NCBI RefSeq assembly: GCF_000744605.1
Contig: NZ_JQMG01000001.1
Location: forward strand, 1,488,001-1,552,000
Length of the DNA: 64,000 bases
Source of the DNA: Methylotenera sp. L2L1
GTDB taxonomy: Bacteria; Pseudomonadota; Gammaproteobacteria; Burkholderiales; Methylophilaceae
Direction of reading: 5' to 3'
In this document: in pieces, positions 1-64,000 of the stretch
How the letters are laid out: every line of letters starts with the position of its first letter
Position numbering within the stretch: the stretch's first letter is position 1
The notes under the pieces: model-generated
Told to the model about the DNA's origin: nothing
The model's database searches: none
Seen by the model: the letters and a program-made list of their open reading frames with translations, nothing else
Made by a program: the position numbers and the translations under genes

Positions 1-377
1 ACATGCGTACACGCACTGCCGCCATTAAAACTACCATTATGGATAGCCATTTAGTGGTGGGCGTGGGCAATATTTACGCGAGTGAGTCTTTATTCCGTGC
101 GGGAATCCACCCAGCAACACCAGCCAACAAGCTCAGTTTGAAACAGTGTGAAAAGTTAGTCACTGAAATTAAAGCAACATTAAACGATGCGCTTAAAGCC
201 GGCGGTAGTAGCCTGCGTGACTTTTTTGGTACAGATGGTAACCCTGGTTATTTCCAGCAGCAGTATTTTGTTTATGGCAGAACTGATGAGCCATGCAGGG
301 TATGCGGCAAGCCTATTTTAAATATTAGGCAAGGGCAACGCTCAACATTTTATTGTGGGGTATGTCAGAAGCCCTGA
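1..377 (+). CDS. mutM: Formamidopyrimidine-DNA glycosylase, C-terminal part (5' end outside window)
   Basis: Fpg/MutM removes 8-oxoguanine and formamidopyrimidines from damaged DNA. The visible 124 residues carry the family's C-terminal half: the helix-two-turn-helix stretch around [12 protein letters not shown], then [13 protein letters not shown], and a four-cysteine zinc finger (CRVC near residue 98 and CGVC near 118) that contacts DNA. The frame is open to the left edge. The first ATG at position 3 is therefore an internal methionine, and the catalytic N-terminal proline lies outside the window. The match to the E. coli protein as I remember it is close throughout, so identity is very likely. 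It stops at 377 and no terminator is obvious. Confidence 0.95.
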
Positions 378-436
378 TGATGCGATGGCACTAGTCGTGG
401 GCTTACTCGGGGTTTGAGGTTGTAGCTTCATTGTTA

Positions 437-724
<288 letters not shown>

Positions 725-826
725 TCAACGTATTTTTCTGATAGTTATGTATCCAAAGTCATTTGATGCTTTTTGGTTGAATAACTCCTGATCCACTACA
801 AAAAGTAGGTCGTGCTTCAATCGGCG

Positions 827-2290
827 TTAATGTGGCCTTGCCGCATGCTCATGTAGATAACCTGCTGGTCTATCTGGGCTGCCGCCGATTCTTTGAGGAA
901 GTAGTGAACCTAGGATCATAGCAATAATACTTACTCCCAAGCCTATGAGTTGCGGTGGAATCAAGCATTCTTCACCTATCAATACTTCAATGAGTACCCA
1001 AGTGCTGATGCCACCTATGATGGCTGCGAGCGCACCTTGTGAAGTGGACTTTTTCCAGAATGCGCCAAAAACCAGAGGTACAAATGCCCCTGCTAAGGTA
1101 ATCTTATAAGCAGATTCCACCATGCCGAAAATTGAACGTTCAGAATTAAGTGCATAGATTAAAACGCATAAACCAAAGCTTAGTAGGCAAATACGCATGA
1201 CCTTGAGAAAGCCTTTGTCACTTAAATTGGGCATGTAACCTTTGACGATATTTTCTGCAAATGACACTGATGGTGCTAATAGTGTTGCTGATGAACAGCT
1301 CATAATGGCAGAAAGCACCGCGCCAAAGAAAATGACTTGAGCAAACAGTGGTGTGTGCTCTAGCACTAAGTATGGGAGTACGCGCTGAGAGTCTTCTACT
1401 ACTAGCGCGCCAAAGTGTGCTGGGTCGATTAATGTGGCCGCATAGGCAATAAACATGGGTACAAAAGTAAAACAGAAATAGACCGTAGCGCCTAAAAGAG
1501 AACCCCATAGTGCGATGTTTGCACTTTTGGCAGAGGTGATGCGCTGAAATACATCTTGCTGTGGAATAGAGCCTAGCATCATGGTCACCCAGCCGCCAAT
1601 GAATGTAAGCCATACCCAGATATCGGCCCCCTTAGGAAAGAAGTCTAGCTTGCCTGCTGCACGCGCGTGCTCAATCACGGGAGCAACGCCGCCTGTCATA
1701 CCAGAAACGATACTGCCTATATAAAGTAACCCGCCTATGACGACTATCATTTGCACAAAGTCTAATACGGCAACTGAGAGCATGCCGCCGAATGTTGTAT
1801 AAGTCAGCACGATAGCAGTGCCTAATATCATGCCAGTTTCTTCGCTTACCACGCCATCTGTAATGATGTTAAAGATGAGGCCCAGTGCTTTGATTTGTGC
1901 GGCAACCCAACCTAGGTATGAAATCACAATCGCAATGGTGGTGAGCACCTCCACCGAGCGGTTATAGCGCATGCGGTAAAAGTCACCGAGGGTGAGGATG
2001 TTAAGTTTATAAAGTTGGGTAGAAAAGAAGAAGCCGGCGATCACTAGACACATGCTGGAGCCAAATGGATCAGCCGCGACACCATTTAAGCCCTCTGTGA
2101 CAAAAGTGGCAGATACGCCAAAAATAGCCTCTGCACCAAACCAAGTAGCAAATACGGTTGCAATCACAACAGGTAATGGCAGATGTCGTCCAGCAACAGC
2201 GTAATCTTTAGTGTTTTTTACACGCGTGGCGGCCACTAAACCTATCGTAATAGAAATCAATAAGTAGATGACGACAAACCAAATCAGCAT
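827..2290 (-). CDS. Sodium:solute symporter family transporter
   Basis: This 487-residue, very hydrophobic protein has about 13 predicted membrane helices, which is the usual length and topology of the SSS (PutP/PanF) family. Signature stretches include GRHLPLPVVIATVFATWFG near the N-terminus and the glycine-rich helices that carry the sodium site. It should import an organic solute with Na+ across the inner membrane. The substrate cannot be read from the sequence. The start is supported by AGGA seven bases upstream of the ATG. It stands alone, about 90 bp downstream of ubiB on the same strand, and may have its own promoter. Confidence 0.85.
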   Translation of the reverse strand: MLIWFVVIYLLISITIGLVAATRVKNTKDYAVAGRHLPLPVVIATVFATWFGAEAIFGVSATFVTEGLNGVAADPFGSSMCLVIAGFFFSTQLYKLNILTLGDFYRMRYNRSVEVLTTIAIVISYLGWVAAQIKALGLIFNIITDGVVSEETGMILGTAIVLTYTTFGGMLSVAVLDFVQMIVVIGGLLYIGSIVSGMTGGVAPVIEHARAAGKLDFFPKGADIWVWLTFIGGWVTMMLGSIPQQDVFQRITSAKSANIALWGSLLGATVYFCFTFVPMFIAYAATLIDPAHFGALVVEDSQRVLPYLVLEHTPLFAQVIFFGAVLSAIMSCSSATLLAPSVSFAENIVKGYMPNLSDKGFLKVMRICLLSFGLCVLIYALNSERSIFGMVESAYKITLAGAFVPLVFGAFWKKSTSQGALAAIIGGISTWVLIEVLIGEECLIPPQLIGLGVSIIAMILGSLLPQRIGGSPDRPAGYLHEHAARPH

Positions 2291-2380
2291 AGCGGGATCC
2301 TACAGTGTAATATTTATGTGTCTATATTGATGAGAAGTTAAATGGGTGCGTTTCACTTTATGCTATGAGTCCTTAAGACA

Positions 2381-3931
2381 CTAGTGGATAAAGTAAGTGC
2401 TTGCTATTAGCAAGACTTCAATTACTGCCAGCACTACAATTGCAATCACCAGCCGTTTTTGCCACATTGCCTGTTGCTGCTGTGCTTTGATTAATTGCTC
2501 TATGGATGCGCGTAAAGGCACGTCCTGTTCGGCTTGGTTGGTTTGCATTAAGAACTGCTGTGCTAGCCTTGGCATTTGTGGCACGGTTTTAATGATGTGT
2601 GGTAGCTCATTTTTAATGTTCTTGAGCATGGAGCGCCACCCAATTTGTTCGCTCATCCAACGTGTTAAAAACGGTTGTGCACTTTTCCATAAGTCTAGGT
2701 TTGGATCTAACTCTCGTCCTAAACCTTCGATATTGAGCAATGTTTTTTGCAGCATAATCAGTTGCGGCTGAATAATGACACCAAAGCGACGTGCCATCTG
2801 AAACAAGCTGAGTAAAGTGCGTGCAAAAGAAATATCTTTTAATGGCTTGTTAAAGATAGGCTCACAAATCGCTCTTACCGCAGTTTCCAGTTCTTCACGT
2901 TTTGTGTCTGCGGGTACCCAGCCTGAGTCAATATGCGCTTGTGCCACATCACGATAATCTCGGTTAAAAAATGCCAAGAAATTACGCGCAAGATAGTATT
3001 TATCTACATCGTTTAATGAGCCCATGATGCCGAAGTCAAGCGCGATGTATTTACCGTCATCAGCGACTTGTATATTGCCTGGGTGCATGTCTGCATGAAA
3101 AAAGCCATCCCTAAACACTTGCGTGAAAAATATTTCAACGCCATCTCTGGCCAGTTTTGAAGTGTCAATTCCCTTTGCAATTAATAAATCACGCTGGCTA
3201 ATTTGAGTGCCATGCATACGCTGCATAACCATCACTTCTTTGCGGCACCAGTCCCAATGTACATCTGGCACGATTAACATGGATTTATCTGCAAAGTTGC
3301 GGCCAAGCAGGCTGCAGTTTGCTGCTTCCAGTGTTAAATCTAATTCACTTTCGGTATGTCTTGCGAACTCTGCAACAATCTCGCGAGGTTTTAGTCGTTT
3401 AAACTCAGATGAGATGCTTTGTAACAATAAAGCCACGGTATCCATGAGCAGCAAGTCGTGCGCAATGGTTTTTTCAATATTAGGTCTTAATACTTTGACG
3501 GCAACAGGTTCGCCATGCGGTAAGTGTGCAAAATGCACTTGTGCAACGGATGCACTTGCCACTGGGGTTTCGTCAAATTGTGAAAAGCGTTGTGCTAGCG
3601 GCTCGTTAAACGCCTGTGTGATGATGGTTTCTACTTCTGCAAAGCTAAATGGTGGCACTTGATCTTGTAGTTTTGCTAATTCATCTGCAATGTCTGCAGG
3701 AATCAAATCGCGGCGGGTAGAAAGCATCTGCCCAAACTTAACAAAAATAGGGCCTAGTGTTTCTAAGGCTAATCTGAGGCGAGCGCCGCGCGGGGTATTG
3801 GTGTTACGCCAAAACAGTAAGGTGCCGATGATGGATTGCAGTGGTTTGAGTTTACTGTGGCTCAGTATCAACTCATCTAAACTGAAACGCAGGGTAATAA
3901 AAATAATATAAAAGAGCCGAAAAATCCGCAT
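2381..3931 (-). CDS. ubiB: Ubiquinone biosynthesis atypical kinase/ATPase UbiB
   Basis: UbiB is a membrane-bound ATPase of the ABC1/ADCK family needed for coenzyme Q synthesis. The 516-residue protein shows the KxGQ motif (KFGQ, 65-68), the Ala-rich nucleotide loop and AVKV (144-147), the HADMHPGN loop (279-286) and DFG (299-301). Two hydrophobic helices close the C-terminus (about 492-514). Length and order match the E. coli protein. It is the last gene of a DUF971-ubiE-ubiJ-ubiB unit, starting 3 bp after ubiJ ends, so it is almost certainly co-transcribed. Confidence 0.95.
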   Translation of the reverse strand: MRIFRLFYIIFITLRFSLDELILSHSKLKPLQSIIGTLLFWRNTNTPRGARLRLALETLGPIFVKFGQMLSTRRDLIPADIADELAKLQDQVPPFSFAEVETIITQAFNEPLAQRFSQFDETPVASASVAQVHFAHLPHGEPVAVKVLRPNIEKTIAHDLLLMDTVALLLQSISSEFKRLKPREIVAEFARHTESELDLTLEAANCSLLGRNFADKSMLIVPDVHWDWCRKEVMVMQRMHGTQISQRDLLIAKGIDTSKLARDGVEIFFTQVFRDGFFHADMHPGNIQVADDGKYIALDFGIMGSLNDVDKYYLARNFLAFFNRDYRDVAQAHIDSGWVPADTKREELETAVRAICEPIFNKPLKDISFARTLLSLFQMARRFGVIIQPQLIMLQKTLLNIEGLGRELDPNLDLWKSAQPFLTRWMSEQIGWRSMLKNIKNELPHIIKTVPQMPRLAQQFLMQTNQAEQDVPLRASIEQLIKAQQQQAMWQKRLVIAIVVLAVIEVLLIASTYFIH

Positions 3932-3934
3932 AAA

Positions 3935-4600
3935 TTATTTAACGCTATCTGTAACTTGATTGTGTGAGGCGGTGCTGGTTTCGCTTGTCTGGCTTTTGTT
4001 TGCTTCGATGCTGTTTAGTTTTGTGTCATTTAGTTTGGCAAGCTTTTGCAATCTTTTTTCAAAACGCTCAACATCTGAACGTAAACGATCGACTTCACTG
4101 TTAAATTGCTCCACATGTCTTTTCTTAGCCAGCATAGGCTTCTCTTCTTGCCAATACTCGCTGAGCATGCTGGCAATGTTGAGGCCAGTATCTTTAATAG
4201 TTTGCACAGAGCCTCTTGCAAATGACCCAATTTTATTCGCAGGAACATCACCCACCAGTTTGCTTAAGTCGTCTTCATAATCCCAGCGCAGGTGGGAAAA
4301 TACTTTGGCTAACGCGGTTGCGAGATGTGTATCGCCACTAATTTCAATTTGCAATTTAGCCGCTTCATCTTTTGCAAGCAGTCTGAGTAGCAAGCTAGGT
4401 GCTATGTTAATGCTGGCGTCAGGAATGTTGGTTTCACCAGCCATAGCCAAGCTGCCATCTTCTAAGATCACAAGCGCACTGCTAACAGGCGCAATTGTAA
4501 TGCGTACAGATTTTCCTGCAAATGGCTGCAATAAACTGCAAGCCCAAGTGTTTTGTGCGATCAGATGTTGCAGAACGTGTGTGCTCATGCTTTTAAACAT
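3935..4600 (-). CDS. ubiJ: Ubiquinone biosynthesis accessory factor UbiJ (SCP2 domain)
   Basis: UbiJ is a lipid-binding SCP2-fold protein that organises the soluble ubiquinone-synthesis complex. The 221-residue product has an N-terminal SCP2-like region (about 10-110, with ISGDTHLATALAK), the WDYEDDLSKLVGD segment typical of UbiJ, and a C-terminal coiled coil (about 165-195). Overall similarity is low, as is normal for this family, but its place between ubiE and ubiB is diagnostic. Its ATG overlaps the ubiE stop in a TGATG arrangement, which indicates translational coupling. Confidence 0.9.
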   Translation of the reverse strand: MFKSMSTHVLQHLIAQNTWACSLLQPFAGKSVRITIAPVSSALVILEDGSLAMAGETNIPDASINIAPSLLLRLLAKDEAAKLQIEISGDTHLATALAKVFSHLRWDYEDDLSKLVGDVPANKIGSFARGSVQTIKDTGLNIASMLSEYWQEEKPMLAKKRHVEQFNSEVDRLRSDVERFEKRLQKLAKLNDTKLNSIEANKSQTSETSTASHNQVTDSVK

Positions 4601-5340
4601 CAGGTTTTATAGCCTTTATGTAGCGCCACCACACCAGCGGCTAGATTGTAATAATCGACTTTGCTTAAGCCTGCATCCACCAGCATTTGTTTGAGTGTTT
4701 CTTGGTCTGGATGCATGCGAATAGATTCAGCCAGGTATTGATAACTTTCAGCATCTTTTGCAAGCAGTTTTCCCATGAGTGGTAGCAATTTAAATGAATA
4801 AACATCATAGGCTTTAGATAAAGGCTGCCATACTTTTGAAAACTCAAGCACCAGTAAGCGGCCGCCCACTTTCAGTACGCGCTGCATTTCGGCCAGTGCT
4901 TTGTCTTTATGCGTCATGTTGCGCAAACCAAATGCAACAATCACGCAGTCAAAATATTGGTCTGGAAACGGCAGTTTCTCAGCATCACACTGCATGGCTG
5001 GTACGTTCAGGCCAGCGTCTAGCATGCGATCTCGACCAACGCCTAGCATAGACGCGTTAATGTCGGTCAGAATCACTTGGCCCTCTGGCCCTACTTTTTG
5101 CGCAAACAGTTTGGATAAGTCACCACTGCCACCAGCAATATCTAGTACTTTATCGCCAGGGTTTACGCCGCTGATGCTGACTGCAAAACGTTTCCAACTG
5201 CGATGTAAACCCGCAGACATCACGTCATTCATTAAGTCGTATTTGTTGGCGACAGAGTGGAATACCTCAGCTACCTTTTTTGCTTTCTCAGTCTCTGCAA
5301 CAGTTTTAAAGCCGAAATGTGTATTTTGTTCGGTTGTCAT
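4600..5340 (-). CDS. ubiE: Ubiquinone/menaquinone C-methyltransferase UbiE
   Basis: UbiE is an S-adenosylmethionine-dependent C-methyltransferase acting in ubiquinone (and demethylmenaquinone) synthesis. The 246-residue sequence has the family start [19 protein letters not shown], the SAM-binding motif [11 protein letters not shown], and the UbiE signatures [17 protein letters not shown] and GLRNMTHK. The length equals that of typical orthologues. It follows the DUF971 gene by 12 bp and overlaps ubiJ by one base. No quinone-specific ambiguity can be resolved here, but the neighbours point to ubiquinone. Confidence 0.97.
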
Positions 5341-5352
5341 TTCAGTATTCTC

Positions 5353-5733
5353 TTAAGATAAGTTTTTGCGAGCATGTCCAGCGGCACTCAATTTACCCAA
5401 ATACTCTAACCAGAGTGACTCATAGTTGCGCGCTAAGTCGTATAGGTAATCCCATGAGTACAAGCCTGTATCATGGCCATCGGTAAACACTAGTTTGACT
5501 GCATAGTTGCCAACCGGGTGGATGGCTGAAATATTGACATCTTCTTTACCGATTTGCAGCACTTCTTGACCATGTCCGTGGCCACGCACTTCAGCGGAAG
5601 GTGAGTACACGCGCAAGAACTCACAGGACAACATGCATTCCGTATTATTATCGAATTTAATCTCCAGCAAACGTGATGTTTGGTGAAGTTTAATATCAAT
5701 TGGGCGAGGCGCGTTTTGGGTGTTTTCGCTCAT
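5353..5733 (-). CDS. DUF971 domain protein at the head of the ubi operon
   Basis: This 126-residue protein is a single DUF971 domain, the same fold as the N-terminal domain of gamma-butyrobetaine hydroxylases. Visible marks are LLEIKFDNNTECMLSCEFLRVYSPSAE cut across residues 22-50, then GNYAVKLVFTDGHDTGLYSWDYL (about 90-112). No enzyme activity is established for the stand-alone domain. It commonly precedes ubiE in betaproteobacteria, and here it is the first gene of the operon, 12 bp before ubiE. A role connected with iron-sulfur clusters or quinones is only a guess. Confidence 0.85.
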   Translation of the reverse strand: MSENTQNAPRPIDIKLHQTSRLLEIKFDNNTECMLSCEFLRVYSPSAEVRGHGHGQEVLQIGKEDVNISAIHPVGNYAVKLVFTDGHDTGLYSWDYLYDLARNYESLWLEYLGKLSAAGHARKNLS

Positions 5734-5935
5734 GGCATGCTAACTTCATTAAAAAATAAGATGATAACAGAATGAGTTAGTTTGCTGATAAATCTAGTCG
5801 CTAACCGTTCATATTTAATAAAGCACCGCTTGTCCGAAATTTGTAAAGTTATGTAAATAATAGTGCAGGCTTTTATTTGCATATTGAATTAACAGTGATA
5901 AAGTAACACTAGCTAAAAATGGTTTGAGGACCATC

Positions 5936-7900
5936 ATGGCAGATAATAAATTAGCACATCATTTTGAAGTATATTCCCAGTGGCGTAAGGCGCTTGTCGA
6001 TACAATTTGCGATTACCGCAGCTGGTTAAATGAGCAAGAGCTCAATGATGCGCAGGTCGATCAGCGAATTCAACAACTGTTGGACAGGTTGCGTGAAGAT
6101 AAGTTGAATGTTGCATTCGTTGCAGAGTTTTCACGCGGTAAGTCCGAATTGATTAATGCAATATTCTTTGCAGGGTACGGCACACGCCTGTTGCCCTCTA
6201 GCGCTGGTCGTACGACCATGTGCCCGACAGAATTGCTGTACGATAAGTCTAAGCCAACCTCAATTATGATGTTGCCTATCGAGACACGTCTTTCTGACGC
6301 AACGACGTCTGAATACAAACGTTACCCAGATGAATGGAAAACCGTTACTTTTGATGTTGACTCTAATGAGAGCATGGTCAGCGCTTTTAAAGAGGTGAGT
6401 AGTACAAAGGCAGTTTCGTTAGAAGAAGCTGAAAAGTACGGCTTGTATGACCCTAACAGTGCAGATGACGCTTTAAATATCAATAAAGATGGCACGATTG
6501 ATGTGCCATGCTGGCGCTACGCCATGATTAACTTCCCGCATCCTTTGCTAGAGCAGGGTTTGGTTATTTTAGATACGCCTGGTCTCAACGCGATTGGTAC
6601 TGAGCCTGAACTGACATTAAACATGCTGCCAAATGCGCATGCAGTGCTATTTATTTTAGCAGCCGATACCGGTGTTACTAAGTCTGAAATTGACGTTTGG
6701 CGTCAATACATTAGCGGTACACGTTGGAAACAAAAAGGCCGTATTGCGGTATTAAATAAAATCGACGGCTTATGGGATGAGCTAAAAGACGAAGAAGAAA
6801 TTCAAAAAGAGCTCGCCAAACAAGTAAAAACGAGTGCAGAGTTATTAGGGTTAGAACCTAGTCACATTTATCCGGTATCTGCCCAAAAGGGTTTGCTTGC
6901 TAAGGTAAATAGTGATGAAACATTGCTCGCTAAAAGCCGTGTTTTAGAGTTGGAAAAGGCTTTGTCTAATGAGTTGATTCCGGCTAAAAAAGAAATCGTG
7001 CGCGATAACACGCAGAACGAGATAGAGGATCTGATTGCTAATTCACATGTGATTTTAGATGCAAGATTTTCTGGTGTGAACGACCAGTTGCTAGAACTAC
7101 GTGGACTTCGTGGTAAAAACGAAGACGTAGTCGAACACATGATGAACAAGGTCAAAGTGGATAAGGAAAACTTTGAACAGGGGCTGCAGCGATTCCAAGC
7201 ATTGCGCAGTATCTTTTCTCAGCATACGAATCGTTTGTTTACGTTGTTGGGCATGGAGTCGCTTAAGGTGCACGTACATTCAACGCGTCAGACCATGGTG
7301 GATGCCAGCTTTACCAAAACCATACGCCATGCAATGGATAACTTCTTTAGTGAACTGAAAACGCGTTTAATTTCATCTGATGTGCAAATTGATGAAATTA
7401 AACAGATGATGGATGTGATGTATGAGAAGTTTTCAAAAGAGCATGGTTTGCGTAAATCTGAACCGCCAGCATTTACTACTTTGCGCTATCAAAAAGAGCT
7501 ATCTAAATTAGAGCGTGCGTATAAAGAGCAGTTTAATACAGCGTTTAATATGATCGCTCACGAGAAAATGACGCTAACCAGCAAGTTCTTTGAAACGTTG
7601 GCGAGCCGCGTTATTCATGTATTTGAAGTGGCTAACCGCGATATAGAAAACTGGTTGAAGGCAGTGATTGCGCCCATGGAGTCTCAAGTGCGTGAACATC
7701 AGTTACAACTGCGTAGGCGCTTAGAAAGTATCAAGCGTATTTATAAAGCGACGGATACCTTAGAGGATCGTATTGCGGAGTTAGAAGCGATTGAACGTAG
7801 TATTCAAGCGCAGCTAGATGATTTGAATGTGTTGCGTATGCATATGCGCAATGCGCTTGCCTTTCAGTCAGAGCAAGAAGATACAGCGTTTGCTGCATAG
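5936..7900 (+). CDS. Dynamin-family large GTPase
   Basis: This 654-residue protein has a G domain followed by a long helical region, the plan of bacterial dynamin-like proteins. The P-loop is EFSRGKSELIN (GKS at about 68-70), switch/G3 is LDTPGLN near residue 216, and G4 is NKID near 275. The C-terminal 300 residues are rich in charged heptads, consistent with stalk and coiled-coil segments (for example residues 600-635). Such proteins remodel or tether membranes. I chose the ATG at 5936 because GAGGA lies five bases upstream; a TTG at 5924 would add four residues. It has no partner gene nearby, whereas many bacterial dynamins come as tandem pairs. Confidence 0.88.
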   Translation: MADNKLAHHFEVYSQWRKALVDTICDYRSWLNEQELNDAQVDQRIQQLLDRLREDKLNVAFVAEFSRGKSELINAIFFAGYGTRLLPSSAGRTTMCPTELLYDKSKPTSIMMLPIETRLSDATTSEYKRYPDEWKTVTFDVDSNESMVSAFKEVSSTKAVSLEEAEKYGLYDPNSADDALNINKDGTIDVPCWRYAMINFPHPLLEQGLVILDTPGLNAIGTEPELTLNMLPNAHAVLFILAADTGVTKSEIDVWRQYISGTRWKQKGRIAVLNKIDGLWDELKDEEEIQKELAKQVKTSAELLGLEPSHIYPVSAQKGLLAKVNSDETLLAKSRVLELEKALSNELIPAKKEIVRDNTQNEIEDLIANSHVILDARFSGVNDQLLELRGLRGKNEDVVEHMMNKVKVDKENFEQGLQRFQALRSIFSQHTNRLFTLLGMESLKVHVHSTRQTMVDASFTKTIRHAMDNFFSELKTRLISSDVQIDEIKQMMDVMYEKFSKEHGLRKSEPPAFTTLRYQKELSKLERAYKEQFNTAFNMIAHEKMTLTSKFFETLASRVIHVFEVANRDIENWLKAVIAPMESQVREHQLQLRRRLESIKRIYKATDTLEDRIAELEAIERSIQAQLDDLNVLRMHMRNALAFQSEQEDTAFAA

Positions 7901-7928
7901 ATAATTGAAAGAGTAAGATTTACATAAT

Positions 7929-7956
7929 AAAAAAGGCTGCATTAGCAGCCTTTTTT
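7929..7956. terminator. Bidirectional intrinsic terminator between the dynamin gene and rpoH
   Basis: The stem AAAAAAGGCTGC / GCAGCCTTTTTT has the loop ATTA, with A and T tracts on both sides. It can end transcription from both converging genes. Confidence 0.9.
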
Positions 7957-7995
7957 ATTGTTTGAGCCTTTGGGAGGTTCGCGCTATGTGTAGTA

Positions 7996-8853
7996 TTAGC
8001 GACTAGCGAGCATTAACGTTTTCATTTTTAGCATCGCTTTTTGCTCAATTTGTCGAATACGCTCTGCGGACACGCCAAACTCATCAGCAAGTTCGTGCAG
8101 TGTCTTGCTATCTTTTTCCTGTAACCAGCGCGCTTCTACTACGCGACGGCTACGCTCATCTAAATGATTCAGTGCTGAGGCTAAGCCTGTGGTTTCGGCC
8201 ATTTCAAACTGTTTGGCCTCTAGCGCCTCAGGTGGCGTCAAGCTTTCGTCTTGCAGATAAGCAATCGGGCTGTAATGCTCTTCGCTATCGTCATCAATGT
8301 TGCTCTCTAGTGAAATCTCATGACCATTGAGGCGAGACTCCATCTCCAACACTTCTTCAGGTTTTACATTCAGCTCGTGTGCAATGTGTGCAATCTCACT
8401 AGGCTGCATGGTATTGATGCCAGTTTTCATGCTGCGTAAGTTAAAGAATAGCTTGCGCTGCGCTTTAGTGGTGGCAATTTTAACTAAACGCCAGTTACGC
8501 ACGATATATTCGTGGATTTCTGCTTTAATCCAATGCATTGCAAATGAAACTAAGCGTACACCACGCTCAGGGTCAAAGCGCTTAACGGCTTTCATTAGCC
8601 CGATATTGCCTTCTTGGATAAGGTCGGCTTGTGGCAGGCCATAGCCCATGTAGCCACGTGCGATACTCGCTACCAAACGTAGATGTGAAACAATCAACTG
8701 ACGAGCAGCCTCAAGATCATTTTCTTTTTTAAACCTTACCGCGAGTGAAAGCTCTTCTTCCGCTGATAAAATAGGGTAGGCTTTAATCGCTCTAGTGTAC
8801 TGTTCTAGGCTGTCAGTTGCTGATAATGCAGGTACCGTTAAAGCATTGGTCAT
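7996..8853 (-). CDS. rpoH: Heat-shock sigma factor sigma-32
   Basis: RpoH directs RNA polymerase to heat-shock promoters. The 285-residue protein has region 1.2/2 (for example DLIQEGNIGLMKAVKRFDPE at 78-97), the RpoH box QRKLFFNLR (132-140) that separates it from RpoD and RpoS, and a region 4.2 helix-turn-helix (TLHELADEFGVSAERIRQIE, about 250-270). Length matches the family. A CIRCE operator lies 31-57 bp upstream of the start, so HrcA repression is likely. Downstream it shares a bidirectional terminator with the dynamin gene. Confidence 0.97.
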   Translation of the reverse strand: MTNALTVPALSATDSLEQYTRAIKAYPILSAEEELSLAVRFKKENDLEAARQLIVSHLRLVASIARGYMGYGLPQADLIQEGNIGLMKAVKRFDPERGVRLVSFAMHWIKAEIHEYIVRNWRLVKIATTKAQRKLFFNLRSMKTGINTMQPSEIAHIAHELNVKPEEVLEMESRLNGHEISLESNIDDDSEEHYSPIAYLQDESLTPPEALEAKQFEMAETTGLASALNHLDERSRRVVEARWLQEKDSKTLHELADEFGVSAERIRQIEQKAMLKMKTLMLASR

Positions 8854-8883
8854 TAGTTAATCACCCTCCTTAGTTGCGTTATT

Positions 8884-8910
8884 TTAGCACTCTCTGTTTG
8901 AGAGTGCTAG
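8884..8910 (-). promoter_or_regulatory. CIRCE element (HrcA operator) upstream of rpoH
   Basis: The sequence is TTAGCACTC, nine bases, then GAGTGCTAG, against the CIRCE consensus TTAGCACTC-N9-GAGTGCTAA. Only the outermost base differs. It lies just upstream of the rpoH start codon. HrcA itself is not in the window. Confidence 0.93.
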
Positions 8911-8952
8911 TGTCGGAAAGTTCAAGCGAAGTATTCGTTTTGTCCTATGACA

Positions 8953-8971
8953 GTAATGTCAAAGACATTAC
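8953..8971. repeat. Perfect short palindrome upstream of rpoH
   Basis: GTAATGTC and GACATTAC flank a three-base centre. The element lies about 100 bp upstream of the rpoH start, beyond the CIRCE. Read on the minus strand it contains TTGACA, so it may overlap a -35 element. It could be an operator or chance; I know no factor for it. Confidence 0.4.
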
Positions 8972-9122
8972 ATCAGAGTTGTGAGCAATGTGTGTGAATC
9001 GTCACTATTTTGTAGGCGCTAGGTAGCTAAAGAGGTTGTGTGTATAAAGTTTTGGGTAGTCCAAATGGACTTTCTAGCCTTAGTTGGGCACCTATGCTTG
9101 TACGAAACAACTTTTGTATTGT

Positions 9123-10058
9123 TTAAGATATTGGTTCTATTTTTGCTGGGATAACCTGATTCCGGCCTAGGAGCTTTGCTTGATATAGCCGTTCATCCGA
9201 TTTTTGTATCAATTGCTCAAAGTCATACTCCGCTTCTTTTGCGCATGCAATGCCGATTGAAATTGTCAATGAAATTACAAGATCATCATGTAATCTGAAA
9301 TGGTAGTTTTGAACTGCCTGTCTGAGTCGATCGGCAATTAATATCGCAGCTTCTAAATCAGATTCTGGCAACAATACAGCAAATTCCTCGCCACCAAATC
9401 TAGTAATGAAATCACTCTCTCGTAGAATAGCCTTCATTAAGCTACTTAGCTGTTTTAAAACAACATCCCCTGTTGAGTGCCCGTGTTCGTCATTAATATT
9501 TTTGAAATGGTCTATGTCTAGCATGAACACAGAAAATGGATATTGGTAACGCTTAGCACGCTCTAATTCTAAATTTGCTTGACGCATCAGGAATCTACGG
9601 TTGGCAAGGCCTGTAAGATGATCATGATCGGCTTGTTGGGTTAGGTGGTCGATAAGTTCCAGATGTTCGGTCACGTCACGTGCAATTCCGATAAACTCTA
9701 CCAAATCGCCTTTTCCGTTAATAAGACTGTTTCCTTTCCACTCTAGACGACGTATACCGTTAACGGTGTGTTCTTTATGTGTGAAACTGACAGTATGAGG
9801 TGGAATAAATAGTTTCTTAAAAAACTGCTCCACCATTTCTTTATCTTCTTCTACAACATCAACTGAATAGTGGCGACCTAATAAATTTTGTGCATTTATA
9901 CCGTAAAGTTTACAGAATGCTGGATTAACGTAGGTGTAATGTCCAGTCAAGTTAACTTTGATAATATAGTCCGGACTGTTCTCAATCATGAATTGAAAAT
10001 CATTTTCCTGCAGGCTATTCTCACGCGGAGCCATATCAGTTGTGGTCTGACTTTTCAT
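9123..10058 (-). CDS. PAS-GGDEF diguanylate cyclase
   Basis: The protein should make the second messenger c-di-GMP from two GTP. Its 311 residues hold an N-terminal PAS/PAC sensor domain (about 22-145, with NSPDYIIKVNLTGHYTYVNP and a PAC-type GIARDVTEH end) and a GGDEF domain (about 150-305). The active-site motif is GGEEF. An RxxD inhibitory site (RESD) sits five residues before it, so product inhibition is expected. There is no membrane helix, so it should be cytoplasmic. It stands alone and the PAS ligand is unknown. Confidence 0.92.
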   Translation of the reverse strand: MKSQTTTDMAPRENSLQENDFQFMIENSPDYIIKVNLTGHYTYVNPAFCKLYGINAQNLLGRHYSVDVVEEDKEMVEQFFKKLFIPPHTVSFTHKEHTVNGIRRLEWKGNSLINGKGDLVEFIGIARDVTEHLELIDHLTQQADHDHLTGLANRRFLMRQANLELERAKRYQYPFSVFMLDIDHFKNINDEHGHSTGDVVLKQLSSLMKAILRESDFITRFGGEEFAVLLPESDLEAAILIADRLRQAVQNYHFRLHDDLVISLTISIGIACAKEAEYDFEQLIQKSDERLYQAKLLGRNQVIPAKIEPIS

Positions 10059-10544
10059 TATTACTCCAAGCTCACTTCTGTTCTTAGTTTTTTACGGTAT
10101 CAGTGCTAATCAGTAGTGAGGAGTGATTAATTATTGAGCATAGGAACTTTTCCTAAGGATTACTCTATCATTGATAGTTTACTAGATGCACATTAGCGGT
10201 AGTTAAGGAATTTTCAAAAATACTTCGCACTACCTAAGTTGAATCGCCACTAATTGCGTAGTTGCTAGTCAGCCAATTTAGGCTTGTTGTAATAAACTTT
10301 GTTATAAATGATCACTTTTGTAAAAAAACTGATTTATATGCATACGTTGTCAATGACTTTAATGTCAAAGCACTGTTCTTTCTACTCATTTTAGGTGGTT
10401 CACTTAAAAAGTATTGGGGTAATGTTGAGTTTTTTATGTTGATTTAACGATTAAGTAATATGATTCATCTATCGCAATCTGGTGGATGATTAAATCATTA
10501 CTTGTTATTGTCTTCACGCTTTACTCAACCGGTGATTTGATTTT
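10059..10544. other. Intergenic region without a recognised gene
   Basis: About 490 bp lie between the divergent PAS-GGDEF and MFS genes. They are AT-rich and hold the two promoters. A 61-codon frame at 10262-10447 lacks a ribosome binding site and resembles no family known to me. I see nothing else. Confidence 0.6.
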
Positions 10545-11756
10545 ATGACCCCGCAACGCACATTCTGGATATTAGTAATGTCCTCGGCAGCAATTTTGGC
10601 TGTCACGATGGGGATACGGCAATCGATGGGGTTGTTTGTATCGCCATTAAATACATCCACAGGCTTAGGTGTTGTGACGATCAGTTTTGCTATGGCGGTT
10701 GCCCAGCTTGCATGGGGCGTGGCGCAACCTTTGTTTGGCATGCTTGCGGACAAGGTAGGCTCATTTAAAGTCATTGTGTTTGGCACTTTGATGTTGTCAC
10801 TGGGACTGGCAATTACGCCGTTCATGAGCTCTGGTTTCGGCTTGATTTTTTCGATTGGTGTTCTGACGGCAGTCGGTGCTGGTGCAGGCAGCTTCTCCAT
10901 CTTGATTGGTGCGTCAGCGCAGCGGTTGCCAGCTGAGCGTCGCTCTACGGCAGCTGGGCTTATTAATGCTGGTGGCTCTTTGGGGCAGTTTATATTTGCA
11001 CCTGTCACGCAGGTGCTCATTAACTCCTTTAATTGGGTTGTCGCAATATTGGCGTTGGCAGCCACTTCGCTAACGACGATTCTGTTAGCGCTACCGTTGC
11101 GTGAAAAAAACAGCGTTGCTGAAAAGCGTGCGGTAGCGCAAGCAGATGGCGTGGCTTTAGGTGAGCAGCTTCGCATTGCTTTTAAAGACCGAAGCTATCT
11201 TTGTTTAAATGTAGGCTTCTTTACCTGTGGATTTCATATTGCCTTTTTAGTCACTCATCTTCCCGGTGAGGTTAATCTGTGCGGTTTGCCAGCATCTGTT
11301 GGGGCGGCTTCACTAGCCATTATTGGTCTTGCTAACGTGGTGGGGAGTATATGGGCTGGCTGGCTTGGACAGACTAAGCGCATGAAAATGATTCTGTTTT
11401 GGATGTATGCTTCACGTGCGCTCGCCATAGCGATATATCTGATGGCGCCTAAGACCGCACTCACTTTTTATATTTTTGCGGCGGTGCTCGGCTTTACTTG
11501 GCTGGCGACAGTACCACCAACGGCTGGCCTAGTTGGCAAGCTATTTGGACTGCGTTATTTGGGTACGCTGTTTGGGTTTGCCTTACTTAGTCACCAGATT
11601 GGTGGTTTCTTCGGGGCTTGGCTAGGAGGCATCACCTTAGTACAGAGTGGTAACTATGAATGGATGTGGTACGCAGACATTGTGCTTGCGAGCATTGCTG
11701 CGTTGGTTAATTTGCCGATTCGTGAAGAGCATCCAAGGCTTGCCGTAACAGCCTAG
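10545..11756 (+). CDS. Major facilitator superfamily transporter
   Basis: This 403-residue protein has 12 predicted membrane helices. It shows the MFS loop 2-3 motif region (FGMLADKVGSFKVIVFG, about 65-81) and a central charged loop (about 185-210). The flavour is that of MFS proteins annotated as monocarboxylate or drug transporters; the substrate cannot be told. Its stop overlaps by four bases the stop of the convergent MocR-type regulator (11753-13177). Such a pairing often means the regulator and transporter serve the same small molecule, but that is inference. Confidence 0.88.
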   Translation: MTPQRTFWILVMSSAAILAVTMGIRQSMGLFVSPLNTSTGLGVVTISFAMAVAQLAWGVAQPLFGMLADKVGSFKVIVFGTLMLSLGLAITPFMSSGFGLIFSIGVLTAVGAGAGSFSILIGASAQRLPAERRSTAAGLINAGGSLGQFIFAPVTQVLINSFNWVVAILALAATSLTTILLALPLREKNSVAEKRAVAQADGVALGEQLRIAFKDRSYLCLNVGFFTCGFHIAFLVTHLPGEVNLCGLPASVGAASLAIIGLANVVGSIWAGWLGQTKRMKMILFWMYASRALAIAIYLMAPKTALTFYIFAAVLGFTWLATVPPTAGLVGKLFGLRYLGTLFGFALLSHQIGGFFGAWLGGITLVQSGNYEWMWYADIVLASIAALVNLPIREEHPRLAVTA

Positions 11757-13177
11757 CGTGGTTGAGTCAGCGCTGACTTTAGGAAATCAAAAACTCTGCC
11801 ATCATCGCAATGTGCTGCGTTAAAGCGTAGCCAAGGGGATGGTTCTTGATAAGGTCTGAATAAATTGCCAGGCGCCAGCATGATGCTTTTTTGTGAGGCT
11901 AATGTGGCGATTTCAGCAGCATTTCCCCCGTCTGGTAGCTTTGCCCAGATAAACATGCCGCCGGCTGGTTCTGCATAAATTTGCAGGCCGCATTGCTCCA
12001 ACTGATGTATGACCTGCCCACGTTTTTCCTGTAAGCGTGAGCGTACTCTTTCAATATGTTTGCGGTAGCGGCCTTCCAGTAAAATTTGGTACATCACCCT
12101 TTGGTTAATTTCAGAAGTCGTGAGGCCTGAAAGTAGTTTTAAATCTAACAACCTTGCTGCTAACTCCGGGTTACATGCGATAAAACCAACGCGTAACCCT
12201 GCGGAGATAGTTTTGGAGTAGCTGCTCACGTAAATGACACGTTTTAACTGATCTAGTGCGGCTAGTCGCGGTGCGTTTCCATGATGCAGGTCACCATAGA
12301 TATCATCTTCAACAATGTATAACCCGTATTTTTCCGCTAACTGCAATATTTGGTGGGCTACGGCTAAGCTAGTGCTGGTGCCAGTAGGGTTGTGCAATAC
12401 GGTATTGGTGAAAAATAATTTGGGGCGGAACTCTTGAAGCAGTTGTTCCATGCGCTCAACATCTGGTCCGTTTGTCTTCCGTGGCACACCGATGAGTCTG
12501 GCACCTAATGATTTTAGATACCCAAACAAGGTGTAGTAGCCGGGGTCATCTACTAACACGGTATCGCCAGGCTGGATAAGTAAGCGGGCAGCTAAATCTA
12601 GGCCGTGAGTGGCGCCATTGGTCATGATGATTTGATGTGCTTCTGCACCAATGCCAATGTCAGACAGGCTTTTCTGTGATAAATGTTGGCGCAGCGGTAA
12701 ATAGCCGCTGACATCGCCATAACCCGTTAAAAAGTAACCGGGTTTTCTTGAGAGTTCGTGCAGGCTCTTTTGAATCACTTTTTCGTCTAGCCATGCACTG
12801 GGTAGCCAGCCGCATCCTGGCCTTACTGCATCTGGTATGTCTCTAAAAGTGTTATGTAGCAGCCATAGTACGTCGTCTGCACGCTCTAATCGGCAACTGC
12901 TGGTAGTTGTTGCTTCCACTTGTAATCGCGGTGCAACGTAAAACCCGGAACTGCGGCGTGATGTTAAGTAGCCTAGTGCAACCAGTCGATCATAGGCGTC
13001 CACCACGGTAAAACGACTGATTTTGTGCTGAACAGCAAAGTTGCGAATCGATGGGAGTCTTGTTCCGCCACGCAAAACGCGTTCTTCAACTAAATGTTTA
13101 ATGCCGACAACAACTTGCTCGACGAGTGGGATGGAGTCGAGTGGGTTTAATGCGAGTAAGGGTGGTGTAACTGGCAT
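11753..13177 (-). CDS. MocR-type transcriptional regulator (GntR helix-turn-helix plus aminotransferase domain)
   Basis: The 474-residue protein is a fusion of a GntR winged helix (about 15-80, with GTRLPSIRNFAVQHKISRFT) and a class I aminotransferase-like domain (about 115-470). The PLP lysine is in SSYSKTISAGLRVGF near residue 315, and the N-x-P-T-G element of the cofactor site is present near 268. MocR proteins sense PLP-linked amines or amino acids and control metabolic or transport genes. The gene is divergent from a small ORF at 13278 and overlaps the end of the MFS gene. Direct repeats at 13189-13224 could be its binding site. Confidence 0.93.
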   Translation of the reverse strand: MPVTPPLLALNPLDSIPLVEQVVVGIKHLVEERVLRGGTRLPSIRNFAVQHKISRFTVVDAYDRLVALGYLTSRRSSGFYVAPRLQVEATTTSSCRLERADDVLWLLHNTFRDIPDAVRPGCGWLPSAWLDEKVIQKSLHELSRKPGYFLTGYGDVSGYLPLRQHLSQKSLSDIGIGAEAHQIIMTNGATHGLDLAARLLIQPGDTVLVDDPGYYTLFGYLKSLGARLIGVPRKTNGPDVERMEQLLQEFRPKLFFTNTVLHNPTGTSTSLAVAHQILQLAEKYGLYIVEDDIYGDLHHGNAPRLAALDQLKRVIYVSSYSKTISAGLRVGFIACNPELAARLLDLKLLSGLTTSEINQRVMYQILLEGRYRKHIERVRSRLQEKRGQVIHQLEQCGLQIYAEPAGGMFIWAKLPDGGNAAEIATLASQKSIMLAPGNLFRPYQEPSPWLRFNAAHCDDGRVFDFLKSALTQPR

Positions 13178-13188
13178 GGTACTTGAAC

Positions 13189-13224
13189 CTGTACAGAGTG
13201 GATAATTGAATGATTAACTGTACA
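13189..13224 (-). promoter_or_regulatory. Direct repeat CTGTACA upstream of the MocR-type gene
   Basis: Two copies of CTGTACA start at 13189 and 13218, 29 bp apart, between the MocR start codon and the divergent small ORF. MocR regulators such as GabR bind spaced direct repeats, so an autoregulatory site is plausible. Confidence 0.4.
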
Positions 13225-13277
13225 TGTAGTGTATATGATGGTGCCGATATGATGCTAGCAAATAATTGTGAAAAGAC

Positions 13278-13538
13278 ATGGTGATGCGCTTCCTTATTAT
13301 CTTAGCGTTGGCAATATGTGTATCGCTGGTTTGCTATTCATTCGTTTGTTGCAAAAGTACCCAGACGGCGAATGCACTTTCTTTAGGTGGAATACACAGC
13401 ACTGGTAAAGTCAGTGCGGAGGATTCATCATGCCTGACCAACTTAAGCACTAAGCTGTCGATGTGTGAACAAACTAATAAAACCCAGCAGCAGATGGTGT
13501 TGATTAGAGGTCAGGTATTGCTGGTGGAGGGGCGGTAG
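13278..13538 (+). CDS. Small possible membrane or exported protein, function unknown
   Basis: This 86-residue ORF begins with a hydrophobic segment (residues 3-24, ending in CC), which could be a signal peptide or membrane anchor. A polar, serine- and threonine-rich tail follows. I recognise no domain. The ribosome binding site is weak and two further start codons lie within the first three codons. Position divergent from the MocR gene allows a promoter. It may be a real small exported protein or a chance frame. Confidence 0.35.
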   Translation: MVMRFLIILALAICVSLVCYSFVCCKSTQTANALSLGGIHSTGKVSAEDSSCLTNLSTKLSMCEQTNKTQQQMVLIRGQVLLVEGR

Positions 13539-13716
13539 CATGTCTATCGGACGATGGCGTATGTTGCTGTCGTTATGGCAGATATCACACGCAAAATGGT
13601 TTTGATAAAGTAACCAGTGTGATTGCTTGTAGTATCCGTCTAGCGGCTACTTAAGTTTTTTGATAGATTTTTATCTGGTATTAGTCGCTATTTGATTCTA
13701 ATGCTAAACTTTACAT

Positions 13717-13762
13717 CAGTAAGGACGACCTTGCTGTCATGATGATTAACGGGACGACCCAA
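13717..13762 (+). ncRNA. Guanidine-II riboswitch (mini-ykkC)
   Basis: Two short hairpins each carry the loop ACGA: AAGG-ACGA-CCTT at 13721-13732 and GGG-ACGA-CCC at 13751-13760. The mini-ykkC class is defined by two small hairpins with ACGR loops, which pair up when guanidinium binds. The second hairpin lies about 10 bp before the ribosome binding site of the SugE/Gdx gene, a usual target of this class. Translational control (switching on when guanidine is present) is expected. Confidence 0.92.
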
Positions 13763-13784
13763 TGTTATTAAAAAGGTGTTTTAT

Positions 13785-14102
13785 ATGAGTTGGGCTATTC
13801 TTGTTCTGGCAGGTTTGTTAGAAGTGGTATGGGCGATCGGTTTAAAGTATACCGACGGTTTTACACGGCTTTGGCCAACAGTGGTGACTGTGTTGGCAAT
13901 GGTATTAAGTGTTTGGTTGCTTGGTATGGCAATGAAAACATTACCTGTGGGCACTGCGTATGCGGTTTGGGTTGGAATCGGGGCTATCGGTACTGCGATA
14001 TTTGGAATATTGCTATTTGCTGAATCTGCAAGCATCGGCAGGCTGCTAAGTTTATTACTGATTTTTGCCGGTATTGTTGGGCTTAAGTTATTTACGCCAT
14101 AA
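13785..14102 (+). CDS. sugE: Small multidrug resistance family guanidinium exporter (SugE/Gdx)
   Basis: This four-helix, 105-residue protein belongs to the SMR family and to its SugE/Gdx branch, which exports guanidinium in exchange for protons as an antiparallel dimer. The essential glutamate is at position 13 (LLEVVW). The SugE-type stretch [17 protein letters not shown] is present near 58-74. I chose the ATG at 13785, preceded by AAGG; a GTG at 13776 lies within that site and is unlikely. The mini-ykkC riboswitch directly upstream supports guanidinium as substrate. Confidence 0.95.
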
Positions 14103-14110
14103 TTGTTTTG

Positions 14111-14142
14111 AAAAAGAACTTAGTGAAAGCTAAGTTCTTTTT
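14111..14142 (+). terminator. Intrinsic terminator after sugE
   Basis: A 13-bp stem (AAAAAGAACTTAG with CTAAGTTCTTTTT) encloses a six-base loop and ends in T residues, nine bases after the stop codon. Confidence 0.9.
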
Positions 14143-14323
14143 AATTGGTAGACGTGACTAAAACATGCTGACTTAGCGCCTAGCCTCTACCTTTTTTATT
14201 GATTATAAAAATTTAGTGTGTTTTCAGTCATGTAGAATACTCATTTTGGATGATTTCACTTTATTTCATTACTTTGTTGTGATTATTTCTATGGGTTATT
14301 TTTATACTGGTCTTTAGCTTGAT

Positions 14324-14671
14324 ATGGATAATACAACGCTAAAAATTAGGATTTCAAAAGACGCAGTTGTCGTGATGGGGCCGGGCAAAGCTGATCTGCT
14401 GGAGGCTATAGACGCCTGCGGTTCTATCTCATCTGCTGCTAGGCAAATGAACATGTCTTATAAGCGCGCTTGGGATTTGATTGATGTGATCAATAAAAGC
14501 TTTAAAGAGCCTTTGATCGTGACTTCGCCAGGCGGTAAGCATGGGGGAGGGGCAAAGCTTACTGAGTTTGGTCGTTTCATCCTAAGTAACTATCGAAATT
14601 TAGTCGCAAAAACTTATGCTGCTGCCGATCTTGAGTTAAACATTATCCTTTCAAATTTAACTCCCTCTTAA
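14324..14671 (+). CDS. modE: One-domain ModE-type molybdate regulator
   Basis: The 115-residue protein corresponds to the N-terminal DNA-binding domain of ModE: a LysR-like winged helix with ACGSISSAARQMNMSYKRAW (about 26-45) and a wing around SPGGKHGGGAKLTEFG. The two molybdate-binding Mop/TOBE domains of E. coli ModE (about 260 residues) are absent. Either a partner senses molybdate or this form acts differently. It precedes the porin-modABC genes, and a perfect ModE operator lies 38-67 bp after its stop codon, in front of the porin. Confidence 0.9.
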   Translation: MDNTTLKIRISKDAVVVMGPGKADLLEAIDACGSISSAARQMNMSYKRAWDLIDVINKSFKEPLIVTSPGGKHGGGAKLTEFGRFILSNYRNLVAKTYAAADLELNIILSNLTPS

Positions 14672-14708
14672 TGAGCTTGATGATGAACACTAAAAATAAT
14701 CTACTGCT

Positions 14709-14738
14709 TATCGCTATATTTAATTGAATATAGCGATA
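14709..14738 (+). promoter_or_regulatory. ModE operator in front of the porin-modABC genes
   Basis: TATCGCTATATT and AATATAGCGATA are perfect 12-base inverted arms around six bases. This fits the known ModE box (ATCGnTATATA, six bases, inverted partner). It lies about 50-80 bp before the porin start, so molybdate-dependent repression of the porin and probably modABC is expected. Confidence 0.93.
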
Positions 14739-14786
14739 TTATGTGATTAAATCACACACTTTAAAAAATCAGCTACTTGATCACGT

Positions 14787-16355
14787 ATGAAAACAATATT
14801 AAAAACATCAATCATTCATTCAGTGACGAATAAAGTGATTTCTCCAATGTCGTACATGTCTATCCTTTTGTTAGGGTTCAACATCACACTTGCAAATGCA
14901 GCTGAGACTGTGGCGGGGTCGTATTACAAAGAGCGCCAAAGTTATGGAACGTCATTAGAAACTGAACCACCAAAATACGTGAAGCAACTGAATAAAACTT
15001 GGCTGAAAGACTATCAAGGTCTTGAGGATGTAGATTGGCTAGATGTCGGTTTGGATTACCGGATTCGATATGAAAACCGTGATAATGATTTTAGGCGTGC
15101 AAAAGGGGTGATTGATGAGCCAGTTTTACTGAGGACGCGCGGCTATATTGGTGTTAAGAATATTTTAGATCCGCTACGTTTTGCAGTGGAGTTGGGGGAT
15201 GCTCGTCGTAACCATAGCCAATTTACACGTGAATATGACACCCGTGATGTGAATTATGCAGAGGTAGTGCAGGCATATTTAGAGCTTCATTTTAAAGAGA
15301 CTTTATTAGGACAGGATGACCTTGGTAATGAGCGTCCTATTAGTATTAAAGTGGGCAGGCAAGCATTAGAGCAAGTAGATAAAAGACTAGTTGCACGTAA
15401 TGGATATAGAAATACCACAAACAACTTTGAGGGCGTGCGTGCTGTCATCGGTCAGCAAAGCAATGACTGGCAATTAGATATGTTTGCTTTTAAACCAGTG
15501 CAACGGTTTACAGATGAGCCAGACCAAAATAACGATGCTCAGCATTTTTATGGCGCACTTGGACATTGGCGGAAATGGTCTGAACATGTCAGCTTGCAGC
15601 CTTATTATTATTTATTAAAGCAAGATGGCGATAAGGTTAAGTACGACTTGAATGGACGTGATGAAACCAGCAATACGCGCAAGATTGATCGTACGATTCA
15701 TACCGCAGGTATTCGCAGCTATGGTGTGTTAGCCAAGTCATGGGATTACGACGCTAACTTTGTGAGGCAATGGGGCGAGCAAGATACTAGTTTGGTTAAC
15801 AACACAACAGTTGACCATGAAGCCTATGCATATAATGCAGAGCTAGGCTATACATTTAACCAAGCATGGAAACCAAGAGTAAGTGGATTTTATGGTTTAG
15901 TGACTGGTGATAAAAACGCTACTGATAATAAAAATCAGCGTTTTGAGCGTTTATTTGGGTTTGCACGACCATGGTCCAATACGGATGCTATTGAAATGTC
16001 CAATATACGCACCACTAAGCTAAGAGTTGAGTTTGATCCTAAATTTAGTTTTATCAATAACCTTAAAATTGATACAGGCTATAGCTGGTATCGCCTTGAA
16101 AGTAATACAGATAGCTGGGGCCCGGCTACATTAAGAGACCGTACTGGTGTTAGTGGCAGTGAAATAGGCGAGGAGTTCGATATTACCGCCCGCTTCCCAA
16201 TTAATAAACATATCAATACCTCTATTGGTTACTCACATTTTATGGCGGGTGATTTCACCAAGCATGCGACGCAAATTGTAAGTAATGCCAATGACCCTTC
16301 ACGCAAGGAGCATTCTGATTATCTCTATGTGCAACTAGAGATGAGTGCATTTTAG
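14787..16355 (+). CDS. Outer-membrane porin of the alginate-export (AlgE-like) family
   Basis: The 522-residue protein has a long N-terminal signal region ending about residue 39 (ANA-AET). Its body is rich in alternating beta-strand patterns (for example LDVGLDYRIRYENRD near 85-99) and it ends in phenylalanine, as outer-membrane barrels do. The layout matches the alginate_exp family, whose members are mostly specific anion or sugar channels. It sits between a ModE operator and modA, so a role as an outer-membrane channel for molybdate is a reasonable inference. A second start (MSYMSILLLG at 14847) would give a more normal signal peptide; neither start has a clear ribosome binding site. Confidence 0.8.
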   Translation: MKTILKTSIIHSVTNKVISPMSYMSILLLGFNITLANAAETVAGSYYKERQSYGTSLETEPPKYVKQLNKTWLKDYQGLEDVDWLDVGLDYRIRYENRDNDFRRAKGVIDEPVLLRTRGYIGVKNILDPLRFAVELGDARRNHSQFTREYDTRDVNYAEVVQAYLELHFKETLLGQDDLGNERPISIKVGRQALEQVDKRLVARNGYRNTTNNFEGVRAVIGQQSNDWQLDMFAFKPVQRFTDEPDQNNDAQHFYGALGHWRKWSEHVSLQPYYYLLKQDGDKVKYDLNGRDETSNTRKIDRTIHTAGIRSYGVLAKSWDYDANFVRQWGEQDTSLVNNTTVDHEAYAYNAELGYTFNQAWKPRVSGFYGLVTGDKNATDNKNQRFERLFGFARPWSNTDAIEMSNIRTTKLRVEFDPKFSFINNLKIDTGYSWYRLESNTDSWGPATLRDRTGVSGSEIGEEFDITARFPINKHINTSIGYSHFMAGDFTKHATQIVSNANDPSRKEHSDYLYVQLEMSAF

Positions 16356-16428
16356 GTGCAAATTCCGAGTGCAACCAGCATTAGTCATTTTGCCAGTCAA
16401 TATTTACATTATTACAAGGAGCTAATCC

Positions 16429-17184
16429 ATGAAGTTATTTAAAATGCTAACCATAATGTGCGCTTTACTTTTGTCAATGAACGCGTATGCAGAAAAGATT
16501 ACTATTGCTGCTGCATCTGATCTTAAATTTGCGATGGATGAGATTGTAGGTAAGTTTAAAGAAGCTAACACTAAAGATGAAATTGATGTCACTTATGGAT
16601 CTTCTGGCAAGTTCCAAACGCAGATTCAACAGGGGGCACCTTACGACTTATACTTTTCTGCGGACATTGCTTTTCCTCGGGAGTTGGCGAAAAATGGGTT
16701 CAGTGCTTCAGAGGTGATGCCATATGCGTTGGGGCGTATTGTGCTTTGGAGCGCTGCAATGGATGCCAGTAAAATGTCGCTAGATAGCCTGACAAGCTCT
16801 AAAATTAGCCACATTGCGATTGCTAATCCTAAACATGCACCTTACGGTAAGCGTGCGGAAGAAGCGCTACGTGCTACTAATCTATGGGGTAAAGTTGAAG
16901 CGAAGTTAGTCTATGGAGAGAGTATTGCCCACACTGCGCAGTTTGTGCAAACTGGCAATGCTCAAGTGGGCATCATTGCTTTATCTTTAGCGTTAAATCC
17001 TGAGCTTGCTAGTAAGGGGGGGTATTGGTTGATTCCAGATACCTTGCATGCACCGCTGGAGCAAGGTTTTATTATCACTAGACGTGCAGAAGGAAATGAC
17101 CTCGCAAGAAAATTTGCTGATTACATGCGCAGTAGTGCAACGCGCGCCATCATGACAAAATATGGCTTTGTACTACCTAACTAA
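16429..17184 (+). CDS. modA: Molybdate-binding periplasmic protein ModA
   Basis: ModA captures molybdate (or tungstate) in the periplasm for the ModBC transporter. The 251-residue precursor has a signal peptide (cleavage after AYA, about residue 21) and the family start ITIAAASDLKFAMDEI. It also has YGSSGKFQTQI, in which the serines bind the oxyanion, and AIANPKHAPYGKRAEE. AAGGAGCT precedes the ATG. It is the second gene of the porin-modABC group, 73 bp after the porin and 23 bp before modB. Confidence 0.96.
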   Translation: MKLFKMLTIMCALLLSMNAYAEKITIAAASDLKFAMDEIVGKFKEANTKDEIDVTYGSSGKFQTQIQQGAPYDLYFSADIAFPRELAKNGFSASEVMPYALGRIVLWSAAMDASKMSLDSLTSSKISHIAIANPKHAPYGKRAEEALRATNLWGKVEAKLVYGESIAHTAQFVQTGNAQVGIIALSLALNPELASKGGYWLIPDTLHAPLEQGFIITRRAEGNDLARKFADYMRSSATRAIMTKYGFVLPN

Positions 17185-17207
17185 ATTTCTGGTCAATCAT
17201 ATAGAAC

Positions 17208-17891
17208 ATGATGCATCTAACACCTAGTGATATACAAGCCATATGGCTAACCATCAAATTAGCAGGGATTGTGACGATGATTTTACTGTTAATCGGTACG
17301 CCTATCGCATGGTGGTTGGCTCGCACTAGAGCTTGGTGGAAAGGGCCGGTTGGTGCCGTTGTAGCATTGCCTTTGGTGTTGCCGCCCTCTGTGCTAGGTT
17401 TTTATCTATTACTGGCAATGGGCCCCAATGGAGCAGTTGGGCAATTTACCCAAGCGCTGGGGATTGGGCATTTACCATTTACTTTTTGGGGGCTGGTGAT
17501 TGCTTCCGTATTTTACTCTTTGCCTTTTATGGTTCAGCCGCTGCAAAATGCGTTTGAGGCAATAGGTGAGCGTCCATTGGAGGTGGCAGCCACATTGCGT
17601 GCCTCGCCGCTTGATGCATTCTTTACAGTCGCTGTACCCTTAGCGCTACCTGGATTTATCACGGCCTCTATTTTGACTTTTGCGCACACCGTTGGTGAGT
17701 TTGGTGTGGTATTGATGATAGGGGGCAATATTCCCGGTGAGACCCGCGTGGCTTCGGTACAAATATATGACCATGTGGAAGCTTTGGAGTACATGCAGGC
17801 GCACAGCCTTTCGGCGGTCATGTTGATTTTTTCTTTTGCTGTTTTATTGTGTGTATACACATGGCGGCCTAGCGCAAAGAAAGTCGGTTAG
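17208..17891 (+). CDS. modB: Molybdate ABC transporter permease ModB
   Basis: ModB is the inner-membrane channel of the molybdate importer. The 227-residue protein has five or six predicted helices. It carries the EAA-type coupling motif ([25 protein letters not shown], spanning about 124-148) and the ModB signature [20 protein letters not shown] cut over 163-182. Length is standard. It ends one base before modC begins, so the two are coupled. Confidence 0.96.
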
Positions 17892-17892
17892 T

Positions 17893-18963
17893 ATGCAGGG
17901 CATCCAAGCACATTTTAAACTGGACTGGCCGACATTCAATCTTAATGTCGATTTGCATTTACCTGCGCGTGGTGTCATCGCTCTATTTGGTCATTCTGGC
18001 TCTGGTAAGACTACGTTACTACGCTGTATTGCTGGGCTGGAAAAAGCGCCCGAAGGACGCCTGATTGTGAATGGCGAAATTTGGCAAGATGAGCAACATT
18101 GGTTGTCTACTCACAAGCGCGGCTTAGGATATGTGTTCCAAGAGGCTAGTTTATTTCCTCACCTTACTGTCATGGGTAATCTGTTATACGGCAAACGACG
18201 CGTATCAGACGACCACAAAGTGAGCTTAGATCAAGCCATTGAACTGTTAGGTATCGCACATTTACTGGATAGAAAGCCAGACCGACTTTCTGGTGGTGAA
18301 CGTAGCCGCGTTAGTATTGCACGGGCGCTTGCGGCTAATCCAAACATTTTGTTGATGGATGAGCCATTATCCGCACTAGACTTGCAGCGTAAGCAAGAAA
18401 TTATTCCTTATCTGGAGCGCTTACATGAAGCGCTAAAAATACCTGTCATCTATGTTAGCCATTCAGCAGATGAGGTGGCTAGGCTAGCGGATTATCTTGT
18501 TGTGATGGAAAAAGGCCAAGTGCTGGCCAGTGGCCCCTTGGCTGAGACCCTTACACGACTCGATCTGCCCATTCACTTAGGTCAGGATGCTGGCGTAGTA
18601 TTGGACGCAACAGTCGTAGAGATTGATTCGTCGTGGCATTTAGCACGCGTAGCCTTTGATGGGGGTACACTTTGGACACATGATCAAGCCTTCTCTATTA
18701 GTCAGCGGGTGAGAGTGCAAGTGTTGGCAAGAGATGTGAGTTTGGCGACAGAAATGCCAAGCCAGAGTAGCATTCAAAATGTGCTTCAGGGCTTTGTCGA
18801 TGCGATTGCTGACGATAACCATCCTGGCCTTACGTTGGTAAGGGTGAAGGTTGGCCATATGATGCTACTAGCCCGCTTGACCAAACGCGCTGTTGCATCG
18901 CTAGACATCACCGCGGGTCAGGCCGTATGGTTGCAAGTGAAGTCAGTAGCACTTATGGAGTAG
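17893..18963 (+). CDS. modC: Molybdate ABC transporter ATPase ModC
   Basis: ModC powers molybdate import. From the chosen ATG at 17893 the 356-residue protein has Walker A GHSGSGKTT (33-41), the signature LSGGE, Walker B LLMDEPLSALD, the switch histidine in VSHSADEVARLAD, and a C-terminal TOBE/Mop domain (about 290-355) that can bind molybdate. An upstream in-frame start (17836) would overlap modB and is rejected because the normal N-terminus begins with MQGIQAHF. A terminator follows at about 19070. Confidence 0.96.
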   Translation: MQGIQAHFKLDWPTFNLNVDLHLPARGVIALFGHSGSGKTTLLRCIAGLEKAPEGRLIVNGEIWQDEQHWLSTHKRGLGYVFQEASLFPHLTVMGNLLYGKRRVSDDHKVSLDQAIELLGIAHLLDRKPDRLSGGERSRVSIARALAANPNILLMDEPLSALDLQRKQEIIPYLERLHEALKIPVIYVSHSADEVARLADYLVVMEKGQVLASGPLAETLTRLDLPIHLGQDAGVVLDATVVEIDSSWHLARVAFDGGTLWTHDQAFSISQRVRVQVLARDVSLATEMPSQSSIQNVLQGFVDAIADDNHPGLTLVRVKVGHMMLLARLTKRAVASLDITAGQAVWLQVKSVALME

Positions 18964-19069
18964 TTGATTGGCGTAATCCGTTGGAAGAGTCGTTTGAATG
19001 AAATCTTCAGTTTCAATGCAAAAGTGGCGGGTGCTACGTTGATTAATAGTGAGTTGGAACATAAAAAAT

Positions 19070-19097
19070 TGCTAACCGTTTTACGGTTGGTCTTTTT
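19070..19097 (+). terminator. Intrinsic terminator after modC
   Basis: The stem CTAACCG / CGGTTGG (one T-G pair) has the loop TTTTA and is followed by TCTTTTTG, about 110 bp after the modC stop. Confidence 0.75.
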
Positions 19098-19158
19098 GTT
19101 AACGCGATACTTTACTATGCATCCTACTATATAGTTTAAGTCCGCCAGACTTACATCT

Positions 19159-20064
19159 TCACTTGATGTGATGAATAGCTTTTGCAGATGAATTAATAAG
19201 TCGAGAAATCAGCATAAGGTCAGGTTTTGCAATTAAATCTTCAGCAGATCCTTTTGCGCCAGTTGGTGCAACTTTAAATTTACCTTTTCCTGTTTCAACT
19301 TCAAGTTTGTATTCACTTTGGCAGGCTCTGCAGTAAGCTAAGTCTCCATTTTTAGCATTACTTTGTACGACGATTGTGGGACCACACATTAAACACTCAT
19401 GAAGCGGTATGCCTTCATCAGAATGACCAACAATATGACTTAGCTCTTCACTGTTTTCTAACTGTAAAAGAATTTCACCAAACTCAGGGTCAAATTGAGT
19501 ACCAAGATTTTCTTTAATGATTGAGAGTGCTTTTATTATTGGCATCCCTTGCCTGTATGGTCTTGTGCTAGTCATTGCATCAAATGCATCACATACGCCT
19601 ATTATTCTTGCGACAACGGGAATCTTCTCGCGCCTTAAACCTGAAGGGTAACCACGACCATCTGGTGTTTCATGATGCATAGAAATTGCGTCGACAGCAA
19701 GTGATGATAAAGGATGACCAGCTAGCATCCTCTTACCAATTTCTGGGTGAGTCTTAATGACTGCATACTCTTCATCAGTGAGTTTGTCCTTCTTGCTAAG
19801 AATAGCATCAGGAATGCCCACTTTACCTAAATCATGGAGAAAGCCACCAATAGCAATCTTTGCAGTTTCAATCTCAGAAATTCCTGCCTTATTAGCAATG
19901 AGTTGGGCAAAGCGAGAAACTCTCCAAAGGTGGCCGCCAGTGTAGGGGTCTCTGGCTTCAACCACCCATGCCATTACCATTAAACTTGCAAGAATGTTTT
20001 CTTGATTATCTGCTTGCGTTGCGTTGAAATTAAAGTAAGCACGTAGTGGTTTTAATATTTGCAT
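19159..20064 (-). CDS. HD-GYP domain phosphodiesterase with C-terminal zinc ribbon
   Basis: HD-GYP proteins hydrolyse c-di-GMP. From the preferred ATG at 20064 (GGA eight bases upstream; a TTG at 20082 is the longer alternative) the protein has 301 residues. The HD-GYP domain spans about 25-200, with the metal-binding FLHDLGK, HHETPDGRGYPSG and DAFDAMTSTRPYR. The C-terminus has two Cys-x2-Cys pairs (CLMC and CRAC, about 225-255), suggesting a zinc ribbon. No membrane segment is seen. It sits between the mod genes and an SDR gene, with no evident operon partner. Confidence 0.9.
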   Translation of the reverse strand: MQILKPLRAYFNFNATQADNQENILASLMVMAWVVEARDPYTGGHLWRVSRFAQLIANKAGISEIETAKIAIGGFLHDLGKVGIPDAILSKKDKLTDEEYAVIKTHPEIGKRMLAGHPLSSLAVDAISMHHETPDGRGYPSGLRREKIPVVARIIGVCDAFDAMTSTRPYRQGMPIIKALSIIKENLGTQFDPEFGEILLQLENSEELSHIVGHSDEGIPLHECLMCGPTIVVQSNAKNGDLAYCRACQSEYKLEVETGKGKFKVAPTGAKGSAEDLIAKPDLMLISRLINSSAKAIHHIK

Positions 20065-20204
20065 ATAGCATTCCAGTATCAATTTTATTGTTAAGTTCTG
20101 ATACTTAGTCTGCGCAATGTTCTAATCCTTACAAAATTACAATCAAGATAAATGTCGCCATATTAAGTGTTAAGTACTCCTGTTAATTAAGTGCAGCAGG
20201 ATAT

Positions 20205-20900
20205 TTACCATTTAATGGCTTGCCCATCATAGGCAATAAATTGCCCTGTTGTGTTTAGGCTGGATTGTTCAATCACCCTCCGTAAACCAGCAACACTGGT
20301 TTTCGTATCGATTAATGCATTGCTGCCACCCATTTCGGTCTGCACCCAGCCCGGATGTAAGGTGACGACGGTGATGCCTAAAGGCTGTAAGTCTATCGAT
20401 AAGCTTTTCATCACCATGTTAGCTGCCGCTTTAGAGCTTCTGTAAATATAACTGCCACCACTGGTGTTATCGTCTAGGCTACCCATCTTGCTAGAGAGGG
20501 TGGCAATTTTTTTGAGTTGGCTATTGGCAATATGCGGCGTAAATGCCATTGCCATTTTCAGCGGTGCCATGCTGTTGATTTTAAATGCATCTAGCCAGTC
20601 ATTGGTATCAATATTACCTGAGCTGCTATCAGGATAAATGCCGGCATTATTGATGAGGACATCTATTTTTAAGTCTTTCAACTGCAATGCCAAAGCCTCA
20701 ATTTGAGCGAAGTCTGCAATATCCAATGGCAGTATTTGAATGTTTGTATTTACTTTTGCAAGTGCTTGCAATGCGTTTGTATGTTGAGGTGAGCGGCAAC
20801 ATGCCAATACCTTCCAGCCGTCACGCGCATACTGACTAACAAACTCCAGACCAATACCACGGTTGGCGCCAGTGATGAGTACTTGGTAATTTCCCGACAT
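20205..20900 (-). CDS. Short-chain dehydrogenase/reductase (SDR)
   Basis: This 231-residue Rossmann protein should be an NAD(P)-dependent oxidoreductase. It has the cofactor motif TGANRGIGLEF near the N-terminus, NNAG near 86, a serine in the SSK region (LSSKMGSLDD) and the catalytic YRSSK near 153. It resembles the group of SDRs sometimes annotated as C-factor-like. The substrate is unknown. It lies downstream of the LysR gene on the same strand, 150 bp away, and could be in the same transcript. Confidence 0.9.
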   Translation of the reverse strand: MSGNYQVLITGANRGIGLEFVSQYARDGWKVLACCRSPQHTNALQALAKVNTNIQILPLDIADFAQIEALALQLKDLKIDVLINNAGIYPDSSSGNIDTNDWLDAFKINSMAPLKMAMAFTPHIANSQLKKIATLSSKMGSLDDNTSGGSYIYRSSKAAANMVMKSLSIDLQPLGITVVTLHPGWVQTEMGGSNALIDTKTSVAGLRRVIEQSSLNTTGQFIAYDGQAIKW

Positions 20901-21053
20901 AATGTTCCTAACTGCTTAAGTGACAATAAAGATGTTGTTTAGCGATGCTTTTTCTAAAGTGGTGATTAATCGAGTGGCGATTAAAAATGTGTACCACATT
21001 GGAAACTGATTCGGCTGTTTAATTCCAACCGTTTATCAAAATGTTTTGTGTGT

Positions 21054-21974
21054 TTACCCAAATTTAATCTCACTTAGTGTTTTTGCTAAGTAATCAAATA
21101 CTACTCTGACACGTTCTGCAACTGGGCCGCGTTGTGGGCGATAGACATAAATACCCCATGGTGCGGGTGATTGATCTGCTAATACGGAAACGAGCTGGCC
21201 ATTTTGGATATATTTATTACATATAAAATCAGGGAGCTGACCGTAGCCAATGCCTGCAAGCACCGCTGCTAGTTCTGCTTCGATGTCATCTGTAATAAAA
21301 GCTGGTGCGCTGGGAAAGCAGTCTGGTTCGTCTGCAAAAGACCAAGGCCACATTCTGCCGGTATTTTGGTCAATGAGTCCAGTGTATGGCATTTCACACA
21401 GATCGTTAACTTGATAAGGAATACCTGTTTTCTCAATAAGCGCAGGCGCGCCAACAATGTGAAATCTAATTTCATTCACACGTCTTGCAACATTTCTATT
21501 GTTACTAAAAAATCCGATACGCACCCCAATATCCATTTGATCAGCCACTACATTATCAATCAGATCTGAGAATCTAAGGTCTAGCTGAATGTTGGGGTAA
21601 TCTTTTGAGAACGCAGTAAGGGCTGGCAGTAGGTATTGGCGCCCCAATGTGCTGGGCATGGTAATCTTAACTGAGCCCTCTATCGCTTGTGGCGGGTGCG
21701 CATGTTGATTAAGCTGAAATAGTGCATCCACCTGCTCAATCACACCTTCGCTTTTGAGCGCCATTTGCTTACCAAATTCAGTGATGGTAGTGTTCCGTGT
21801 GCTTCTGTAAAACAGTGGTTCACCAACACGTTCTTCCAGCTCTTTGATGGCGCGAGTGACTGATTGTGGTGAAATACCTAGTCTGATTGAAGCTTCTTTA
21901 AAGTTGGCGGATTCTGCGACTGCTTTAAATATGCGTAGCATTTCTAATTGATTCTGCATGGGTGGGTAATCCAT
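21054..21974 (-). CDS. LysR-family transcriptional regulator
   Basis: The 306-residue protein has an N-terminal winged helix (ANFKEASIRLGISPQSVTRAIKELE, in the first 50 residues) and a periplasmic-binding-like effector domain (about 95-300). It is divergent from the molybdenum hydroxylase genes 156 bp away, so it probably controls them, itself, or both. The first ATG (21974) overlaps a palindrome and has no ribosome binding site. ATG at 21959, with GGA nine bases upstream, gives a more usual LysR N-terminus and is my preferred alternative. The effector is unknown. Confidence 0.92.
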   Translation of the reverse strand: MDYPPMQNQLEMLRIFKAVAESANFKEASIRLGISPQSVTRAIKELEERVGEPLFYRSTRNTTITEFGKQMALKSEGVIEQVDALFQLNQHAHPPQAIEGSVKITMPSTLGRQYLLPALTAFSKDYPNIQLDLRFSDLIDNVVADQMDIGVRIGFFSNNRNVARRVNEIRFHIVGAPALIEKTGIPYQVNDLCEMPYTGLIDQNTGRMWPWSFADEPDCFPSAPAFITDDIEAELAAVLAGIGYGQLPDFICNKYIQNGQLVSVLADQSPAPWGIYVYRPQRGPVAERVRVVFDYLAKTLSEIKFG

Positions 21975-22001
21975 AATTTGGAATTATCAATTCCAAATTA
22001 T
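21973..22001. promoter_or_regulatory. 29-bp perfect palindrome between the LysR gene and iorA
   Basis: ATAATTTGGAATT and AATTCCAAATTAT flank ATC, a perfect 13-base inverted repeat. It covers the annotated LysR start codon, which suggests that the true LysR start is further in. It is a strong candidate for the LysR operator. Confidence 0.7.
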
Positions 22002-22130
22002 TCCATATAATGATAGCTAACAGTGTGCGATAGTGCTATTTTGCATTAATTGTTATTGGTATTAATCGATAATTACCGTGTAAGTTTATAAAAATCAATA
22101 TTGAAACAACAAATTAGAGGGTAAACCATC

Positions 22131-22589
22131 ATGATTATTTTGAATATCAATGGTAAAGAAGCGCAGCTGGATGTGTCTGATGATATGCCGATATTATGGG
22201 CATTAAGAGATGTCATGCATCTTACCGGTACCAAGTTTGGTTGTGGCATGGCGCAATGTGGGGCCTGTACGGTTCATCTGGATGGACAGGCGATTCGCTC
22301 GTGTATTACCCCCATTGCTGCTGCTGTCGGTAAAAAAATTACCACGATTGAAGATGTTCAAAATGATAAAGTGGGCCAAGCGGTACAGGCCGCATGGAGT
22401 GAGGTGGATGTGGTGCAGTGTGGATACTGCCAATCTGGCCAAATCATGGCCGCGACAGCGTTGCTGACTACCAACCAAAAACCTACTGATGCAGATATCG
22501 ATGCAGCCATGAGCGGAAATATCTGCCGTTGCGGTACTTATCCGCGTATCCGTGCAGCGATTCATGCTGCGGCAACTAAATTAGCTTAA
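22131..22589 (+). CDS. iorA: Molybdenum hydroxylase small subunit with two 2Fe-2S clusters (IorA type)
   Basis: This 152-residue protein passes electrons from the molybdenum subunit. The plant-type 2Fe-2S site uses Cys38, Cys43, Cys46 and Cys58. The second cluster uses Cys97, Cys100, Cys132 and Cys134 (QCGYC and [10 protein letters not shown]). This is the standard order for small subunits of the xanthine dehydrogenase family. The next gene encodes the large subunit 9 bp on, with no FAD subunit, which is the IorAB arrangement; electrons therefore probably go to cytochromes rather than NAD. The substrate may be an aldehyde or N-heterocycle. Confidence 0.93.
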
Positions 22590-22598
22590 GGAGATATC

Positions 22599-24776
22599 AT
22601 GACAGCCCCTTTAAATATCTCAAGACGTACTTTCATCAAAGCCTCGGCACTTGTTGTGGGCGGCCTTGTGATTGCGTTCTCTATTCCTCAAGCTAAACGC
22701 TTTTTGCTACCAGGCGCTGCGAAAGAAACTGGCAGTGCGGGTGAGGCAAAGCTACCAGCACCTAATGCTTTTTTACGTATCGGTACCGATAATACAATCA
22801 CTGTGATGCTTGCACATAGCGAGATGGGGCAAAGCATATGGACCACATTGCCGATGTTGATTGCCGAAGAGTTGGATGCCGATTGGAGCAAGATTAAAGT
22901 GGAGCATGCATCTGCATCGCCTGCGTATCTTCATACGGCTTACGGGATTCAAATCACTGGTGGTTCTTCTACTACTTGGTCAGAGTTTGACCGATATCGT
23001 CAGGCTGGCGCTTTAACGCGTCAGCTATTAATTGGCGCGGCTGCTGAGCAGTTAGGTGTTCCTGCGGCTAACCTTAAAACAGAAAATGGTTTTGTGATTA
23101 GCGATGACACGAAAATTAGCTATGGCGATTTAGCTGAAGCAGCGGCTAAGTTAGAAACGCCCAAAGCCGTCACGCTTAAAGACCCTAAAGATTGGAAAGT
23201 GATTGGCAAGGCGACTAAACGCCTTGATGGCCCAGAGAAAATAAACGGCACTGCGGTATTTGGCCAAGATATTCATTTTGATGGGCTAATGACGGCGATG
23301 GTTGCTCGCTCACCAGTGTTCGGCGGCTCAGTAAAGTCTTTTGACGCTAGCGCTGCTAAGCAAGTGAAAGGTGTGCAGCAAGTGGTGCAAGTGCCTACGG
23401 GTGTGGCGGTAGTGGCTGATAATTATTGGGCAGCAAAACAAGGACGTGAAGCACTCAAGGTGGAGTGGGACTTAGGCCCAAATGCAAGCCTTGATTCAAA
23501 AGCAATGCTTGAGGATTTTAGAAGCAAAGCGGCTAATCCAGGTCTAGTTGCAGCGCAACTGGGGGATAGCAAAACCACGCTATCTAAAGCTGAGAAATTA
23601 ATCGAAGCCGAATACGCATTGCCGTATTTAGCACACTCACCGATGGAGCCGCTCAACTGTTCAGTCCGTATTGAGAAAGATGCTTGTGAAATTTGGACAG
23701 GCACGCAAATGCAAACAACAGACCAGCAAGCTGCGGCAAAAATATTAGGCCTTAAGCCTGAGCAGGTCAAAATCCATACGCTTTTCTTAGGCGGTGGTTT
23801 TGGTCGACGAGCAAATCCAGCCGCTGATTTTGTGTCAGAAGCGGTACAAGTGGCTAAGGCTGCAGGTGTGCCGGTGAAAACAGTTTGGAGCCGTGAGGAT
23901 GATGTGCAGGGTGGTTATTATCGCCCGATGTATTTGCACAAAGCTAAAATCGGCTTGGATGCCGATGGTTTCCCTACCGCTTGGGAGCAAGTGACGGTAG
24001 GTCAGTCGATTATGTTAGGGACACCGTTTGAAGCTTTTATGATTAAAGATGGGGTTGATGCTACCTCAGTAGAGGGCATTGCAGATTCACCCTATTTGAA
24101 GAAAACTCCTAACTATCATGTGAGTTTGCATACCGTGAAAACTGGTATTCCTGTGCTTTGGTGGCGTTCAGTTGGGCATAGCCATTCTGCATTTGTGATG
24201 GAAAGTTTGGTGGATGAACTTGCACATAGTGCGAAAAAAGACCCATTAGATTATCGTCGTGAGTTGTTAAAAGGTCACCCACGTCATTTGGCTGCGCTTA
24301 ATTTAGCGGCTGAGAAAGCCGAGTGGGGTAAGCCATTGCCTAAAGGTGTTTTTCGTGGGATTGCTGTGCATGAGTCTTTTGGCAGTTTTGTTGCGCAAGT
24401 CGCAGAAGTGTCTGTTGATCAAGGTGCGGTGAAAGTGCATCGTATGGTATGTGCCATTGATTGCGGGCTGGCAGTAAACCCTTATTCTCTAAAAGCACAA
24501 ATGGAGTCTTCGATTTCTTTTGGCTTAGGAGCTGCCATGCAAAGTGAAATTACCTTTAAAGAAGGTAAGGTCCAGCAATCTAACTTCCACGATTACCTCG
24601 TGATGCGCATGAGTGATATGCCCAAGGTTGAAGTACACATCGTGCAAAGCACTGAAAAAATGGGCGGTGTAGGTGAGCCGGGCTTGCCGCCTGTTGCACC
24701 TGCGGTGACTAATGCAATTTTTGCGGCTACCGGCAAACGTATCCGCCAATTGCCGATTGGCAATCAGTTGGCTTAA
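22599..24776 (+). CDS. iorB: Molybdopterin-binding large subunit (IorB-type aldehyde or N-heterocycle oxidase)
   Basis: The 725-residue protein is the catalytic molybdenum subunit. It starts with a twin-arginine signal (RRTFIKAS, residues 9-16, then a hydrophobic stretch), so the folded holoenzyme should be exported. Molybdopterin-family stretches such as [19 protein letters not shown] (about 399-417) and [19 protein letters not shown] (about 687-705) are visible. The latter contains the glutamate that acts as base in the family. Members oxidise aldehydes or hydroxylate N-heterocycles; which one cannot be read here. GGAG precedes the ATG. xdhC follows directly. Confidence 0.92.
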
Positions 24777-24780
24777 TCCC

Positions 24781-25758
24781 TTGAAATCTGCTGACTTAGA
24801 AGTATTAGACAGAGCGCTTGATTGGCTGAATGATGGTTATCAGGCGCATTTGTTTACCGTAGTGAAGACGTGGGGCTCTGCGCCGCGTCTACCCGGTGCG
24901 GTGCTGGTGGTGCGTGAAGATGGGCATCTTATCGGCTCAGTTTCCGGTGGCTGTATTGAAGATGATTTAGCAGATAAGGCACGTAATCGAACCTTGCCAA
25001 CACAACCTACGGTCATGGAATACGGTGTTAGCCGTGAAGATGCACAGCGCTTTAGAATCCCATGTGGTGGCCAATTGCAGATATTTGTGGAGCCATTGAA
25101 TGAGGCCGCACAGTTAGAGTCGATTATTCAGAACTTACGTGACCGTAAACTGACCAAACGCTCTGTGAATATTCGCACAGGTGAAATCAAGCTCACAGAA
25201 GTGTTGCCTGAAGGCGCACCTAGAATTGAGGGTGATTGGTTTCATACTTACTTTGGACCGCAATGGCGTTTATTGATTATTGGCGCTAATCAACTTGGCG
25301 CTACGCTAGCGAGTATGGCACAAGCATTGGATTTTGATGTACTGGTGTGTGAGCCACGCCAAGAAATTCGAGATGAGTGGCATGTAGAGGGCGCCACTTG
25401 GGTATATGGCATGCCTGATGATGTGGTGCTGGATATTGAGCCAGATGCGCATACCGCGATTGTGGCGGTGACGCATGACCCTAAGCTGGATGACATGGCT
25501 TTGCTTGAAGCATTAAAGTCCGATGCATTTTATGTAGGTGCACTTGGCTCGCACAAAAATCAGGAAAAGCGTCGTGAACGTTTACGGATGTTTGATCTGA
25601 ATGAGGCTGAAATTGCGACGATGCGCGGCCCAGTGGGGTTACGCATCGGTAGCCGTACACCTGCAGAAATTGCTGTTGCTATTCTTGCCGAGTTGATTCA
25701 AGTGCGAGCGCAACAGACGACGATTGGTTTGATAAACCAAGTAAGTTGTGCGGCTTAA
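24781..25758 (+). CDS. xdhC: XdhC-family molybdenum cofactor insertion and maturation protein
   Basis: XdhC-type chaperones hold the sulfurated molybdenum cofactor for xanthine dehydrogenase-type enzymes. The 325-residue protein has an N-terminal XdhC/CoxI domain with GSVSGGCIEDDLADKA, and a C-terminal Rossmann domain with LIIGANQLGATLASMAQ and GALGSHKNQEKRRERL. I chose a TTG start four bases after the iorB stop because it yields the usual family beginning M-KSADLEVLDRALDW. No other start lies between there and the middle of the first domain. It converges on mocA with a four-base TTAA overlap of the stops. Confidence 0.92.
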   Translation: MKSADLEVLDRALDWLNDGYQAHLFTVVKTWGSAPRLPGAVLVVREDGHLIGSVSGGCIEDDLADKARNRTLPTQPTVMEYGVSREDAQRFRIPCGGQLQIFVEPLNEAAQLESIIQNLRDRKLTKRSVNIRTGEIKLTEVLPEGAPRIEGDWFHTYFGPQWRLLIIGANQLGATLASMAQALDFDVLVCEPRQEIRDEWHVEGATWVYGMPDDVVLDIEPDAHTAIVAVTHDPKLDDMALLEALKSDAFYVGALGSHKNQEKRRERLRMFDLNEAEIATMRGPVGLRIGSRTPAEIAVAILAELIQVRAQQTTIGLINQVSCAA

Positions 25759-26336
25759 CGTTTTATATCAGCTTGCGTATCAATATCTGCCAAAATTCCC
25801 GCATCCTCACATGGCAGCATGCAAACTTCATCTGGATATCGTTTAATAATAGAGCGAGCACCTTCATCACCGTGTAGCTTTTCTAGATCGCTACGATGTT
25901 TAGCAGCAAAGCCAACAGGATGTCCGCGTTGGTCCTTATAAGTGGGGATGACGATGGATTGGTTAGTACTATTTGTTAGTTGCTTAGCAACAGTACTAAT
26001 CGTGGCAGATTGAATATATGGCATGTCTGCCAAGGCAATCACAAAGCCTTCTTTTGCCGCCTCAAAATTAAATGAAAAGCGGATGGCAGTAGATAGGCTA
26101 TCCGCCATTTCCTGCTTATCCTCTTCACATGCCACCACATTAAAACCGGTCGTGAGTAATAACTCAGCAAGCTGAGTATTTTCTGCCCGCACCACCGCAA
26201 TACTGGTGGGCATTGCCTCAATGAGATTTTGAGCCGAAGCTAGCGCTATTAGCCGACCATCTGGCAGGGCTTGTAATAGCTTGTCACTGTTGCCGAATCG
26301 TCGTGAATAACCAGCCGCCAGTAAAATGCCTATCAT
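25755..26336 (-). CDS. mocA: MocA-like molybdopterin cytidylyltransferase
   Basis: MocA turns molybdopterin into its CMP form, the cofactor of this class of hydroxylase. The 193-residue protein has the nucleotidyltransferase start ILLAAGYSRRFGNSDKLLQ, ALADMPYI near residue 95 as the metal-binding loop, and RGHPVGF near 135. These are features shared by MocA and MobA. Location beside xdhC and iorAB favours MocA. It follows the sigma-54 activator gene by 63 bp on the same strand and may be co-transcribed with it. Confidence 0.9.
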   Translation of the reverse strand: MIGILLAAGYSRRFGNSDKLLQALPDGRLIALASAQNLIEAMPTSIAVVRAENTQLAELLLTTGFNVVACEEDKQEMADSLSTAIRFSFNFEAAKEGFVIALADMPYIQSATISTVAKQLTNSTNQSIVIPTYKDQRGHPVGFAAKHRSDLEKLHGDEGARSIIKRYPDEVCMLPCEDAGILADIDTQADIKR

Positions 26337-26399
26337 TAAAAATCCCTGCGTGACTACTTTAGGTTTGGCATAGCTGGCTGGTGTTATGCAGCTACCAAT

Positions 26400-28340
26400 T
26401 TAACTGATGCCCATCGCTTTAAGTTTACGATACAGCGTATTGCGGCTAATGCCGAGCTGGCGCGCAACTGCGGAAACATTACCGGCCTCTGTTTGCATAG
26501 CGTGCCTAATCGCTTGGCTGGTTAAATCGTCTAAATCCAATGAGGTGGATGATGACTCAGCTGTCAGACATGGCTTAGCTTGCGGCATTTCGTCAATAAA
26601 ATCTTGAGTGAGGTGTAGCGTGCTAATTGGCGTTCCATCTGCCAGCGCCAATGCGGTTCTGAGTACATTGTGCAACTGGCGGATATTGCCCGGCCAAGAG
26701 TGTGCTTTGAATACGTCCATGACGTCGGGCGTAATTTCTATGTTGCCAGCTTGTTCAATATGCAAAATGACATCAATCAGCGCCTGCAAATCAGAGCGTT
26801 CTCGCAAGGGCGGCAGGGCTACGCTTAAGCCATTTAGGCGGTAATAAAGGTCACTACGGAACTCGCCGCTATCTACTTTTTCTTTTAGTTTTAAATTGGT
26901 AGCGCTGATTAGCGAGAAATTGACTGGAATCGATTTTGAGCTGCCTAATGGTGTAACCGTGCGTTCTTGCAGCACTCTCAGTAACCTTGCTTGCAAGGAG
27001 AGCGGCATATCGCCAATTTCATCCAAGAATAGCGTACCGCCATTCGCTTGCTCAATCTTGCCAGGGCTGCCTTTGCGCCTTGCACCGGTAAATGCACCTT
27101 CTTCATAGCCAAATAACTCTGCCTCAATTAAGCCCTCTGGCAATGCAGCACAATTCACGGCAATCCATGGGCCTTTATGCTGTGCACTTGCCTCATGAAT
27201 CGCGCATGCGAATAACTCTTTACCAACACCCGTTTCGCCTTGAATCAAAATAGGGATGTCGCGTGACAGTACTTGTTTTATTTGTTGTATAGCCCGTGAT
27301 ATTTTAGCGTCACCACTGTCTAGCAAGTCTAAATTGGCAGCACTGGTTCTTTTTACGATGGCAGGTGGTGTGGTGCTAATCTGTTGTTTTTTATGTAACA
27401 GTTCTACTTGCACATAAATACGTGCGCCATTATTTAACCTTAATGGAACGATTAATTTATCTGCACTACCGGTTTGTCTTAATAAACTGTTAAATGGGAT
27501 ATCAAATAACTGGTCAAAGTTAATTTGCGGATAAGCCCGTGAGCTATTCGCAGGGGTAGCGCCTGTATTCAGACTCAGCTGGAACTGGCCGCTACGGTTG
27601 ATGGCAACCAATTGACCACCTGCGGTGAAAATGGCAACACCTTCCCATAAGGTGCCGATAAACTCTGGACGAGCATGAAAGTGCAATACCACATCGCCTT
27701 GATGGCTCGCTAAAAACAGCCGATTCTCAATCATCTGCGCGGACATCTTAATCAACGCCAACGTATGTTGCTGCGATGTGTTGGAATCGTTAGAAACATC
27801 CAATGTAGCAATCAGTTGATTCTCCGCACCAAAAATAGGGACAGCCGAGCAGCTTAATGAGTGATGGTATGCCATAAAGTGCTCAGCACCCTGTACCGTG
27901 AGTGCTGATTGCTCAATTAGCACAGTGCCAATCGCATTGGTACCTCTATGGTTCTCATGCCAAGATGCACCGGCAGATAAAGCAATGCGTTGCTCTTCGT
28001 TCAGAAAGTGATGGCCGCCTAGGCTATGCAGAATCACGCCTTCATCGTCCGTTAATATCACCACGTTACGTGTATGTGCGATTTGCTCGTTAAGTGTCTC
28101 CATCTCAGGTTGTGCAAGCTTGAGCAGTTGCTGATTCTGCTCACGTTTTAGCGCAAGCTCTTGCGCGGTAACAACCTCTAAGCTTTGCGGTGAGTTTGTA
28201 TCAATACCATTCGCCAGACAACGCCGCCATGAGCGCTCAATCGCTTCAGCAATCGCCCCTTGTTCTACATTGCCATTGCTCAAAAACTCTTTTCTGGCCT
28301 GCAGTATGGTTGGGGTTTTATCGGTTGTGGCATTGCTCAT
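26400..28340 (-). CDS. acoR: AcoR-type sigma-54 dependent activator (GAF, AAA+, Fis-type HTH)
   Basis: This 646-residue enhancer-binding protein drives RNA polymerase with sigma-54. It has an AcoR-like N-terminal sensor with a GAF domain (about 80-210), a PAS-like part (220-290), and a AAA+ domain with Walker A GETGVGKE (368-375) and the sigma-54 contact loop GAFTGA (415-420). A Fis-type helix-turn-helix closes it (VARQLGISRNTLYRKLKAMG at the end). AcoR relatives sense small alcohols, ketones or aldehydes. It is divergent from the xoxF-like gene; two inverted repeats and a -24/-12 promoter lie between them, so it is the likely activator of that gene. The symbol marks the family only. Confidence 0.93.
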   Translation of the reverse strand: MSNATTDKTPTILQARKEFLSNGNVEQGAIAEAIERSWRRCLANGIDTNSPQSLEVVTAQELALKREQNQQLLKLAQPEMETLNEQIAHTRNVVILTDDEGVILHSLGGHHFLNEEQRIALSAGASWHENHRGTNAIGTVLIEQSALTVQGAEHFMAYHHSLSCSAVPIFGAENQLIATLDVSNDSNTSQQHTLALIKMSAQMIENRLFLASHQGDVVLHFHARPEFIGTLWEGVAIFTAGGQLVAINRSGQFQLSLNTGATPANSSRAYPQINFDQLFDIPFNSLLRQTGSADKLIVPLRLNNGARIYVQVELLHKKQQISTTPPAIVKRTSAANLDLLDSGDAKISRAIQQIKQVLSRDIPILIQGETGVGKELFACAIHEASAQHKGPWIAVNCAALPEGLIEAELFGYEEGAFTGARRKGSPGKIEQANGGTLFLDEIGDMPLSLQARLLRVLQERTVTPLGSSKSIPVNFSLISATNLKLKEKVDSGEFRSDLYYRLNGLSVALPPLRERSDLQALIDVILHIEQAGNIEITPDVMDVFKAHSWPGNIRQLHNVLRTALALADGTPISTLHLTQDFIDEMPQAKPCLTAESSSTSLDLDDLTSQAIRHAMQTEAGNVSAVARQLGISRNTLYRKLKAMGIS

Positions 28341-28365
28341 ATCGTTGGCTACTTACCTTAAGTAA

Positions 28366-28395
28366 TTGAACACCTGTCACGTGACAACTGTTCAA
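28366..28395. promoter_or_regulatory. Candidate activator site 1 (30-bp near-perfect palindrome)
   Basis: TTGAACA-CC-TGTCAC is mirrored by GTGACA-AC-TGTTCAA, with only the two inner pairs unmatched in each 15-base arm. It lies about 157-186 bp upstream of the predicted xoxF-like transcription start and 26 bp before the activator's own start codon. This is a usual place for an upstream activating sequence. Confidence 0.75.
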
Positions 28396-28414
28396 TTTTG
28401 ACACAGTGTTAAAA
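28396..28414. promoter_or_regulatory. Candidate activator site 2 (19-bp palindrome)
   Basis: TTTTGACAC-A-GTGTTAAAA is an inverted repeat with one mismatch, directly adjoining site 1. The shared TGACAC/GTGTCA-like half-sites suggest that the same protein binds both. Confidence 0.65.
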
Positions 28415-28525
28415 GTTAAATGCTTTCAGTATGGAAAGGGTGTTCATTTCCAAGGAAATTTTAGTTTGTTGATTTTAAATAATTTTTTTATATAAAATTA
28501 TTTAAATTGCGGCTTTTTATTGTGT

Positions 28526-28541
28526 TGGCATGCCCATTGCA
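28526..28541 (+). promoter_or_regulatory. Sigma-54 (-24/-12) promoter of the xoxF-like gene
   Basis: TGGCATG, four bases, TTGCA fits the sigma-54 consensus TGGCACG-N4-TTGCW with a single change. Transcription would start near 28552, leaving a leader of about 75 bases. The divergent GAFTGA-type activator supports it. Confidence 0.92.
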
Positions 28542-28626
28542 ATATTAGCACTGTTACCAATGTCGTTTCAATGCATGAAATTAGTAATACATAACTTAAA
28601 TAATTTTTATAATTTGGGGATGCAAA

Positions 28627-30513
28627 ATGAATCATCAATTTAAACGTAAATTTAGCGTTGGCTTAGCGTTAAGTGCAAGCCTGTTCGGCATGCTGAGCAC
28701 ACCAGCTTTTGCTGAAGATGAATTATCAACACTTATGAAAGATGATAATCAGTGGGCACATCCACGCAAAGATTTTAGCAATACTGGTTATAGCCGTCTT
28801 AGCCAAATCAATAAAGGCAATGTGAAAAACATGAAACTTGCCTGGTCTTTTGCAACAGGGGTTAATCGTGGTCATGAAGGCGCGCCATTGGTGATTAATG
28901 GTGTGATGTATATCCATACCGCGTTTCCTAATAACATCTACGCGCTAGACTTAAATAATAGTCAGAAAATTCTTTGGTCTTATTTTCCTAAACAAGATCC
29001 ATCAACACAAGCTTTGCTATGCTGCGATAACGTCAATCGTGGTTTAGGTTATGGCGATGGCAAGATTTTCTTGCAACAGAACGACGGGTTATTAGTGGCA
29101 TTGGATGCAAAAACTGGTAAAAAACTTTGGGACACGCAAGTTACCAATGCGAAAGAGGGTGCATCAAATACCAACGCCCCCCATGTAATTAAGGACAAAG
29201 TGATTACTGGCTGTTCTGGTGGCGAGTATGGTGTGCGTTGTTATATCTCTGCCTATAACATTAAAGACGGTGCATTGGTATGGCGTGCATACAGCACAGG
29301 TTCAGACCAAGATGTATTGATTGGTGATGATTTTAATAAAGATAATCCGCACTACAGCGCGTTATCGCTTTACCAAGATGTAAACGGCGGCAATAAAATT
29401 GGCGGTTCATTTAAAGCTTTACCTAAAGATCAATTGAAGTTCCCAGAGAAAGATCTTGGTATTAAAACTTGGCTCAAACCACAAGCCAAAAAAGATGGCT
29501 GGCAGAATGGCGGAGGCCCAACTTGGGGTTGGTACTCATACGATACTAAGTTGAACTTAATGTACTACGGTACCGGTAACCCAAGCACATGGAACCCAGA
29601 TGTGCGCCCAGGCGATAACAAATGGTCGATGACGATTTTTGCACGTGATGTTGATACCGGCGAGGCTAAATGGGGCTATCAAATGACGCCGCATGACGAG
29701 TGGGATTACGACGGTATGAATGAAATCATATTGTGGGATTCTAAAGGCAAAAAACTTGCTAGCCACTTTGACCGTAACGGTTTCGGTTACACGTTTGACC
29801 GCACCAATGGCTCATTGTTAGTTGCCAACAAAATGCATCCGTTTGTTAACTGGGCATCTAGTGTTGATCTTAAAACTGGTACGCCAGTAAAAGATCCTAA
29901 GTTTTCAACCCACCAAGATTACAACGCACTAGGGATTTGTCCTTCAGCGCTTGGCGTAAAAGATCAGCAACCTGCTGCGTTCTCACCAAAAACTGGCATG
30001 TTCTACGTACCACTTAACCATGTGTGCATGACTTATGAGCCAGTTGAGTCTAAATACGTGGCTGGTCAACCATGGGTAGGTTCAACCTTAACCATGTTCC
30101 CTGGTCCAGATGGTGTGATGGGCGGCTTTATGGCTTGGGATGGTTTAAAAGGTAAATCAGCTTGGTACAAAAAAGAGCAGTTCTCAGCTTGGGGTGGTGC
30201 ACTTGTTACCTCTACCAACCTAGTGTTCTACGGTACACTAGATCGTTGGTTTAAAGCGGTTGATGCTAACTCAGGTAAAGAGTTGTGGAAGTTCCAAGTA
30301 GGTTCTGGCGTAGTGGGTAATGCCATTACTTACGGCCATAAAGGTAAGCAGTATGTAGGTGTGCTGTCTGGTATTGGTGGCTGGGCAGGGGTTGCGATGA
30401 ACCTAGGTTTAACTAACGCTACCGATGGCTTAGGCGCTGCTGGTGGTTATAAAGATCTAGTTAAATACAATGCGGCACCTGGTGGCGGCGCAATGAACGT
30501 ATTTAGTCTTTAA
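28627..30513 (+). CDS. xoxF: Lanthanide-type PQQ-dependent alcohol (methanol) dehydrogenase, XoxF-like
   Basis: This periplasmic quinoprotein should oxidise methanol or another alcohol and pass electrons to a cytochrome c. The 628-residue precursor has a signal peptide (cut after AFA, residue 29), vicinal Cys132-Cys133, and metal/PQQ-site residues Glu200, Asn318 and the catalytic Asp360. Asp362, two residues on (DEWDYDG), is the extra ligand that marks lanthanide-dependent enzymes; calcium MxaF has alanine there. Repeated tryptophan-rich beta-propeller blades are visible. GGGGATG precedes the start. A small cytochrome c follows by 26 bp, but xoxJ is missing. The exact XoxF clade cannot be set by eye. 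Confidence 0.9.
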   Translation: MNHQFKRKFSVGLALSASLFGMLSTPAFAEDELSTLMKDDNQWAHPRKDFSNTGYSRLSQINKGNVKNMKLAWSFATGVNRGHEGAPLVINGVMYIHTAFPNNIYALDLNNSQKILWSYFPKQDPSTQALLCCDNVNRGLGYGDGKIFLQQNDGLLVALDAKTGKKLWDTQVTNAKEGASNTNAPHVIKDKVITGCSGGEYGVRCYISAYNIKDGALVWRAYSTGSDQDVLIGDDFNKDNPHYSALSLYQDVNGGNKIGGSFKALPKDQLKFPEKDLGIKTWLKPQAKKDGWQNGGGPTWGWYSYDTKLNLMYYGTGNPSTWNPDVRPGDNKWSMTIFARDVDTGEAKWGYQMTPHDEWDYDGMNEIILWDSKGKKLASHFDRNGFGYTFDRTNGSLLVANKMHPFVNWASSVDLKTGTPVKDPKFSTHQDYNALGICPSALGVKDQQPAAFSPKTGMFYVPLNHVCMTYEPVESKYVAGQPWVGSTLTMFPGPDGVMGGFMAWDGLKGKSAWYKKEQFSAWGGALVTSTNLVFYGTLDRWFKAVDANSGKELWKFQVGSGVVGNAITYGHKGKQYVGVLSGIGGWAGVAMNLGLTNATDGLGAAGGYKDLVKYNAAPGGGAMNVFSL

Positions 30514-30539
30514 CTTATTAAGTCATGAGGAAATATTAA

Positions 30540-30863
30540 ATGTATCTATTAAAGAAAACAGTTTTATTAAGTGCATTGCTCTTGAGTGTGCAAGCGGCTA
30601 ATGCTGCTGATCCGGCAGAAAGTCTTGCACAAAAGAGCGGATGTTTAATGTGTCATGGAGTTCAGAATGCGATTCTTGGTCCATCTTACAAAGACGTAGC
30701 CACTAAATATAAAGGTGATGCATCTGCTGAAGCTAAATTGGTTGCAAAAGTGAAAGCCGGTGGTGGTGGCGTTTGGGGAAAAATGGCGATGCCACCTAAC
30801 AGCCCACAAGTAAAAGATGACGATATTAAAACGATTGTGAAATGGATACTTAAACAGGCCTAG
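30540..30863 (+). CDS. Small class I cytochrome c, possible electron acceptor of the XoxF-like enzyme
   Basis: The 107-residue precursor has a signal peptide (cut about residue 22, ANA-ADP), a haem site C35-L-M-C38-H39 and a probable axial methionine at 84 (AMPPN). With a mature size of about 85 residues it resembles cytochromes c551/c552. The cytochrome cL or XoxG usually paired with methanol dehydrogenases is about twice as long. It lies 26 bp after the dehydrogenase with its own Shine-Dalgarno (GAGGAAA), so co-expression is very likely. Whether it takes electrons directly from the dehydrogenase is inferred. Confidence 0.92.
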   Translation: MYLLKKTVLLSALLLSVQAANAADPAESLAQKSGCLMCHGVQNAILGPSYKDVATKYKGDASAEAKLVAKVKAGGGGVWGKMAMPPNSPQVKDDDIKTIVKWILKQA

Positions 30864-30888
30864 CTGTTTGAGTGTTCTGTCATAAAAG

Positions 30889-30921
30889 AAAAGGGTCAAC
30901 CGTGAGGTTGGCCCTTTTTTT
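30889..30921 (+). terminator. Intrinsic terminator after the cytochrome gene
   Basis: The stem AAAGGGTCAACC / GGTTGGCCCTTT (one T-G pair) has the loop GTGA and is followed by a run of T. It closes the xoxF-cytochrome unit. Confidence 0.92.
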
Positions 30922-31076
30922 ATGTCAGAAATAATCAAGACGTTGTCTTTTCTAGATTGTGCTTAGTCGGTTTAGCTTCACCTTGGGCTTACTTGACCTT
31001 GAGTTTATTTCAACGAAGGCTTAACCTCAGATTGTGCTCAATCTCAAAGCAGACAGGGCTATCAAGCACCTGATGG

Positions 31077-32912
31077 CTATTCAACATTAGCGACTGGTTG
31101 CTCCGCCCCTACGACACGGTTTCGACCAGATTGTTTTGCCAAATATAAGGCCGCATCCGCGCGAGGTAGCACACTATCAACTGTTTCTCCATACAATCGC
31201 TCTGCAACCCCTGCACTAAAGGTAATGAGTATGCGCTCATTATTGTGCAAGAAGAAGTTTTTTGTTAAGTCGCGCTGCAAGCCTGAAACCACAGTGACGG
31301 CGTCTTTTTGATTTGAGCCTGGCAGTAAAATAACAAACTCCTCACCGCCATAGCGCGCTAGCACATCCGTGCTACGTAAAATGTTCTTAACGACCTTGGA
31401 TAAATGGGCGAGCGCTTTATCGCCAGTTGAATGTCCCATGGTGTCGTTAATTTTCTTAAAGTGGTCAACGTCTAGCATTGCTAGCGATAGTGGCGTACCA
31501 TGCCTGTCAGACCGCTCAAATTCACGAACAAGTGCCTCATCCATGCCGCGCCTATTTAATGCGCCGGTTAAAAAGTCCTCATGTGCAGCTTCACTAATAT
31601 AATCAAGTTTCAGCGTTAGTTCGTTGATTTTCTTTTCGGCTTCTTCTGCTTTTTTCTGTGACGCTAAGAGCGTAACGTGATTGGCTTTTGCCTCATTGTT
31701 CATTTCACCAATATCACCCACTAAGCTTTCTAAGATAGTGTTGAGTTCAGAGATATCCTCAATCTCGTTGATTTGAGTATGGTATTGCTGAATCTTGTTT
31801 TGGTAGCTACCTGTCGAGGTTGTAATGTCAGCCAGCCGGCTCACAAATGTGCTCACCATGCTTCTCAGTGTTTCTTTTGCTTCAATCAGGCCAGGTTTAA
31901 TCTGAGCCTGCTTGAAAATGAGATCTTTTAGGCTACTTTCTGCGTTATAGACAGTGTCAATTTTGAGCGGTTTTGAAATAATTTCTTTCACGATTACAAT
32001 TTGAGCATGTAACCATTGGTCTTCAATGGTTAAATCAGCCATGCTGGCAACTAGTAGTCGCAATATTTCAACCAAAGCTTCTTGCATCCTACGCTGAGCA
32101 TCTGTTTGCATTTCTGCTCGCAGCAGGGTGGACCGTAAAGCACCGTTTAGTTGGTTAATTTGCTCAAGCGTTTGTGCGGCTTCAGCTTCTTTAATTAACT
32201 CCTCAACACGGTTAGCGGCACTCGGTGAGTCTGTGAATTTAGGTAGGACAAGAATCCTGATCGTCCTAATCAGTATGTCGCGCCAAGCGACAGCGGTTTC
32301 TGCGTGATTGACATCACTTTTATCCGTATGATTATGTATAGGCAGTGGCGCGTCATCTTTGTTAGATGGTTGCCCATTATGGTTTGGTTTGGAAATGTCA
32401 TTGGGAGGTATTTCAATGCTCACAGCTTTGCCTTCGCCCCATGAGGTTACAAGCGTCTGAATCTTCTCCGCTAGCTGAGAAGGGTCGTTTCCAAAGGTTG
32501 AGATGATGCGATTTAAGCCGTCTTTTTTGGTTGAGGCCGTTAACCCTGTATGATTAAGTTCTAGCTGCTTGAGTAAGTAGCGTAATAGTGTGCCCCACTG
32601 AATGTCATCCTCGTTTTCACCATCGTTAGAAATCAGCGCACGAAGTTGCTTATCCAAATTAACCGCATCATGTTTGTCGATCAAGCTGGAAATTCTTTTT
32701 GCAACCGTTGCGTATTTAGCGTTATCTTTACTTTTCTCTAACAGTACCTTGTTCAAGGTATTGTCTAAAATCGCTTTGCTGTTTGATGAGGCCACGCCAG
32801 CAATTTCATCGTAAACTTGTCTGTAGTTCTCAGGTGTGGGTGGTCTTTGGCTTTTTGATAGCTGAATTAGCGTCTGGCGAGCAATTTCAAGTGAGGTTAG
32901 TTTCTGTTCCAT
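31077..32912 (-). CDS. Diguanylate cyclase with long unclassified N-terminal region
   Basis: The 611-residue protein carries a C-terminal GGDEF domain (about 435-605). Its active site is GGEEF and an RxxD inhibitory site (RSTD) sits five residues before. The first 430 residues are helical and polar without membrane segments, with a coiled-coil stretch at about 395-430 just before the cyclase (NEAKANHVTLLASQKKAEEA). I do not recognise a sensor fold; similar long N-termini occur in proteobacterial cytoplasmic GGDEF proteins. It stands alone on the minus strand. Confidence 0.9.
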   Translation of the reverse strand: MEQKLTSLEIARQTLIQLSKSQRPPTPENYRQVYDEIAGVASSNSKAILDNTLNKVLLEKSKDNAKYATVAKRISSLIDKHDAVNLDKQLRALISNDGENEDDIQWGTLLRYLLKQLELNHTGLTASTKKDGLNRIISTFGNDPSQLAEKIQTLVTSWGEGKAVSIEIPPNDISKPNHNGQPSNKDDAPLPIHNHTDKSDVNHAETAVAWRDILIRTIRILVLPKFTDSPSAANRVEELIKEAEAAQTLEQINQLNGALRSTLLRAEMQTDAQRRMQEALVEILRLLVASMADLTIEDQWLHAQIVIVKEIISKPLKIDTVYNAESSLKDLIFKQAQIKPGLIEAKETLRSMVSTFVSRLADITTSTGSYQNKIQQYHTQINEIEDISELNTILESLVGDIGEMNNEAKANHVTLLASQKKAEEAEKKINELTLKLDYISEAAHEDFLTGALNRRGMDEALVREFERSDRHGTPLSLAMLDVDHFKKINDTMGHSTGDKALAHLSKVVKNILRSTDVLARYGGEEFVILLPGSNQKDAVTVVSGLQRDLTKNFFLHNNERILITFSAGVAERLYGETVDSVLPRADAALYLAKQSGRNRVVGAEQPVANVE

Positions 32913-33065
32913 AAGATCCGTGCTGATTAATCCTTTTGGGTGATTGTTACATGTTGTTTAACTTGTAACAAGCTGTCATCTTACTATGGTGTTAATTTAA
33001 CCACAATTATTTAGCTTAACTATTATAGTTCGCCACTCAGCGCCAAGAATTAGCAAAAAATAGAC

Positions 33066-33096
33066 AAAAAAAATGACCCGATAAAGGGTCATTTTA
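33066..33096 (-). terminator. Intrinsic terminator after the cold-shock gene
   Basis: On the minus strand the stem AAAATGACCC / GGGTCATTTT has a six-base loop and is followed by a T tract, about 18 bp after the stop. Confidence 0.9.
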
Positions 33097-33113
33097 AATG
33101 GATTCTTTAAGTA

Positions 33114-33317
33114 CTAAACCTTCTGAATGTTAGAAGCTTGTTTACCTTTTGGTCCGTCAGTCACGTCGAAAGATACGCGATCGTTTTCTTTCAAACTTTT
33201 GTAGCCGCTATCGTTGATAGCTGAGAAATGTGCGAATAAATCGTCACCACCTGCGTCAGGAGTAATGAAACCAAAACCTTTAGAGTCATTAAACCATTTT
33301 ACTAAACCTGTTGCCAT
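33114..33317 (-). CDS. cspA: Cold-shock protein, CspA family
   Basis: This is a 67-residue single cold-shock domain that binds single-stranded RNA and DNA and melts RNA structure. RNP1 is KGFGFI and RNP2 is LFAHF; the N-terminal [16 protein letters not shown] is typical. GGAAT lies upstream of the ATG. It is divergent from a second infA gene 370 bp away. Whether it is cold-induced or constitutive cannot be told from the protein. Confidence 0.96.
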
Positions 33318-33685
33318 ATCTTATTCCATACTTTTTAAAAAAGGGAGGCACCCTGAAAGTTCGGGTTTTTAAATACTATCAATCCACGAAAGACCAAAAA
33401 ATTAAAAATTCAAACGCCTACATTGCTTTTTACGGACAATTTAGGAAGCTGTCAAGCACATTTTGAATTATATTTACAGGGTAATGCTTGATAGTTATTA
33501 AAATCAGTCACTTATTTAACTGATTAGCTTGCTAAATTAAGCTTGTAAGGCTATAGTGCGCGTGCGTTAGGTAGTGCTTGCGTAAACAATTTTTATACTC
33601 ACTATTCCCAATGTTTTACGATTGCATCAACTTTTGATTAGCTTGTTGCTTTAACACGGGTCTTACATGATTTTGGAGCAAAGCA
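33318..33685. other. Intergenic region between cspA and infA
   Basis: About 370 AT-rich bases separate two divergent translation-related genes and must hold both promoters and the cspA leader. A GGGAGGCACCC stretch near 33342 could pair in the leader, but I see no clear known RNA element. Confidence 0.5.
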
Positions 33686-33943
33686 ATGGCAAAAGAAGAG
33701 TTAATTGAAATGAGCGGTGTGGTGATGGAGATTTTACCTGATTCACGTTATCGCGTGACATTAGATAATGGCCACACCTTGGTAGCATATACCGGTGGTA
33801 AGATGAAAAAAAACCACATTCGTATTTTAGCGGGCGATAAAGTTACGCTAGAGTTGTCTCCGTATGATGTGAACAATGGACGCATCACATTTAGACATAT
33901 AGATAGTCACCATACTTATACCCCTAGAAAAAAATCGTATTAA
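33686..33943 (+). CDS. infA: Translation initiation factor IF-1, variant with C-terminal extension
   Basis: IF-1 binds the ribosomal A site during initiation. The 85-residue protein shows the S1/OB fold with [34 protein letters not shown] and [21 protein letters not shown]. It is longer than the usual 72-residue protein, adding a basic tail ([15 protein letters not shown]). Betaproteobacteria often carry such a second infA outside the ribosomal protein operon, close to a cold-shock gene, as here. TTGGAGC is the ribosome binding site. Whether the standard copy also exists lies outside the window. Confidence 0.92.
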
Positions 33944-34072
33944 ACACTAAGGGGTATCGCGTTACCTGTATTAAAGATTGGCAGCTCTTTGTTCAGATTG
34001 CTAGAGAGGGTGTTTCGTTTTAGCGTTTTTTCAAAACTCTGCAAGTGCCTCTCACAGTGTGACGTTTTAAAA

Positions 34073-34102
34073 CAAAAAAATCAGCTATATGCTGATTTTT
34101 TT
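34073..34102. terminator. Bidirectional intrinsic terminator after infA
   Basis: AAAAAAATCAGC / GCTGATTTTTTT with a short TATAT loop lies between infA and the convergent small membrane gene. Confidence 0.85.
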
Positions 34103-34129
34103 GTTTTATGCGGATACTTTAAATTAAGA

Positions 34130-34369
34130 CTACATTTCTACAAAAAACATTGCAATCATTACCAGAGCAATCAAAGCGAAAGTGCTACCAATAAAATTAA
34201 ATAAATTAGCTACAGCCCGTCTATTGTCAATTTTGAGGGTGTGAGAGTTTTGCTCTCGATGGTCATTAAAGACAGGTTTTTGAAACTCAAGTTCCTCTGC
34301 TTTGTATTTTAAATACATTACCGTAATAAAAAACACTCCTGATATTATAAAAAACAATATTCCCCACAT
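34130..34369 (-). CDS. Small two-helix membrane protein, function unknown
   Basis: I chose the ATG at 34369, preceded by AGGGG eight bases upstream; an earlier start at 34411 overlaps that site. The 79-residue product has a hydrophobic helix at about 2-19, a charged middle with KYKAEELEF, and a second helix at about 58-78. No family is recognised. It may be a small inner-membrane protein of unknown role. It has its own terminator region shared with infA. Confidence 0.6.
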   Translation of the reverse strand: MWGILFFIISGVFFITVMYLKYKAEELEFQKPVFNDHREQNSHTLKIDNRRAVANLFNFIGSTFALIALVMIAMFFVEM

Positions 34370-34411
34370 TGAGTTAACCCCTTTTTTATTGATTGGTATT
34401 TGATTGGACAA

Positions 34412-34770
34412 TAGGTGTTGATAACAGTCAGTACAAAATTTAGTTGATTGAATTAAGTCAGTAATTTTTGTTGTATAAATTCATTCTTATTAAATAAATC
34501 CATACTGTTTGTGTGACTAGAAAATTAACTGGTGTCAGTATCTTTGCGGCAGGGTCTGGGGAGCTCTCTGTTGGCGCTTATGCGTGTTTTTCAATCATTT
34601 GATGGTATGCCTCATGCTTGTGGTATTCAGTGACGCTAAGGGCCTGAATTGCACGATTTGTTGGGTTGTTGTGTTTTTACAGGCGTTTTGTTAGCTGGTG
34701 CTTCAGTTGATTGGGGAAGTTGGAGGTAGTGTTTCTATAGGCGGGAAATGTTAGCTAGTTTTCATCAAGC
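34412..34770. other. Intergenic region without a recognised gene
   Basis: About 360 bp lie between the small membrane gene and the tRNA terminator. I see the presumed promoter of the small gene and nothing else. Confidence 0.5.
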
Positions 34771-34813
34771 TAAAAAGAAAAATCCCTTATAAGCGTTTAC
34801 TTATAAGGGATTT
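34771..34813 (-). terminator. Terminator of the tRNA transcript
   Basis: AATCCCTTATAAG pairs with CTTATAAGGGATT. On the minus strand a T-rich tail (TTTTTCTTTTT) follows, directly after the tRNA-Asp 3' end. Confidence 0.85.
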
Positions 34814-34820
34814 AAAATAT

Positions 34821-34897
34821 TGGCGGAGTGGACGGGACTCGAACCCGCGACCCCCGGCGTGACAGGCCGGTATTCTAACCAACTGAACTACCACTCC
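34821..34897 (-). tRNA. tRNA-Asp (anticodon GTC), CCA encoded
   Basis: The 77-base minus-strand sequence folds as a cloverleaf. The acceptor begins GGAGTGG and ends CCACTCCG-CCA, the D arm has AGTTCAGTTGGTT, the anticodon loop is CTGTCAC, and the T arm is GCGGGTTCGAGTCCCGT. It is probably co-transcribed with tRNA-Val 68 bp upstream. Confidence 0.97.
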
Positions 34898-34964
34898 TTG
34901 AACTTTATGTATTGATAAAATCAGCACATATTCAGTTAAAGCTCAAATTTTCGTCAGTGCAAAT

Positions 34965-35040
34965 TGGTGGGTGCTAACGGGGTCGAACCGCTGACATTCG
35001 CCTTGTAAGGGCGACGCTCTACCAACTGAGCTAAGCACCC
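34965..35040 (-). tRNA. tRNA-Val (anticodon TAC), CCA encoded
   Basis: The 76-base minus-strand sequence has an acceptor GGGTGCT with GCACCCA-CCA, the D arm TAGCTCAGTTGGTAGAGC, the anticodon loop CTTACAA and the T arm GCGGTTCGACCCCGT. It is the first tRNA of the pair. Confidence 0.97.
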
Positions 35041-35184
35041 TGCAGCACTAACGAGGTCCGCATATTACAGATAATGCGGTATGTTTTCAACACATTTTTG
35101 AATTAATTTAAATAAAAGTGAGTTTTTTTTAATTGTCTCAATTAAGTGACGTTTGAGATGAGGGTTTTGATATCTTTTGGACGA

Positions 35185-36894
35185 TTAAACGAACTCGCTA
35201 TCAAGTTGAATTTGATTGCGACCAGCAGATTTTGCGACATACATGGCGTCATCTGCGCGTTTTAATATTTCGTCCTCATTTGACTCATGGTTAATAAATA
35301 ACACAACACCGATACTTGCTGAACATAAGTGTTCGATTTCAGTTTTAGTATCACCAGTATTTAATGATAGTAAATATGGCATTAATAATGCCTGACGTAT
35401 TTTCTCTGCTATACGGTTTGCTTGTTGAATGGACTTTTCTTTATCTGTCGTTAATGAGTTAAGTAAAATGACAAACTCATCACCACCAAAACGAGACACT
35501 GTATCAATTTGGCGGACACAGCTTTTGATACGTTCAGCTACTTCTAGCAGTAATGCATCGCCAAACGCATGCCCGTAAGTGTCATTAATTGGTTTGAAGT
35601 TATCAAGGTCTAAAAACATGAGCGCACAGTAGCGACCATTACGTTTGCTTGATGCCATGGTTTGACTTAAACGATCTTTAAGTAAGCGTCGGTTAGGGAG
35701 TTTTGTCAGCGCATCATAAAATGCTAGCTGACGTACTTCGTCTTCCAGTTTTTTACGATCTGTAATATCTAAATTATGCCCCTGAAGATATAAGCGTGTG
35801 CCATTCTCATCTTCAATAGGTGTGACGCGACAGTAGAAGTCTCGATAAATACCATCATGCCGTTTTAATCTAAAGTAATGGTCATAACCAGTTTTCTTTT
35901 CGAAATCAACTTGCCATATTTTTTGAGCTTCTGCTAAGTCTTCTGGATGGACAACAGAAGTCCATTTCTCTATGGTTAACGCATCATCTAGGCGCTGACC
36001 AGTAAAATCAAACCATTGTTTATTGGTGTAAGTGAAGGAGGTGCCGTCAAATGCCCACATATGGATATTGGTGTTATTCAGCAGTATCGATAGTCTTTGC
36101 TCGCTTTCGGCGAGTGCCTTGCTTCTGTTTGCAAGTTCAGACGTGCGTTGTTTAATTTTGTCTTCTAGCGTTTCTTGATGTAACAAGATTTCAGCGCTAG
36201 CGCGTTGGAGCTTATCAATGACGATTCTAATGTGTTTGATAAATGGGTTGAAAATCAGCATTGCTTCTAGTGATAACAGTAATAGAGTGAGAATCCATAA
36301 GGCCGTCTCTGCTTTTTCCAGTTGCTTGATAGATGCTTCACCCTCTAATTGATATTGATGCACCGCTTGGTCAAGTGATGAAACTAAAGTCGTCGGTGCT
36401 GTGTTGGTAATGTAGCGTAGTGCTGCATTGTCTGGACTGAGTTTGTTGCTATCTGTGGCGAGCAATGCGCGTACGGTATTAATGTAAGTTCTTACTTGTT
36501 TGTTAAGAGAAGAGTCACCTTCAAAATACATTGCTCTAACCGCTTGTGACATTGTCGATGGGAGCCCCATTTCTTTATTGCCATATAGTAATCCATGATG
36601 CGAGATTGCCATTAGCTCAATAGATTCTTCCAATTTTTTGCGAATAGACGCACGTTCATTTGCGTGTGCGGTGACCAGTAAGTTGGCAAACAGTGCAGTA
36701 CGTTGGCTTAGCATACGTTGCCGTCCGCTGATGTTGACTACGGCGGCAGTACTTTCCTGCTTGGAAATGACAAGTTTGAGACTGTACCAAGCGGCGGTTG
36801 AGAGCGCAGCAACGAGAGATAGTGCTAGTACGTAGCGCCAAGTGAGAGCTTGCGCGATACCTAGGTCATCTTTGATGTGTAGTTTTGTGAACAA
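35185..36894 (-). CDS. PilJ-type sensor, PAS, GGDEF diguanylate cyclase
   Basis: This 569-residue membrane sensor should make c-di-GMP. An N-terminal membrane helix (about 20-43) is followed by a periplasmic PilJ/type IV nitrate-sensor-like domain (SGRQRMLSQRTALFANLL at 55-72). A second helix lies at about 205-225, then a coiled coil, a PAS/PAC domain (about 270-390) and GGDEF (about 395-565). The active site is GGDEF and an RxxD site (RQID) sits five residues before it. The PilJ-type sensor commonly binds nitrate or a similar anion in other proteins; the ligand here is unknown. Confidence 0.9.
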   Translation of the reverse strand: MFTKLHIKDDLGIAQALTWRYVLALSLVAALSTAAWYSLKLVISKQESTAAVVNISGRQRMLSQRTALFANLLVTAHANERASIRKKLEESIELMAISHHGLLYGNKEMGLPSTMSQAVRAMYFEGDSSLNKQVRTYINTVRALLATDSNKLSPDNAALRYITNTAPTTLVSSLDQAVHQYQLEGEASIKQLEKAETALWILTLLLLSLEAMLIFNPFIKHIRIVIDKLQRASAEILLHQETLEDKIKQRTSELANRSKALAESEQRLSILLNNTNIHMWAFDGTSFTYTNKQWFDFTGQRLDDALTIEKWTSVVHPEDLAEAQKIWQVDFEKKTGYDHYFRLKRHDGIYRDFYCRVTPIEDENGTRLYLQGHNLDITDRKKLEDEVRQLAFYDALTKLPNRRLLKDRLSQTMASSKRNGRYCALMFLDLDNFKPINDTYGHAFGDALLLEVAERIKSCVRQIDTVSRFGGDEFVILLNSLTTDKEKSIQQANRIAEKIRQALLMPYLLSLNTGDTKTEIEHLCSASIGVVLFINHESNEDEILKRADDAMYVAKSAGRNQIQLDSEFV

Positions 36895-37240
36895 GTCTTT
36901 TCTCAGTTCTTGTCACGGCATATGACAATTGACTATAAGCCAAATTTCTACATCCATGAGGAGACATTGGTGTGTCTGTCAGTTGTTTGAAATGCTGACC
37001 TTAGTACATGATTCAACTCTAACAAAATTGTCTGTGCAGGTAAAGCGACCCTATTGGGTATATGGTTGAGTGAACTGAGGTTTTAGCGATATTTTAATTT
37101 TAAATAGAATGATTTATGTGTCTTGGTTGGTGACTTTAATACTATGACGATGTGTTGATCGGACGACTAAGTGTGTTTTGATGGGGGTAGGTGCCAAAAG
37201 TAGATACTTAAATGTTGAGTTTTTAGTATGTAAATCGATT
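36895..37240. other. Intergenic region between the GGDEF gene and the PepSY gene
   Basis: About 350 bp lie between divergent genes. Apart from presumed promoters and the direct repeat listed next, I see nothing. Confidence 0.5.
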
Positions 37241-37257
37241 TTTAAGCTTGATTTAAG
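37241..37257 (+). promoter_or_regulatory. Direct repeat TTTAAG-N5-TTTAAG before the PepSY gene
   Basis: Two TTTAAG copies stand 11 bp apart, the pattern bound by PmrA/BasR-type OmpR regulators (YTTAAG-N5-YTTAAG). A GATACT -10-like element follows 15 bp on. It lies about 50 bp before the PepSY start. Confidence 0.65.
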
Positions 37258-37305
37258 CTTAGGCGCATAAAGTGATACTCACCATTTAATCAACGGAGTT
37301 AAATC

Positions 37306-37626
37306 ATGAAAAAATCAATGAACACATTTACTTTAGCGTCAGTTATCTCATTAACTTTATTATCGCCATTGGCGTTTGCGGATGACGATATCCAAGAAAT
37401 TGAAGCAATCTCTAAAGAGTTAGGTCTAATTACATTAGAACAGGCCAAAGCAAAGGCGCTTGCTGCAAAACCGGGTGCCGTCGAGGATGCTGATCTTGAA
37501 AATAGAAAGTTTGGTAAGGGTTGGGATTACGAGTTTGAAATTGTTGATGCTGATGGGCGTGAGTGGGAAGTTTTAGTGGATGCTAAAACCGGCGCAGTAA
37601 GAGATGTTAGCCAAGAGTGGTTTTAA
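37306..37626 (+). CDS. Periplasmic PepSY-domain protein
   Basis: The 106-residue precursor has a signal peptide (about 1-25, AFA-DDD) and one PepSY domain. LGLITLEQAKAKALAAKPG is followed by a YEFEIVDADGREWEVLVDAKTG-like strand pair (split here over about residues 74-96). PepSY proteins act in the envelope as inhibitors or sensors, often next to two-component systems. It converges on the sensor kinase gene with a four-base overlap of the stops. The TTTAAG repeat upstream suggests control by the neighbouring regulator. Confidence 0.88.
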   Translation: MKKSMNTFTLASVISLTLLSPLAFADDDIQEIEAISKELGLITLEQAKAKALAAKPGAVEDADLENRKFGKGWDYEFEIVDADGREWEVLVDAKTGAVRDVSQEWF

Positions 37627-38960
37627 GCTAATAACTTGCGTGGGGTAAATCTAATTTCAACGCGTAAGCCACCTAGCGCGGCTGAGCGGCTGAAGCTTAG
37701 GTTTGCCCCATAGCTGTTTGCAATGTCACAGACGATGGCAAGGCCTAAGCCGCTGCCAGTCACAGATTCATCAGCTCTAAAACCACGCTGTGTCAGTGAA
37801 TTTAATTCATGCACCGGGCAGCCCGGTCCGTCATCTTCAATCACAAAGATTGGTGCATCGCTGCCCGTTACGGTGAGTGACACATTACGTTTGCACCATT
37901 TACAGGCGTTATCTAACAAGTTGCCCAGTATTTCCAATAAATCTTCACCATCACCATGAAATTTCGTTCCTTCGGTGACTTCCCATGTGATATTCACGAT
38001 CTTGGCTTTGTAGATCATACGCATCGTATGTGTGAGTTGTGCAATTTCGGTTTTTAAGTCTATTTGCTGCATAGGTCGAACATCGCCCATTAAACGAGCA
38101 CGCTTTAGCTCCCGCTCGATAATTTGGTCTAGGGCATCGGTTGCTGCGTAAATTGACTCACGAATCTGAGGGAGTCCTTCAATTTCTGCGCGCTCTGCAG
38201 TTTGATTAAGCAGTGTTAGTTTGGTCTTAAGCGCGTGAGCTAAGTTGCCTAGCGACTCTCTGGAGCGTTTAGATTTTTGCTGGACAGTCTGTAACAGATG
38301 ATTAAGTTCTGTAATCAGCGGTGCAATTTCTTCAGGTCCTTTGGACGCTATCTGATTGGCTTCACCTCGTTCTAGTTTGGCGATATCGCTTTGAATCTTT
38401 TTCAACGGCAGCAGCGCATGCTGGATAATCAGCCGCTGTATGGCTAATAAAGTGATGAGCCCTAGCAATGAAATTGCGGCATATATCAACTGAAAGCGTT
38501 CAATACTCGCTTTTAATGGGCCCAGGTTTTCAGCCATTGCAATACTGATGGTTTGGCCTTGTTTTTGATATCCATTGATAACAATCAGTAACGATTGTGC
38601 TTCTGGTCCCTTTTGATATAGTAATTTTTGTTCGCCAGTCGCTAACTTGTTGATGTTGAGGTCGGTATCCCACAGCGAACGTGAAATCAGACGCTGTTTG
38701 CCAGAGCTAACAACATAATAGTGACCAGAGAATGGTCGTTGGTAGATAGCGCTTAGGCGTTGAGCGTCGATTTCAAGCTGATTAGATGCATTGAATTGTG
38801 CGCTGGCGAGCAGGCTCTCGCCCTCATGTTGCAGGCGTTTGGTTAATTGATCTTCGCTCAGTTTGTTGATAGCGTAGCTTACTACTAGCCATTGCAACGA
38901 GAGCAATAACACTAGGCTAAGCGTCAGGCTCCAAGATAGTCGGCCCTTGAGCGATAGCAT
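37623..38960 (-). CDS. Sensor histidine kinase of the PhoQ/QseC type
   Basis: This 445-residue membrane kinase has two helices (about 9-29 and 158-178) around a periplasmic domain of about 125 residues. A HAMP-like segment follows, then a dimerisation helix with the phospho-acceptor histidine in NLAHALKTKL (about 240-249), and a HATPase domain with NLLDNACKW, DDGPGCP and GSGLGLAI. The PhoQ-style HALKT H-box is clear. Its stop overlaps the PepSY gene, and its start overlaps the response regulator stop by one base. The periplasmic PepSY proteins on both sides may be its input. Confidence 0.93.
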   Translation of the reverse strand: MLSLKGRLSWSLTLSLVLLLSLQWLVVSYAINKLSEDQLTKRLQHEGESLLASAQFNASNQLEIDAQRLSAIYQRPFSGHYYVVSSGKQRLISRSLWDTDLNINKLATGEQKLLYQKGPEAQSLLIVINGYQKQGQTISIAMAENLGPLKASIERFQLIYAAISLLGLITLLAIQRLIIQHALLPLKKIQSDIAKLERGEANQIASKGPEEIAPLITELNHLLQTVQQKSKRSRESLGNLAHALKTKLTLLNQTAERAEIEGLPQIRESIYAATDALDQIIERELKRARLMGDVRPMQQIDLKTEIAQLTHTMRMIYKAKIVNITWEVTEGTKFHGDGEDLLEILGNLLDNACKWCKRNVSLTVTGSDAPIFVIEDDGPGCPVHELNSLTQRGFRADESVTGSGLGLAIVCDIANSYGANLSFSRSAALGGLRVEIRFTPRKLLA

Positions 38961-39625
38961 TATGGCGCCACTCCAAATATATAGCCTTGGCCACGTCTTG
39001 TTTGTATTAAGCTACTGCCGATTTTTTGGCGTAGGCGGTTTACATAGACTTCAATCACATTGCTATCTTTATCTTCATCATATTCATAAACGTGTTCAGT
39101 TAAGACCGATTTAGAAAGAATGTGCCCCGGATGCAGCATAAAGTATCGTAGTAGTCTGAATTCTATGTTGGTGAGGTTGCACTGATCGCCATTGTCGAAC
39201 ATCACGGTTTGCGTTTGCTCATTAAGTTTGAAGTGCGCTGAGTGTAACTCACCTGCATTGTTACCAATGCTGCGTTTAAGCACTGCGCTAATTCGCGCTA
39301 GTAGCTCTTCAATCTGAAAAGGCTTGCTGACATAATCATCTGCACCAGTGTTGAAGCCTGCCACTTTGTCTTGCCATCCGCCTCTGGCGGTAAGGATGAT
39401 GACTGGTGTAGTGACTTGTTCCTTGCGCCAGTTAGTGAGTATCTCCAGCCCATTACGTTTTGGTAAGCCTAAGTCCAGTATGATTAAATCGTAGGGCTCT
39501 AGTTTGCCTTGTATTTCAGCCTCGATGCCGTCAGTCGCTAGGTCTGTGGCATAGCCTGCCCGCTGCAGGCCAGTTTGAAGCTGCGGGCCAAGTGTTAAAT
39601 CATCTTCTACGACAAGCAAGCGCAT
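38960..39625 (-). CDS. OmpR-family response regulator
   Basis: This 221-residue regulator has a receiver domain (acidic pair near DD at 8-9, phospho-acceptor Asp51 in LIILDLGLPKRNG, KPF near 101) and a winged-helix output domain (about 127-218, ending RGQGYIF). It resembles PhoP, QseB and PmrA. It is coupled to the kinase by a one-base overlap and starts 3 bp after the upstream PepSY gene. TTTAAG-type direct repeats before both PepSY genes are plausible binding sites. Confidence 0.94.
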   Translation of the reverse strand: MRLLVVEDDLTLGPQLQTGLQRAGYATDLATDGIEAEIQGKLEPYDLIILDLGLPKRNGLEILTNWRKEQVTTPVIILTARGGWQDKVAGFNTGADDYVSKPFQIEELLARISAVLKRSIGNNAGELHSAHFKLNEQTQTVMFDNGDQCNLTNIEFRLLRYFMLHPGHILSKSVLTEHVYEYDEDKDSNVIEVYVNRLRQKIGSSLIQTRRGQGYIFGVAP

Positions 39626-39628
39626 AGG

Positions 39629-39961
39629 CTAATCCTCAAGCTCTAGCTTGATGAGTTTTCCAGTCTTTGCATCAAGTTTGATTTCCCAAACCTGGCTTTG
39701 AGCGTCGAGAATCTCTACCTCATAAATGAGCAGGCCTTTTTTCTGCTCCAGCTCGGTTTCAAGCACCTCGCCAGGTTTGATTTCTTTCGCTAGTTTCGTG
39801 ATTTTTTCTAGCGGGAGAATTTTCCCTGCACTTAATAATTGGCGGGCAGTTTGCTGGCTGCTATCAGCTTTTGCATGATTGTCATTAACAATCAACAAGC
39901 TGGCTAGCAATAGGCAAGCTAGTATTAGTAGCACGGAAATGTTGAGTTTTTTCGTCATCAT
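39629..39961 (-). CDS. PepSY-domain protein, first gene of the two-component operon
   Basis: The 110-residue protein has an N-terminal hydrophobic segment (about 8-26, signal or anchor). A PepSY domain follows with LPLEKITKLAKEIKPGEVLE and LLIYEVEILDAQSQVWEIKL. It is a diverged paralogue of the protein at 37306 and lies on the other side of the same two-component genes. It should face the periplasm. Co-transcription with the regulator and kinase makes a role as an accessory sensor or feedback inhibitor plausible. Confidence 0.85.
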   Translation of the reverse strand: MMTKKLNISVLLILACLLLASLLIVNDNHAKADSSQQTARQLLSAGKILPLEKITKLAKEIKPGEVLETELEQKKGLLIYEVEILDAQSQVWEIKLDAKTGKLIKLELED

Positions 39962-40044
39962 ATGCTTTTCTGCCTAGGACGAGTGGCGACCTTTGGCAAA
40001 AACTCCAAGTGGTAAGTAATGGTAACGTATTGTGCATGAGAAAG

Positions 40045-40061
40045 CTTAATTTAAACTTAAA
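40045..40061 (-). promoter_or_regulatory. Direct repeat TTTAAG-N5-ATTAAG before the PepSY-regulator-kinase operon
   Basis: On the minus strand TTTAAG and ATTAAG stand 11 bp apart. They lie 84-100 bp before the first gene, with the same spacing as the repeat at 37241, so autoregulation by the OmpR-type regulator is likely. Confidence 0.6.
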
Positions 40062-40183
40062 ACGGGCAGTTTAATGAGCTTAGAGGGCAGTTTCATGCCG
40101 ATGCTTAACGGGAGCTCAGCCTCTGGGTATAAGCTTCTTGAGGGGGGTTACACGGAGGCTTGCGCTATATGGCTGGACATGAA

Positions 40184-41104
40184 TCAGCTGGTTTTGTAAT
40201 TTGCAATCGCGCGTGACACGGCAATGTATGAGCCTATCCAGCCAATACCGATTGCAGAAAGAATGACCGCTAGAAATAGTTGTGCATCAAATAGCGTTAC
40301 GCTGAAGTCGTTGCTATATAAGTGAGCGATTTGCGACATGGAAAGATTAAAAGCCTGAATAATGCCGATAAGCATGAGGACTGCCATTAAACCGCCAAAT
40401 AGTCCGTAAAGCGCGCCGGCGTAGAGGAACGGCATACGAATAAAGCTACTAGTAGCGCCAATCAGGTTGCTCACTTCGATTTCATCTTTTTGCGTTAAGA
40501 TCTGCATACGTACCGTATTGCCGATAATCACTAACAGTACGATGGCTAATAATCCAGCAATCATCGAGATGAGTTTTTTACCTAAGCTTAATAAAGATGA
40601 AAGTCGTTTCACCCATTCCGTATTGAGTAATGCTAGCTCTACATTTGGTAAGTTCTGTAGCGCATCTTTTAATTGAATCAAACTATCAGGGTCAGAAGAC
40701 TTTGCTTGAATAAAAAAAGCGTCTGGTAATGGGTTTTTACCTAGTTGTGACACGGCGTCGTTTACATCTTGGTTGCTTCTTGATTTAACTTGTAACTGTT
40801 GCCATGCTTCTTCTTTAGTCACTAAATGAAAATTAGCAATATCCTGATTTTGCGCTAGCTGGCGCTCAACTTGTTTAATTGCATCAGCATTAGCGTCCAC
40901 TTTGAGGAACAGGCTAATCTCGGTGTCTTTCTGCATGTGGTCGGTGAGTTTTGATAGATTATCTACAGCTAAATAAAATAGGCTGGGTAAACACATCGCC
41001 ACCCCAATCACCAAACAAATCATGAAAGTTGATAGCATGTTGTTACGCATGCGGCTAAGCACAAGTTTAAGTGTCTGTATATGTTGATTTAGCCAGTTGT
41101 TCAT
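40184..41104 (-). CDS. ftsX: Cell division protein FtsX
   Basis: FtsX is the membrane subunit of the FtsEX complex, which activates peptidoglycan hydrolases at the septum. The 306-residue protein has four helices (about 21-42, 178-200, 226-250, 276-298) and a periplasmic domain between the first two (about 45-170). The N-terminal LVLSRMRNNMLSTFMICLVIGVAM is typical of the family. It overlaps ftsE by four bases. No terminator is clear after it. Confidence 0.95.
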   Translation of the reverse strand: MNNWLNQHIQTLKLVLSRMRNNMLSTFMICLVIGVAMCLPSLFYLAVDNLSKLTDHMQKDTEISLFLKVDANADAIKQVERQLAQNQDIANFHLVTKEEAWQQLQVKSRSNQDVNDAVSQLGKNPLPDAFFIQAKSSDPDSLIQLKDALQNLPNVELALLNTEWVKRLSSLLSLGKKLISMIAGLLAIVLLVIIGNTVRMQILTQKDEIEVSNLIGATSSFIRMPFLYAGALYGLFGGLMAVLMLIGIIQAFNLSMSQIAHLYSNDFSVTLFDAQLFLAVILSAIGIGWIGSYIAVSRAIANYKTS

Positions 41105-41814
41105 GATGTGAAGCGCTCTACGGAAGATGATGCTTGGTCTAAATGAGACTCTTTAAGTAAATGCTCAGTCAGCGAGCCTTGGTTGATATGCATGACTCTA
41201 TTTTGTCTTGCGCTCATGCCCAATGCGTCGTGTGTGGACATAATGACCGTCACCCCAACTTGATTAAAGGCATAGAAGATAGCCATGATGTCCGCTGCAT
41301 AACTGGCATCTAAATTGCCAGTAGGTTCATCTGCCAACAGTATTGATGGGCGGCTTACCACTGCGCGCGCAATGGCTAAACGTTGTTGCTCGCCGCCAGA
41401 CAGAGTAATTGGCATCGCCTTTTCTTTATTCAATAAACCGACTTTATCCAGTGCAGCCCTCACGCGTTTTGCAGCCTCTTGTCCAGTAATGCCGTTGATA
41501 TGTAAAGGTAGGATGACATTTCCAAAACAGTTTCTGTCATACAGAAGTTTGTGGTCTTGAAAAATCAAACCAAATCGACGGCGTAGAAATGGGATTGCAG
41601 AAGGTTTGAGTTGGCTGACATTCTGATTTGCAATCAGCACAGTGCCACTGGTAGGGCGCTCGGTTGCCGCAATCAGCTTTAATAACGTGCTTTTACCAGC
41701 GCCAGAATGACCAGTAAGAAACACAAACTCACCAGCATCAATGTTAAAGCTAATGTTTTTGAGTATTTCATCGCTACCGGGGTAGCGCTTGGTGACTTTA
41801 TCAAATTGAATCAT
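41101..41814 (-). CDS. ftsE: Cell division ATP-binding protein FtsE
   Basis: FtsE is the ATPase partner of FtsX. The 237-residue protein has Walker A TGHSGAGKSTLL, the Q-loop FQDHKLL, the signature LSGGEQQRLAIARA, Walker B LLADEPTGNLD and a switch histidine in MSTHD. The N-terminal MIQFDKVTKRYPG is characteristic. It lies between ftsY and ftsX in the usual ftsYEX order of many proteobacteria. Confidence 0.97.
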   Translation of the reverse strand: MIQFDKVTKRYPGSDEILKNISFNIDAGEFVFLTGHSGAGKSTLLKLIAATERPTSGTVLIANQNVSQLKPSAIPFLRRRFGLIFQDHKLLYDRNCFGNVILPLHINGITGQEAAKRVRAALDKVGLLNKEKAMPITLSGGEQQRLAIARAVVSRPSILLADEPTGNLDASYAADIMAIFYAFNQVGVTVIMSTHDALGMSARQNRVMHINQGSLTEHLLKESHLDQASSSVERFTS

Positions 41815-41858
41815 GCTGGTATTTTAGTCTTAATGTGGCGGTGTTTTGGAAATAGTTT

Positions 41859-42854
41859 TTATGACTCAATCATCGCGTCAATAAACTCACTGGCATTAAA
41901 TGGTCTAAGGTCGTCAATCGCCTCACCAATGCCAATATAGCGGATTGGAATCGGTCTAGCCTGTGCGATTGCAGCAATCACACCGCCTTTTGCCGTGCCG
42001 TCCAGTTTACTGAGTACCAAGCCAGTTACGCCTAATGCGTCATCAAATATTTTTACTTGAGATACTGCGTTTTGCCCAGTGTTCGCATCTAGCACTAATA
42101 AGACTTCGTGAGGTGCACCAGGTAGTGCTTTGTCCATCACGCGCTTTACTTTTGCAATTTCATCCATCAAATGCATCTGCGTAGGCAGGCGTCCTGCAGT
42201 GTCTGCCAATACGATATCAATGTTTTTTGCACGTGCAGAGTTAATGGCGTCAAACATCACAGCAGCAGGGTCGCCACTGGTTTGGGCAACCACATGTACA
42301 TTGTTACGTTCACCCCACACTTGTAGTTGCTCACGCGCGGCGGCCCTAAATGTATCACCTGCGGCAATTAGCACACTCTTGCCCTCTGATTGAAACAGCT
42401 TGGCTAGCTTGCCTATTGTTGTGGTTTTTCCCGCGCCGTTTACACCAGCCAGCATGATGATGAATGGTTGGTGATTGCCTGTTGCTAATGGTTTTTCTAA
42501 TGGTGAGAGTAAATCCGATAATGATTCTTTTAAGGCAGCTTTGAGCTGTGCGGTGTCGTCAAGGCTTTGGCGTTTTACGCGGCTTTTGATGTCATCAAGT
42601 AAGTGTTGTGTAGCGTTAATGCCGACATCTGAGGTTAGTAATATCGTTTCTAGTTCTTCATAAATCTCAGCGTCAATTTTTCCGCCACCAAAGATACTGG
42701 CAAGCTGATTGCCCAGCTGACTTCTGGTTTTTGCTAAGCCTTGTTTTAAGCGCGTGGCCCAATTTTGGCTTGGCGTAGCTTCATTCCGTTTAGCTTCTGG
42801 CGTTCCAGAACTTAAACCTGTGGCTGGTTTATCTTTTTTGAAAAAATCGAACAT
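41859..42854 (-). CDS. ftsY: Signal recognition particle receptor FtsY
   Basis: FtsY is the SRP receptor that docks ribosomes at the inner membrane. The 331-residue protein has a short acidic/basic N-terminus, a helical N domain (about 28-105) and a GTPase G domain with GVNGAGKTTTIGKLAKL, DTFRAAAREQL, ADTAGR and SKLDGTAKGG. The C-terminal IGIGEAIDDLRPFNASEFI is typical. The acidic A domain of E. coli is mostly missing, which is common. ftsE follows 44 bp on. Confidence 0.97.
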   Translation of the reverse strand: MFDFFKKDKPATGLSSGTPEAKRNEATPSQNWATRLKQGLAKTRSQLGNQLASIFGGGKIDAEIYEELETILLTSDVGINATQHLLDDIKSRVKRQSLDDTAQLKAALKESLSDLLSPLEKPLATGNHQPFIIMLAGVNGAGKTTTIGKLAKLFQSEGKSVLIAAGDTFRAAAREQLQVWGERNNVHVVAQTSGDPAAVMFDAINSARAKNIDIVLADTAGRLPTQMHLMDEIAKVKRVMDKALPGAPHEVLLVLDANTGQNAVSQVKIFDDALGVTGLVLSKLDGTAKGGVIAAIAQARPIPIRYIGIGEAIDDLRPFNASEFIDAMIES

Positions 42855-43140
42855 AAATTTTTAACTGAGTTTAGTGGCACTATTTTAGCTTAATTTTGCT
42901 TGAGGCAAACCAGTTCATTTGAGGTATGTTGATGAATATTTATGCTGTTTTAGTTAATGGCAACTGTAGTTTACATCGCAGATTTAGAATAAACCCCGTG
43001 ATTTTTTGAGATACGTTCTAGGCTGAACTAACTCAATGGTATCCTTGTCACAAAAGCTTACTCAATGAGTCGTCTAAATTTATGTCAGACTTAAAAATCT
43101 GATTTAATCATACTGATAAAAATAACTGGAGAAATATCCT

Positions 43141-44502
43141 GTGCGTAAAACATGTTTTTTAATACTTTTATTGGTCATGCCAATCACTGTGTTTGCCAAT
43201 CCATCTATTAAAGAGTTCAAACTGGATAATGGCCTTAAGGTCATTGTGCAAGAGGATCATCGTGCGCCCGTTGTGGTGTCGCAGGTTTGGTATCGAGCCG
43301 GTAGTTTAGATGAAGTGAATGGTAAAACTGGTGTGGCACATGTGCTTGAGCATATGATGTTTAAAGGTACCAAAAAAGTACCAGCTGGCCAGTTTTCACG
43401 TTTAGTCGCTGCGGCAGGCGGTAAAGAAAATGCGTTTACCAGTACTGACTACACCTGCTATTTCCAACAGCTAGAAAAATCACATTTACCACTTTCATTC
43501 AGGCTAGAGGCTGACCGCATGGCGAATTTGCAACTGAGTGAAGCGGAGTTTGCTAAGGAAATCAAAGTGGTGATGGAAGAGCGCCGCTGGCGTACTGATG
43601 ATAAGCCACAGTCGCAGGTGAATGAAGCGTTTCAAGGCGTTGTGTATCGTGCGCACCCGTACTCACGCCCTGTGGTTGGGTTTATGAATGACTTAGAAAA
43701 CATGACGGTTGAAGATGCGCGTGAGTGGTATAACAATTGGTACGCACCTAACAACGCGACTTTAGTCGTGGTGGGCGATGTGAAAGCGGATGAGGTGTAC
43801 AAGCTGGCAAAACAGCATTTTGGTAACTTGAAACCTAAAGTTTTGCCGGTACGTAAACCACAAGTAGAGCCTGTGCAATTAGGTGAGCGCCGAGTAGTGG
43901 TGAAGGCGCCAGCAAAGTTACCTTATGTATTGATGGGCTTTCATGTACCACCTGTCACTAACCCAGAATCTGATTGGGAGCCTTATGCCTTGGAGGTGTT
44001 GGCGGGCGTTTTAAGTGGTAACCCTGCAGCACGCTTAAATCAAAGCTTGGTAAGAGACTCGCAGTTAGCGATAGATGCAGATGCTGGTTATGATTTGCTA
44101 GCACGTGGCCGTCAAAGTCTATTTTCCTTAGATGGCACGCCTAGTGAAGGCAAAACTGTGGTTGAACTGGAACAGGCGCTATTGCAAGAAATCGAAAAAA
44201 TCAAAAAAACAGGGATTTCACAAGAAGAGCTGGATCGCGTTAAAGCAGGCGTGATTGCTGCTGATGTTTATCAGCGTGACTCTATGTTTTATCAAGGGAT
44301 GCAGCTCGGTACGATAGAAACGATAGGTTTCTCATGGAAAATAATAGAAGACTATCCAAACAAACTGCGTGCGGTGACTGCCGAACAAGTGCAGGCTGTG
44401 GCAAAAAAATACCTGCACAAAGATAACCTGACGATTGCGACATTAGACCCTCAACCGATTGATCCTAATGCAAAGCCACAGGGTAAGCCACACGTACATT
44501 AA
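43141..44502 (+). CDS. M16 zinc peptidase, active subunit
   Basis: This 453-residue pitrilysin-like (M16B) protease has a signal peptide (about 1-19, VFA-NPS). The zinc motif HVLEH is at 67-71, and a downstream glutamate in EEMKVV-like EIKVVMEERR (about 140-149) completes the site. The GTG start at 43141 has GGAG upstream. It is periplasmic and is followed 36 bp on by a second M16 gene that lacks the zinc motif; such active/inactive pairs form heterodimers. Confidence 0.93.
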   Translation: MRKTCFLILLLVMPITVFANPSIKEFKLDNGLKVIVQEDHRAPVVVSQVWYRAGSLDEVNGKTGVAHVLEHMMFKGTKKVPAGQFSRLVAAAGGKENAFTSTDYTCYFQQLEKSHLPLSFRLEADRMANLQLSEAEFAKEIKVVMEERRWRTDDKPQSQVNEAFQGVVYRAHPYSRPVVGFMNDLENMTVEDAREWYNNWYAPNNATLVVVGDVKADEVYKLAKQHFGNLKPKVLPVRKPQVEPVQLGERRVVVKAPAKLPYVLMGFHVPPVTNPESDWEPYALEVLAGVLSGNPAARLNQSLVRDSQLAIDADAGYDLLARGRQSLFSLDGTPSEGKTVVELEQALLQEIEKIKKTGISQEELDRVKAGVIAADVYQRDSMFYQGMQLGTIETIGFSWKIIEDYPNKLRAVTAEQVQAVAKKYLHKDNLTIATLDPQPIDPNAKPQGKPHVH

Positions 44503-44538
44503 TTAAACATCACACTTTAATTTTTCAAGGTAAAAATA

Positions 44539-45879
44539 ATGAGTTTGCAATTGATAACAAGAATAGTTACATCAGGTTTTTTAATCATCAGTACAGGTTT
44601 TATGTTCACTACAACAAACGCATATGCTGCGGTGAACATTCAGCAATGGCAAACCTCTGCGGGTTCGGAGGTTTACTTTGTAGAAAATCACGACTTGCCA
44701 ATTTTAGATATCAGTGTGAATTTCGCTGCGGGCAGTGCGCGCGATAGGGCAGAGACATCTGGCTTAGCTGGCATCACTCGCTACTTAATGACATTAGGTG
44801 CGGCAGGCATGACAGATGAAACGATCGCTAATAAGTTTGCAGATGTAGGTGCAGTGTTGGGCGGTAGCTTTGATGCTGATCGTGCTGCGTTATCGTTACG
44901 AACTTTAAGTAGTGAGCGTGAGCGTATGCAGGCGCTTAATGTGTTTACGCAGATTCTGCAAAAGCCAGACTTTCCTGAATCTGTACTCAGCCGTGAAAAA
45001 GCGCGCATTATCTCTGGCTTGCAGGAGTCAGCGACACAGCCTGAGAGTATTTCAAGTAAAGCATTTATGTCTGCTTTGTATGATAATCATCCTTATAGCT
45101 TGGATGAAAATGGTGAGATAGACTCTGTAGCAAAGATCAAACGTGACGACTTACAGACGTTTTACCAGCAGTTTTACGGTGCCAAGGGTGCTGTGATTGC
45201 CATCATCGGTGATCTAACGCGAGAACAAGCGCAGCAGATTGCGGAAAGTGTTAGTGTTGGTTTACCGGCAACAGCTGCGCCCGCGCCAATTGCGCAAGTC
45301 ACAACCTCGAGTAAGGCGAAAGAGCAGCGCATTGCACATCCTGCTTCTCAGTCTCATATTTTATTGGGACACACAGGCATTAAGCGTACTGACCCAGATT
45401 TGTTTCCACTGTATATCGGCAACTATATTTTAGGGGGCGGTGGTTTTGTTTCCAGGTTAACAGAAGAGGTACGTGAGAAGCGTGGCCTAGTTTACAGTGT
45501 ATATAGCTACTTTATGCCAATGGCTGAAGTCGGACCATTCCAGATTGGCTTGCAAACTAAAAAAGATCAGGCAGAAGCTGCATTGGCGTTGGTGCATGAA
45601 ACATTGGATAAGTTTATTAAAAATGGTGTCACCGAGGCCGAGCTAAAAGCAGCCAAGGCCAATATCATTGGTGGCTTCCCGATGCGGATTGATAGCAATA
45701 AGAAAATTCTAGATTATTTAAATGTCATCGGTTTTTATAAATTACCACTTAACTACTTAGACGAATATAACAAAAGAGTAGAGAAGGTAACGGCTGCGCA
45801 AATTAAAGATGCATTCAATCGCCGCCTAAAAGCTGAAAATTTTGTCACAGTGATTGTTGGTGATCCAAAAGCACAGTAG
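44539..45879 (+). CDS. M16 peptidase-like protein, inactive partner
   Basis: This 446-residue signal-peptide protein (about 1-30, AYA-AVN) has the M16 fold but no HxxEH; the corresponding stretch reads SGLAGITRYLMTLG. The C-terminal substrate-gripping part is kept (GGGGFVSRLTEEVREKRGLVYSVYSYF across about 296-322). It most likely works only with the preceding active subunit. The pair's substrate is unknown. AAGG precedes the start. Confidence 0.92.
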   Translation: MSLQLITRIVTSGFLIISTGFMFTTTNAYAAVNIQQWQTSAGSEVYFVENHDLPILDISVNFAAGSARDRAETSGLAGITRYLMTLGAAGMTDETIANKFADVGAVLGGSFDADRAALSLRTLSSERERMQALNVFTQILQKPDFPESVLSREKARIISGLQESATQPESISSKAFMSALYDNHPYSLDENGEIDSVAKIKRDDLQTFYQQFYGAKGAVIAIIGDLTREQAQQIAESVSVGLPATAAPAPIAQVTTSSKAKEQRIAHPASQSHILLGHTGIKRTDPDLFPLYIGNYILGGGGFVSRLTEEVREKRGLVYSVYSYFMPMAEVGPFQIGLQTKKDQAEAALALVHETLDKFIKNGVTEAELKAAKANIIGGFPMRIDSNKKILDYLNVIGFYKLPLNYLDEYNKRVEKVTAAQIKDAFNRRLKAENFVTVIVGDPKAQ

Positions 45880-45987
45880 TTTTCAATAAATTTGAAGTAA
45901 TTTTTGTTAACAATTACTTCAAATGAGTGGTGATGGAAATTGGTAGTAAAATGCGGTTTTATTGCAATAAGTAGCACCGCATTTAAT

Positions 45988-47290
<1,303 letters not shown>

Positions 47291-47306
47291 ATACTAAGGA
47301 CAGCAA

Positions 47307-47696
47307 ATGCGCATGCTACATACTATGCTTCGTGTTGGTAACATGGAGCGCTCAATTAAGTTTTATACCGAAGTGTTAGGCATGAAGTTGCTACGTCAAC
47401 ATGACTTCCCTGATGGAAAGTTTGCACTGGCATTTGTGGGTTACGGGGCTGAAAACGACCATACCGTATTAGAGCTTACCTATAATTATGGCGTTGAAAG
47501 TTACGACATGGGTAAAGCCTATGGCCATATTGCGATAGAAGTAGACGATGCCTATAAAGCGTGTGATGCTGTACGCAATGCTGGCGGTAAAGTGGTGCGT
47601 GAGGCCGGCCCGATGATGCATGGCACCACGGTGATTGCCTTTATTGAAGACCCTGACGGTTATAAAGTTGAGTTTATTCAGGCGGGTACTTATTAA
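47307..47696 (+). CDS. gloA: Lactoylglutathione lyase (glyoxalase I)
   Basis: GloA converts the glutathione adduct of methylglyoxal to lactoylglutathione. The 129-residue protein has the four metal ligands His5, Glu56, His74 and Glu122 and the family stretch [19 protein letters not shown]. The short bacterial form is usually nickel-dependent. AAGGA precedes the start 17 bp after the ferredoxin stop. Confidence 0.96.
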
Positions 47697-47769
47697 TTCT
47701 TGCCGGCAATTAATGTGCATAGTGTTGCCCATTTAATTATCAACAAGAATTCATGTTAATTGTAGTGAT

Positions 47770-48018
47770 ATGACTTGGTGTTTATATCTACTTGAATGCA
47801 ACAATGGCGCATATTATGCCGGCATCACTAACGATTTGGCATCAAGATTCTCTACCCACATGGCAGGTAAGGGCGCACGTTACACTCGCGCCAATCCGCC
47901 AACCAAAATACTAGCTTCTAGGTCATATCCAGACCGCTCTGCCGCAAGTGTTGCCGAAGCGCAATTAAAACGATTACCCCGACATAAAAAGCTCAATTTC
48001 TTTGAGCATGATGAATGA
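47770..48018 (+). CDS. GIY-YIG domain protein, UPF0213 (YhbQ-like)
   Basis: This 82-residue single-domain protein has [27 protein letters not shown] (residues 3-29) and ARYTRANPP, the YhbQ/UPF0213 signature with Y-x-L and Y-A-G in place of GIY-YIG. E. coli relatives have been reported to have nuclease activity, perhaps in DNA repair. Its stop overlaps the next start in ATGATG, so both are coupled. Confidence 0.93.
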
Positions 48019-48260
48019 TGGATAAAAGCGCATTATTAAAAGCAGTGCAGGCAGCACAGGTGGGAAATTGGCATGATGCACATCAAATTGCACAAGACTA
48101 CAGTGATGCTACCGCCAATTGGTTACATGCTGTACTGCACAAAATTGAAGGTGATGAGTGGAATAGCAAGTACTGGTATGCACGCAGCGCAGGGCGTAGT
48201 TATGATGACTTTTTAGATATCACCTCAGAGCTTTCAGCTATCCACCAAAGTTTGTTGTAG
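48015..48260 (+). CDS. Conserved small protein, function unknown
   Basis: This 81-residue soluble protein has the stretch [19 protein letters not shown] followed by [25 protein letters not shown] (about 20-65). I have seen similar short proteins annotated as hypothetical in betaproteobacteria. It looks like a helical hairpin repeat. Its start overlaps the end of the GIY-YIG gene by four bases, so it is translated with it. Confidence 0.8.
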
Positions 48261-48292
48261 ATATAGGCTATAGGCGCACGCTCGTTGTGTAG

Positions 48293-48785
48293 TTAATTGA
48301 AATGATCCTGTGGGTTCATATAGAACATGCGCTTCCAACCCTGTGGTTCAGTGGTCATGTTTGTAGGGTTGGGGATTAATGTCACGATGCTATAGTGTAA
48401 ATGTGGCGGTTTGCCCGCAGCATTCCCTGAGTTGCCTACTCGACCAATCTTGAGATGCCCAGCTTAATGGCGTTGTGTTTATTGCTTGCAGATGGGCGTA
48501 ATAATGCACCTGCCATTGCGGGCTGAGAACAGCCACTACCTTACCGCCCATGTCGATATTGCCTGTAAATATGACTAATCCACCTATGCTTGAAAGCACT
48601 GGTGTGCCGTGTTTTGCAAAGATATCGATACCTTTATGAACACCAGACTTCCCCCAAGGGTAATGCCAAAAGCTATGCTGGTTCCAATCTAGAGGCGTGG
48701 CAGCCTCTACAGAGATGATGCCTTTGGGCTTGATGTTACAGGCGACAATGATGGCAATAAAGAATAAGAGATATAGTTTTTTCAT
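48293..48785 (-). pseudogene. M23 (LytM) peptidase lipoprotein broken by a frameshift
   Basis: The reading frame from 48785 gives a lipoprotein signal with lipobox IVAC, then HKGIDIFAKHGTPV and MGGKVVAVLSPQWQVHYYAHL of the M23 domain. It then drifts to a stop at 48390. In the next frame from about 48464 to a stop at 48293 the domain continues as IGRVGNSGNAAGKPPHLHYSI cut at PPHLHYSI, which contains the second metal motif HLHY. One extra A in TTAA at 48464-48467 explains the break: without it the join reads PLAGHLKIGRVGN. It is either a recent pseudogene or a sequencing error. An intact protein would trim or regulate peptidoglycan. Confidence 0.85.
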
Positions 48786-48819
48786 TATAGATAACACTTA
48801 AATTAGGCTAGTGAGAAGT

Positions 48820-48907
48820 ACATGTGAGTGATGGCAATCTGATGCAAGCATTCACATGTGCGAAGCCCAGTCCTTCTCGTTGCGAACGAAGGGCTGGGCG
48901 TTTATTT
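48820..48907 (+). other. Two adjacent hairpins, terminator-like at the right end
   Basis: Hairpin 1 pairs ACATGTGAGTG (48820-48830) with CATTCACATGT (48849-48859). Hairpin 2 pairs GCCCAGTCCTTC (48865-48876) with GAAGGGCTGGGC (48888-48899) and is followed on the plus strand by GTTTATTT. The genes on both sides run on the minus strand. It could end the creD transcript as a structured block, or be a short plus-strand RNA. Confidence 0.5.
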
Positions 48908-48922
48908 AGTTGCTATCTAGCG

Positions 48923-50320
48923 TTAGTTGTTATCAATGCTACCAATTTGGTACCAATCTACTTTTCTTGTCACTACCATGGTGAGTGCGAGTAAGCCAAA
49001 GACTAGAAGTGTGCCCATCAGCAGTGCGTTATCTTCTGAGGCTAATATGCCGTATAAGGCGCCATATAAAGTAATGAGCATGGTGCTAAACATAAAGCCA
49101 TGCATTTTGCTTTTTAGTACATGGCTTAAGTAATAGCCAAGTAAAACCACACATGACAAGCTTGCAGCAAGGTAAGACCAAGCAAAGCCAATATGCTCTG
49201 AGAATGAAATCAGTAATAAATAGAATAGCGCCATACTTAGACCAACCAATGTATATTGAGCTGGGTGGATGCGTAGTCGTTTTAGGATTTCAAAGATAAA
49301 AAAACCTGCAAATGTTAGGCCAATGAATAGTAAGCCATATTTAGTTGCGCGGTCGGCTTGGCTGTATACGTTAATTGGCTCAACAAAGCTGACTGAGAGC
49401 GATTCAAGCTGGCTACCAGCATCTGTCATTGATTTATTCGAGTTGGCAGTCGCGGCATCCCAGCGTTTAGCTAATGTGTTGGTAAGCGCTGCTTGATTGC
49501 TGCTGGAAAGGGATGATATCTCCCAATGTGCTTCAAACCCTGCTGGTGTAATCTTTTGTGTTGCTGCATCTGGTAAAAAACTACCGCTGAAATGTGGGTG
49601 CCTCCAGCTTGATTGCAGTGATATCTTGTTGTTTTCTGCAATAGGAGAAAAGTTAAAGTTTTCCATGCCTCGTAGATTTAGATTAAATTCAAAAGGAATG
49701 TTTTGCGCGGTCTCTGCTGTAATGACGCCAATCGTTACATGGATGCCGTTGCCTAAAGATTCAATACTGCTGCCTTGCTCAAACTTTAAAGCTTGGTTGT
49801 TCCATGTGAAATTTGGCTGACCTGTAATCCCACGTGTATCACTAATGCCTAATGCGATGTATGCGGGCTGAAAGGTAACTTTTCCATCTTCGTGCGCAGG
49901 ATATATATTGAGATTTGCAGGTAGTTTGAAATTACCTGTGACCTTACCACCCAGCTGGTACATTAAGGCTTTGTAGATGCCTAGCTTTTTGTATTCATTA
50001 GAGAAACCACCAGTCAGTTCAAGGTTTTCTGGCAGGTAGTAGGCAATAGAGGACTCCCGCTTACTGATAGGTGTTAATACTTTAGTACCTGTAGCATTAA
50101 ACTCCTCGTTGTACTCTATGTATTCCTCTGTGTATGGCACTGCTAATACAGGCCCAATAATGGTTTGTGTGCCAGCTGAGCTTTGCGCGATGTTTCGTTT
50201 TACATCTGCTTGCCGAGTTTGACGTTCAATAATGAGCGAGTTAACGTAACTTACTGCCCACGACATAAGAACAGTCAGTAAGAAAATGCCTAATACTTTT
50301 AAAAAAAATGGTCGATTCAT
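48923..50320 (-). CDS. creD: Inner membrane protein CreD
   Basis: CreD is an inner-membrane protein controlled by CreBC and linked to envelope stress and beta-lactam response. The 465-residue protein has one N-terminal helix (about 8-27), a large periplasmic domain with repeated beta patterns (about 40-325), and about five C-terminal helices (about 327-455). Family marks are IGPVLAVPYTEEY and YLPENLELTGG. A Cre tag lies 68-83 bp before its start. The gene follows creC by 95 bp. Confidence 0.92.
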   Translation of the reverse strand: MNRPFFLKVLGIFLLTVLMSWAVSYVNSLIIERQTRQADVKRNIAQSSAGTQTIIGPVLAVPYTEEYIEYNEEFNATGTKVLTPISKRESSIAYYLPENLELTGGFSNEYKKLGIYKALMYQLGGKVTGNFKLPANLNIYPAHEDGKVTFQPAYIALGISDTRGITGQPNFTWNNQALKFEQGSSIESLGNGIHVTIGVITAETAQNIPFEFNLNLRGMENFNFSPIAENNKISLQSSWRHPHFSGSFLPDAATQKITPAGFEAHWEISSLSSSNQAALTNTLAKRWDAATANSNKSMTDAGSQLESLSVSFVEPINVYSQADRATKYGLLFIGLTFAGFFIFEILKRLRIHPAQYTLVGLSMALFYLLLISFSEHIGFAWSYLAASLSCVVLLGYYLSHVLKSKMHGFMFSTMLITLYGALYGILASEDNALLMGTLLVFGLLALTMVVTRKVDWYQIGSIDNN

Positions 50321-50387
50321 GATGTGCTCCTGATGTGTTCTGGAGCTTGTAGAATAGAGCGCTAACGTGAAGTGTTAATGCGCCTGT

Positions 50388-50403
50388 GTGAAGCGAGTGT
50401 GAA
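50388..50403 (-). promoter_or_regulatory. Cre tag (CreB binding site) before creD
   Basis: On the minus strand TTCAC-ACTCGC-TTCAC exactly fits the CreB consensus TTCAC-N6-TTCAC. It lies in the creC-creD gap, so creD can be switched on apart from creBC. Confidence 0.92.
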
Positions 50404-50415
50404 GTGGGCTTAAGT

Positions 50416-51870
50416 TTAGAACGTAATCGTTGCTTTAGCCCCACCTTCTTGGGCGTTGCCAACTGTTAATGTACCACCATGCAATAGCACGACTTCTTTG
50501 ACAAAATTCAAACCCAAGCCAGTACTTTTCTGACCCGCGCTGGTAGAGTATTCTGGGCGTGGAAGCGAGTAAAACTTATCAAAGATTTTATCAATTGCAA
50601 ATTCAGGGATGCCTGAACCTTGGTCTTTAATGCTTAATACTAGGTGATTTTGTTCTCGCTCTAGTTGAATGATGATGGTGCTTTGGTTGGGGCTAAAATC
50701 CAGTGCATTTTCAAGCAGATTGTTGATTGCCTGGCTTAATAAAAAGCGGTCACCCTCAAATATGCCATCATCACTCGCAAGTAATTCAAACTGAATGCCA
50801 CGCTTGGACGCCTTGTCCTTCAGTAGCTGCATTTGGTCTGTGATTAGGTCCTTCATGTGCACGCTAGTGCGGTGTGCCAGTTGTTGCTGATGCTCCAGTG
50901 CCGCTAAACCTAAAATGTTTTGTATCATTTTTTGCAGTCGTAGCGATTGTGTTTGAATGTTGCCTAAAAAGCGTTGCTGGTCTGCTGCTGGCATGTCAGG
51001 CGACATTAATTCGCTTGCCGCCTGAATCGCGGTGATTGGGCTTTTAAGCTCGTGCGTGATCTGATGTATAGCATCTTGTACATGCTGTTTACCATCCAGC
51101 TCATGGCGCATGGATTGCATCGCGTTGGCTAACTCAGCAAGTTCATCATTGCTGGAGCTGGGGTTGCTTGCTTTTTTACCTTGGGCTACGGCAATCGCGT
51201 AGTCTCGTAACCGATGAATGGCACGGGTAAAGCGCCATGTGAACAGCATGCCGATAGCGAGTGATAGTACAAACAGCAATAAGCCCCAGCGCATGATTTT
51301 TAGTTGCGCACGTTCAATAAATGGCAATAAAGTACGGTTAGGTTTAGCAACCGTTAGTGAGCCGATGATTTTTTTGCCATCTTTAATCGGTGCTGCAATG
51401 TACATAATGCTATCTCCGTGCTCATCGCCAGCAACCACAGGGCTGGAACGTACACCATATTTTCCGCGTAACGTGAGGTAAACATCATTCCAGCGTGAAT
51501 AGTCATGGCCTAATGCAATGTTCGCCGAGTCATAAATCACAATGCCTTGTGTGTTTGTAATGTAAATACGATAGTCAGTCGAGTCTTTGTGTACACCCCA
51601 AATGTTGGCTGTGTTCGGGTTGCTGAGATATTGTTTGATGGCTTGAGAAAAGTTACCCGTTTGTATCGTTCCCGTTTTAACCTCATTGCTTGCAAGAGAG
51701 GCTAGCACGTTAGCCGTATCTACTAGGGTGTTTTCCATGGCTTGCCGCACACCTGGTTTAACCTCATCGACAAAAATGGTTAGCACAAACCATGCAGCCA
51801 ACCCTACTAGTAAGAAGTAGCCTAAAAATATCTTCAAGCTGATTGTCATGTTGAAAGGTAATCGCATCAT
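50416..51870 (-). CDS. creC: Sensor histidine kinase CreC
   Basis: This 484-residue membrane kinase has helices at about 9-29 and 190-211 with a Cache-like periplasmic sensor between, and a HAMP segment. The H-box is IHQITHELKSPITAI and the HATPase domain has NLLENALDFS, DQGSGIP and GLGLNFV. CreC phosphorylates CreB. The overall order and neighbours match creBCD of gammaproteobacteria. creB lies 3 bp upstream. Confidence 0.93.
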   Translation of the reverse strand: MMRLPFNMTISLKIFLGYFLLVGLAAWFVLTIFVDEVKPGVRQAMENTLVDTANVLASLASNEVKTGTIQTGNFSQAIKQYLSNPNTANIWGVHKDSTDYRIYITNTQGIVIYDSANIALGHDYSRWNDVYLTLRGKYGVRSSPVVAGDEHGDSIMYIAAPIKDGKKIIGSLTVAKPNRTLLPFIERAQLKIMRWGLLLFVLSLAIGMLFTWRFTRAIHRLRDYAIAVAQGKKASNPSSSNDELAELANAMQSMRHELDGKQHVQDAIHQITHELKSPITAIQAASELMSPDMPAADQQRFLGNIQTQSLRLQKMIQNILGLAALEHQQQLAHRTSVHMKDLITDQMQLLKDKASKRGIQFELLASDDGIFEGDRFLLSQAINNLLENALDFSPNQSTIIIQLEREQNHLVLSIKDQGSGIPEFAIDKIFDKFYSLPRPEYSTSAGQKSTGLGLNFVKEVVLLHGGTLTVGNAQEGGAKATITF

Positions 51871-51873
51871 TAA

Positions 51874-52554
51874 TTAGTTGAGCAAGCTATAGCCCATGCC
51901 TCTATGGGTGACAATCACGTCAGATTCGGCATTCACTTCACGTAACTTAGCGCGTAAGGTTTTAATATGCGCGTCTACCGTACGTTCTAACGTATTCTCT
52001 GCATTTACCCACACAATATCCATCAATTGATTGCGAGAAAACACGCGCTGTGGCTGGTTAATCATTGTTTTGAGTAATAAAAACTCATAACGAGTCAGAT
52101 CTAAAAATTTATCGTGATATTGAATGCGGTTCGCTAACGCATCTACTACAAAGTGTGAGATATTTTTTGCTGGCTTAGCCATCTCAGCATGGTGCTCAGT
52201 CCGCCGTAAAATTGTTCTTACGCGGGTGACTACCTCACGCGGGCTAAATGGTTTAGTCACATAATCATCTGCGCCAATTTCTAAGCCTACAATTCGGTCA
52301 ATCTCGTGATTACGTGCGGTGAGAAATAGCAGTGGGATTTGTGAAGTCTCCCGAATCTTTTTGCAAACATCAAAGCCTGACATGTCGGGTAAACCAACAT
52401 CCAGCAACACAAAATCATAGCTGTGACGATTAAGCTCGATAAGCGCATCAGCGCCAAGCGATTTATGCGTGGCTTGCATGCCGATTTCTTTAAATGCGTA
52501 AATCAGCGTTTCCGCTATGGCAGGCTCGTCTTCTATGATTAGTACGTGTGACAT
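51874..52554 (-). CDS. creB: Response regulator CreB
   Basis: This 226-residue OmpR-type regulator has a receiver domain (DE at 8-9, phospho-acceptor Asp52 in FVLLDVGLPDMSG, KPF near 101) and a winged helix (about 130-222). The similarity to CreB includes QIPLLFLTARNHEIDRIVGL across the receiver (about 71-90). It begins the creBCD operon, and the exact CreB site before creD supports the name. Confidence 0.93.
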   Translation of the reverse strand: MSHVLIIEDEPAIAETLIYAFKEIGMQATHKSLGADALIELNRHSYDFVLLDVGLPDMSGFDVCKKIRETSQIPLLFLTARNHEIDRIVGLEIGADDYVTKPFSPREVVTRVRTILRRTEHHAEMAKPAKNISHFVVDALANRIQYHDKFLDLTRYEFLLLKTMINQPQRVFSRNQLMDIVWVNAENTLERTVDAHIKTLRAKLREVNAESDVIVTHRGMGYSLLN

Positions 52555-52718
52555 GCGGCTATTTTAGATGAGAAACTTATTTTTATGTGATTTGGTTGTT
52601 TTTGTTGGTAGAATCAATCTGAGCATACCTCATGCTTGCCTTATTCTTAAATATAATCAAAAAATTGTTTAATCAAACACCTAACTTAATTGTTAGTACT
52701 GTAGAGATATAAAAACCT

Positions 52719-54410
52719 ATGGAACATAACGTAACACTCATTACTACTATCGCGGCCGGGTTTGGCCTTGCTTTAATTTTTGGCTTTATTGCAGAGCGCT
52801 TGAAGTTATCAGCATTGGTGGGATACCTAGTGGCTGGTATTTTGATCGGGCCAGCGACCCCAGGGTTTGTTGCAGATGCGCATATCGCTTCTCAGCTGTC
52901 AGAAATCGGCGTGATGTTACTTATGTTTGGTGTTGGGCTTCATTTTTCAATTGAAGATTTAATGTCTGTGAAGCGCATCGCAATACCAGGTGCACTTGTA
53001 CAAATGACGATTGCTACGCTACTCGGGATGTATGTTTCTAGTGTTTGGGGGTGGACTTTTGGTGAAGGGCTGGTATTTGGCCTGTCGTTGTCTTGTGCGA
53101 GTACCGTTGTGCTACTGAAGGCTCTAGAGTCTAGAAATTTGATGAAAAGCATCAATGCCAAGATTACGATTGGTTGGCTAGTGGTGGAAGATTTAATTAC
53201 GGTATTGGTACTGGTACTTTTGCCGCCGTTAGCTAGCTTGCTGGGCGGCACTGCATTAGGCAATGAGTCAGTTTCAATTTGGCACACCATAGGCATGACA
53301 CTGCTACAAGTCGCGGCATTTATCGTGATTATGCTTGGTGTAGGTAAGCGCTTATTGCCTTGGATGTTATGGCACGTTGCAAAAACAGGCTCACGCGAAC
53401 TATTTACACTTGCGGTGATATCCGCTGCAATAGGCATTGCTTATGGTGCTTCTGCACTTTTCAATGTCTCGTTTGCACTAGGCGCATTCTTTGCAGGCAT
53501 GGTGATGCGGGAGTCGGAATTTAGCCACCGAGCAGCGCAAGAGTCACTTCCATTAAGGGATGCTTTCGCTGTGCTTTTCTTTGTGTCAGTCGGCATGCTG
53601 TTCCAGCCGTCTATTTTAATTGATAAGCCGATGAGTGTGCTGGCAGTTGTTGCTGTGATTGTGGTCGGAAAATCTGTGGCTGCAATGGCGATTACATTAG
53701 CGTTCCGCTACCCGCTTAATACTGCACTAGTGGTTGCCGCGAGTCTTGCACAAATTGGCGAGTTCTCTTTTATATTGGCAGGTTTAGGCGTGTCGCTCGG
53801 TATTCTCCCTGCTGAAGGCATGAGTTTAATTCTGGCAGGAGCATTAATTTCTATCGCCATTAACCCCTTGCTATTCTCACTGATTGAACCCTTTAAAAAA
53901 TGGTTGATTGGCCGTTCTCGTTTGGCAAGCGAGTTGGAGAAAAGAGCAGATCCTTATGCTGAGCTGCCAATGAGTACTGAGCGTAAATATTTAGAAGGGC
54001 AGGTAGTGCTGGTTGGATATGGCCGAGTTGGCCGTCGCATTGCTGAAGAATTGAAAGAACGCGATATTCCTTTTGTCGTAGCAGAACAAAACCGAGAGGT
54101 TGTTGAGGGGCTAAGAAAGAAAGGCATTCCTGCCGTTTCTGGTAATGCATCAGAGCCTAGTGTGTTGATTCAGGCGCACATTGCCAATGCTGCAATGCTG
54201 GTGGTGGCAACACCAGATACCATTGATGTACGCAAAATGGTGGATACAGCCAAAGCCCTGCGCCCTGAGATTAGGATTGTGTTAAGAACCCATAATGAAG
54301 ATGAGTCTGAGTTGCTACGTAAAGATAACCTAGGCACGGTCTTTTATGGGGAAGAAGAGTTGGCGATAGGGATGTCTAAATTTATCGTGAATCAGTTTGC
54401 GCCTAAGTAG
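52719..54410 (+). CDS. Kef-type cation:proton antiporter with RCK domain (YbaL-like)
   Basis: This 563-residue CPA2 antiporter has about 12 helices in the first 390 residues, including VGYLVAGILIGPATPGF and ALGAFFAGMVMRESEF. A cytoplasmic RCK/TrkA-N domain (about 420-540) has the Rossmann motif VLVGYGRVGRRIAEEL. Kef-type proteins expel K+ or other cations in exchange for protons under electrophile or pH stress. The TrkA-C domain of some members is missing. The right boundary of this gene is where the attC-bounded accessory patch begins. Confidence 0.92.
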   Translation: MEHNVTLITTIAAGFGLALIFGFIAERLKLSALVGYLVAGILIGPATPGFVADAHIASQLSEIGVMLLMFGVGLHFSIEDLMSVKRIAIPGALVQMTIATLLGMYVSSVWGWTFGEGLVFGLSLSCASTVVLLKALESRNLMKSINAKITIGWLVVEDLITVLVLVLLPPLASLLGGTALGNESVSIWHTIGMTLLQVAAFIVIMLGVGKRLLPWMLWHVAKTGSRELFTLAVISAAIGIAYGASALFNVSFALGAFFAGMVMRESEFSHRAAQESLPLRDAFAVLFFVSVGMLFQPSILIDKPMSVLAVVAVIVVGKSVAAMAITLAFRYPLNTALVVAASLAQIGEFSFILAGLGVSLGILPAEGMSLILAGALISIAINPLLFSLIEPFKKWLIGRSRLASELEKRADPYAELPMSTERKYLEGQVVLVGYGRVGRRIAEELKERDIPFVVAEQNREVVEGLRKKGIPAVSGNASEPSVLIQAHIANAAMLVVATPDTIDVRKMVDTAKALRPEIRIVLRTHNEDESELLRKDNLGTVFYGEEELAIGMSKFIVNQFAPK

Positions 54411-54470
54411 CTGTCTAGATTATTTTTAAAGTAGTCAAATCTGAGAGGCTGGTTTCGGCACAAAGCTGAC

Positions 54471-54530
54471 GTTCAACGTTTGAATTAAGGGGCTGGCTTT
54501 AGCCAGTCCCGCTTGAATGATGGGTTAGGT
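54471..54530 (-). repeat. Integron attC-like site 1
   Basis: Read on the minus strand, this 60-base element starts with R'' ACCTAAC (RYYYAAC), continues with ATTCAAGCGGG, has a terminal hairpin CTGGC-TAAA-GCCAG, then CCCCTTAATTCAAAC, and ends with R' GTTGAAC (GTTRRRY). This is the order and size of an attC recombination site. It begins one base after the stop codon of the minus-strand gene at 54532, as in gene cassettes. Confidence 0.8.
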
Positions 54531-54531
54531 A

Positions 54532-55005
54532 TCAAAGTTTGATGCCTTCATTTTTTGTAGATTTGAACAAAAATTTAACTATTAGAAAGAGTCCTAATGA
54601 ACAAATATTAGCAAAAAATAATAGATACCAAAAAAGATTGCCTCTGTTAGGCGGAGACAGCCAACCCCAGCTTGGGTCATTGGGGTTATAAAACACCTTG
54701 ATTTTAGTGCCAGTTTTATATGATAGGCTTATTGCTTGAATTTTACTTTCATTGCCATGGCACTTTAATGTACCGAATGAATTGAATTTTTTCTGCACTA
54801 TTTCAAACTCATAACTTAATCCTAAACAATGCAGTGTGTTAAATTTGCTTTTCAACTCAAAAGTCCGAGTTGATTTTATTGTGGCAAATGTACTTGGCCA
54901 ATTATCAGAATCTCTCTCGTTGTTATAAATGTGTAAACAGCATAAAACACCAAAAACATTCAGTATTACAAAGTAGAGCACTAAACAAATATTAATAGCT
55001 TTCAT
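54532..55005 (-). CDS. Small membrane protein (DUF3592-like), probable integron cassette gene
   Basis: This 157-residue protein has a helix at each end (about 4-24 and 124-146). The soluble middle contains LGLSYEFEIVQKKFNSFG and GTKIKVFYNPNDPSWGWL, resembling DUF3592-type proteins. The function is unknown. The gene sits between an attC-like site touching its stop codon and a GTTAGGT core 13 bp before its start, the compact layout of an integron cassette. It lies opposite to the flanking Kef gene. Confidence 0.8.
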   Translation of the reverse strand: MKAINICLVLYFVILNVFGVLCCLHIYNNERDSDNWPSTFATIKSTRTFELKSKFNTLHCLGLSYEFEIVQKKFNSFGTLKCHGNESKIQAISLSYKTGTKIKVFYNPNDPSWGWLSPPNRGNLFWYLLFFANICSLGLFLIVKFLFKSTKNEGIKL

Positions 55006-55328
55006 TTGCCAACAAAATACCTAACAGTAATTATAGAGACGAAGCAATCCTGTTTCACCGATTGTAAACTATTACCTTTTTCACTACCACTATTGGAGTT
55101 AAGCTTGGTAGCTCGAAGGAACTTGGGTCCAATACGCGAGTTTTCTCATGCGCAGCCGCAGCCGCGGCTACATGGCCTTGTGGTGAATACGGTAAAAAAC
55201 TGTTGCATGATTAAAGTAAGCACTCAAATATAAAAACCACTTAGCTTGCCATTATGATCAATTCGATTGATAATAAGAACGAACGTTCTTTTCAATGATA
55301 ATTATACATAAATACAGGATATTCACAC
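55006..55328. other. Gap holding a possible cassette boundary and a promoter
   Basis: On the minus strand GTTAGGT at 55025-55019 (R'-like) and GCTTAAC at 55104-55098 (R''-like) could bound an 86-base attC, but the inner arms pair poorly. The right part holds the repressor promoter and the operator at 55275. I see no gene here. Confidence 0.45.
55275..55290 (+). promoter_or_regulatory. Inverted repeat with a GAAC-N4-GTTC core before the LexA-like gene
   Basis: AAGAACG-AA-CGTTCTT is a perfect 7-base inverted repeat. Its core matches the GAAC-N4-GTTC pattern known for some LexA groups. It lies 39 bp before the repressor start and is a likely self-control site. Confidence 0.75.
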
Positions 55329-55925
55329 ATGACTGATTTCAATAAAGTGCATGAGTCTGATATTGAGAAACTGGGACAGCTAAGAGACTACTTTTCTACC
55401 TATCGCTCGTTGCCAAGTTACAGCTACATGCAAACACTGTTAAAAGTGAAATCAAAAAATACGGTTGCTCAATTGGTTGCTCGCTTGAAATTGATGGGGT
55501 TTCTGGAGATTGCTCCGGACAAAAAATTAAGCCCAGGGAAGCGCTTCTTCGAGCGCCCTCTCTCAAGCAATACGGTGCAAGCCGGTGGATTTACTGCAAC
55601 CTATAATGATGGTGTAGATTACATTACGATTGACGAGTATCTCGTAAAAAAACCCTCAGTCACTGAATTAATTCCAGTTAAAGGTGACTCAATGAAAGAC
55701 CTAGGTATCTTGGATGGAGATACTGTTATTGTCGAAAAAAGACCTTTTGCCAATATTGGCGATATCGTTGTTGCTATCATTGATGATAAATTCACCATCA
55801 AGACCTTGGGCAAAGAAAAAGATATGTTTGTACTTATCCCGGCCAATAAAGACTTTGACATCATCCGACCTAAAGAGCAATTTGCAATCTATGGTGTTGT
55901 TGCCGGACAGTTTAGGAGTTACTAG
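55329..55925 (+). CDS. LexA/UmuD-like self-cleaving repressor (wHTH plus S24 peptidase)
   Basis: The 198-residue protein has a LexA-type winged helix (about 10-75, with YRSLPSYSYMQTLLKVKSKN) and an S24 protease domain (about 85-195). The probable cleavage bond is Ala85-Gly86 (VQAGGF). The catalytic serine is Ser121 (GDSMKD) and the catalytic lysine is Lys158 (FTIKTL). It should cleave itself when RecA is active, so it may be a second SOS-type repressor rather than the main LexA. It lies between an operator-like repeat and an RlpA-like lipoprotein gene, within the attC-bounded patch. Confidence 0.9.
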   Translation: MTDFNKVHESDIEKLGQLRDYFSTYRSLPSYSYMQTLLKVKSKNTVAQLVARLKLMGFLEIAPDKKLSPGKRFFERPLSSNTVQAGGFTATYNDGVDYITIDEYLVKKPSVTELIPVKGDSMKDLGILDGDTVIVEKRPFANIGDIVVAIIDDKFTIKTLGKEKDMFVLIPANKDFDIIRPKEQFAIYGVVAGQFRSY

Positions 55926-55960
55926 CAATACTGTCGATGCAACACACTAGAAACTGAAAG

Positions 55961-56350
55961 ATGGAGCTCAATTTGAAAACGTTATCGATAATCGTATTTT
56001 TACTAGCTTTGTCCGGTTGTAGCAGCATACCGACTGGGGATCGCGACAATTGGATAGGACATACAGAATCGGGAGAAGCTTCTTTTTATGATGACAAATT
56101 TCAGAATCGAAAAACGGCTAGCGGAGAGCGGTATCACCATAGTTTAAAAACAGCGGCTCATAACAGAATCCCTTTTGGTTCAAGTGTAAAGGTAACGAAC
56201 AAGAGTAATGGCAAAAGCGTCGTTGTGAAAGTAAATGATCGTGGCCCTTTCGCAAAAGGTCGAGTTATTGATCTTTCAAAGTCTGCATTCAGTAGTATTG
56301 GCAACCTGACTTCTGGTGTGATAAAGGTTAGTATAGAAGTTGTACAGTAG
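55961..56350 (+). CDS. RlpA-like double-psi beta-barrel lipoprotein
   Basis: The 129-residue protein has a lipoprotein signal (lipobox LSGC, Cys at 20) and an RlpA/DPBB domain with GEASFYDDKFQNRKTASGERY (about 38-58, cut here), then SVKVTNKSNGKSVVVKVNDRGPF and GRVIDLSKSAF. RlpA acts on or binds peptidoglycan at the septum; the SPOR domain is absent. A TTG at 55973 with GGAG six bases before gives a neater signal peptide and may be the real start. The gene starts 36 bp after the repressor and ends one base before attC-like site 2. Confidence 0.88.
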   Translation: MELNLKTLSIIVFLLALSGCSSIPTGDRDNWIGHTESGEASFYDDKFQNRKTASGERYHHSLKTAAHNRIPFGSSVKVTNKSNGKSVVVKVNDRGPFAKGRVIDLSKSAFSSIGNLTSGVIKVSIEVVQ

Positions 56351-56351
56351 T

Positions 56352-56411
56352 ACATAACAATTCGTTCAAGCTTGACGCCGTTTCGCGGCAGAACTTAATC
56401 AGGTATTGAAC
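56352..56411 (+). repeat. Integron attC-like site 2 (partly decayed)
   Basis: This 60-base element reads ACATAAC, AATTCGTTCAAGC, a GCCG-TTTCG-CGGC hairpin, then AACTTAATCAGG and ATTGAAC. The order and the AACAATTCGTTCAAGC stretch closely match common attC sites. The R'' has A for a pyrimidine, and R' begins ATT instead of GTT, so it is probably not functional now. It follows the RlpA-like stop by one base. Confidence 0.75.
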
Positions 56412-56517
56412 GTCCGCTCTGGGCCGAAAGTCGATACCAATTCAAGCGTTTTTAGAAACGCCTTTTTGATATGTTGGTAGGCTTATCTAAAAAGCTGAGA
56501 TATGCCATGAGTCAAAT

Positions 56518-56545
56518 AAAAAGGCCTGCAGTTGCAGGCCTTTTT
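56518..56545. terminator. Intrinsic terminator after dnaJ
   Basis: AAAAAGGCCTGCA pairs with TGCAGGCCTTTTT around two bases. It has tracts on both sides and lies about 50 bp after the dnaJ stop. Confidence 0.9.
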
Positions 56546-56593
56546 ATTAAGCATGAGGACTTAATTTAGCTAAATAATTTACTTAAACATTAT

Positions 56594-57724
56594 TTACCCA
56601 AAAAAGTCTTTAGCTTTATCTACCCAGCTTTTATTTTTTGGACTGTGTTTGCCTGCATCGGCTTGTGTGCTTTCTTCAAACTCGCGTAACAGTTCTTTCT
56701 GGCGTGTAGTTAGTTTTACCGGAGTTTCTACCACTACATGCACCATTAAGTCACCGTAGTCGCTAGAGCGCAGCGGTTTAATGCCTTTGCCGCGCAATCT
56801 AAATACGCCACCGGTTTGTGTTTCAGCAGGAATCTTCATTTTTGCTGAGCCATCCAGTGTCGGCACTTCAATTTCGCCACCCAGCGCTGCTGTGCTAAAA
56901 CTGATTGGCATTTCGCAGTGCAAGTTGCCTCCGTCACGTTGGAAAATCTCGTGGGTTTTCAGGTGAATCACAACATATAAGTCACCGGTTGGTCCGCCGT
57001 TAACTCCGGCTTCACCTTCGCCACTTAAGCGAATTCTGTCGCCTTCATCCACGCCTGCCGGAATTTTGACTGAGAGTGTTTTGTTTTGTTTAACGCGGCC
57101 AGCACCGTGGCAGCTTGTGCATTTATCTTCGTCTTTAATGACTTTACCCGTGCCGTGGCACTTAGGACAAGTTTGCTGTACAGAGAAAAAGCCTTGTTGC
57201 ATGCGCACCTGACCATGACCTGCACAAGTAGGGCAGGTGACGGGTGATTTACCTGATTTTGCGCCAGTGCCGTTGCAAGGGTCACATTTAGCTTGCACCG
57301 GAATGCGAATCTTGGTTTCACTGCCTTTGGCTGCGTCTTCAAGTGAGATTTCCATGTTGTAGCGCAAATCTGCACCGCGGTACACATTGCTGCGTTGGCC
57401 GCGTGCGCCACCGCCAAAAATGTCACCGAAGATGTCGCCAAATGCATCGCCGAAGCCAGCGCCACCAAAGCCGCCTGCGCCGCCACCCATGCTTTGGTCA
57501 ACACCGGCATGGCCGTATTGATCGTAAGCAGCACGTTTTTGGTCGTCAGAGAGCATCTCGTAGGCTTCTTTTGCCTCTTTAAACTGATCTTCTGCTTTAG
57601 GATTGTCCGGGTTGCGGTCAGGATGATACTTCATCGCGAGTTTGCGATAAGCCTTTTTAATCTCTTCTTCAGAGGCATCCTTATTAACACCGAGGACTTC
57701 GTAGTAATCTTTTTTAGCTGCCAT
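56594..57724 (-). CDS. dnaJ: Chaperone DnaJ
   Basis: DnaJ delivers clients to DnaK and stimulates its ATPase. The 376-residue protein has a J domain with HPD (KYHPDRNPD, about 32-40), a Gly/Phe-rich stretch (about 76-106), four zinc repeats ([32 protein letters not shown]) and two C-terminal client-binding domains. Length is normal. It follows dnaK by about 100 bp with a hairpin between, so part of the transcripts may stop before it. Confidence 0.98.
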
Positions 57725-57771
57725 AAATTTAGTCTGTCGTAGTTAGTTGGGACTTGCTTGTTAAATGGAAA

Positions 57772-57801
57772 AGTCGTTAGCATCATTTGACGCTAACGAC
57801 T
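57772..57801 (-). terminator. Hairpin between dnaK and dnaJ
   Basis: AGTCGTTAGC and GCTAACGACT form a 10-bp stem around ten bases. On the minus strand TTTT follows. It may be a partial terminator that lowers dnaJ expression, or an mRNA-stabilising end. Confidence 0.65.
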
Positions 57802-57825
57802 GTCGACCATAAGCTAGCGCTAAAA

Positions 57826-59748
57826 TTAGTCTTTCTTCACTTCTTCAAACTCTGCATCTACTACGTTACCGTCAACCGTTTTTTCGCCTTCTGGGCTTGG
57901 TTGAGCACTTTCAGTGTTAGCTTGCGCTTGTTGCTCTGCGTAAACTTTCTCACCTAGTTTTTGTGATGCTGTCGTTAAGGCTTCTGTTTTTGCTTCGATT
58001 TCAGCTTTATCATCTGATTTCAATGCTTCTTCCAGATCTTTAATTGCAGCTTCAATCGCTTCTTTTTCTGCTGCTTCTAATTTGTCGCCGTGCTCTGTCA
58101 ATGATTTTTTCACAGAGTGAATTGCGCCATCAGCAGCGTTGCGTGCATCTACAAGCTCGCGTAACTTGCGGTCTTCATCGGCATACTTGATCGCATCTTC
58201 TTCCATCTTCTTGATTTCTTCTTCAGAAAGTCCAGAGTTTGCCTTGATGGTGATTTTGTTCTCTTTGCCAGTCGCTTTGTCTTTTGCTGAAACATGCAAG
58301 ATACCGTTAGCATCAATATCAAAAGTCACTTCAATTTGCGGCATGCCACGTGGTGCTGGTGGAATGTCGCTCAAGTTAAATTGACCAAGTGATTTGTTAG
58401 CTGACGCCATTTCGCGTTCACCTTGCAATACTTGAATGGTCACAGCGTTTTGGTTGTCATCGGCAGTAGAGAACACTTGTGATGCCTTGGTAGGAATCGT
58501 GGTGTTTTTCTTGATGAGTTTAGTCATCACGCCGCCTAGTGTTTCAATACCTAATGACAACGGTGTTACGTCTAGCAACAATACGTCTTTCACGTCACCT
58601 TGTAATACGCCACCTTGAATTGCAGCACCTACTGCTACCGCTTCGTCAGGGTTTACATCTTTGCGTGGCTCTTTGCCGAAAATCTCTTTTACTTTTTCTT
58701 GCACTTTAGGCATACGGCTTTGGCCGCCAACCAAGATCACGTCGGTGATGTCGTCGATAGACACGCCAGCATCTTTAATCGCAGTTTTACAAGGGGCCAT
58801 CGTGCGCTCAATCAAGTCATCTACTAAAGACTCTAATTTTGCACGAGTGATTTTCACCACCAAGTGTTTAGGGCCAGTTGCATCCGCAGTGATGTATGGT
58901 AAGTTCACTTCAGTTTGTTGTGCGCCAGACAATTCAATTTTTGCTTTTTCGGCCGCTTCTTTTAAGCGTTGTTTTGCCAATAGGTCATTGCGTAGATCTA
59001 AGCCATTTTCTTTTTTGAATTCGTCAGCCAAGAAGTCGATCAAACGGTTATCGAAGTCTTCACCGCCTAGGAATGTATCGCCGTTGGTTGAAAGCACTTC
59101 AAATTGATGTTCGCCATCAATGCTTGAAATTTCAATGATAGATACGTCAAATGTACCACCACCTAAGTCGTATACAGCGATTTTACGGTCGCCTTCTTGT
59201 TTGTCTAAACCGAAAGCCAATGCAGCTGCAGTTGGTTCGTTGATGATACGCTTTACTTCTAAACCAGCGATACGGCCTGCGTCTTTAGTAGCTTGGCGTT
59301 GGCTGTCGTTGAAATAAGCAGGCACAGTAATCACAGCTTCTGTTACTTCTTCACCCAAATAGTCTTCCGCAGTTTTCTTCATTTTGCGTAAAACTTCAGC
59401 TGAGATTTGTGGTGGTGCCATTTTTGCGCCGCGCACTTCAACCCATGCGTCGCCGTTGTCAGCTTTAGCAATGGTGTAAGGCATTAAACCGATGTCTTTT
59501 TGTACTTCTTTTTCTTCAAAACGGCGACCAATCAAACGCTTTACTGCATAAAGTGTATTTTTTGGGTTAGTCACTGCTTGGCGTTTTGCAGGTGCGCCCG
59601 CTAAGATTTCGCCATCTTCTTGATACGCAATGATAGATGGCGTTGTACGTGCGCCTTCAGCATTCTCAATCACGCGTGGCTTGCCACCTTCCATGACGGC
59701 TACGCAAGAATTCGTTGTGCCCAAGTCAATACCAATAATTTTTCCCAT
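57826..59748 (-). CDS. dnaK: Chaperone DnaK (Hsp70)
   Basis: DnaK is the ATP-driven Hsp70. The 640-residue protein has [16 protein letters not shown] at the start, the phosphate-binding [17 protein letters not shown] and [11 protein letters not shown], the linker [13 protein letters not shown], the substrate domain, and a C-terminal lid ending in an acidic tail (EFEEVKKD). AAAGGA precedes the start. It lies between grpE and dnaJ. Confidence 0.99.
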
Positions 59749-59882
59749 GTTTATTTCCTTTTACTTTAAATTTGTTTATCCGTTTTTAAGATATATATCT
59801 AAACGCGGATTAATTCATAACCTTGTTTGCTAGATGGTGATTGTTTTTTCTAATTCAAGTGTTTTATTTAGAAAAAAAGTAA

Positions 59883-60395
59883 TTATTTAGCGACCATGAC
59901 TAATGCAGGGCGCAATACGCGGTCGTTCAATGTGTAGCCTTTTTGCAGTACGCTGGTCACAGTGTTTGGTTCGCCACTGTTTTCTAACATTGAAATTGCT
60001 TGATGTTTGTTTGGATCAAACTTTTCGCCCACTGGATTGATCTCAGCAATATTGAATTTTTCAAATACGCTAGATAACTGTTTAGCAGTGAGTTCAACGC
60101 CATCTTTGTAGCTTTGCACTTCTGTAGCCTCAATCGATAAAGCTGCGTCTAAGCTATCTTTTACTGCTAAAAGTTCACCTGAAAATTTTTCTAGCGCAAA
60201 TTTACGTGCTTTATCAATGTCATCTACCGCGCGACGACGGATATTTTCACCTTCAGCTTTGACATATAGCACGCTTGCTTTGGCTTCTTCTAGTGCCGCT
60301 TCCAGTTCAGCAATCTTTGCTTCTACGCCTTGTTCTTCATTTTCTTCTATCGGTGTAACCGTAGGCTCAGTTTGCTTGTTTTGATCTTCTTGCAT
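59883..60395 (-). CDS. grpE: Nucleotide exchange factor GrpE
   Basis: GrpE releases ADP from DnaK. From the ATG at 60395 (GGGGA five bases upstream; a start at 60407 would include it) the protein has 170 residues. It has an acidic, disordered N-terminus, a long coiled coil (about 25-85, with [22 protein letters not shown]) and the beta domain with [14 protein letters not shown] and [14 protein letters not shown]. It is the first gene of grpE-dnaK-dnaJ, behind a sigma-32-like promoter. Confidence 0.97.
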
Positions 60396-60435
60396 GTAGT
60401 TCCCCATTAATATAAGTAATTAACCTTTTTTGGAA

Positions 60436-60464
60436 TGTGGGGGATGCCACTTTTGTTTTCAAGT
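60436..60464 (-). promoter_or_regulatory. Sigma-32-like heat-shock promoter of grpE
   Basis: On the minus strand CTTGAA, fourteen bases, CCCCCACAT fits the RpoH consensus CTTGAAA-N11-16-CCCCATnT. It lies about 40-70 bp before the grpE start. No CIRCE is seen here. Confidence 0.85.
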
Positions 60465-60571
60465 GCTTTGTTTTAATTTGTGTAGATAATTTGTATAGGC
60501 GCTAAAAATAATTCATGCTATTTACTTGCTAAAACAAAGGCTAATGGTCACTCTTTACGTATGTATTAATA

Positions 60572-61459
60572 ATGATAATGGGCTCTAAAAAAATTACCCC
60601 AGATTTAAAATATGATGGCTTATCCCCTATAATGACGCCTATGGAACATTCAAAAAAACAGGTCACAATTTTAGTGCCCAACTATAAAACACTAGAAATC
60701 ACAAAAATTTGTATGCGTTTATTACGTAAATATACAAATTTTGATCAAGTTGAAGTGATTGCCATTGACAACAATTCTCAGGATGCATCCGTTGAGTATT
60801 TGCGTAGCCTGTCTTGGATTAAGCTAATAGAGCGTGCACCTGAGGCTGATGATACCGTGCCTTTGTCACACTCACGGGCATTAGATCTTGCTTTAGCGCA
60901 AGTACATACACCTTATGTGTTATCTATTCATACCGATACGTTTGTTAAGCGTGCCGATTGGCTAGATGTACTGTTAAACCCTTTTATAGGCAATGCCAAA
61001 TTGGCAGGTGTCGGATCTTGGAAATTAGAATCTAAAAACTGCCTACAACGTTGGGGAATCCGCTTTGAGCAAGCATGGAAAAAGTGTTTGCATGATGTGT
61101 TCGGCTACCAAGGCTATAACGCTAATCGTTTAGATGAAAGTAAGTACTATCTACGTAGCCATTGTGCGATGTACCGCACTGATGTCATTCGTGAGTTAAA
61201 TACTGATTTTTCAGATGGTAATGTCACTGCGGGTAAAGTCATGCATGAAAAAATGGTGGCTGCAGGTTACGAGATGTTGTTTTTAGATTCGGCTAGCTTA
61301 GGGATGTATGTTGATCACCTCAACCACGCTACCTTGATTTTTAACCCACAATTGGGCACTAGCAAAAAGAACATGCAAGAGGGTGCCAAACGCATCCGTA
61401 ACAAGATGCGTGGGATTGATGGTGCAGCTATTTTGGCTGATGCGTCGTTAGACCTTTAG
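60572..61459 (+). CDS. Glycosyltransferase family 2 protein
   Basis: This 295-residue cytoplasmic GT-A enzyme should add a sugar in surface polysaccharide assembly. It has VTILVPNYKTLEITKICMRLL near the start, the nucleotide-site aspartates in AIDNNSQDASVEYL, and SIHTDTFVKRADWLD, where DTF occupies the DXD position. The true start is uncertain: ATGs at 60572, 60632 and 60641 all lack good ribosome binding sites, and the family homology begins just after 60641. It opens a run of same-strand carbohydrate genes. Confidence 0.85.
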   Translation: MIMGSKKITPDLKYDGLSPIMTPMEHSKKQVTILVPNYKTLEITKICMRLLRKYTNFDQVEVIAIDNNSQDASVEYLRSLSWIKLIERAPEADDTVPLSHSRALDLALAQVHTPYVLSIHTDTFVKRADWLDVLLNPFIGNAKLAGVGSWKLESKNCLQRWGIRFEQAWKKCLHDVFGYQGYNANRLDESKYYLRSHCAMYRTDVIRELNTDFSDGNVTAGKVMHEKMVAAGYEMLFLDSASLGMYVDHLNHATLIFNPQLGTSKKNMQEGAKRIRNKMRGIDGAAILADASLDL

Positions 61460-61470
61460 GTAAATAGGTC

Positions 61471-62580
61471 ATGACACAAACAACTAATCTTGTCAGCTTG
61501 GCATACTATCTGCCACAATTTCATGAAATTGAAGAAAACAATCGTTGGTGGGGCCCAGGCTTTACCGAGTGGCAGCAGTTAAATGAGGCTAACACTTATT
61601 TTGATTGGCATCGCTTACGTAAGCCTGAAACGCCATTTGGACAGTATTCTTTGCTTAATCCTGATGTACTTGCGTGGCAAAACGATATTGCGCAAGCGCA
61701 TTGTGTGGATGGGTTCTTGGTATTCGATTACTGGTTTGGCCAAGGTAAGAAGCTGCTTGAAAAGCCCATGCAAGTGGTATTGGAGCAGCACGTTCCATTT
61801 CGCTATGCGTTTTGTTGGGCTAACCATACTTGGTATAACAAGCGCGAGAATATTACGTTACAGCCACAGCTATACTTAGGTGCTCAGGACTATACGGATT
61901 ATTTCATGCAGTTATTGCCGCACTTTCAGTCTGGGCAATACATTATTATTGAGAATAAACCGGTATTCTCAATATTTAATCCTAAAGAGATTCCAGATTT
62001 AGGCGTGTTTTTAAATACGTTTAATACGCTGGCTAAGCAGCACGGCTATGCGGGAATTTATTGGCTAGCTGACAATACAGACGATAACAGTGTTTGGGCA
62101 TCACAGTTTGATGGATACACTAAATCTGCCACGATATTTAAATACCGTAAGAAGAATAGGCTGTGGTCATATTGCCTAGAAAAACTGACGCGTAAATTTC
62201 ATCTGCAAAATTTAGGTCCGTTTGTTTATGACTATGAAGCACTCGCAACCCGCTATAGCAGCTTATCTCATGATAGCAAGCAAGTCCCGGTGGTCTTTAC
62301 GGGATGGGATACCAGCCCACGTCATCTTAAGCGTGGCACGATTTTAAAGGGGTTTGATATTGACCAATTTAAAGCACATTTAGATGCGATAAAAGCTCAA
62401 TTGTTAGCGCGCCCTCAAGATAATTCGACACAGCTTGTCTTGATTAAATCATGGAATGAATGGGCTGAAGGTAATGTGATTGAACCTGATGATCAGTTTG
62501 GATTTTCACTTCTGGAACTTTACCGAGATTTTGCTAAATCACTTTCACGCGACCTGAACGCTGTAGAGAAGAGAGGGTGA
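61471..62580 (+). CDS. WbsX-type GH99-like protein of polysaccharide synthesis
   Basis: The 369-residue protein begins SLAYYLPQFHEIEENNRWWGPGFTEW (residues 9-34), the hallmark of the WbsX/GH99-like family found in O-antigen and capsule loci. Later blocks include CWANHTWYNK and IKSWNEWAEGNVIEPD near the end. The family is related to endo-mannosidases, but in these loci its exact reaction is not settled. It starts 12 bp after the GT2 gene and overlaps the next gene by four bases. Confidence 0.9.
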   Translation: MTQTTNLVSLAYYLPQFHEIEENNRWWGPGFTEWQQLNEANTYFDWHRLRKPETPFGQYSLLNPDVLAWQNDIAQAHCVDGFLVFDYWFGQGKKLLEKPMQVVLEQHVPFRYAFCWANHTWYNKRENITLQPQLYLGAQDYTDYFMQLLPHFQSGQYIIIENKPVFSIFNPKEIPDLGVFLNTFNTLAKQHGYAGIYWLADNTDDNSVWASQFDGYTKSATIFKYRKKNRLWSYCLEKLTRKFHLQNLGPFVYDYEALATRYSSLSHDSKQVPVVFTGWDTSPRHLKRGTILKGFDIDQFKAHLDAIKAQLLARPQDNSTQLVLIKSWNEWAEGNVIEPDDQFGFSLLELYRDFAKSLSRDLNAVEKRG

Positions 62581-63650
62581 AGTTGAGCGTTTATAACAAA
62601 GTTATTCACCTTATCTCTAAATTTAGGCATTTAAGATATAGGCTAGTTAATCGCCCTGTTGATGAAAACACTAAGATAAAAATCACTTACTTATGTCCAG
62701 ATGCCGTCAGGGCCTCTGGTGGCACTAAGGTTATTTACGCACATACTTCTATTATTAACACTTACTGCACAGACCTTGCTGAGGCGCAGATCCTTCATGC
62801 TAAAAACCCAAAGTTCAGGTGTCATTGGCATTTTGAAAACTTAAAGTTTAAAGATAATTATATTTTTGATAACAATCATGAGCTTTATATCGTTCATGAG
62901 ATGTGGGCGGTTCGTGAAGCGGCCATCCTTGCTAACAAGGGAATCAACTATGGTATTTTTGTGCAAAATGGTTACTTGATTAACCGTAAAACACATTTTG
63001 AAAAGGCAAAAATTGCCTACGAAAATGCACGTATCATTTTATGTGTGTCACAAGACATTTATGATTGTTTGGTTTACCTATTCCCGCATGCCAAAGATAG
63101 GATCAAGCGATTACATATCTCAGTGGATGCAGATTTATTCAAACCTGCGATAGTGAAGCAAAATGTGATTACCTATATGCCGCGTAAACTTAAAAAACAT
63201 GCCGAGTTGGTTTTGTTTTTTTTAGCCGCACACCTACCAAAAAATTGGCGCATTGAACCTATTGATAAAATGGGCCCTGCCGAAGTGGCAAAGAAATTAG
63301 GCGAATCAAAAATCTTTATGTCGTTTAGCGAGTTAGAAGGTTTAGGTCTTCCACCAATTGAGGCAGCGTTGGCTGGTAATCTAGTCATTGGCTACACCGG
63401 TCAAGGCGGCAAAGAGTATTGGCATGCGCCGTTATTTGAAGAGATTGCTAATGGAGATATCCGTGGATTTTCGCAAGCTGTACTCAAGGCTGCTCAGCGT
63501 ATAGATAATGGGGAGATTGACGTGCAGCAGTGTTCTGATGCAAGGTCAGCGCTGGCACAGCAGTATCATCCTGAGCTGGAGCGACAAGACTTAGTTGAAT
63601 TGACGCAAATGCTTACGCAAGACCTTCAATCACAAATGATTAGCCGATAA
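62577..63650 (+). CDS. Glycosyltransferase family 4-like protein
   Basis: The 357-residue protein has an N-terminal Rossmann-like half with ITYLCPDAVRASGGTKVIYAH. The C-terminal half has the retaining GT-B donor-site pattern SFSELEGLGLPPIEAALAGNLVIGY, split here over about 252-276 with the E-x7-E spacing. It should transfer a nucleotide sugar. The GTG start overlaps the WbsX stop (GTGA) and has AGAGAGG upstream. It is part of a polysaccharide operon that continues to the right. Confidence 0.87.
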   Translation: MKLSVYNKVIHLISKFRHLRYRLVNRPVDENTKIKITYLCPDAVRASGGTKVIYAHTSIINTYCTDLAEAQILHAKNPKFRCHWHFENLKFKDNYIFDNNHELYIVHEMWAVREAAILANKGINYGIFVQNGYLINRKTHFEKAKIAYENARIILCVSQDIYDCLVYLFPHAKDRIKRLHISVDADLFKPAIVKQNVITYMPRKLKKHAELVLFFLAAHLPKNWRIEPIDKMGPAEVAKKLGESKIFMSFSELEGLGLPPIEAALAGNLVIGYTGQGGKEYWHAPLFEEIANGDIRGFSQAVLKAAQRIDNGEIDVQQCSDARSALAQQYHPELERQDLVELTQMLTQDLQSQMISR

Positions 63651-63656
63651 TTGAAG

Positions 63657-64000
63657 ATGATGCCTTTAAAAAAACTAACCCAATTAATGATGCGACAGCA
63701 ATTGAGCGTGCTGTTAATTGGCGCTGCGGTTCTTATTGCCATATGGATTATTTATTTGCAGCGTGGCTGGGTAACCTCTGATTCCATTTTATATTTTGAA
63801 ATGGCACGTTTAATTGCTGATGGGCAATGGCAAGTTGCTGCCAGTATGTTTAAATGGCCTTTCTATCCTAGTCTGATTGCCCTAGTGCATATGGTGACAG
63901 GTCTATCTGTACAGACTAGTGCGCAATGTTTAAGTGTTGCTTTTTTTGCAACGAGCCTATGGGCGTTGATTAAAATCGTTACCCAACTTGGCGGTAATCA
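63657..64000 (+). CDS. Membrane glycosyltransferase-like protein, N-terminal part (runs off the window)
   Basis: A frame opens at ATG 63657 (or 63660), 7 bp after the GT4-like gene, and stays open to the end. The roughly 114 visible residues have a first helix (about 16-34), then VTSDSILYFEMARLIADGQWQ, split here, with an aspartate in the first periplasmic loop. MFKWPFYPSLIALVHMVTG and another helix follow. This resembles the start of PMT/ArnT-like GT-C transferases, which use lipid-linked sugars. The call rests on the first 100 residues only. Confidence 0.65.
   Translation, partial: MMPLKKLTQLMMRQQLSVLLIGAAVLIAIWIIYLQRGWVTSDSILYFEMARLIADGQWQVAASMFKWPFYPSLIALVHMVTGLSVQTSAQCLSVAFFATSLWALIKIVTQLGGN

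Follow-up and report, generated by a model that had tools for sequence, protein, structure and literature searches.

The 64-kb stretch of DNA from Methylotenera sp. L2L1 analyzed here (the window) contains a xoxF gene and an activator gene in a divergent arrangement. Between the ATG of the activator (28340, minus strand) and that of xoxF (28627, plus strand) lies a 286-bp gap. From left to right, it contains a palindrome (28364–28397), a second palindrome (28396–28414), an AT-rich stretch and the sequence TGGCATGCCCATTGCA (28526–28541). A gene for a small c-type cytochrome starts 26 bp after xoxF. The features of the locus are collected in Table 1.

Table 1. Features of the activator–xoxF locus (nucleotide positions in the window, or residues of the activator where indicated)
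Feature	Position	Strand	Evidence
Activator, 646 aa	26400–28340	-	Pfam, motif positions, AlphaFold, Foldseek
Activator GAF domain	residues 72–208		Pfam
Activator PAS-like region	residues about 217–314		named by eye from AlphaFold model
Activator AAA+ sigma-54 interaction domain	residues 344–507		Pfam; GAFTGA at 415
Activator HTH_8 (Fis-type HTH)	residues 609–642		Pfam
Palindrome 1, arms of 17 nt	28364–28397		repeat search and alignments
Conserved predicted enhancer, family consensus TGTARCACCTGTKCANTTTTGAYACAAC	28380–28407		best 28-mer in 46 loci
Palindrome 2 (first-pass annotation), TTTTGACACAGTGTTAAAA	28396–28414		readable in sequence; left arm TGACACAG conserved
IHF-like block TAGTTTGTTGATTTTAA, between enhancer and promoter	28462–28478		alignment and shuffle counts
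-24/-12 sigma-54 promoter (predicted), TGGCATGCCCATTGCA	28526–28541	+	pattern match and conservation
xoxF, Mmol_1770 / XoxF4-2 type, 628 aa	28627–30513	+	TIGR03075, 6oc5, tree
Small c-type cytochrome, 107 aa	30540–30863	+	Pfam Cytochrom_C

The xoxF product matches the NCBIfam family TIGR03075 (methanol/ethanol PQQ family), and its best match in the PDB is the XoxF structure 6oc5. The ligand positions listed for known XoxF (PMC11845868) are intact at residues E200, N318, D360 and D362, so that the Glu, Asn and Asp ligands of a lanthanide methanol dehydrogenase are accompanied by the lanthanide-specific second Asp two residues on. In a XoxF tree of 68 rows, the window gene groups with the copy at 1.936 Mb of genome G051 (L122), and the second copy of the window genome (L002) groups with the G051 copy at 2.229 Mb (L155). 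G051 is taken here to be M. mobilis JLW8, as G037 is taken to be M. mobilis 13 and G013 M. versatilis 301. The positions and strands of the two G051 copies fit Mmol_1770 and Mmol_2048, respectively, with 2348 genes in the genome table (PMC4109929), and the gene behind the Mmol_1770-type copy in G051 encodes a relative of the small cytochrome of the window, as published for mmol_1769. Because the window gene groups with the Mmol_1770 copy and apart from the Mmol_2048 type, it is assigned to the XoxF4-2 type. The M. mobilis XoxF4-2 enzyme is reported to be methanol-specific and lanthanide-dependent, and its gene to be less expressed (PMC6028718). The small cytochrome is likely an electron acceptor that is encoded on the same transcript as xoxF.

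The activator displays the composition of a bacterial enhancer-binding protein, with an AAA+ sigma-54 interaction domain, a GAFTGA motif, a Walker motif and a C-terminal HTH. The first-pass annotation had described a GAF/AAA+/Fis activator with GAFTGA, and the Pfam matches to the GAF, sigma-54 interaction and HTH domains, together with the GAFTGA motif at residue 415, agree with that description. The AlphaFold model of the activator (mean pLDDT 74.7, pTM 0.49) is of middling confidence and was used for the domain order alone. The best 50 Foldseek matches listed are sigma-54 activators that match over the AAA+ part, and a DhaR fragment (4lrx) matches activator residues 29–262. The best NCBIfam match is also DhaR (NF008485, residues 22–645), at 319.2 bits against an equivalog cut-off of 551, and no AcoR model is found among the best 25 of 29 NCBIfam matches. 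The label "AcoR-type", which the first-pass annotation had used, is thus a loose description and not a tested membership. The activator resembles DhaR/AcoR-type activators in this best match and in having sister activators in the family that face NAD-aldehyde dehydrogenase genes, but differs from them in falling below the DhaR cut-off and in its predicted target, xoxF.

The -24/-12 element (TGGCATG-CCCA-TTGCA) ends 85 nt before the xoxF ATG and contains the GG at -24, the GC at -12 and the exact spacing of a sigma-54 promoter (TGGCAYR-N4-TTGCW). It is the single zero-mismatch match to TGGCAYRN4TTGCW in the window, which bears out the earlier placement of such an element upstream of the XoxF-like start. 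When two mismatches are allowed, the pattern is not enriched in the window (52 found versus 57 expected). In the 2.64-Mb genome, the exact pattern occurs 13 times and the reversed pattern once. When the gap of 286 bp is shuffled by mononucleotides, TGGCAY-N5-TTGC arises at a rate of 0.000175. From the usual spacing, xoxF transcription is predicted to start near position 28552. A block after the -12 motif, around this predicted start (28542–28580, ATATTAGCACTGTTACCAATGTCGTTTCAA...), is partly kept in the genus. Positions 28300–28700 gave no Rfam match at E values up to 1, and the leader was therefore not considered to contain a riboswitch or another known RNA.

The alignment of 18 intergenic regions revealed three conserved islands amid drifting linkers of variable length: the enhancer, a TARTnnnTTGATTTTAA block (in the 16 genus rows) and the promoter island TGGCAY...TTGCAATA. 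It is very unlikely that transcription depends mainly on a sigma-70 promoter, with the sigma-54 site serving as a minor start or persisting as a relic. Three weak sigma-70-like matches are present in the region, but they were rejected as promoter candidates since their number is not clearly above that in shuffles (3 versus a mean of 1.6, sd 1.4), and it is the sigma-54 element that is kept while the linkers drift.

The conserved predicted enhancer ends 118 bp before the -24 element. The best match to the 28-base consensus is located 99–141 bp, mostly 100–121 bp, before TGGC in 46 loci, and the element thereby lies, as sequence, within the distance of about 80–200 bp from the start that is typical of sites for bacterial enhancer-binding proteins. 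The shuffle p value of this match is at most 0.05 in 43 of the 46 loci and 0.12–0.19 in the other three, which belong to the M. versatilis subgroup and carry a one-base insertion; the consensus was drawn up after part of the sequences had been seen, and these values therefore measure strength and not discovery. The extra base is located between the GTGACA and TGTTCA motifs of the enhancer and is observed in the loci L020, L021, L023 and L024 of that subgroup.

The first-pass annotation had placed two abutting palindromes in this region. The first was confirmed by the repeat search, with arms (28364–28380 and 28381–28397) that are 88% complementary and joined without a spacer. The second can be read in the sequence, but it does not stand as a conserved palindrome: only its left arm, TGACACAG, is conserved in relatives, and it is absent as an arm pair from the repeat search listing that gave palindrome 1. 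The element conserved across genera is 28380–28407, which straddles the junction of the two palindromes. The outer left arm of palindrome 1 (TGAACAnCTGTCAC) is kept in the genus and is not found in this form outside it; judged from the alignments, the perfect palindrome is a genus-level elaboration. With the limits first given for palindrome 1 (from 28366), the palindrome begins 25 bp from the activator ATG, one less than the 26 bp originally claimed. This proximity would fit an operator that represses the activator alone, or an unrelated repressor site, with xoxF not being a target, and one locus (L190) retains the enhancer without xoxF or a -24/-12 element. Such an operator is nevertheless extremely improbable because the gap between the enhancer and the -24 element is held at 99–141 bp, mostly 100–121 bp, in the 46 loci and the site is conserved along with the promoter of xoxF.

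A further element, absent from the first-pass annotation, is found between the enhancer and the promoter. The block TAGTTTGTTGATTTTAA at 28462–28478 differs by one mismatch from YAANNNNTTGATW, which we take to be the IHF consensus. An exact IHF-like match is present in 15 of the 46 loci (0.6 expected from shuffles), a match within one mismatch is present in 30 (10.7 expected), and TTGATTTTAA occurs in 24 (0.1 expected). The latter sequence was observed at all 16 places of the focal genus (g1), at 8 of the 16 places of genus g58 and nowhere else among the 46 loci. Since TTGATTTTAA is confined to two genera, a role of IHF may not be general.

Within the genus, the predicted sigma-54 promoter was found with this xoxF type and not with the other xoxF-like copies examined. 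Matches to xoxF with at least 84% identity are present in 14 of the 52 genus genomes, all 14 of which contain the activator. The activator occurs in 16 genomes in total; in the two additional ones, the locus meets a contig end, with no xoxF visible before the end in L022 and only the first 83 codons visible, at 52% identity, in L016. Each of the 14 focal orthologs is preceded by the exact -24/-12 element, at a distance of 81–105 bp from the ATG. Conversely, the element (up to one mismatch) is absent from the upstream 400 bp of all 37 other xoxF-like copies examined, out of 62 non-focal places in the genus. The same holds for three additional genes for PQQ dehydrogenases in the window genome. 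A match to the sigma-54 DNA-binding domain was obtained in 51 of the 52 genus genomes, including the window genome.

Another enhancer-binding protein, such as NtrC, could in principle be the main driver of the sigma-54 promoter, with the neighboring activator being incidental and the control being of a nitrogen type. The genome encodes at least six further strong AAA+ activator matches, and the rare-earth switch has been described to respond to the nitrogen source in communities (PMC5723320). We consider this alternative to have a very small probability, as the enhancer and the -24/-12 element travel with the neighboring activator across seven genera and none of the further xoxF-like copies that were examined within the genus has the promoter. 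The enhancer core occurs in the genome as one zero-mismatch site, at the focal locus, and two sites with three mismatches. The activator is thus probably dedicated and local, and a wider regulon was rejected. A composite pattern of the enhancer and TTGAT was found in 8 of 187 genomes, every time at an activator place. The bare 12-mer TGTNACGTNACA was dropped as a probe because it was often no commoner than its reversed control.

On its other side, the activator gene is adjoined by a molybdenum aldehyde oxidoreductase set (22131–26336) consisting of genes for a 2Fe-2S subunit, a Mo subunit, XdhC and a MobA-like protein. Among 30 activator loci (L010–L039, ~1.5 kb past the activator), xdhC/mobA matches are present only in L010–L014, which represent the window genome and four close relatives, and the molybdenum genes were therefore not counted in the circuit. 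An HD-GYP protein and two GGDEF proteins are encoded nearby (19159–20082, 31077–32912 and 35185–36894; domains named by eye).

In a survey of 187 genomes of the family (activator matches at E up to 1e-150), the activator was found at 59 places in 53 genomes and in 11 of 24 genera, and the upstream side was inspected at all 59 places. The activator is divergent to xoxF at 45 places (7 genera) and to an NAD-aldehyde dehydrogenase gene at 10 places (4 genera); three places face neither gene, and one is cut by a contig end. TGGCAY-N5-TTGC is present in 45 of the 45 xoxF-linked activator loci, as well as in the contig-edge locus. The first-pass annotation had put forward that the divergent activator controls xoxF through sigma-54, with conservation of the element in relatives as a check; this count supports the proposal at the level of sequence. 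Several genomes of genus g10 (G060, G149 and G151) contain two or three activator places each. In G060 and G151, each of the two activator places has a sigma-54-type xoxF of its own. G149 (L190, L191 and L217) has two equal-scoring activator places, 143 kb apart, of which neither has a divergent xoxF or aldehyde dehydrogenase gene. In L190, the enhancer is retained and the gene opposite the activator is phosphoesterase-like (named by eye).

A phylogenetic tree of the activator was built from 60 rows, including 33 of the 45 xoxF-linked places (those that are near full-length) and 10 of the 80 loci from a wider contig scan, which showed no Methylotenera relatives. All 33 rows with xoxF linkage fall into a single group of 35 rows with a support of 100/99, together with the contig-edge row and L217, a copy located away from xoxF. 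The nearest rows outside this group are L214, which is aldehyde-dehydrogenase-linked, and then a five-row set (93/91) with four aldehyde-dehydrogenase-linked rows. The linkage label requires three changes on the tree, two of which concern the contig-edge row and L217. Most aldehyde-dehydrogenase-linked loci of the Methylophilaceae contain GTCTCA/TGAGAC repeats in place of the xoxF-type enhancer; L192, the partner of L214, lacks these repeats and contains an enhancer like the xoxF type. The nesting of xoxF-linked activators among aldehyde-dehydrogenase-linked ones suggests that an alcohol/aldehyde-responsive regulator was recruited. In the XoxF tree, the sigma-54-type xoxF copies fall into two groups of 25 and 5 rows, which may or may not have a common origin.

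The two classes of activators also differ in sequence. Seven GAF positions (89, 106, 150, 170, 179, 191 and 198) separate the xoxF-linked from the aldehyde-dehydrogenase-linked activators in a small contrast of 34 versus 5 rows. In the recognition helix, residue 634 is Asn in 34 of 34 xoxF-linked rows and Ala (four) or Thr (one) in the five aldehyde-dehydrogenase-linked rows compared. Asn at this position is also common among activator relatives outside the family, and the xoxF-linked state may thus be the older one for DNA binding. The split at the GAF positions, along with the fact that the target is a lanthanide enzyme, could be taken to indicate that the GAF domain senses the lanthanide itself and that the activator is a sigma-54 rare-earth switch. 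We regard this as highly improbable: the genes opposite the sister regulators encode NAD-aldehyde dehydrogenases, and the majority residues of the xoxF group at the seven positions (H, S, Q, F, T, Q and K) include no acidic residue.

Taken together, the divergent activator, the enhancer, the IHF-like block and the -24/-12 element very probably constitute a classical sigma-54 inducible module for xoxF4-2. The parts of the putative module, their order and their co-inheritance are read from sequence and conservation, and their order, spacing and motifs correspond to the textbook enhancer/IHF/-24/-12 arrangement. From this arrangement, we infer a mechanism in which the one-component activator binds to the enhancer at 28380–28407. 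Bending of the DNA at the IHF-like block (28462–28478) would allow the activator to reach RNA polymerase–sigma-54 at 28526–28541, and the AAA+ domain, through its GAFTGA motif, would open the promoter for co-transcription of xoxF4-2 and the small cytochrome gene. With the enhancer 39 bp away from its ATG, the activator gene may also be limited by its own product. The most likely signal for the GAF/PAS-like front is a small pathway alcohol or aldehyde (methanol/formaldehyde) and not a lanthanide, since NAD-aldehyde dehydrogenase genes lie opposite the nearest sister activators and BmoR-like alcohol sensors exist among sigma-54 activators. Judged from these neighbors and by analogy with BmoR, candidate inducers are methanol and formaldehyde, besides other small alcohols and aldehydes. 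A broader scenario, possible but somewhat less likely than not, is that an ancestor of several genera of the Methylophilaceae once captured a regulator of cytoplasmic NAD-aldehyde dehydrogenase, such that a cytoplasmic C1 signal (methanol/formaldehyde) drives the periplasmic XoxF4-2 via sigma-54 through a gate that is separate from the rare-earth switch and private to XoxF4-2.

The systems described for the control of lanthanide/calcium alcohol dehydrogenases are MxcQE, MxbDM, MxaYB and PedS2R2 (PMC11845868 and PMC6115532). Like the predicted module, they set the expression of these enzymes, but they are two-component systems, and the passages covered from the two sources describe no sigma-54 enhancer-binding protein for xoxF. 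The first-pass annotation had named two-component control of xoxF, and the regulation section of the 2024 review (PMC11845868) describes such systems in the passages covered. The statement that no sigma-54/AcoR circuit is known for xoxF holds in part. No report of sigma-54 control of xoxF was found in the literature covered, which was open-access and for the most part without subscription papers, and the portions seen of PMC5623727, PMC3404531 and PMC11237559 name xoxF and sigma-54 apart from each other. However, a GAF/sigma-54 regulator is already drawn in the xox cluster map of the review (PMC11845868, Figure 1), the legend of which does not give the carrier species. As this regulator is already in print, the new part, relative to the literature covered, is the promoter/enhancer circuit and its spread. 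The predicted circuit is a standard one with a new and important target, and it is well supported by conservation.

Two other systems share single aspects with the module. The PQQ alcohol dehydrogenase gene exaA of Azospirillum is likewise sigma-54-dependent, but it has a LuxR-type partner regulator instead of a GAF activator and is exaA instead of xoxF (cited in PMC6115532). BmoR of Thauera butanivorans is likewise a one-component alcohol-responsive activator of a sigma-54 promoter, but it targets an alkane monooxygenase promoter and responds to C3–C6 alcohols (PMC6366067).

The regulation of xoxF is considered to need more study and is expected to be species-specific (PMC11845868). In transcriptomes, xoxF copies behave differently, and the parts of the papers that report this name no mechanism (PMC3728764 and PMC5723320). 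The expression data for XoxF4-2 are mixed, since mmol_1770, a gene of the same type, was 4–6 fold up in situ versus laboratory cultures in JLW8, with high expression of the small cytochrome gene mmol_1769 beside it (PMC3728764), whereas XoxF4-2 expression decreased in methane-fed communities (as cited in PMC6028718). For the choice among several xoxF copies in the Methylophilaceae, the module would assign a specific activator, enhancer and promoter to one copy, and it is a possible reason for the difference in expression between XoxF4-2 and XoxF4-1. If true, it would represent a new control route for an enzyme that is usually discussed via two-component systems. The circuit predicts that xoxF4-2 is induced by substrate, and it could yield a C1-responsive sigma-54 biosensor. 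Mutants of xoxF exist in M. mobilis JLW8 (PMC6028718, Table 1).

A relative of the small cytochrome follows xoxF in 10 of the 14 genus orthologs and in 11 of the 11 g58 loci that reach far enough, and none was found in the five loci that make up the second xoxF group. Within the genus, the four orthologs that lack the cytochrome (L129–L132) belong to the same four genomes as the enhancer-insertion loci of the M. versatilis subgroup. Strain 301 of M. versatilis, which is one of them, is reported to express the xoxF of this type very weakly, barely so in all conditions, and to lack the cytochrome (PMC3728764). The -24/-12 element is intact upstream of this xoxF, indicating that the promoter element alone is not predictive of expression. 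The enhancer insertion and the cytochrome loss in the subgroup look like decay or retuning of the module, and their coincidence in four orthologs, together with the low expression in strain 301, is as the model would allow.

Two loci outside the focal arrangement were also noted. In a genome of the same order and another family (G083; L035, 1492–4925), a distant activator (40% identity) is followed by a XoxF-like gene (51% identity) on the same strand, unlike the divergent arrangement at the focal locus. At G000:C1:814661-814960, a TGTTACGTAACA palindrome is located ~270 bp before another exact -24/-12 element (TGGCACGGCACTTGCT), a possible second palindrome-driven sigma-54 promoter.
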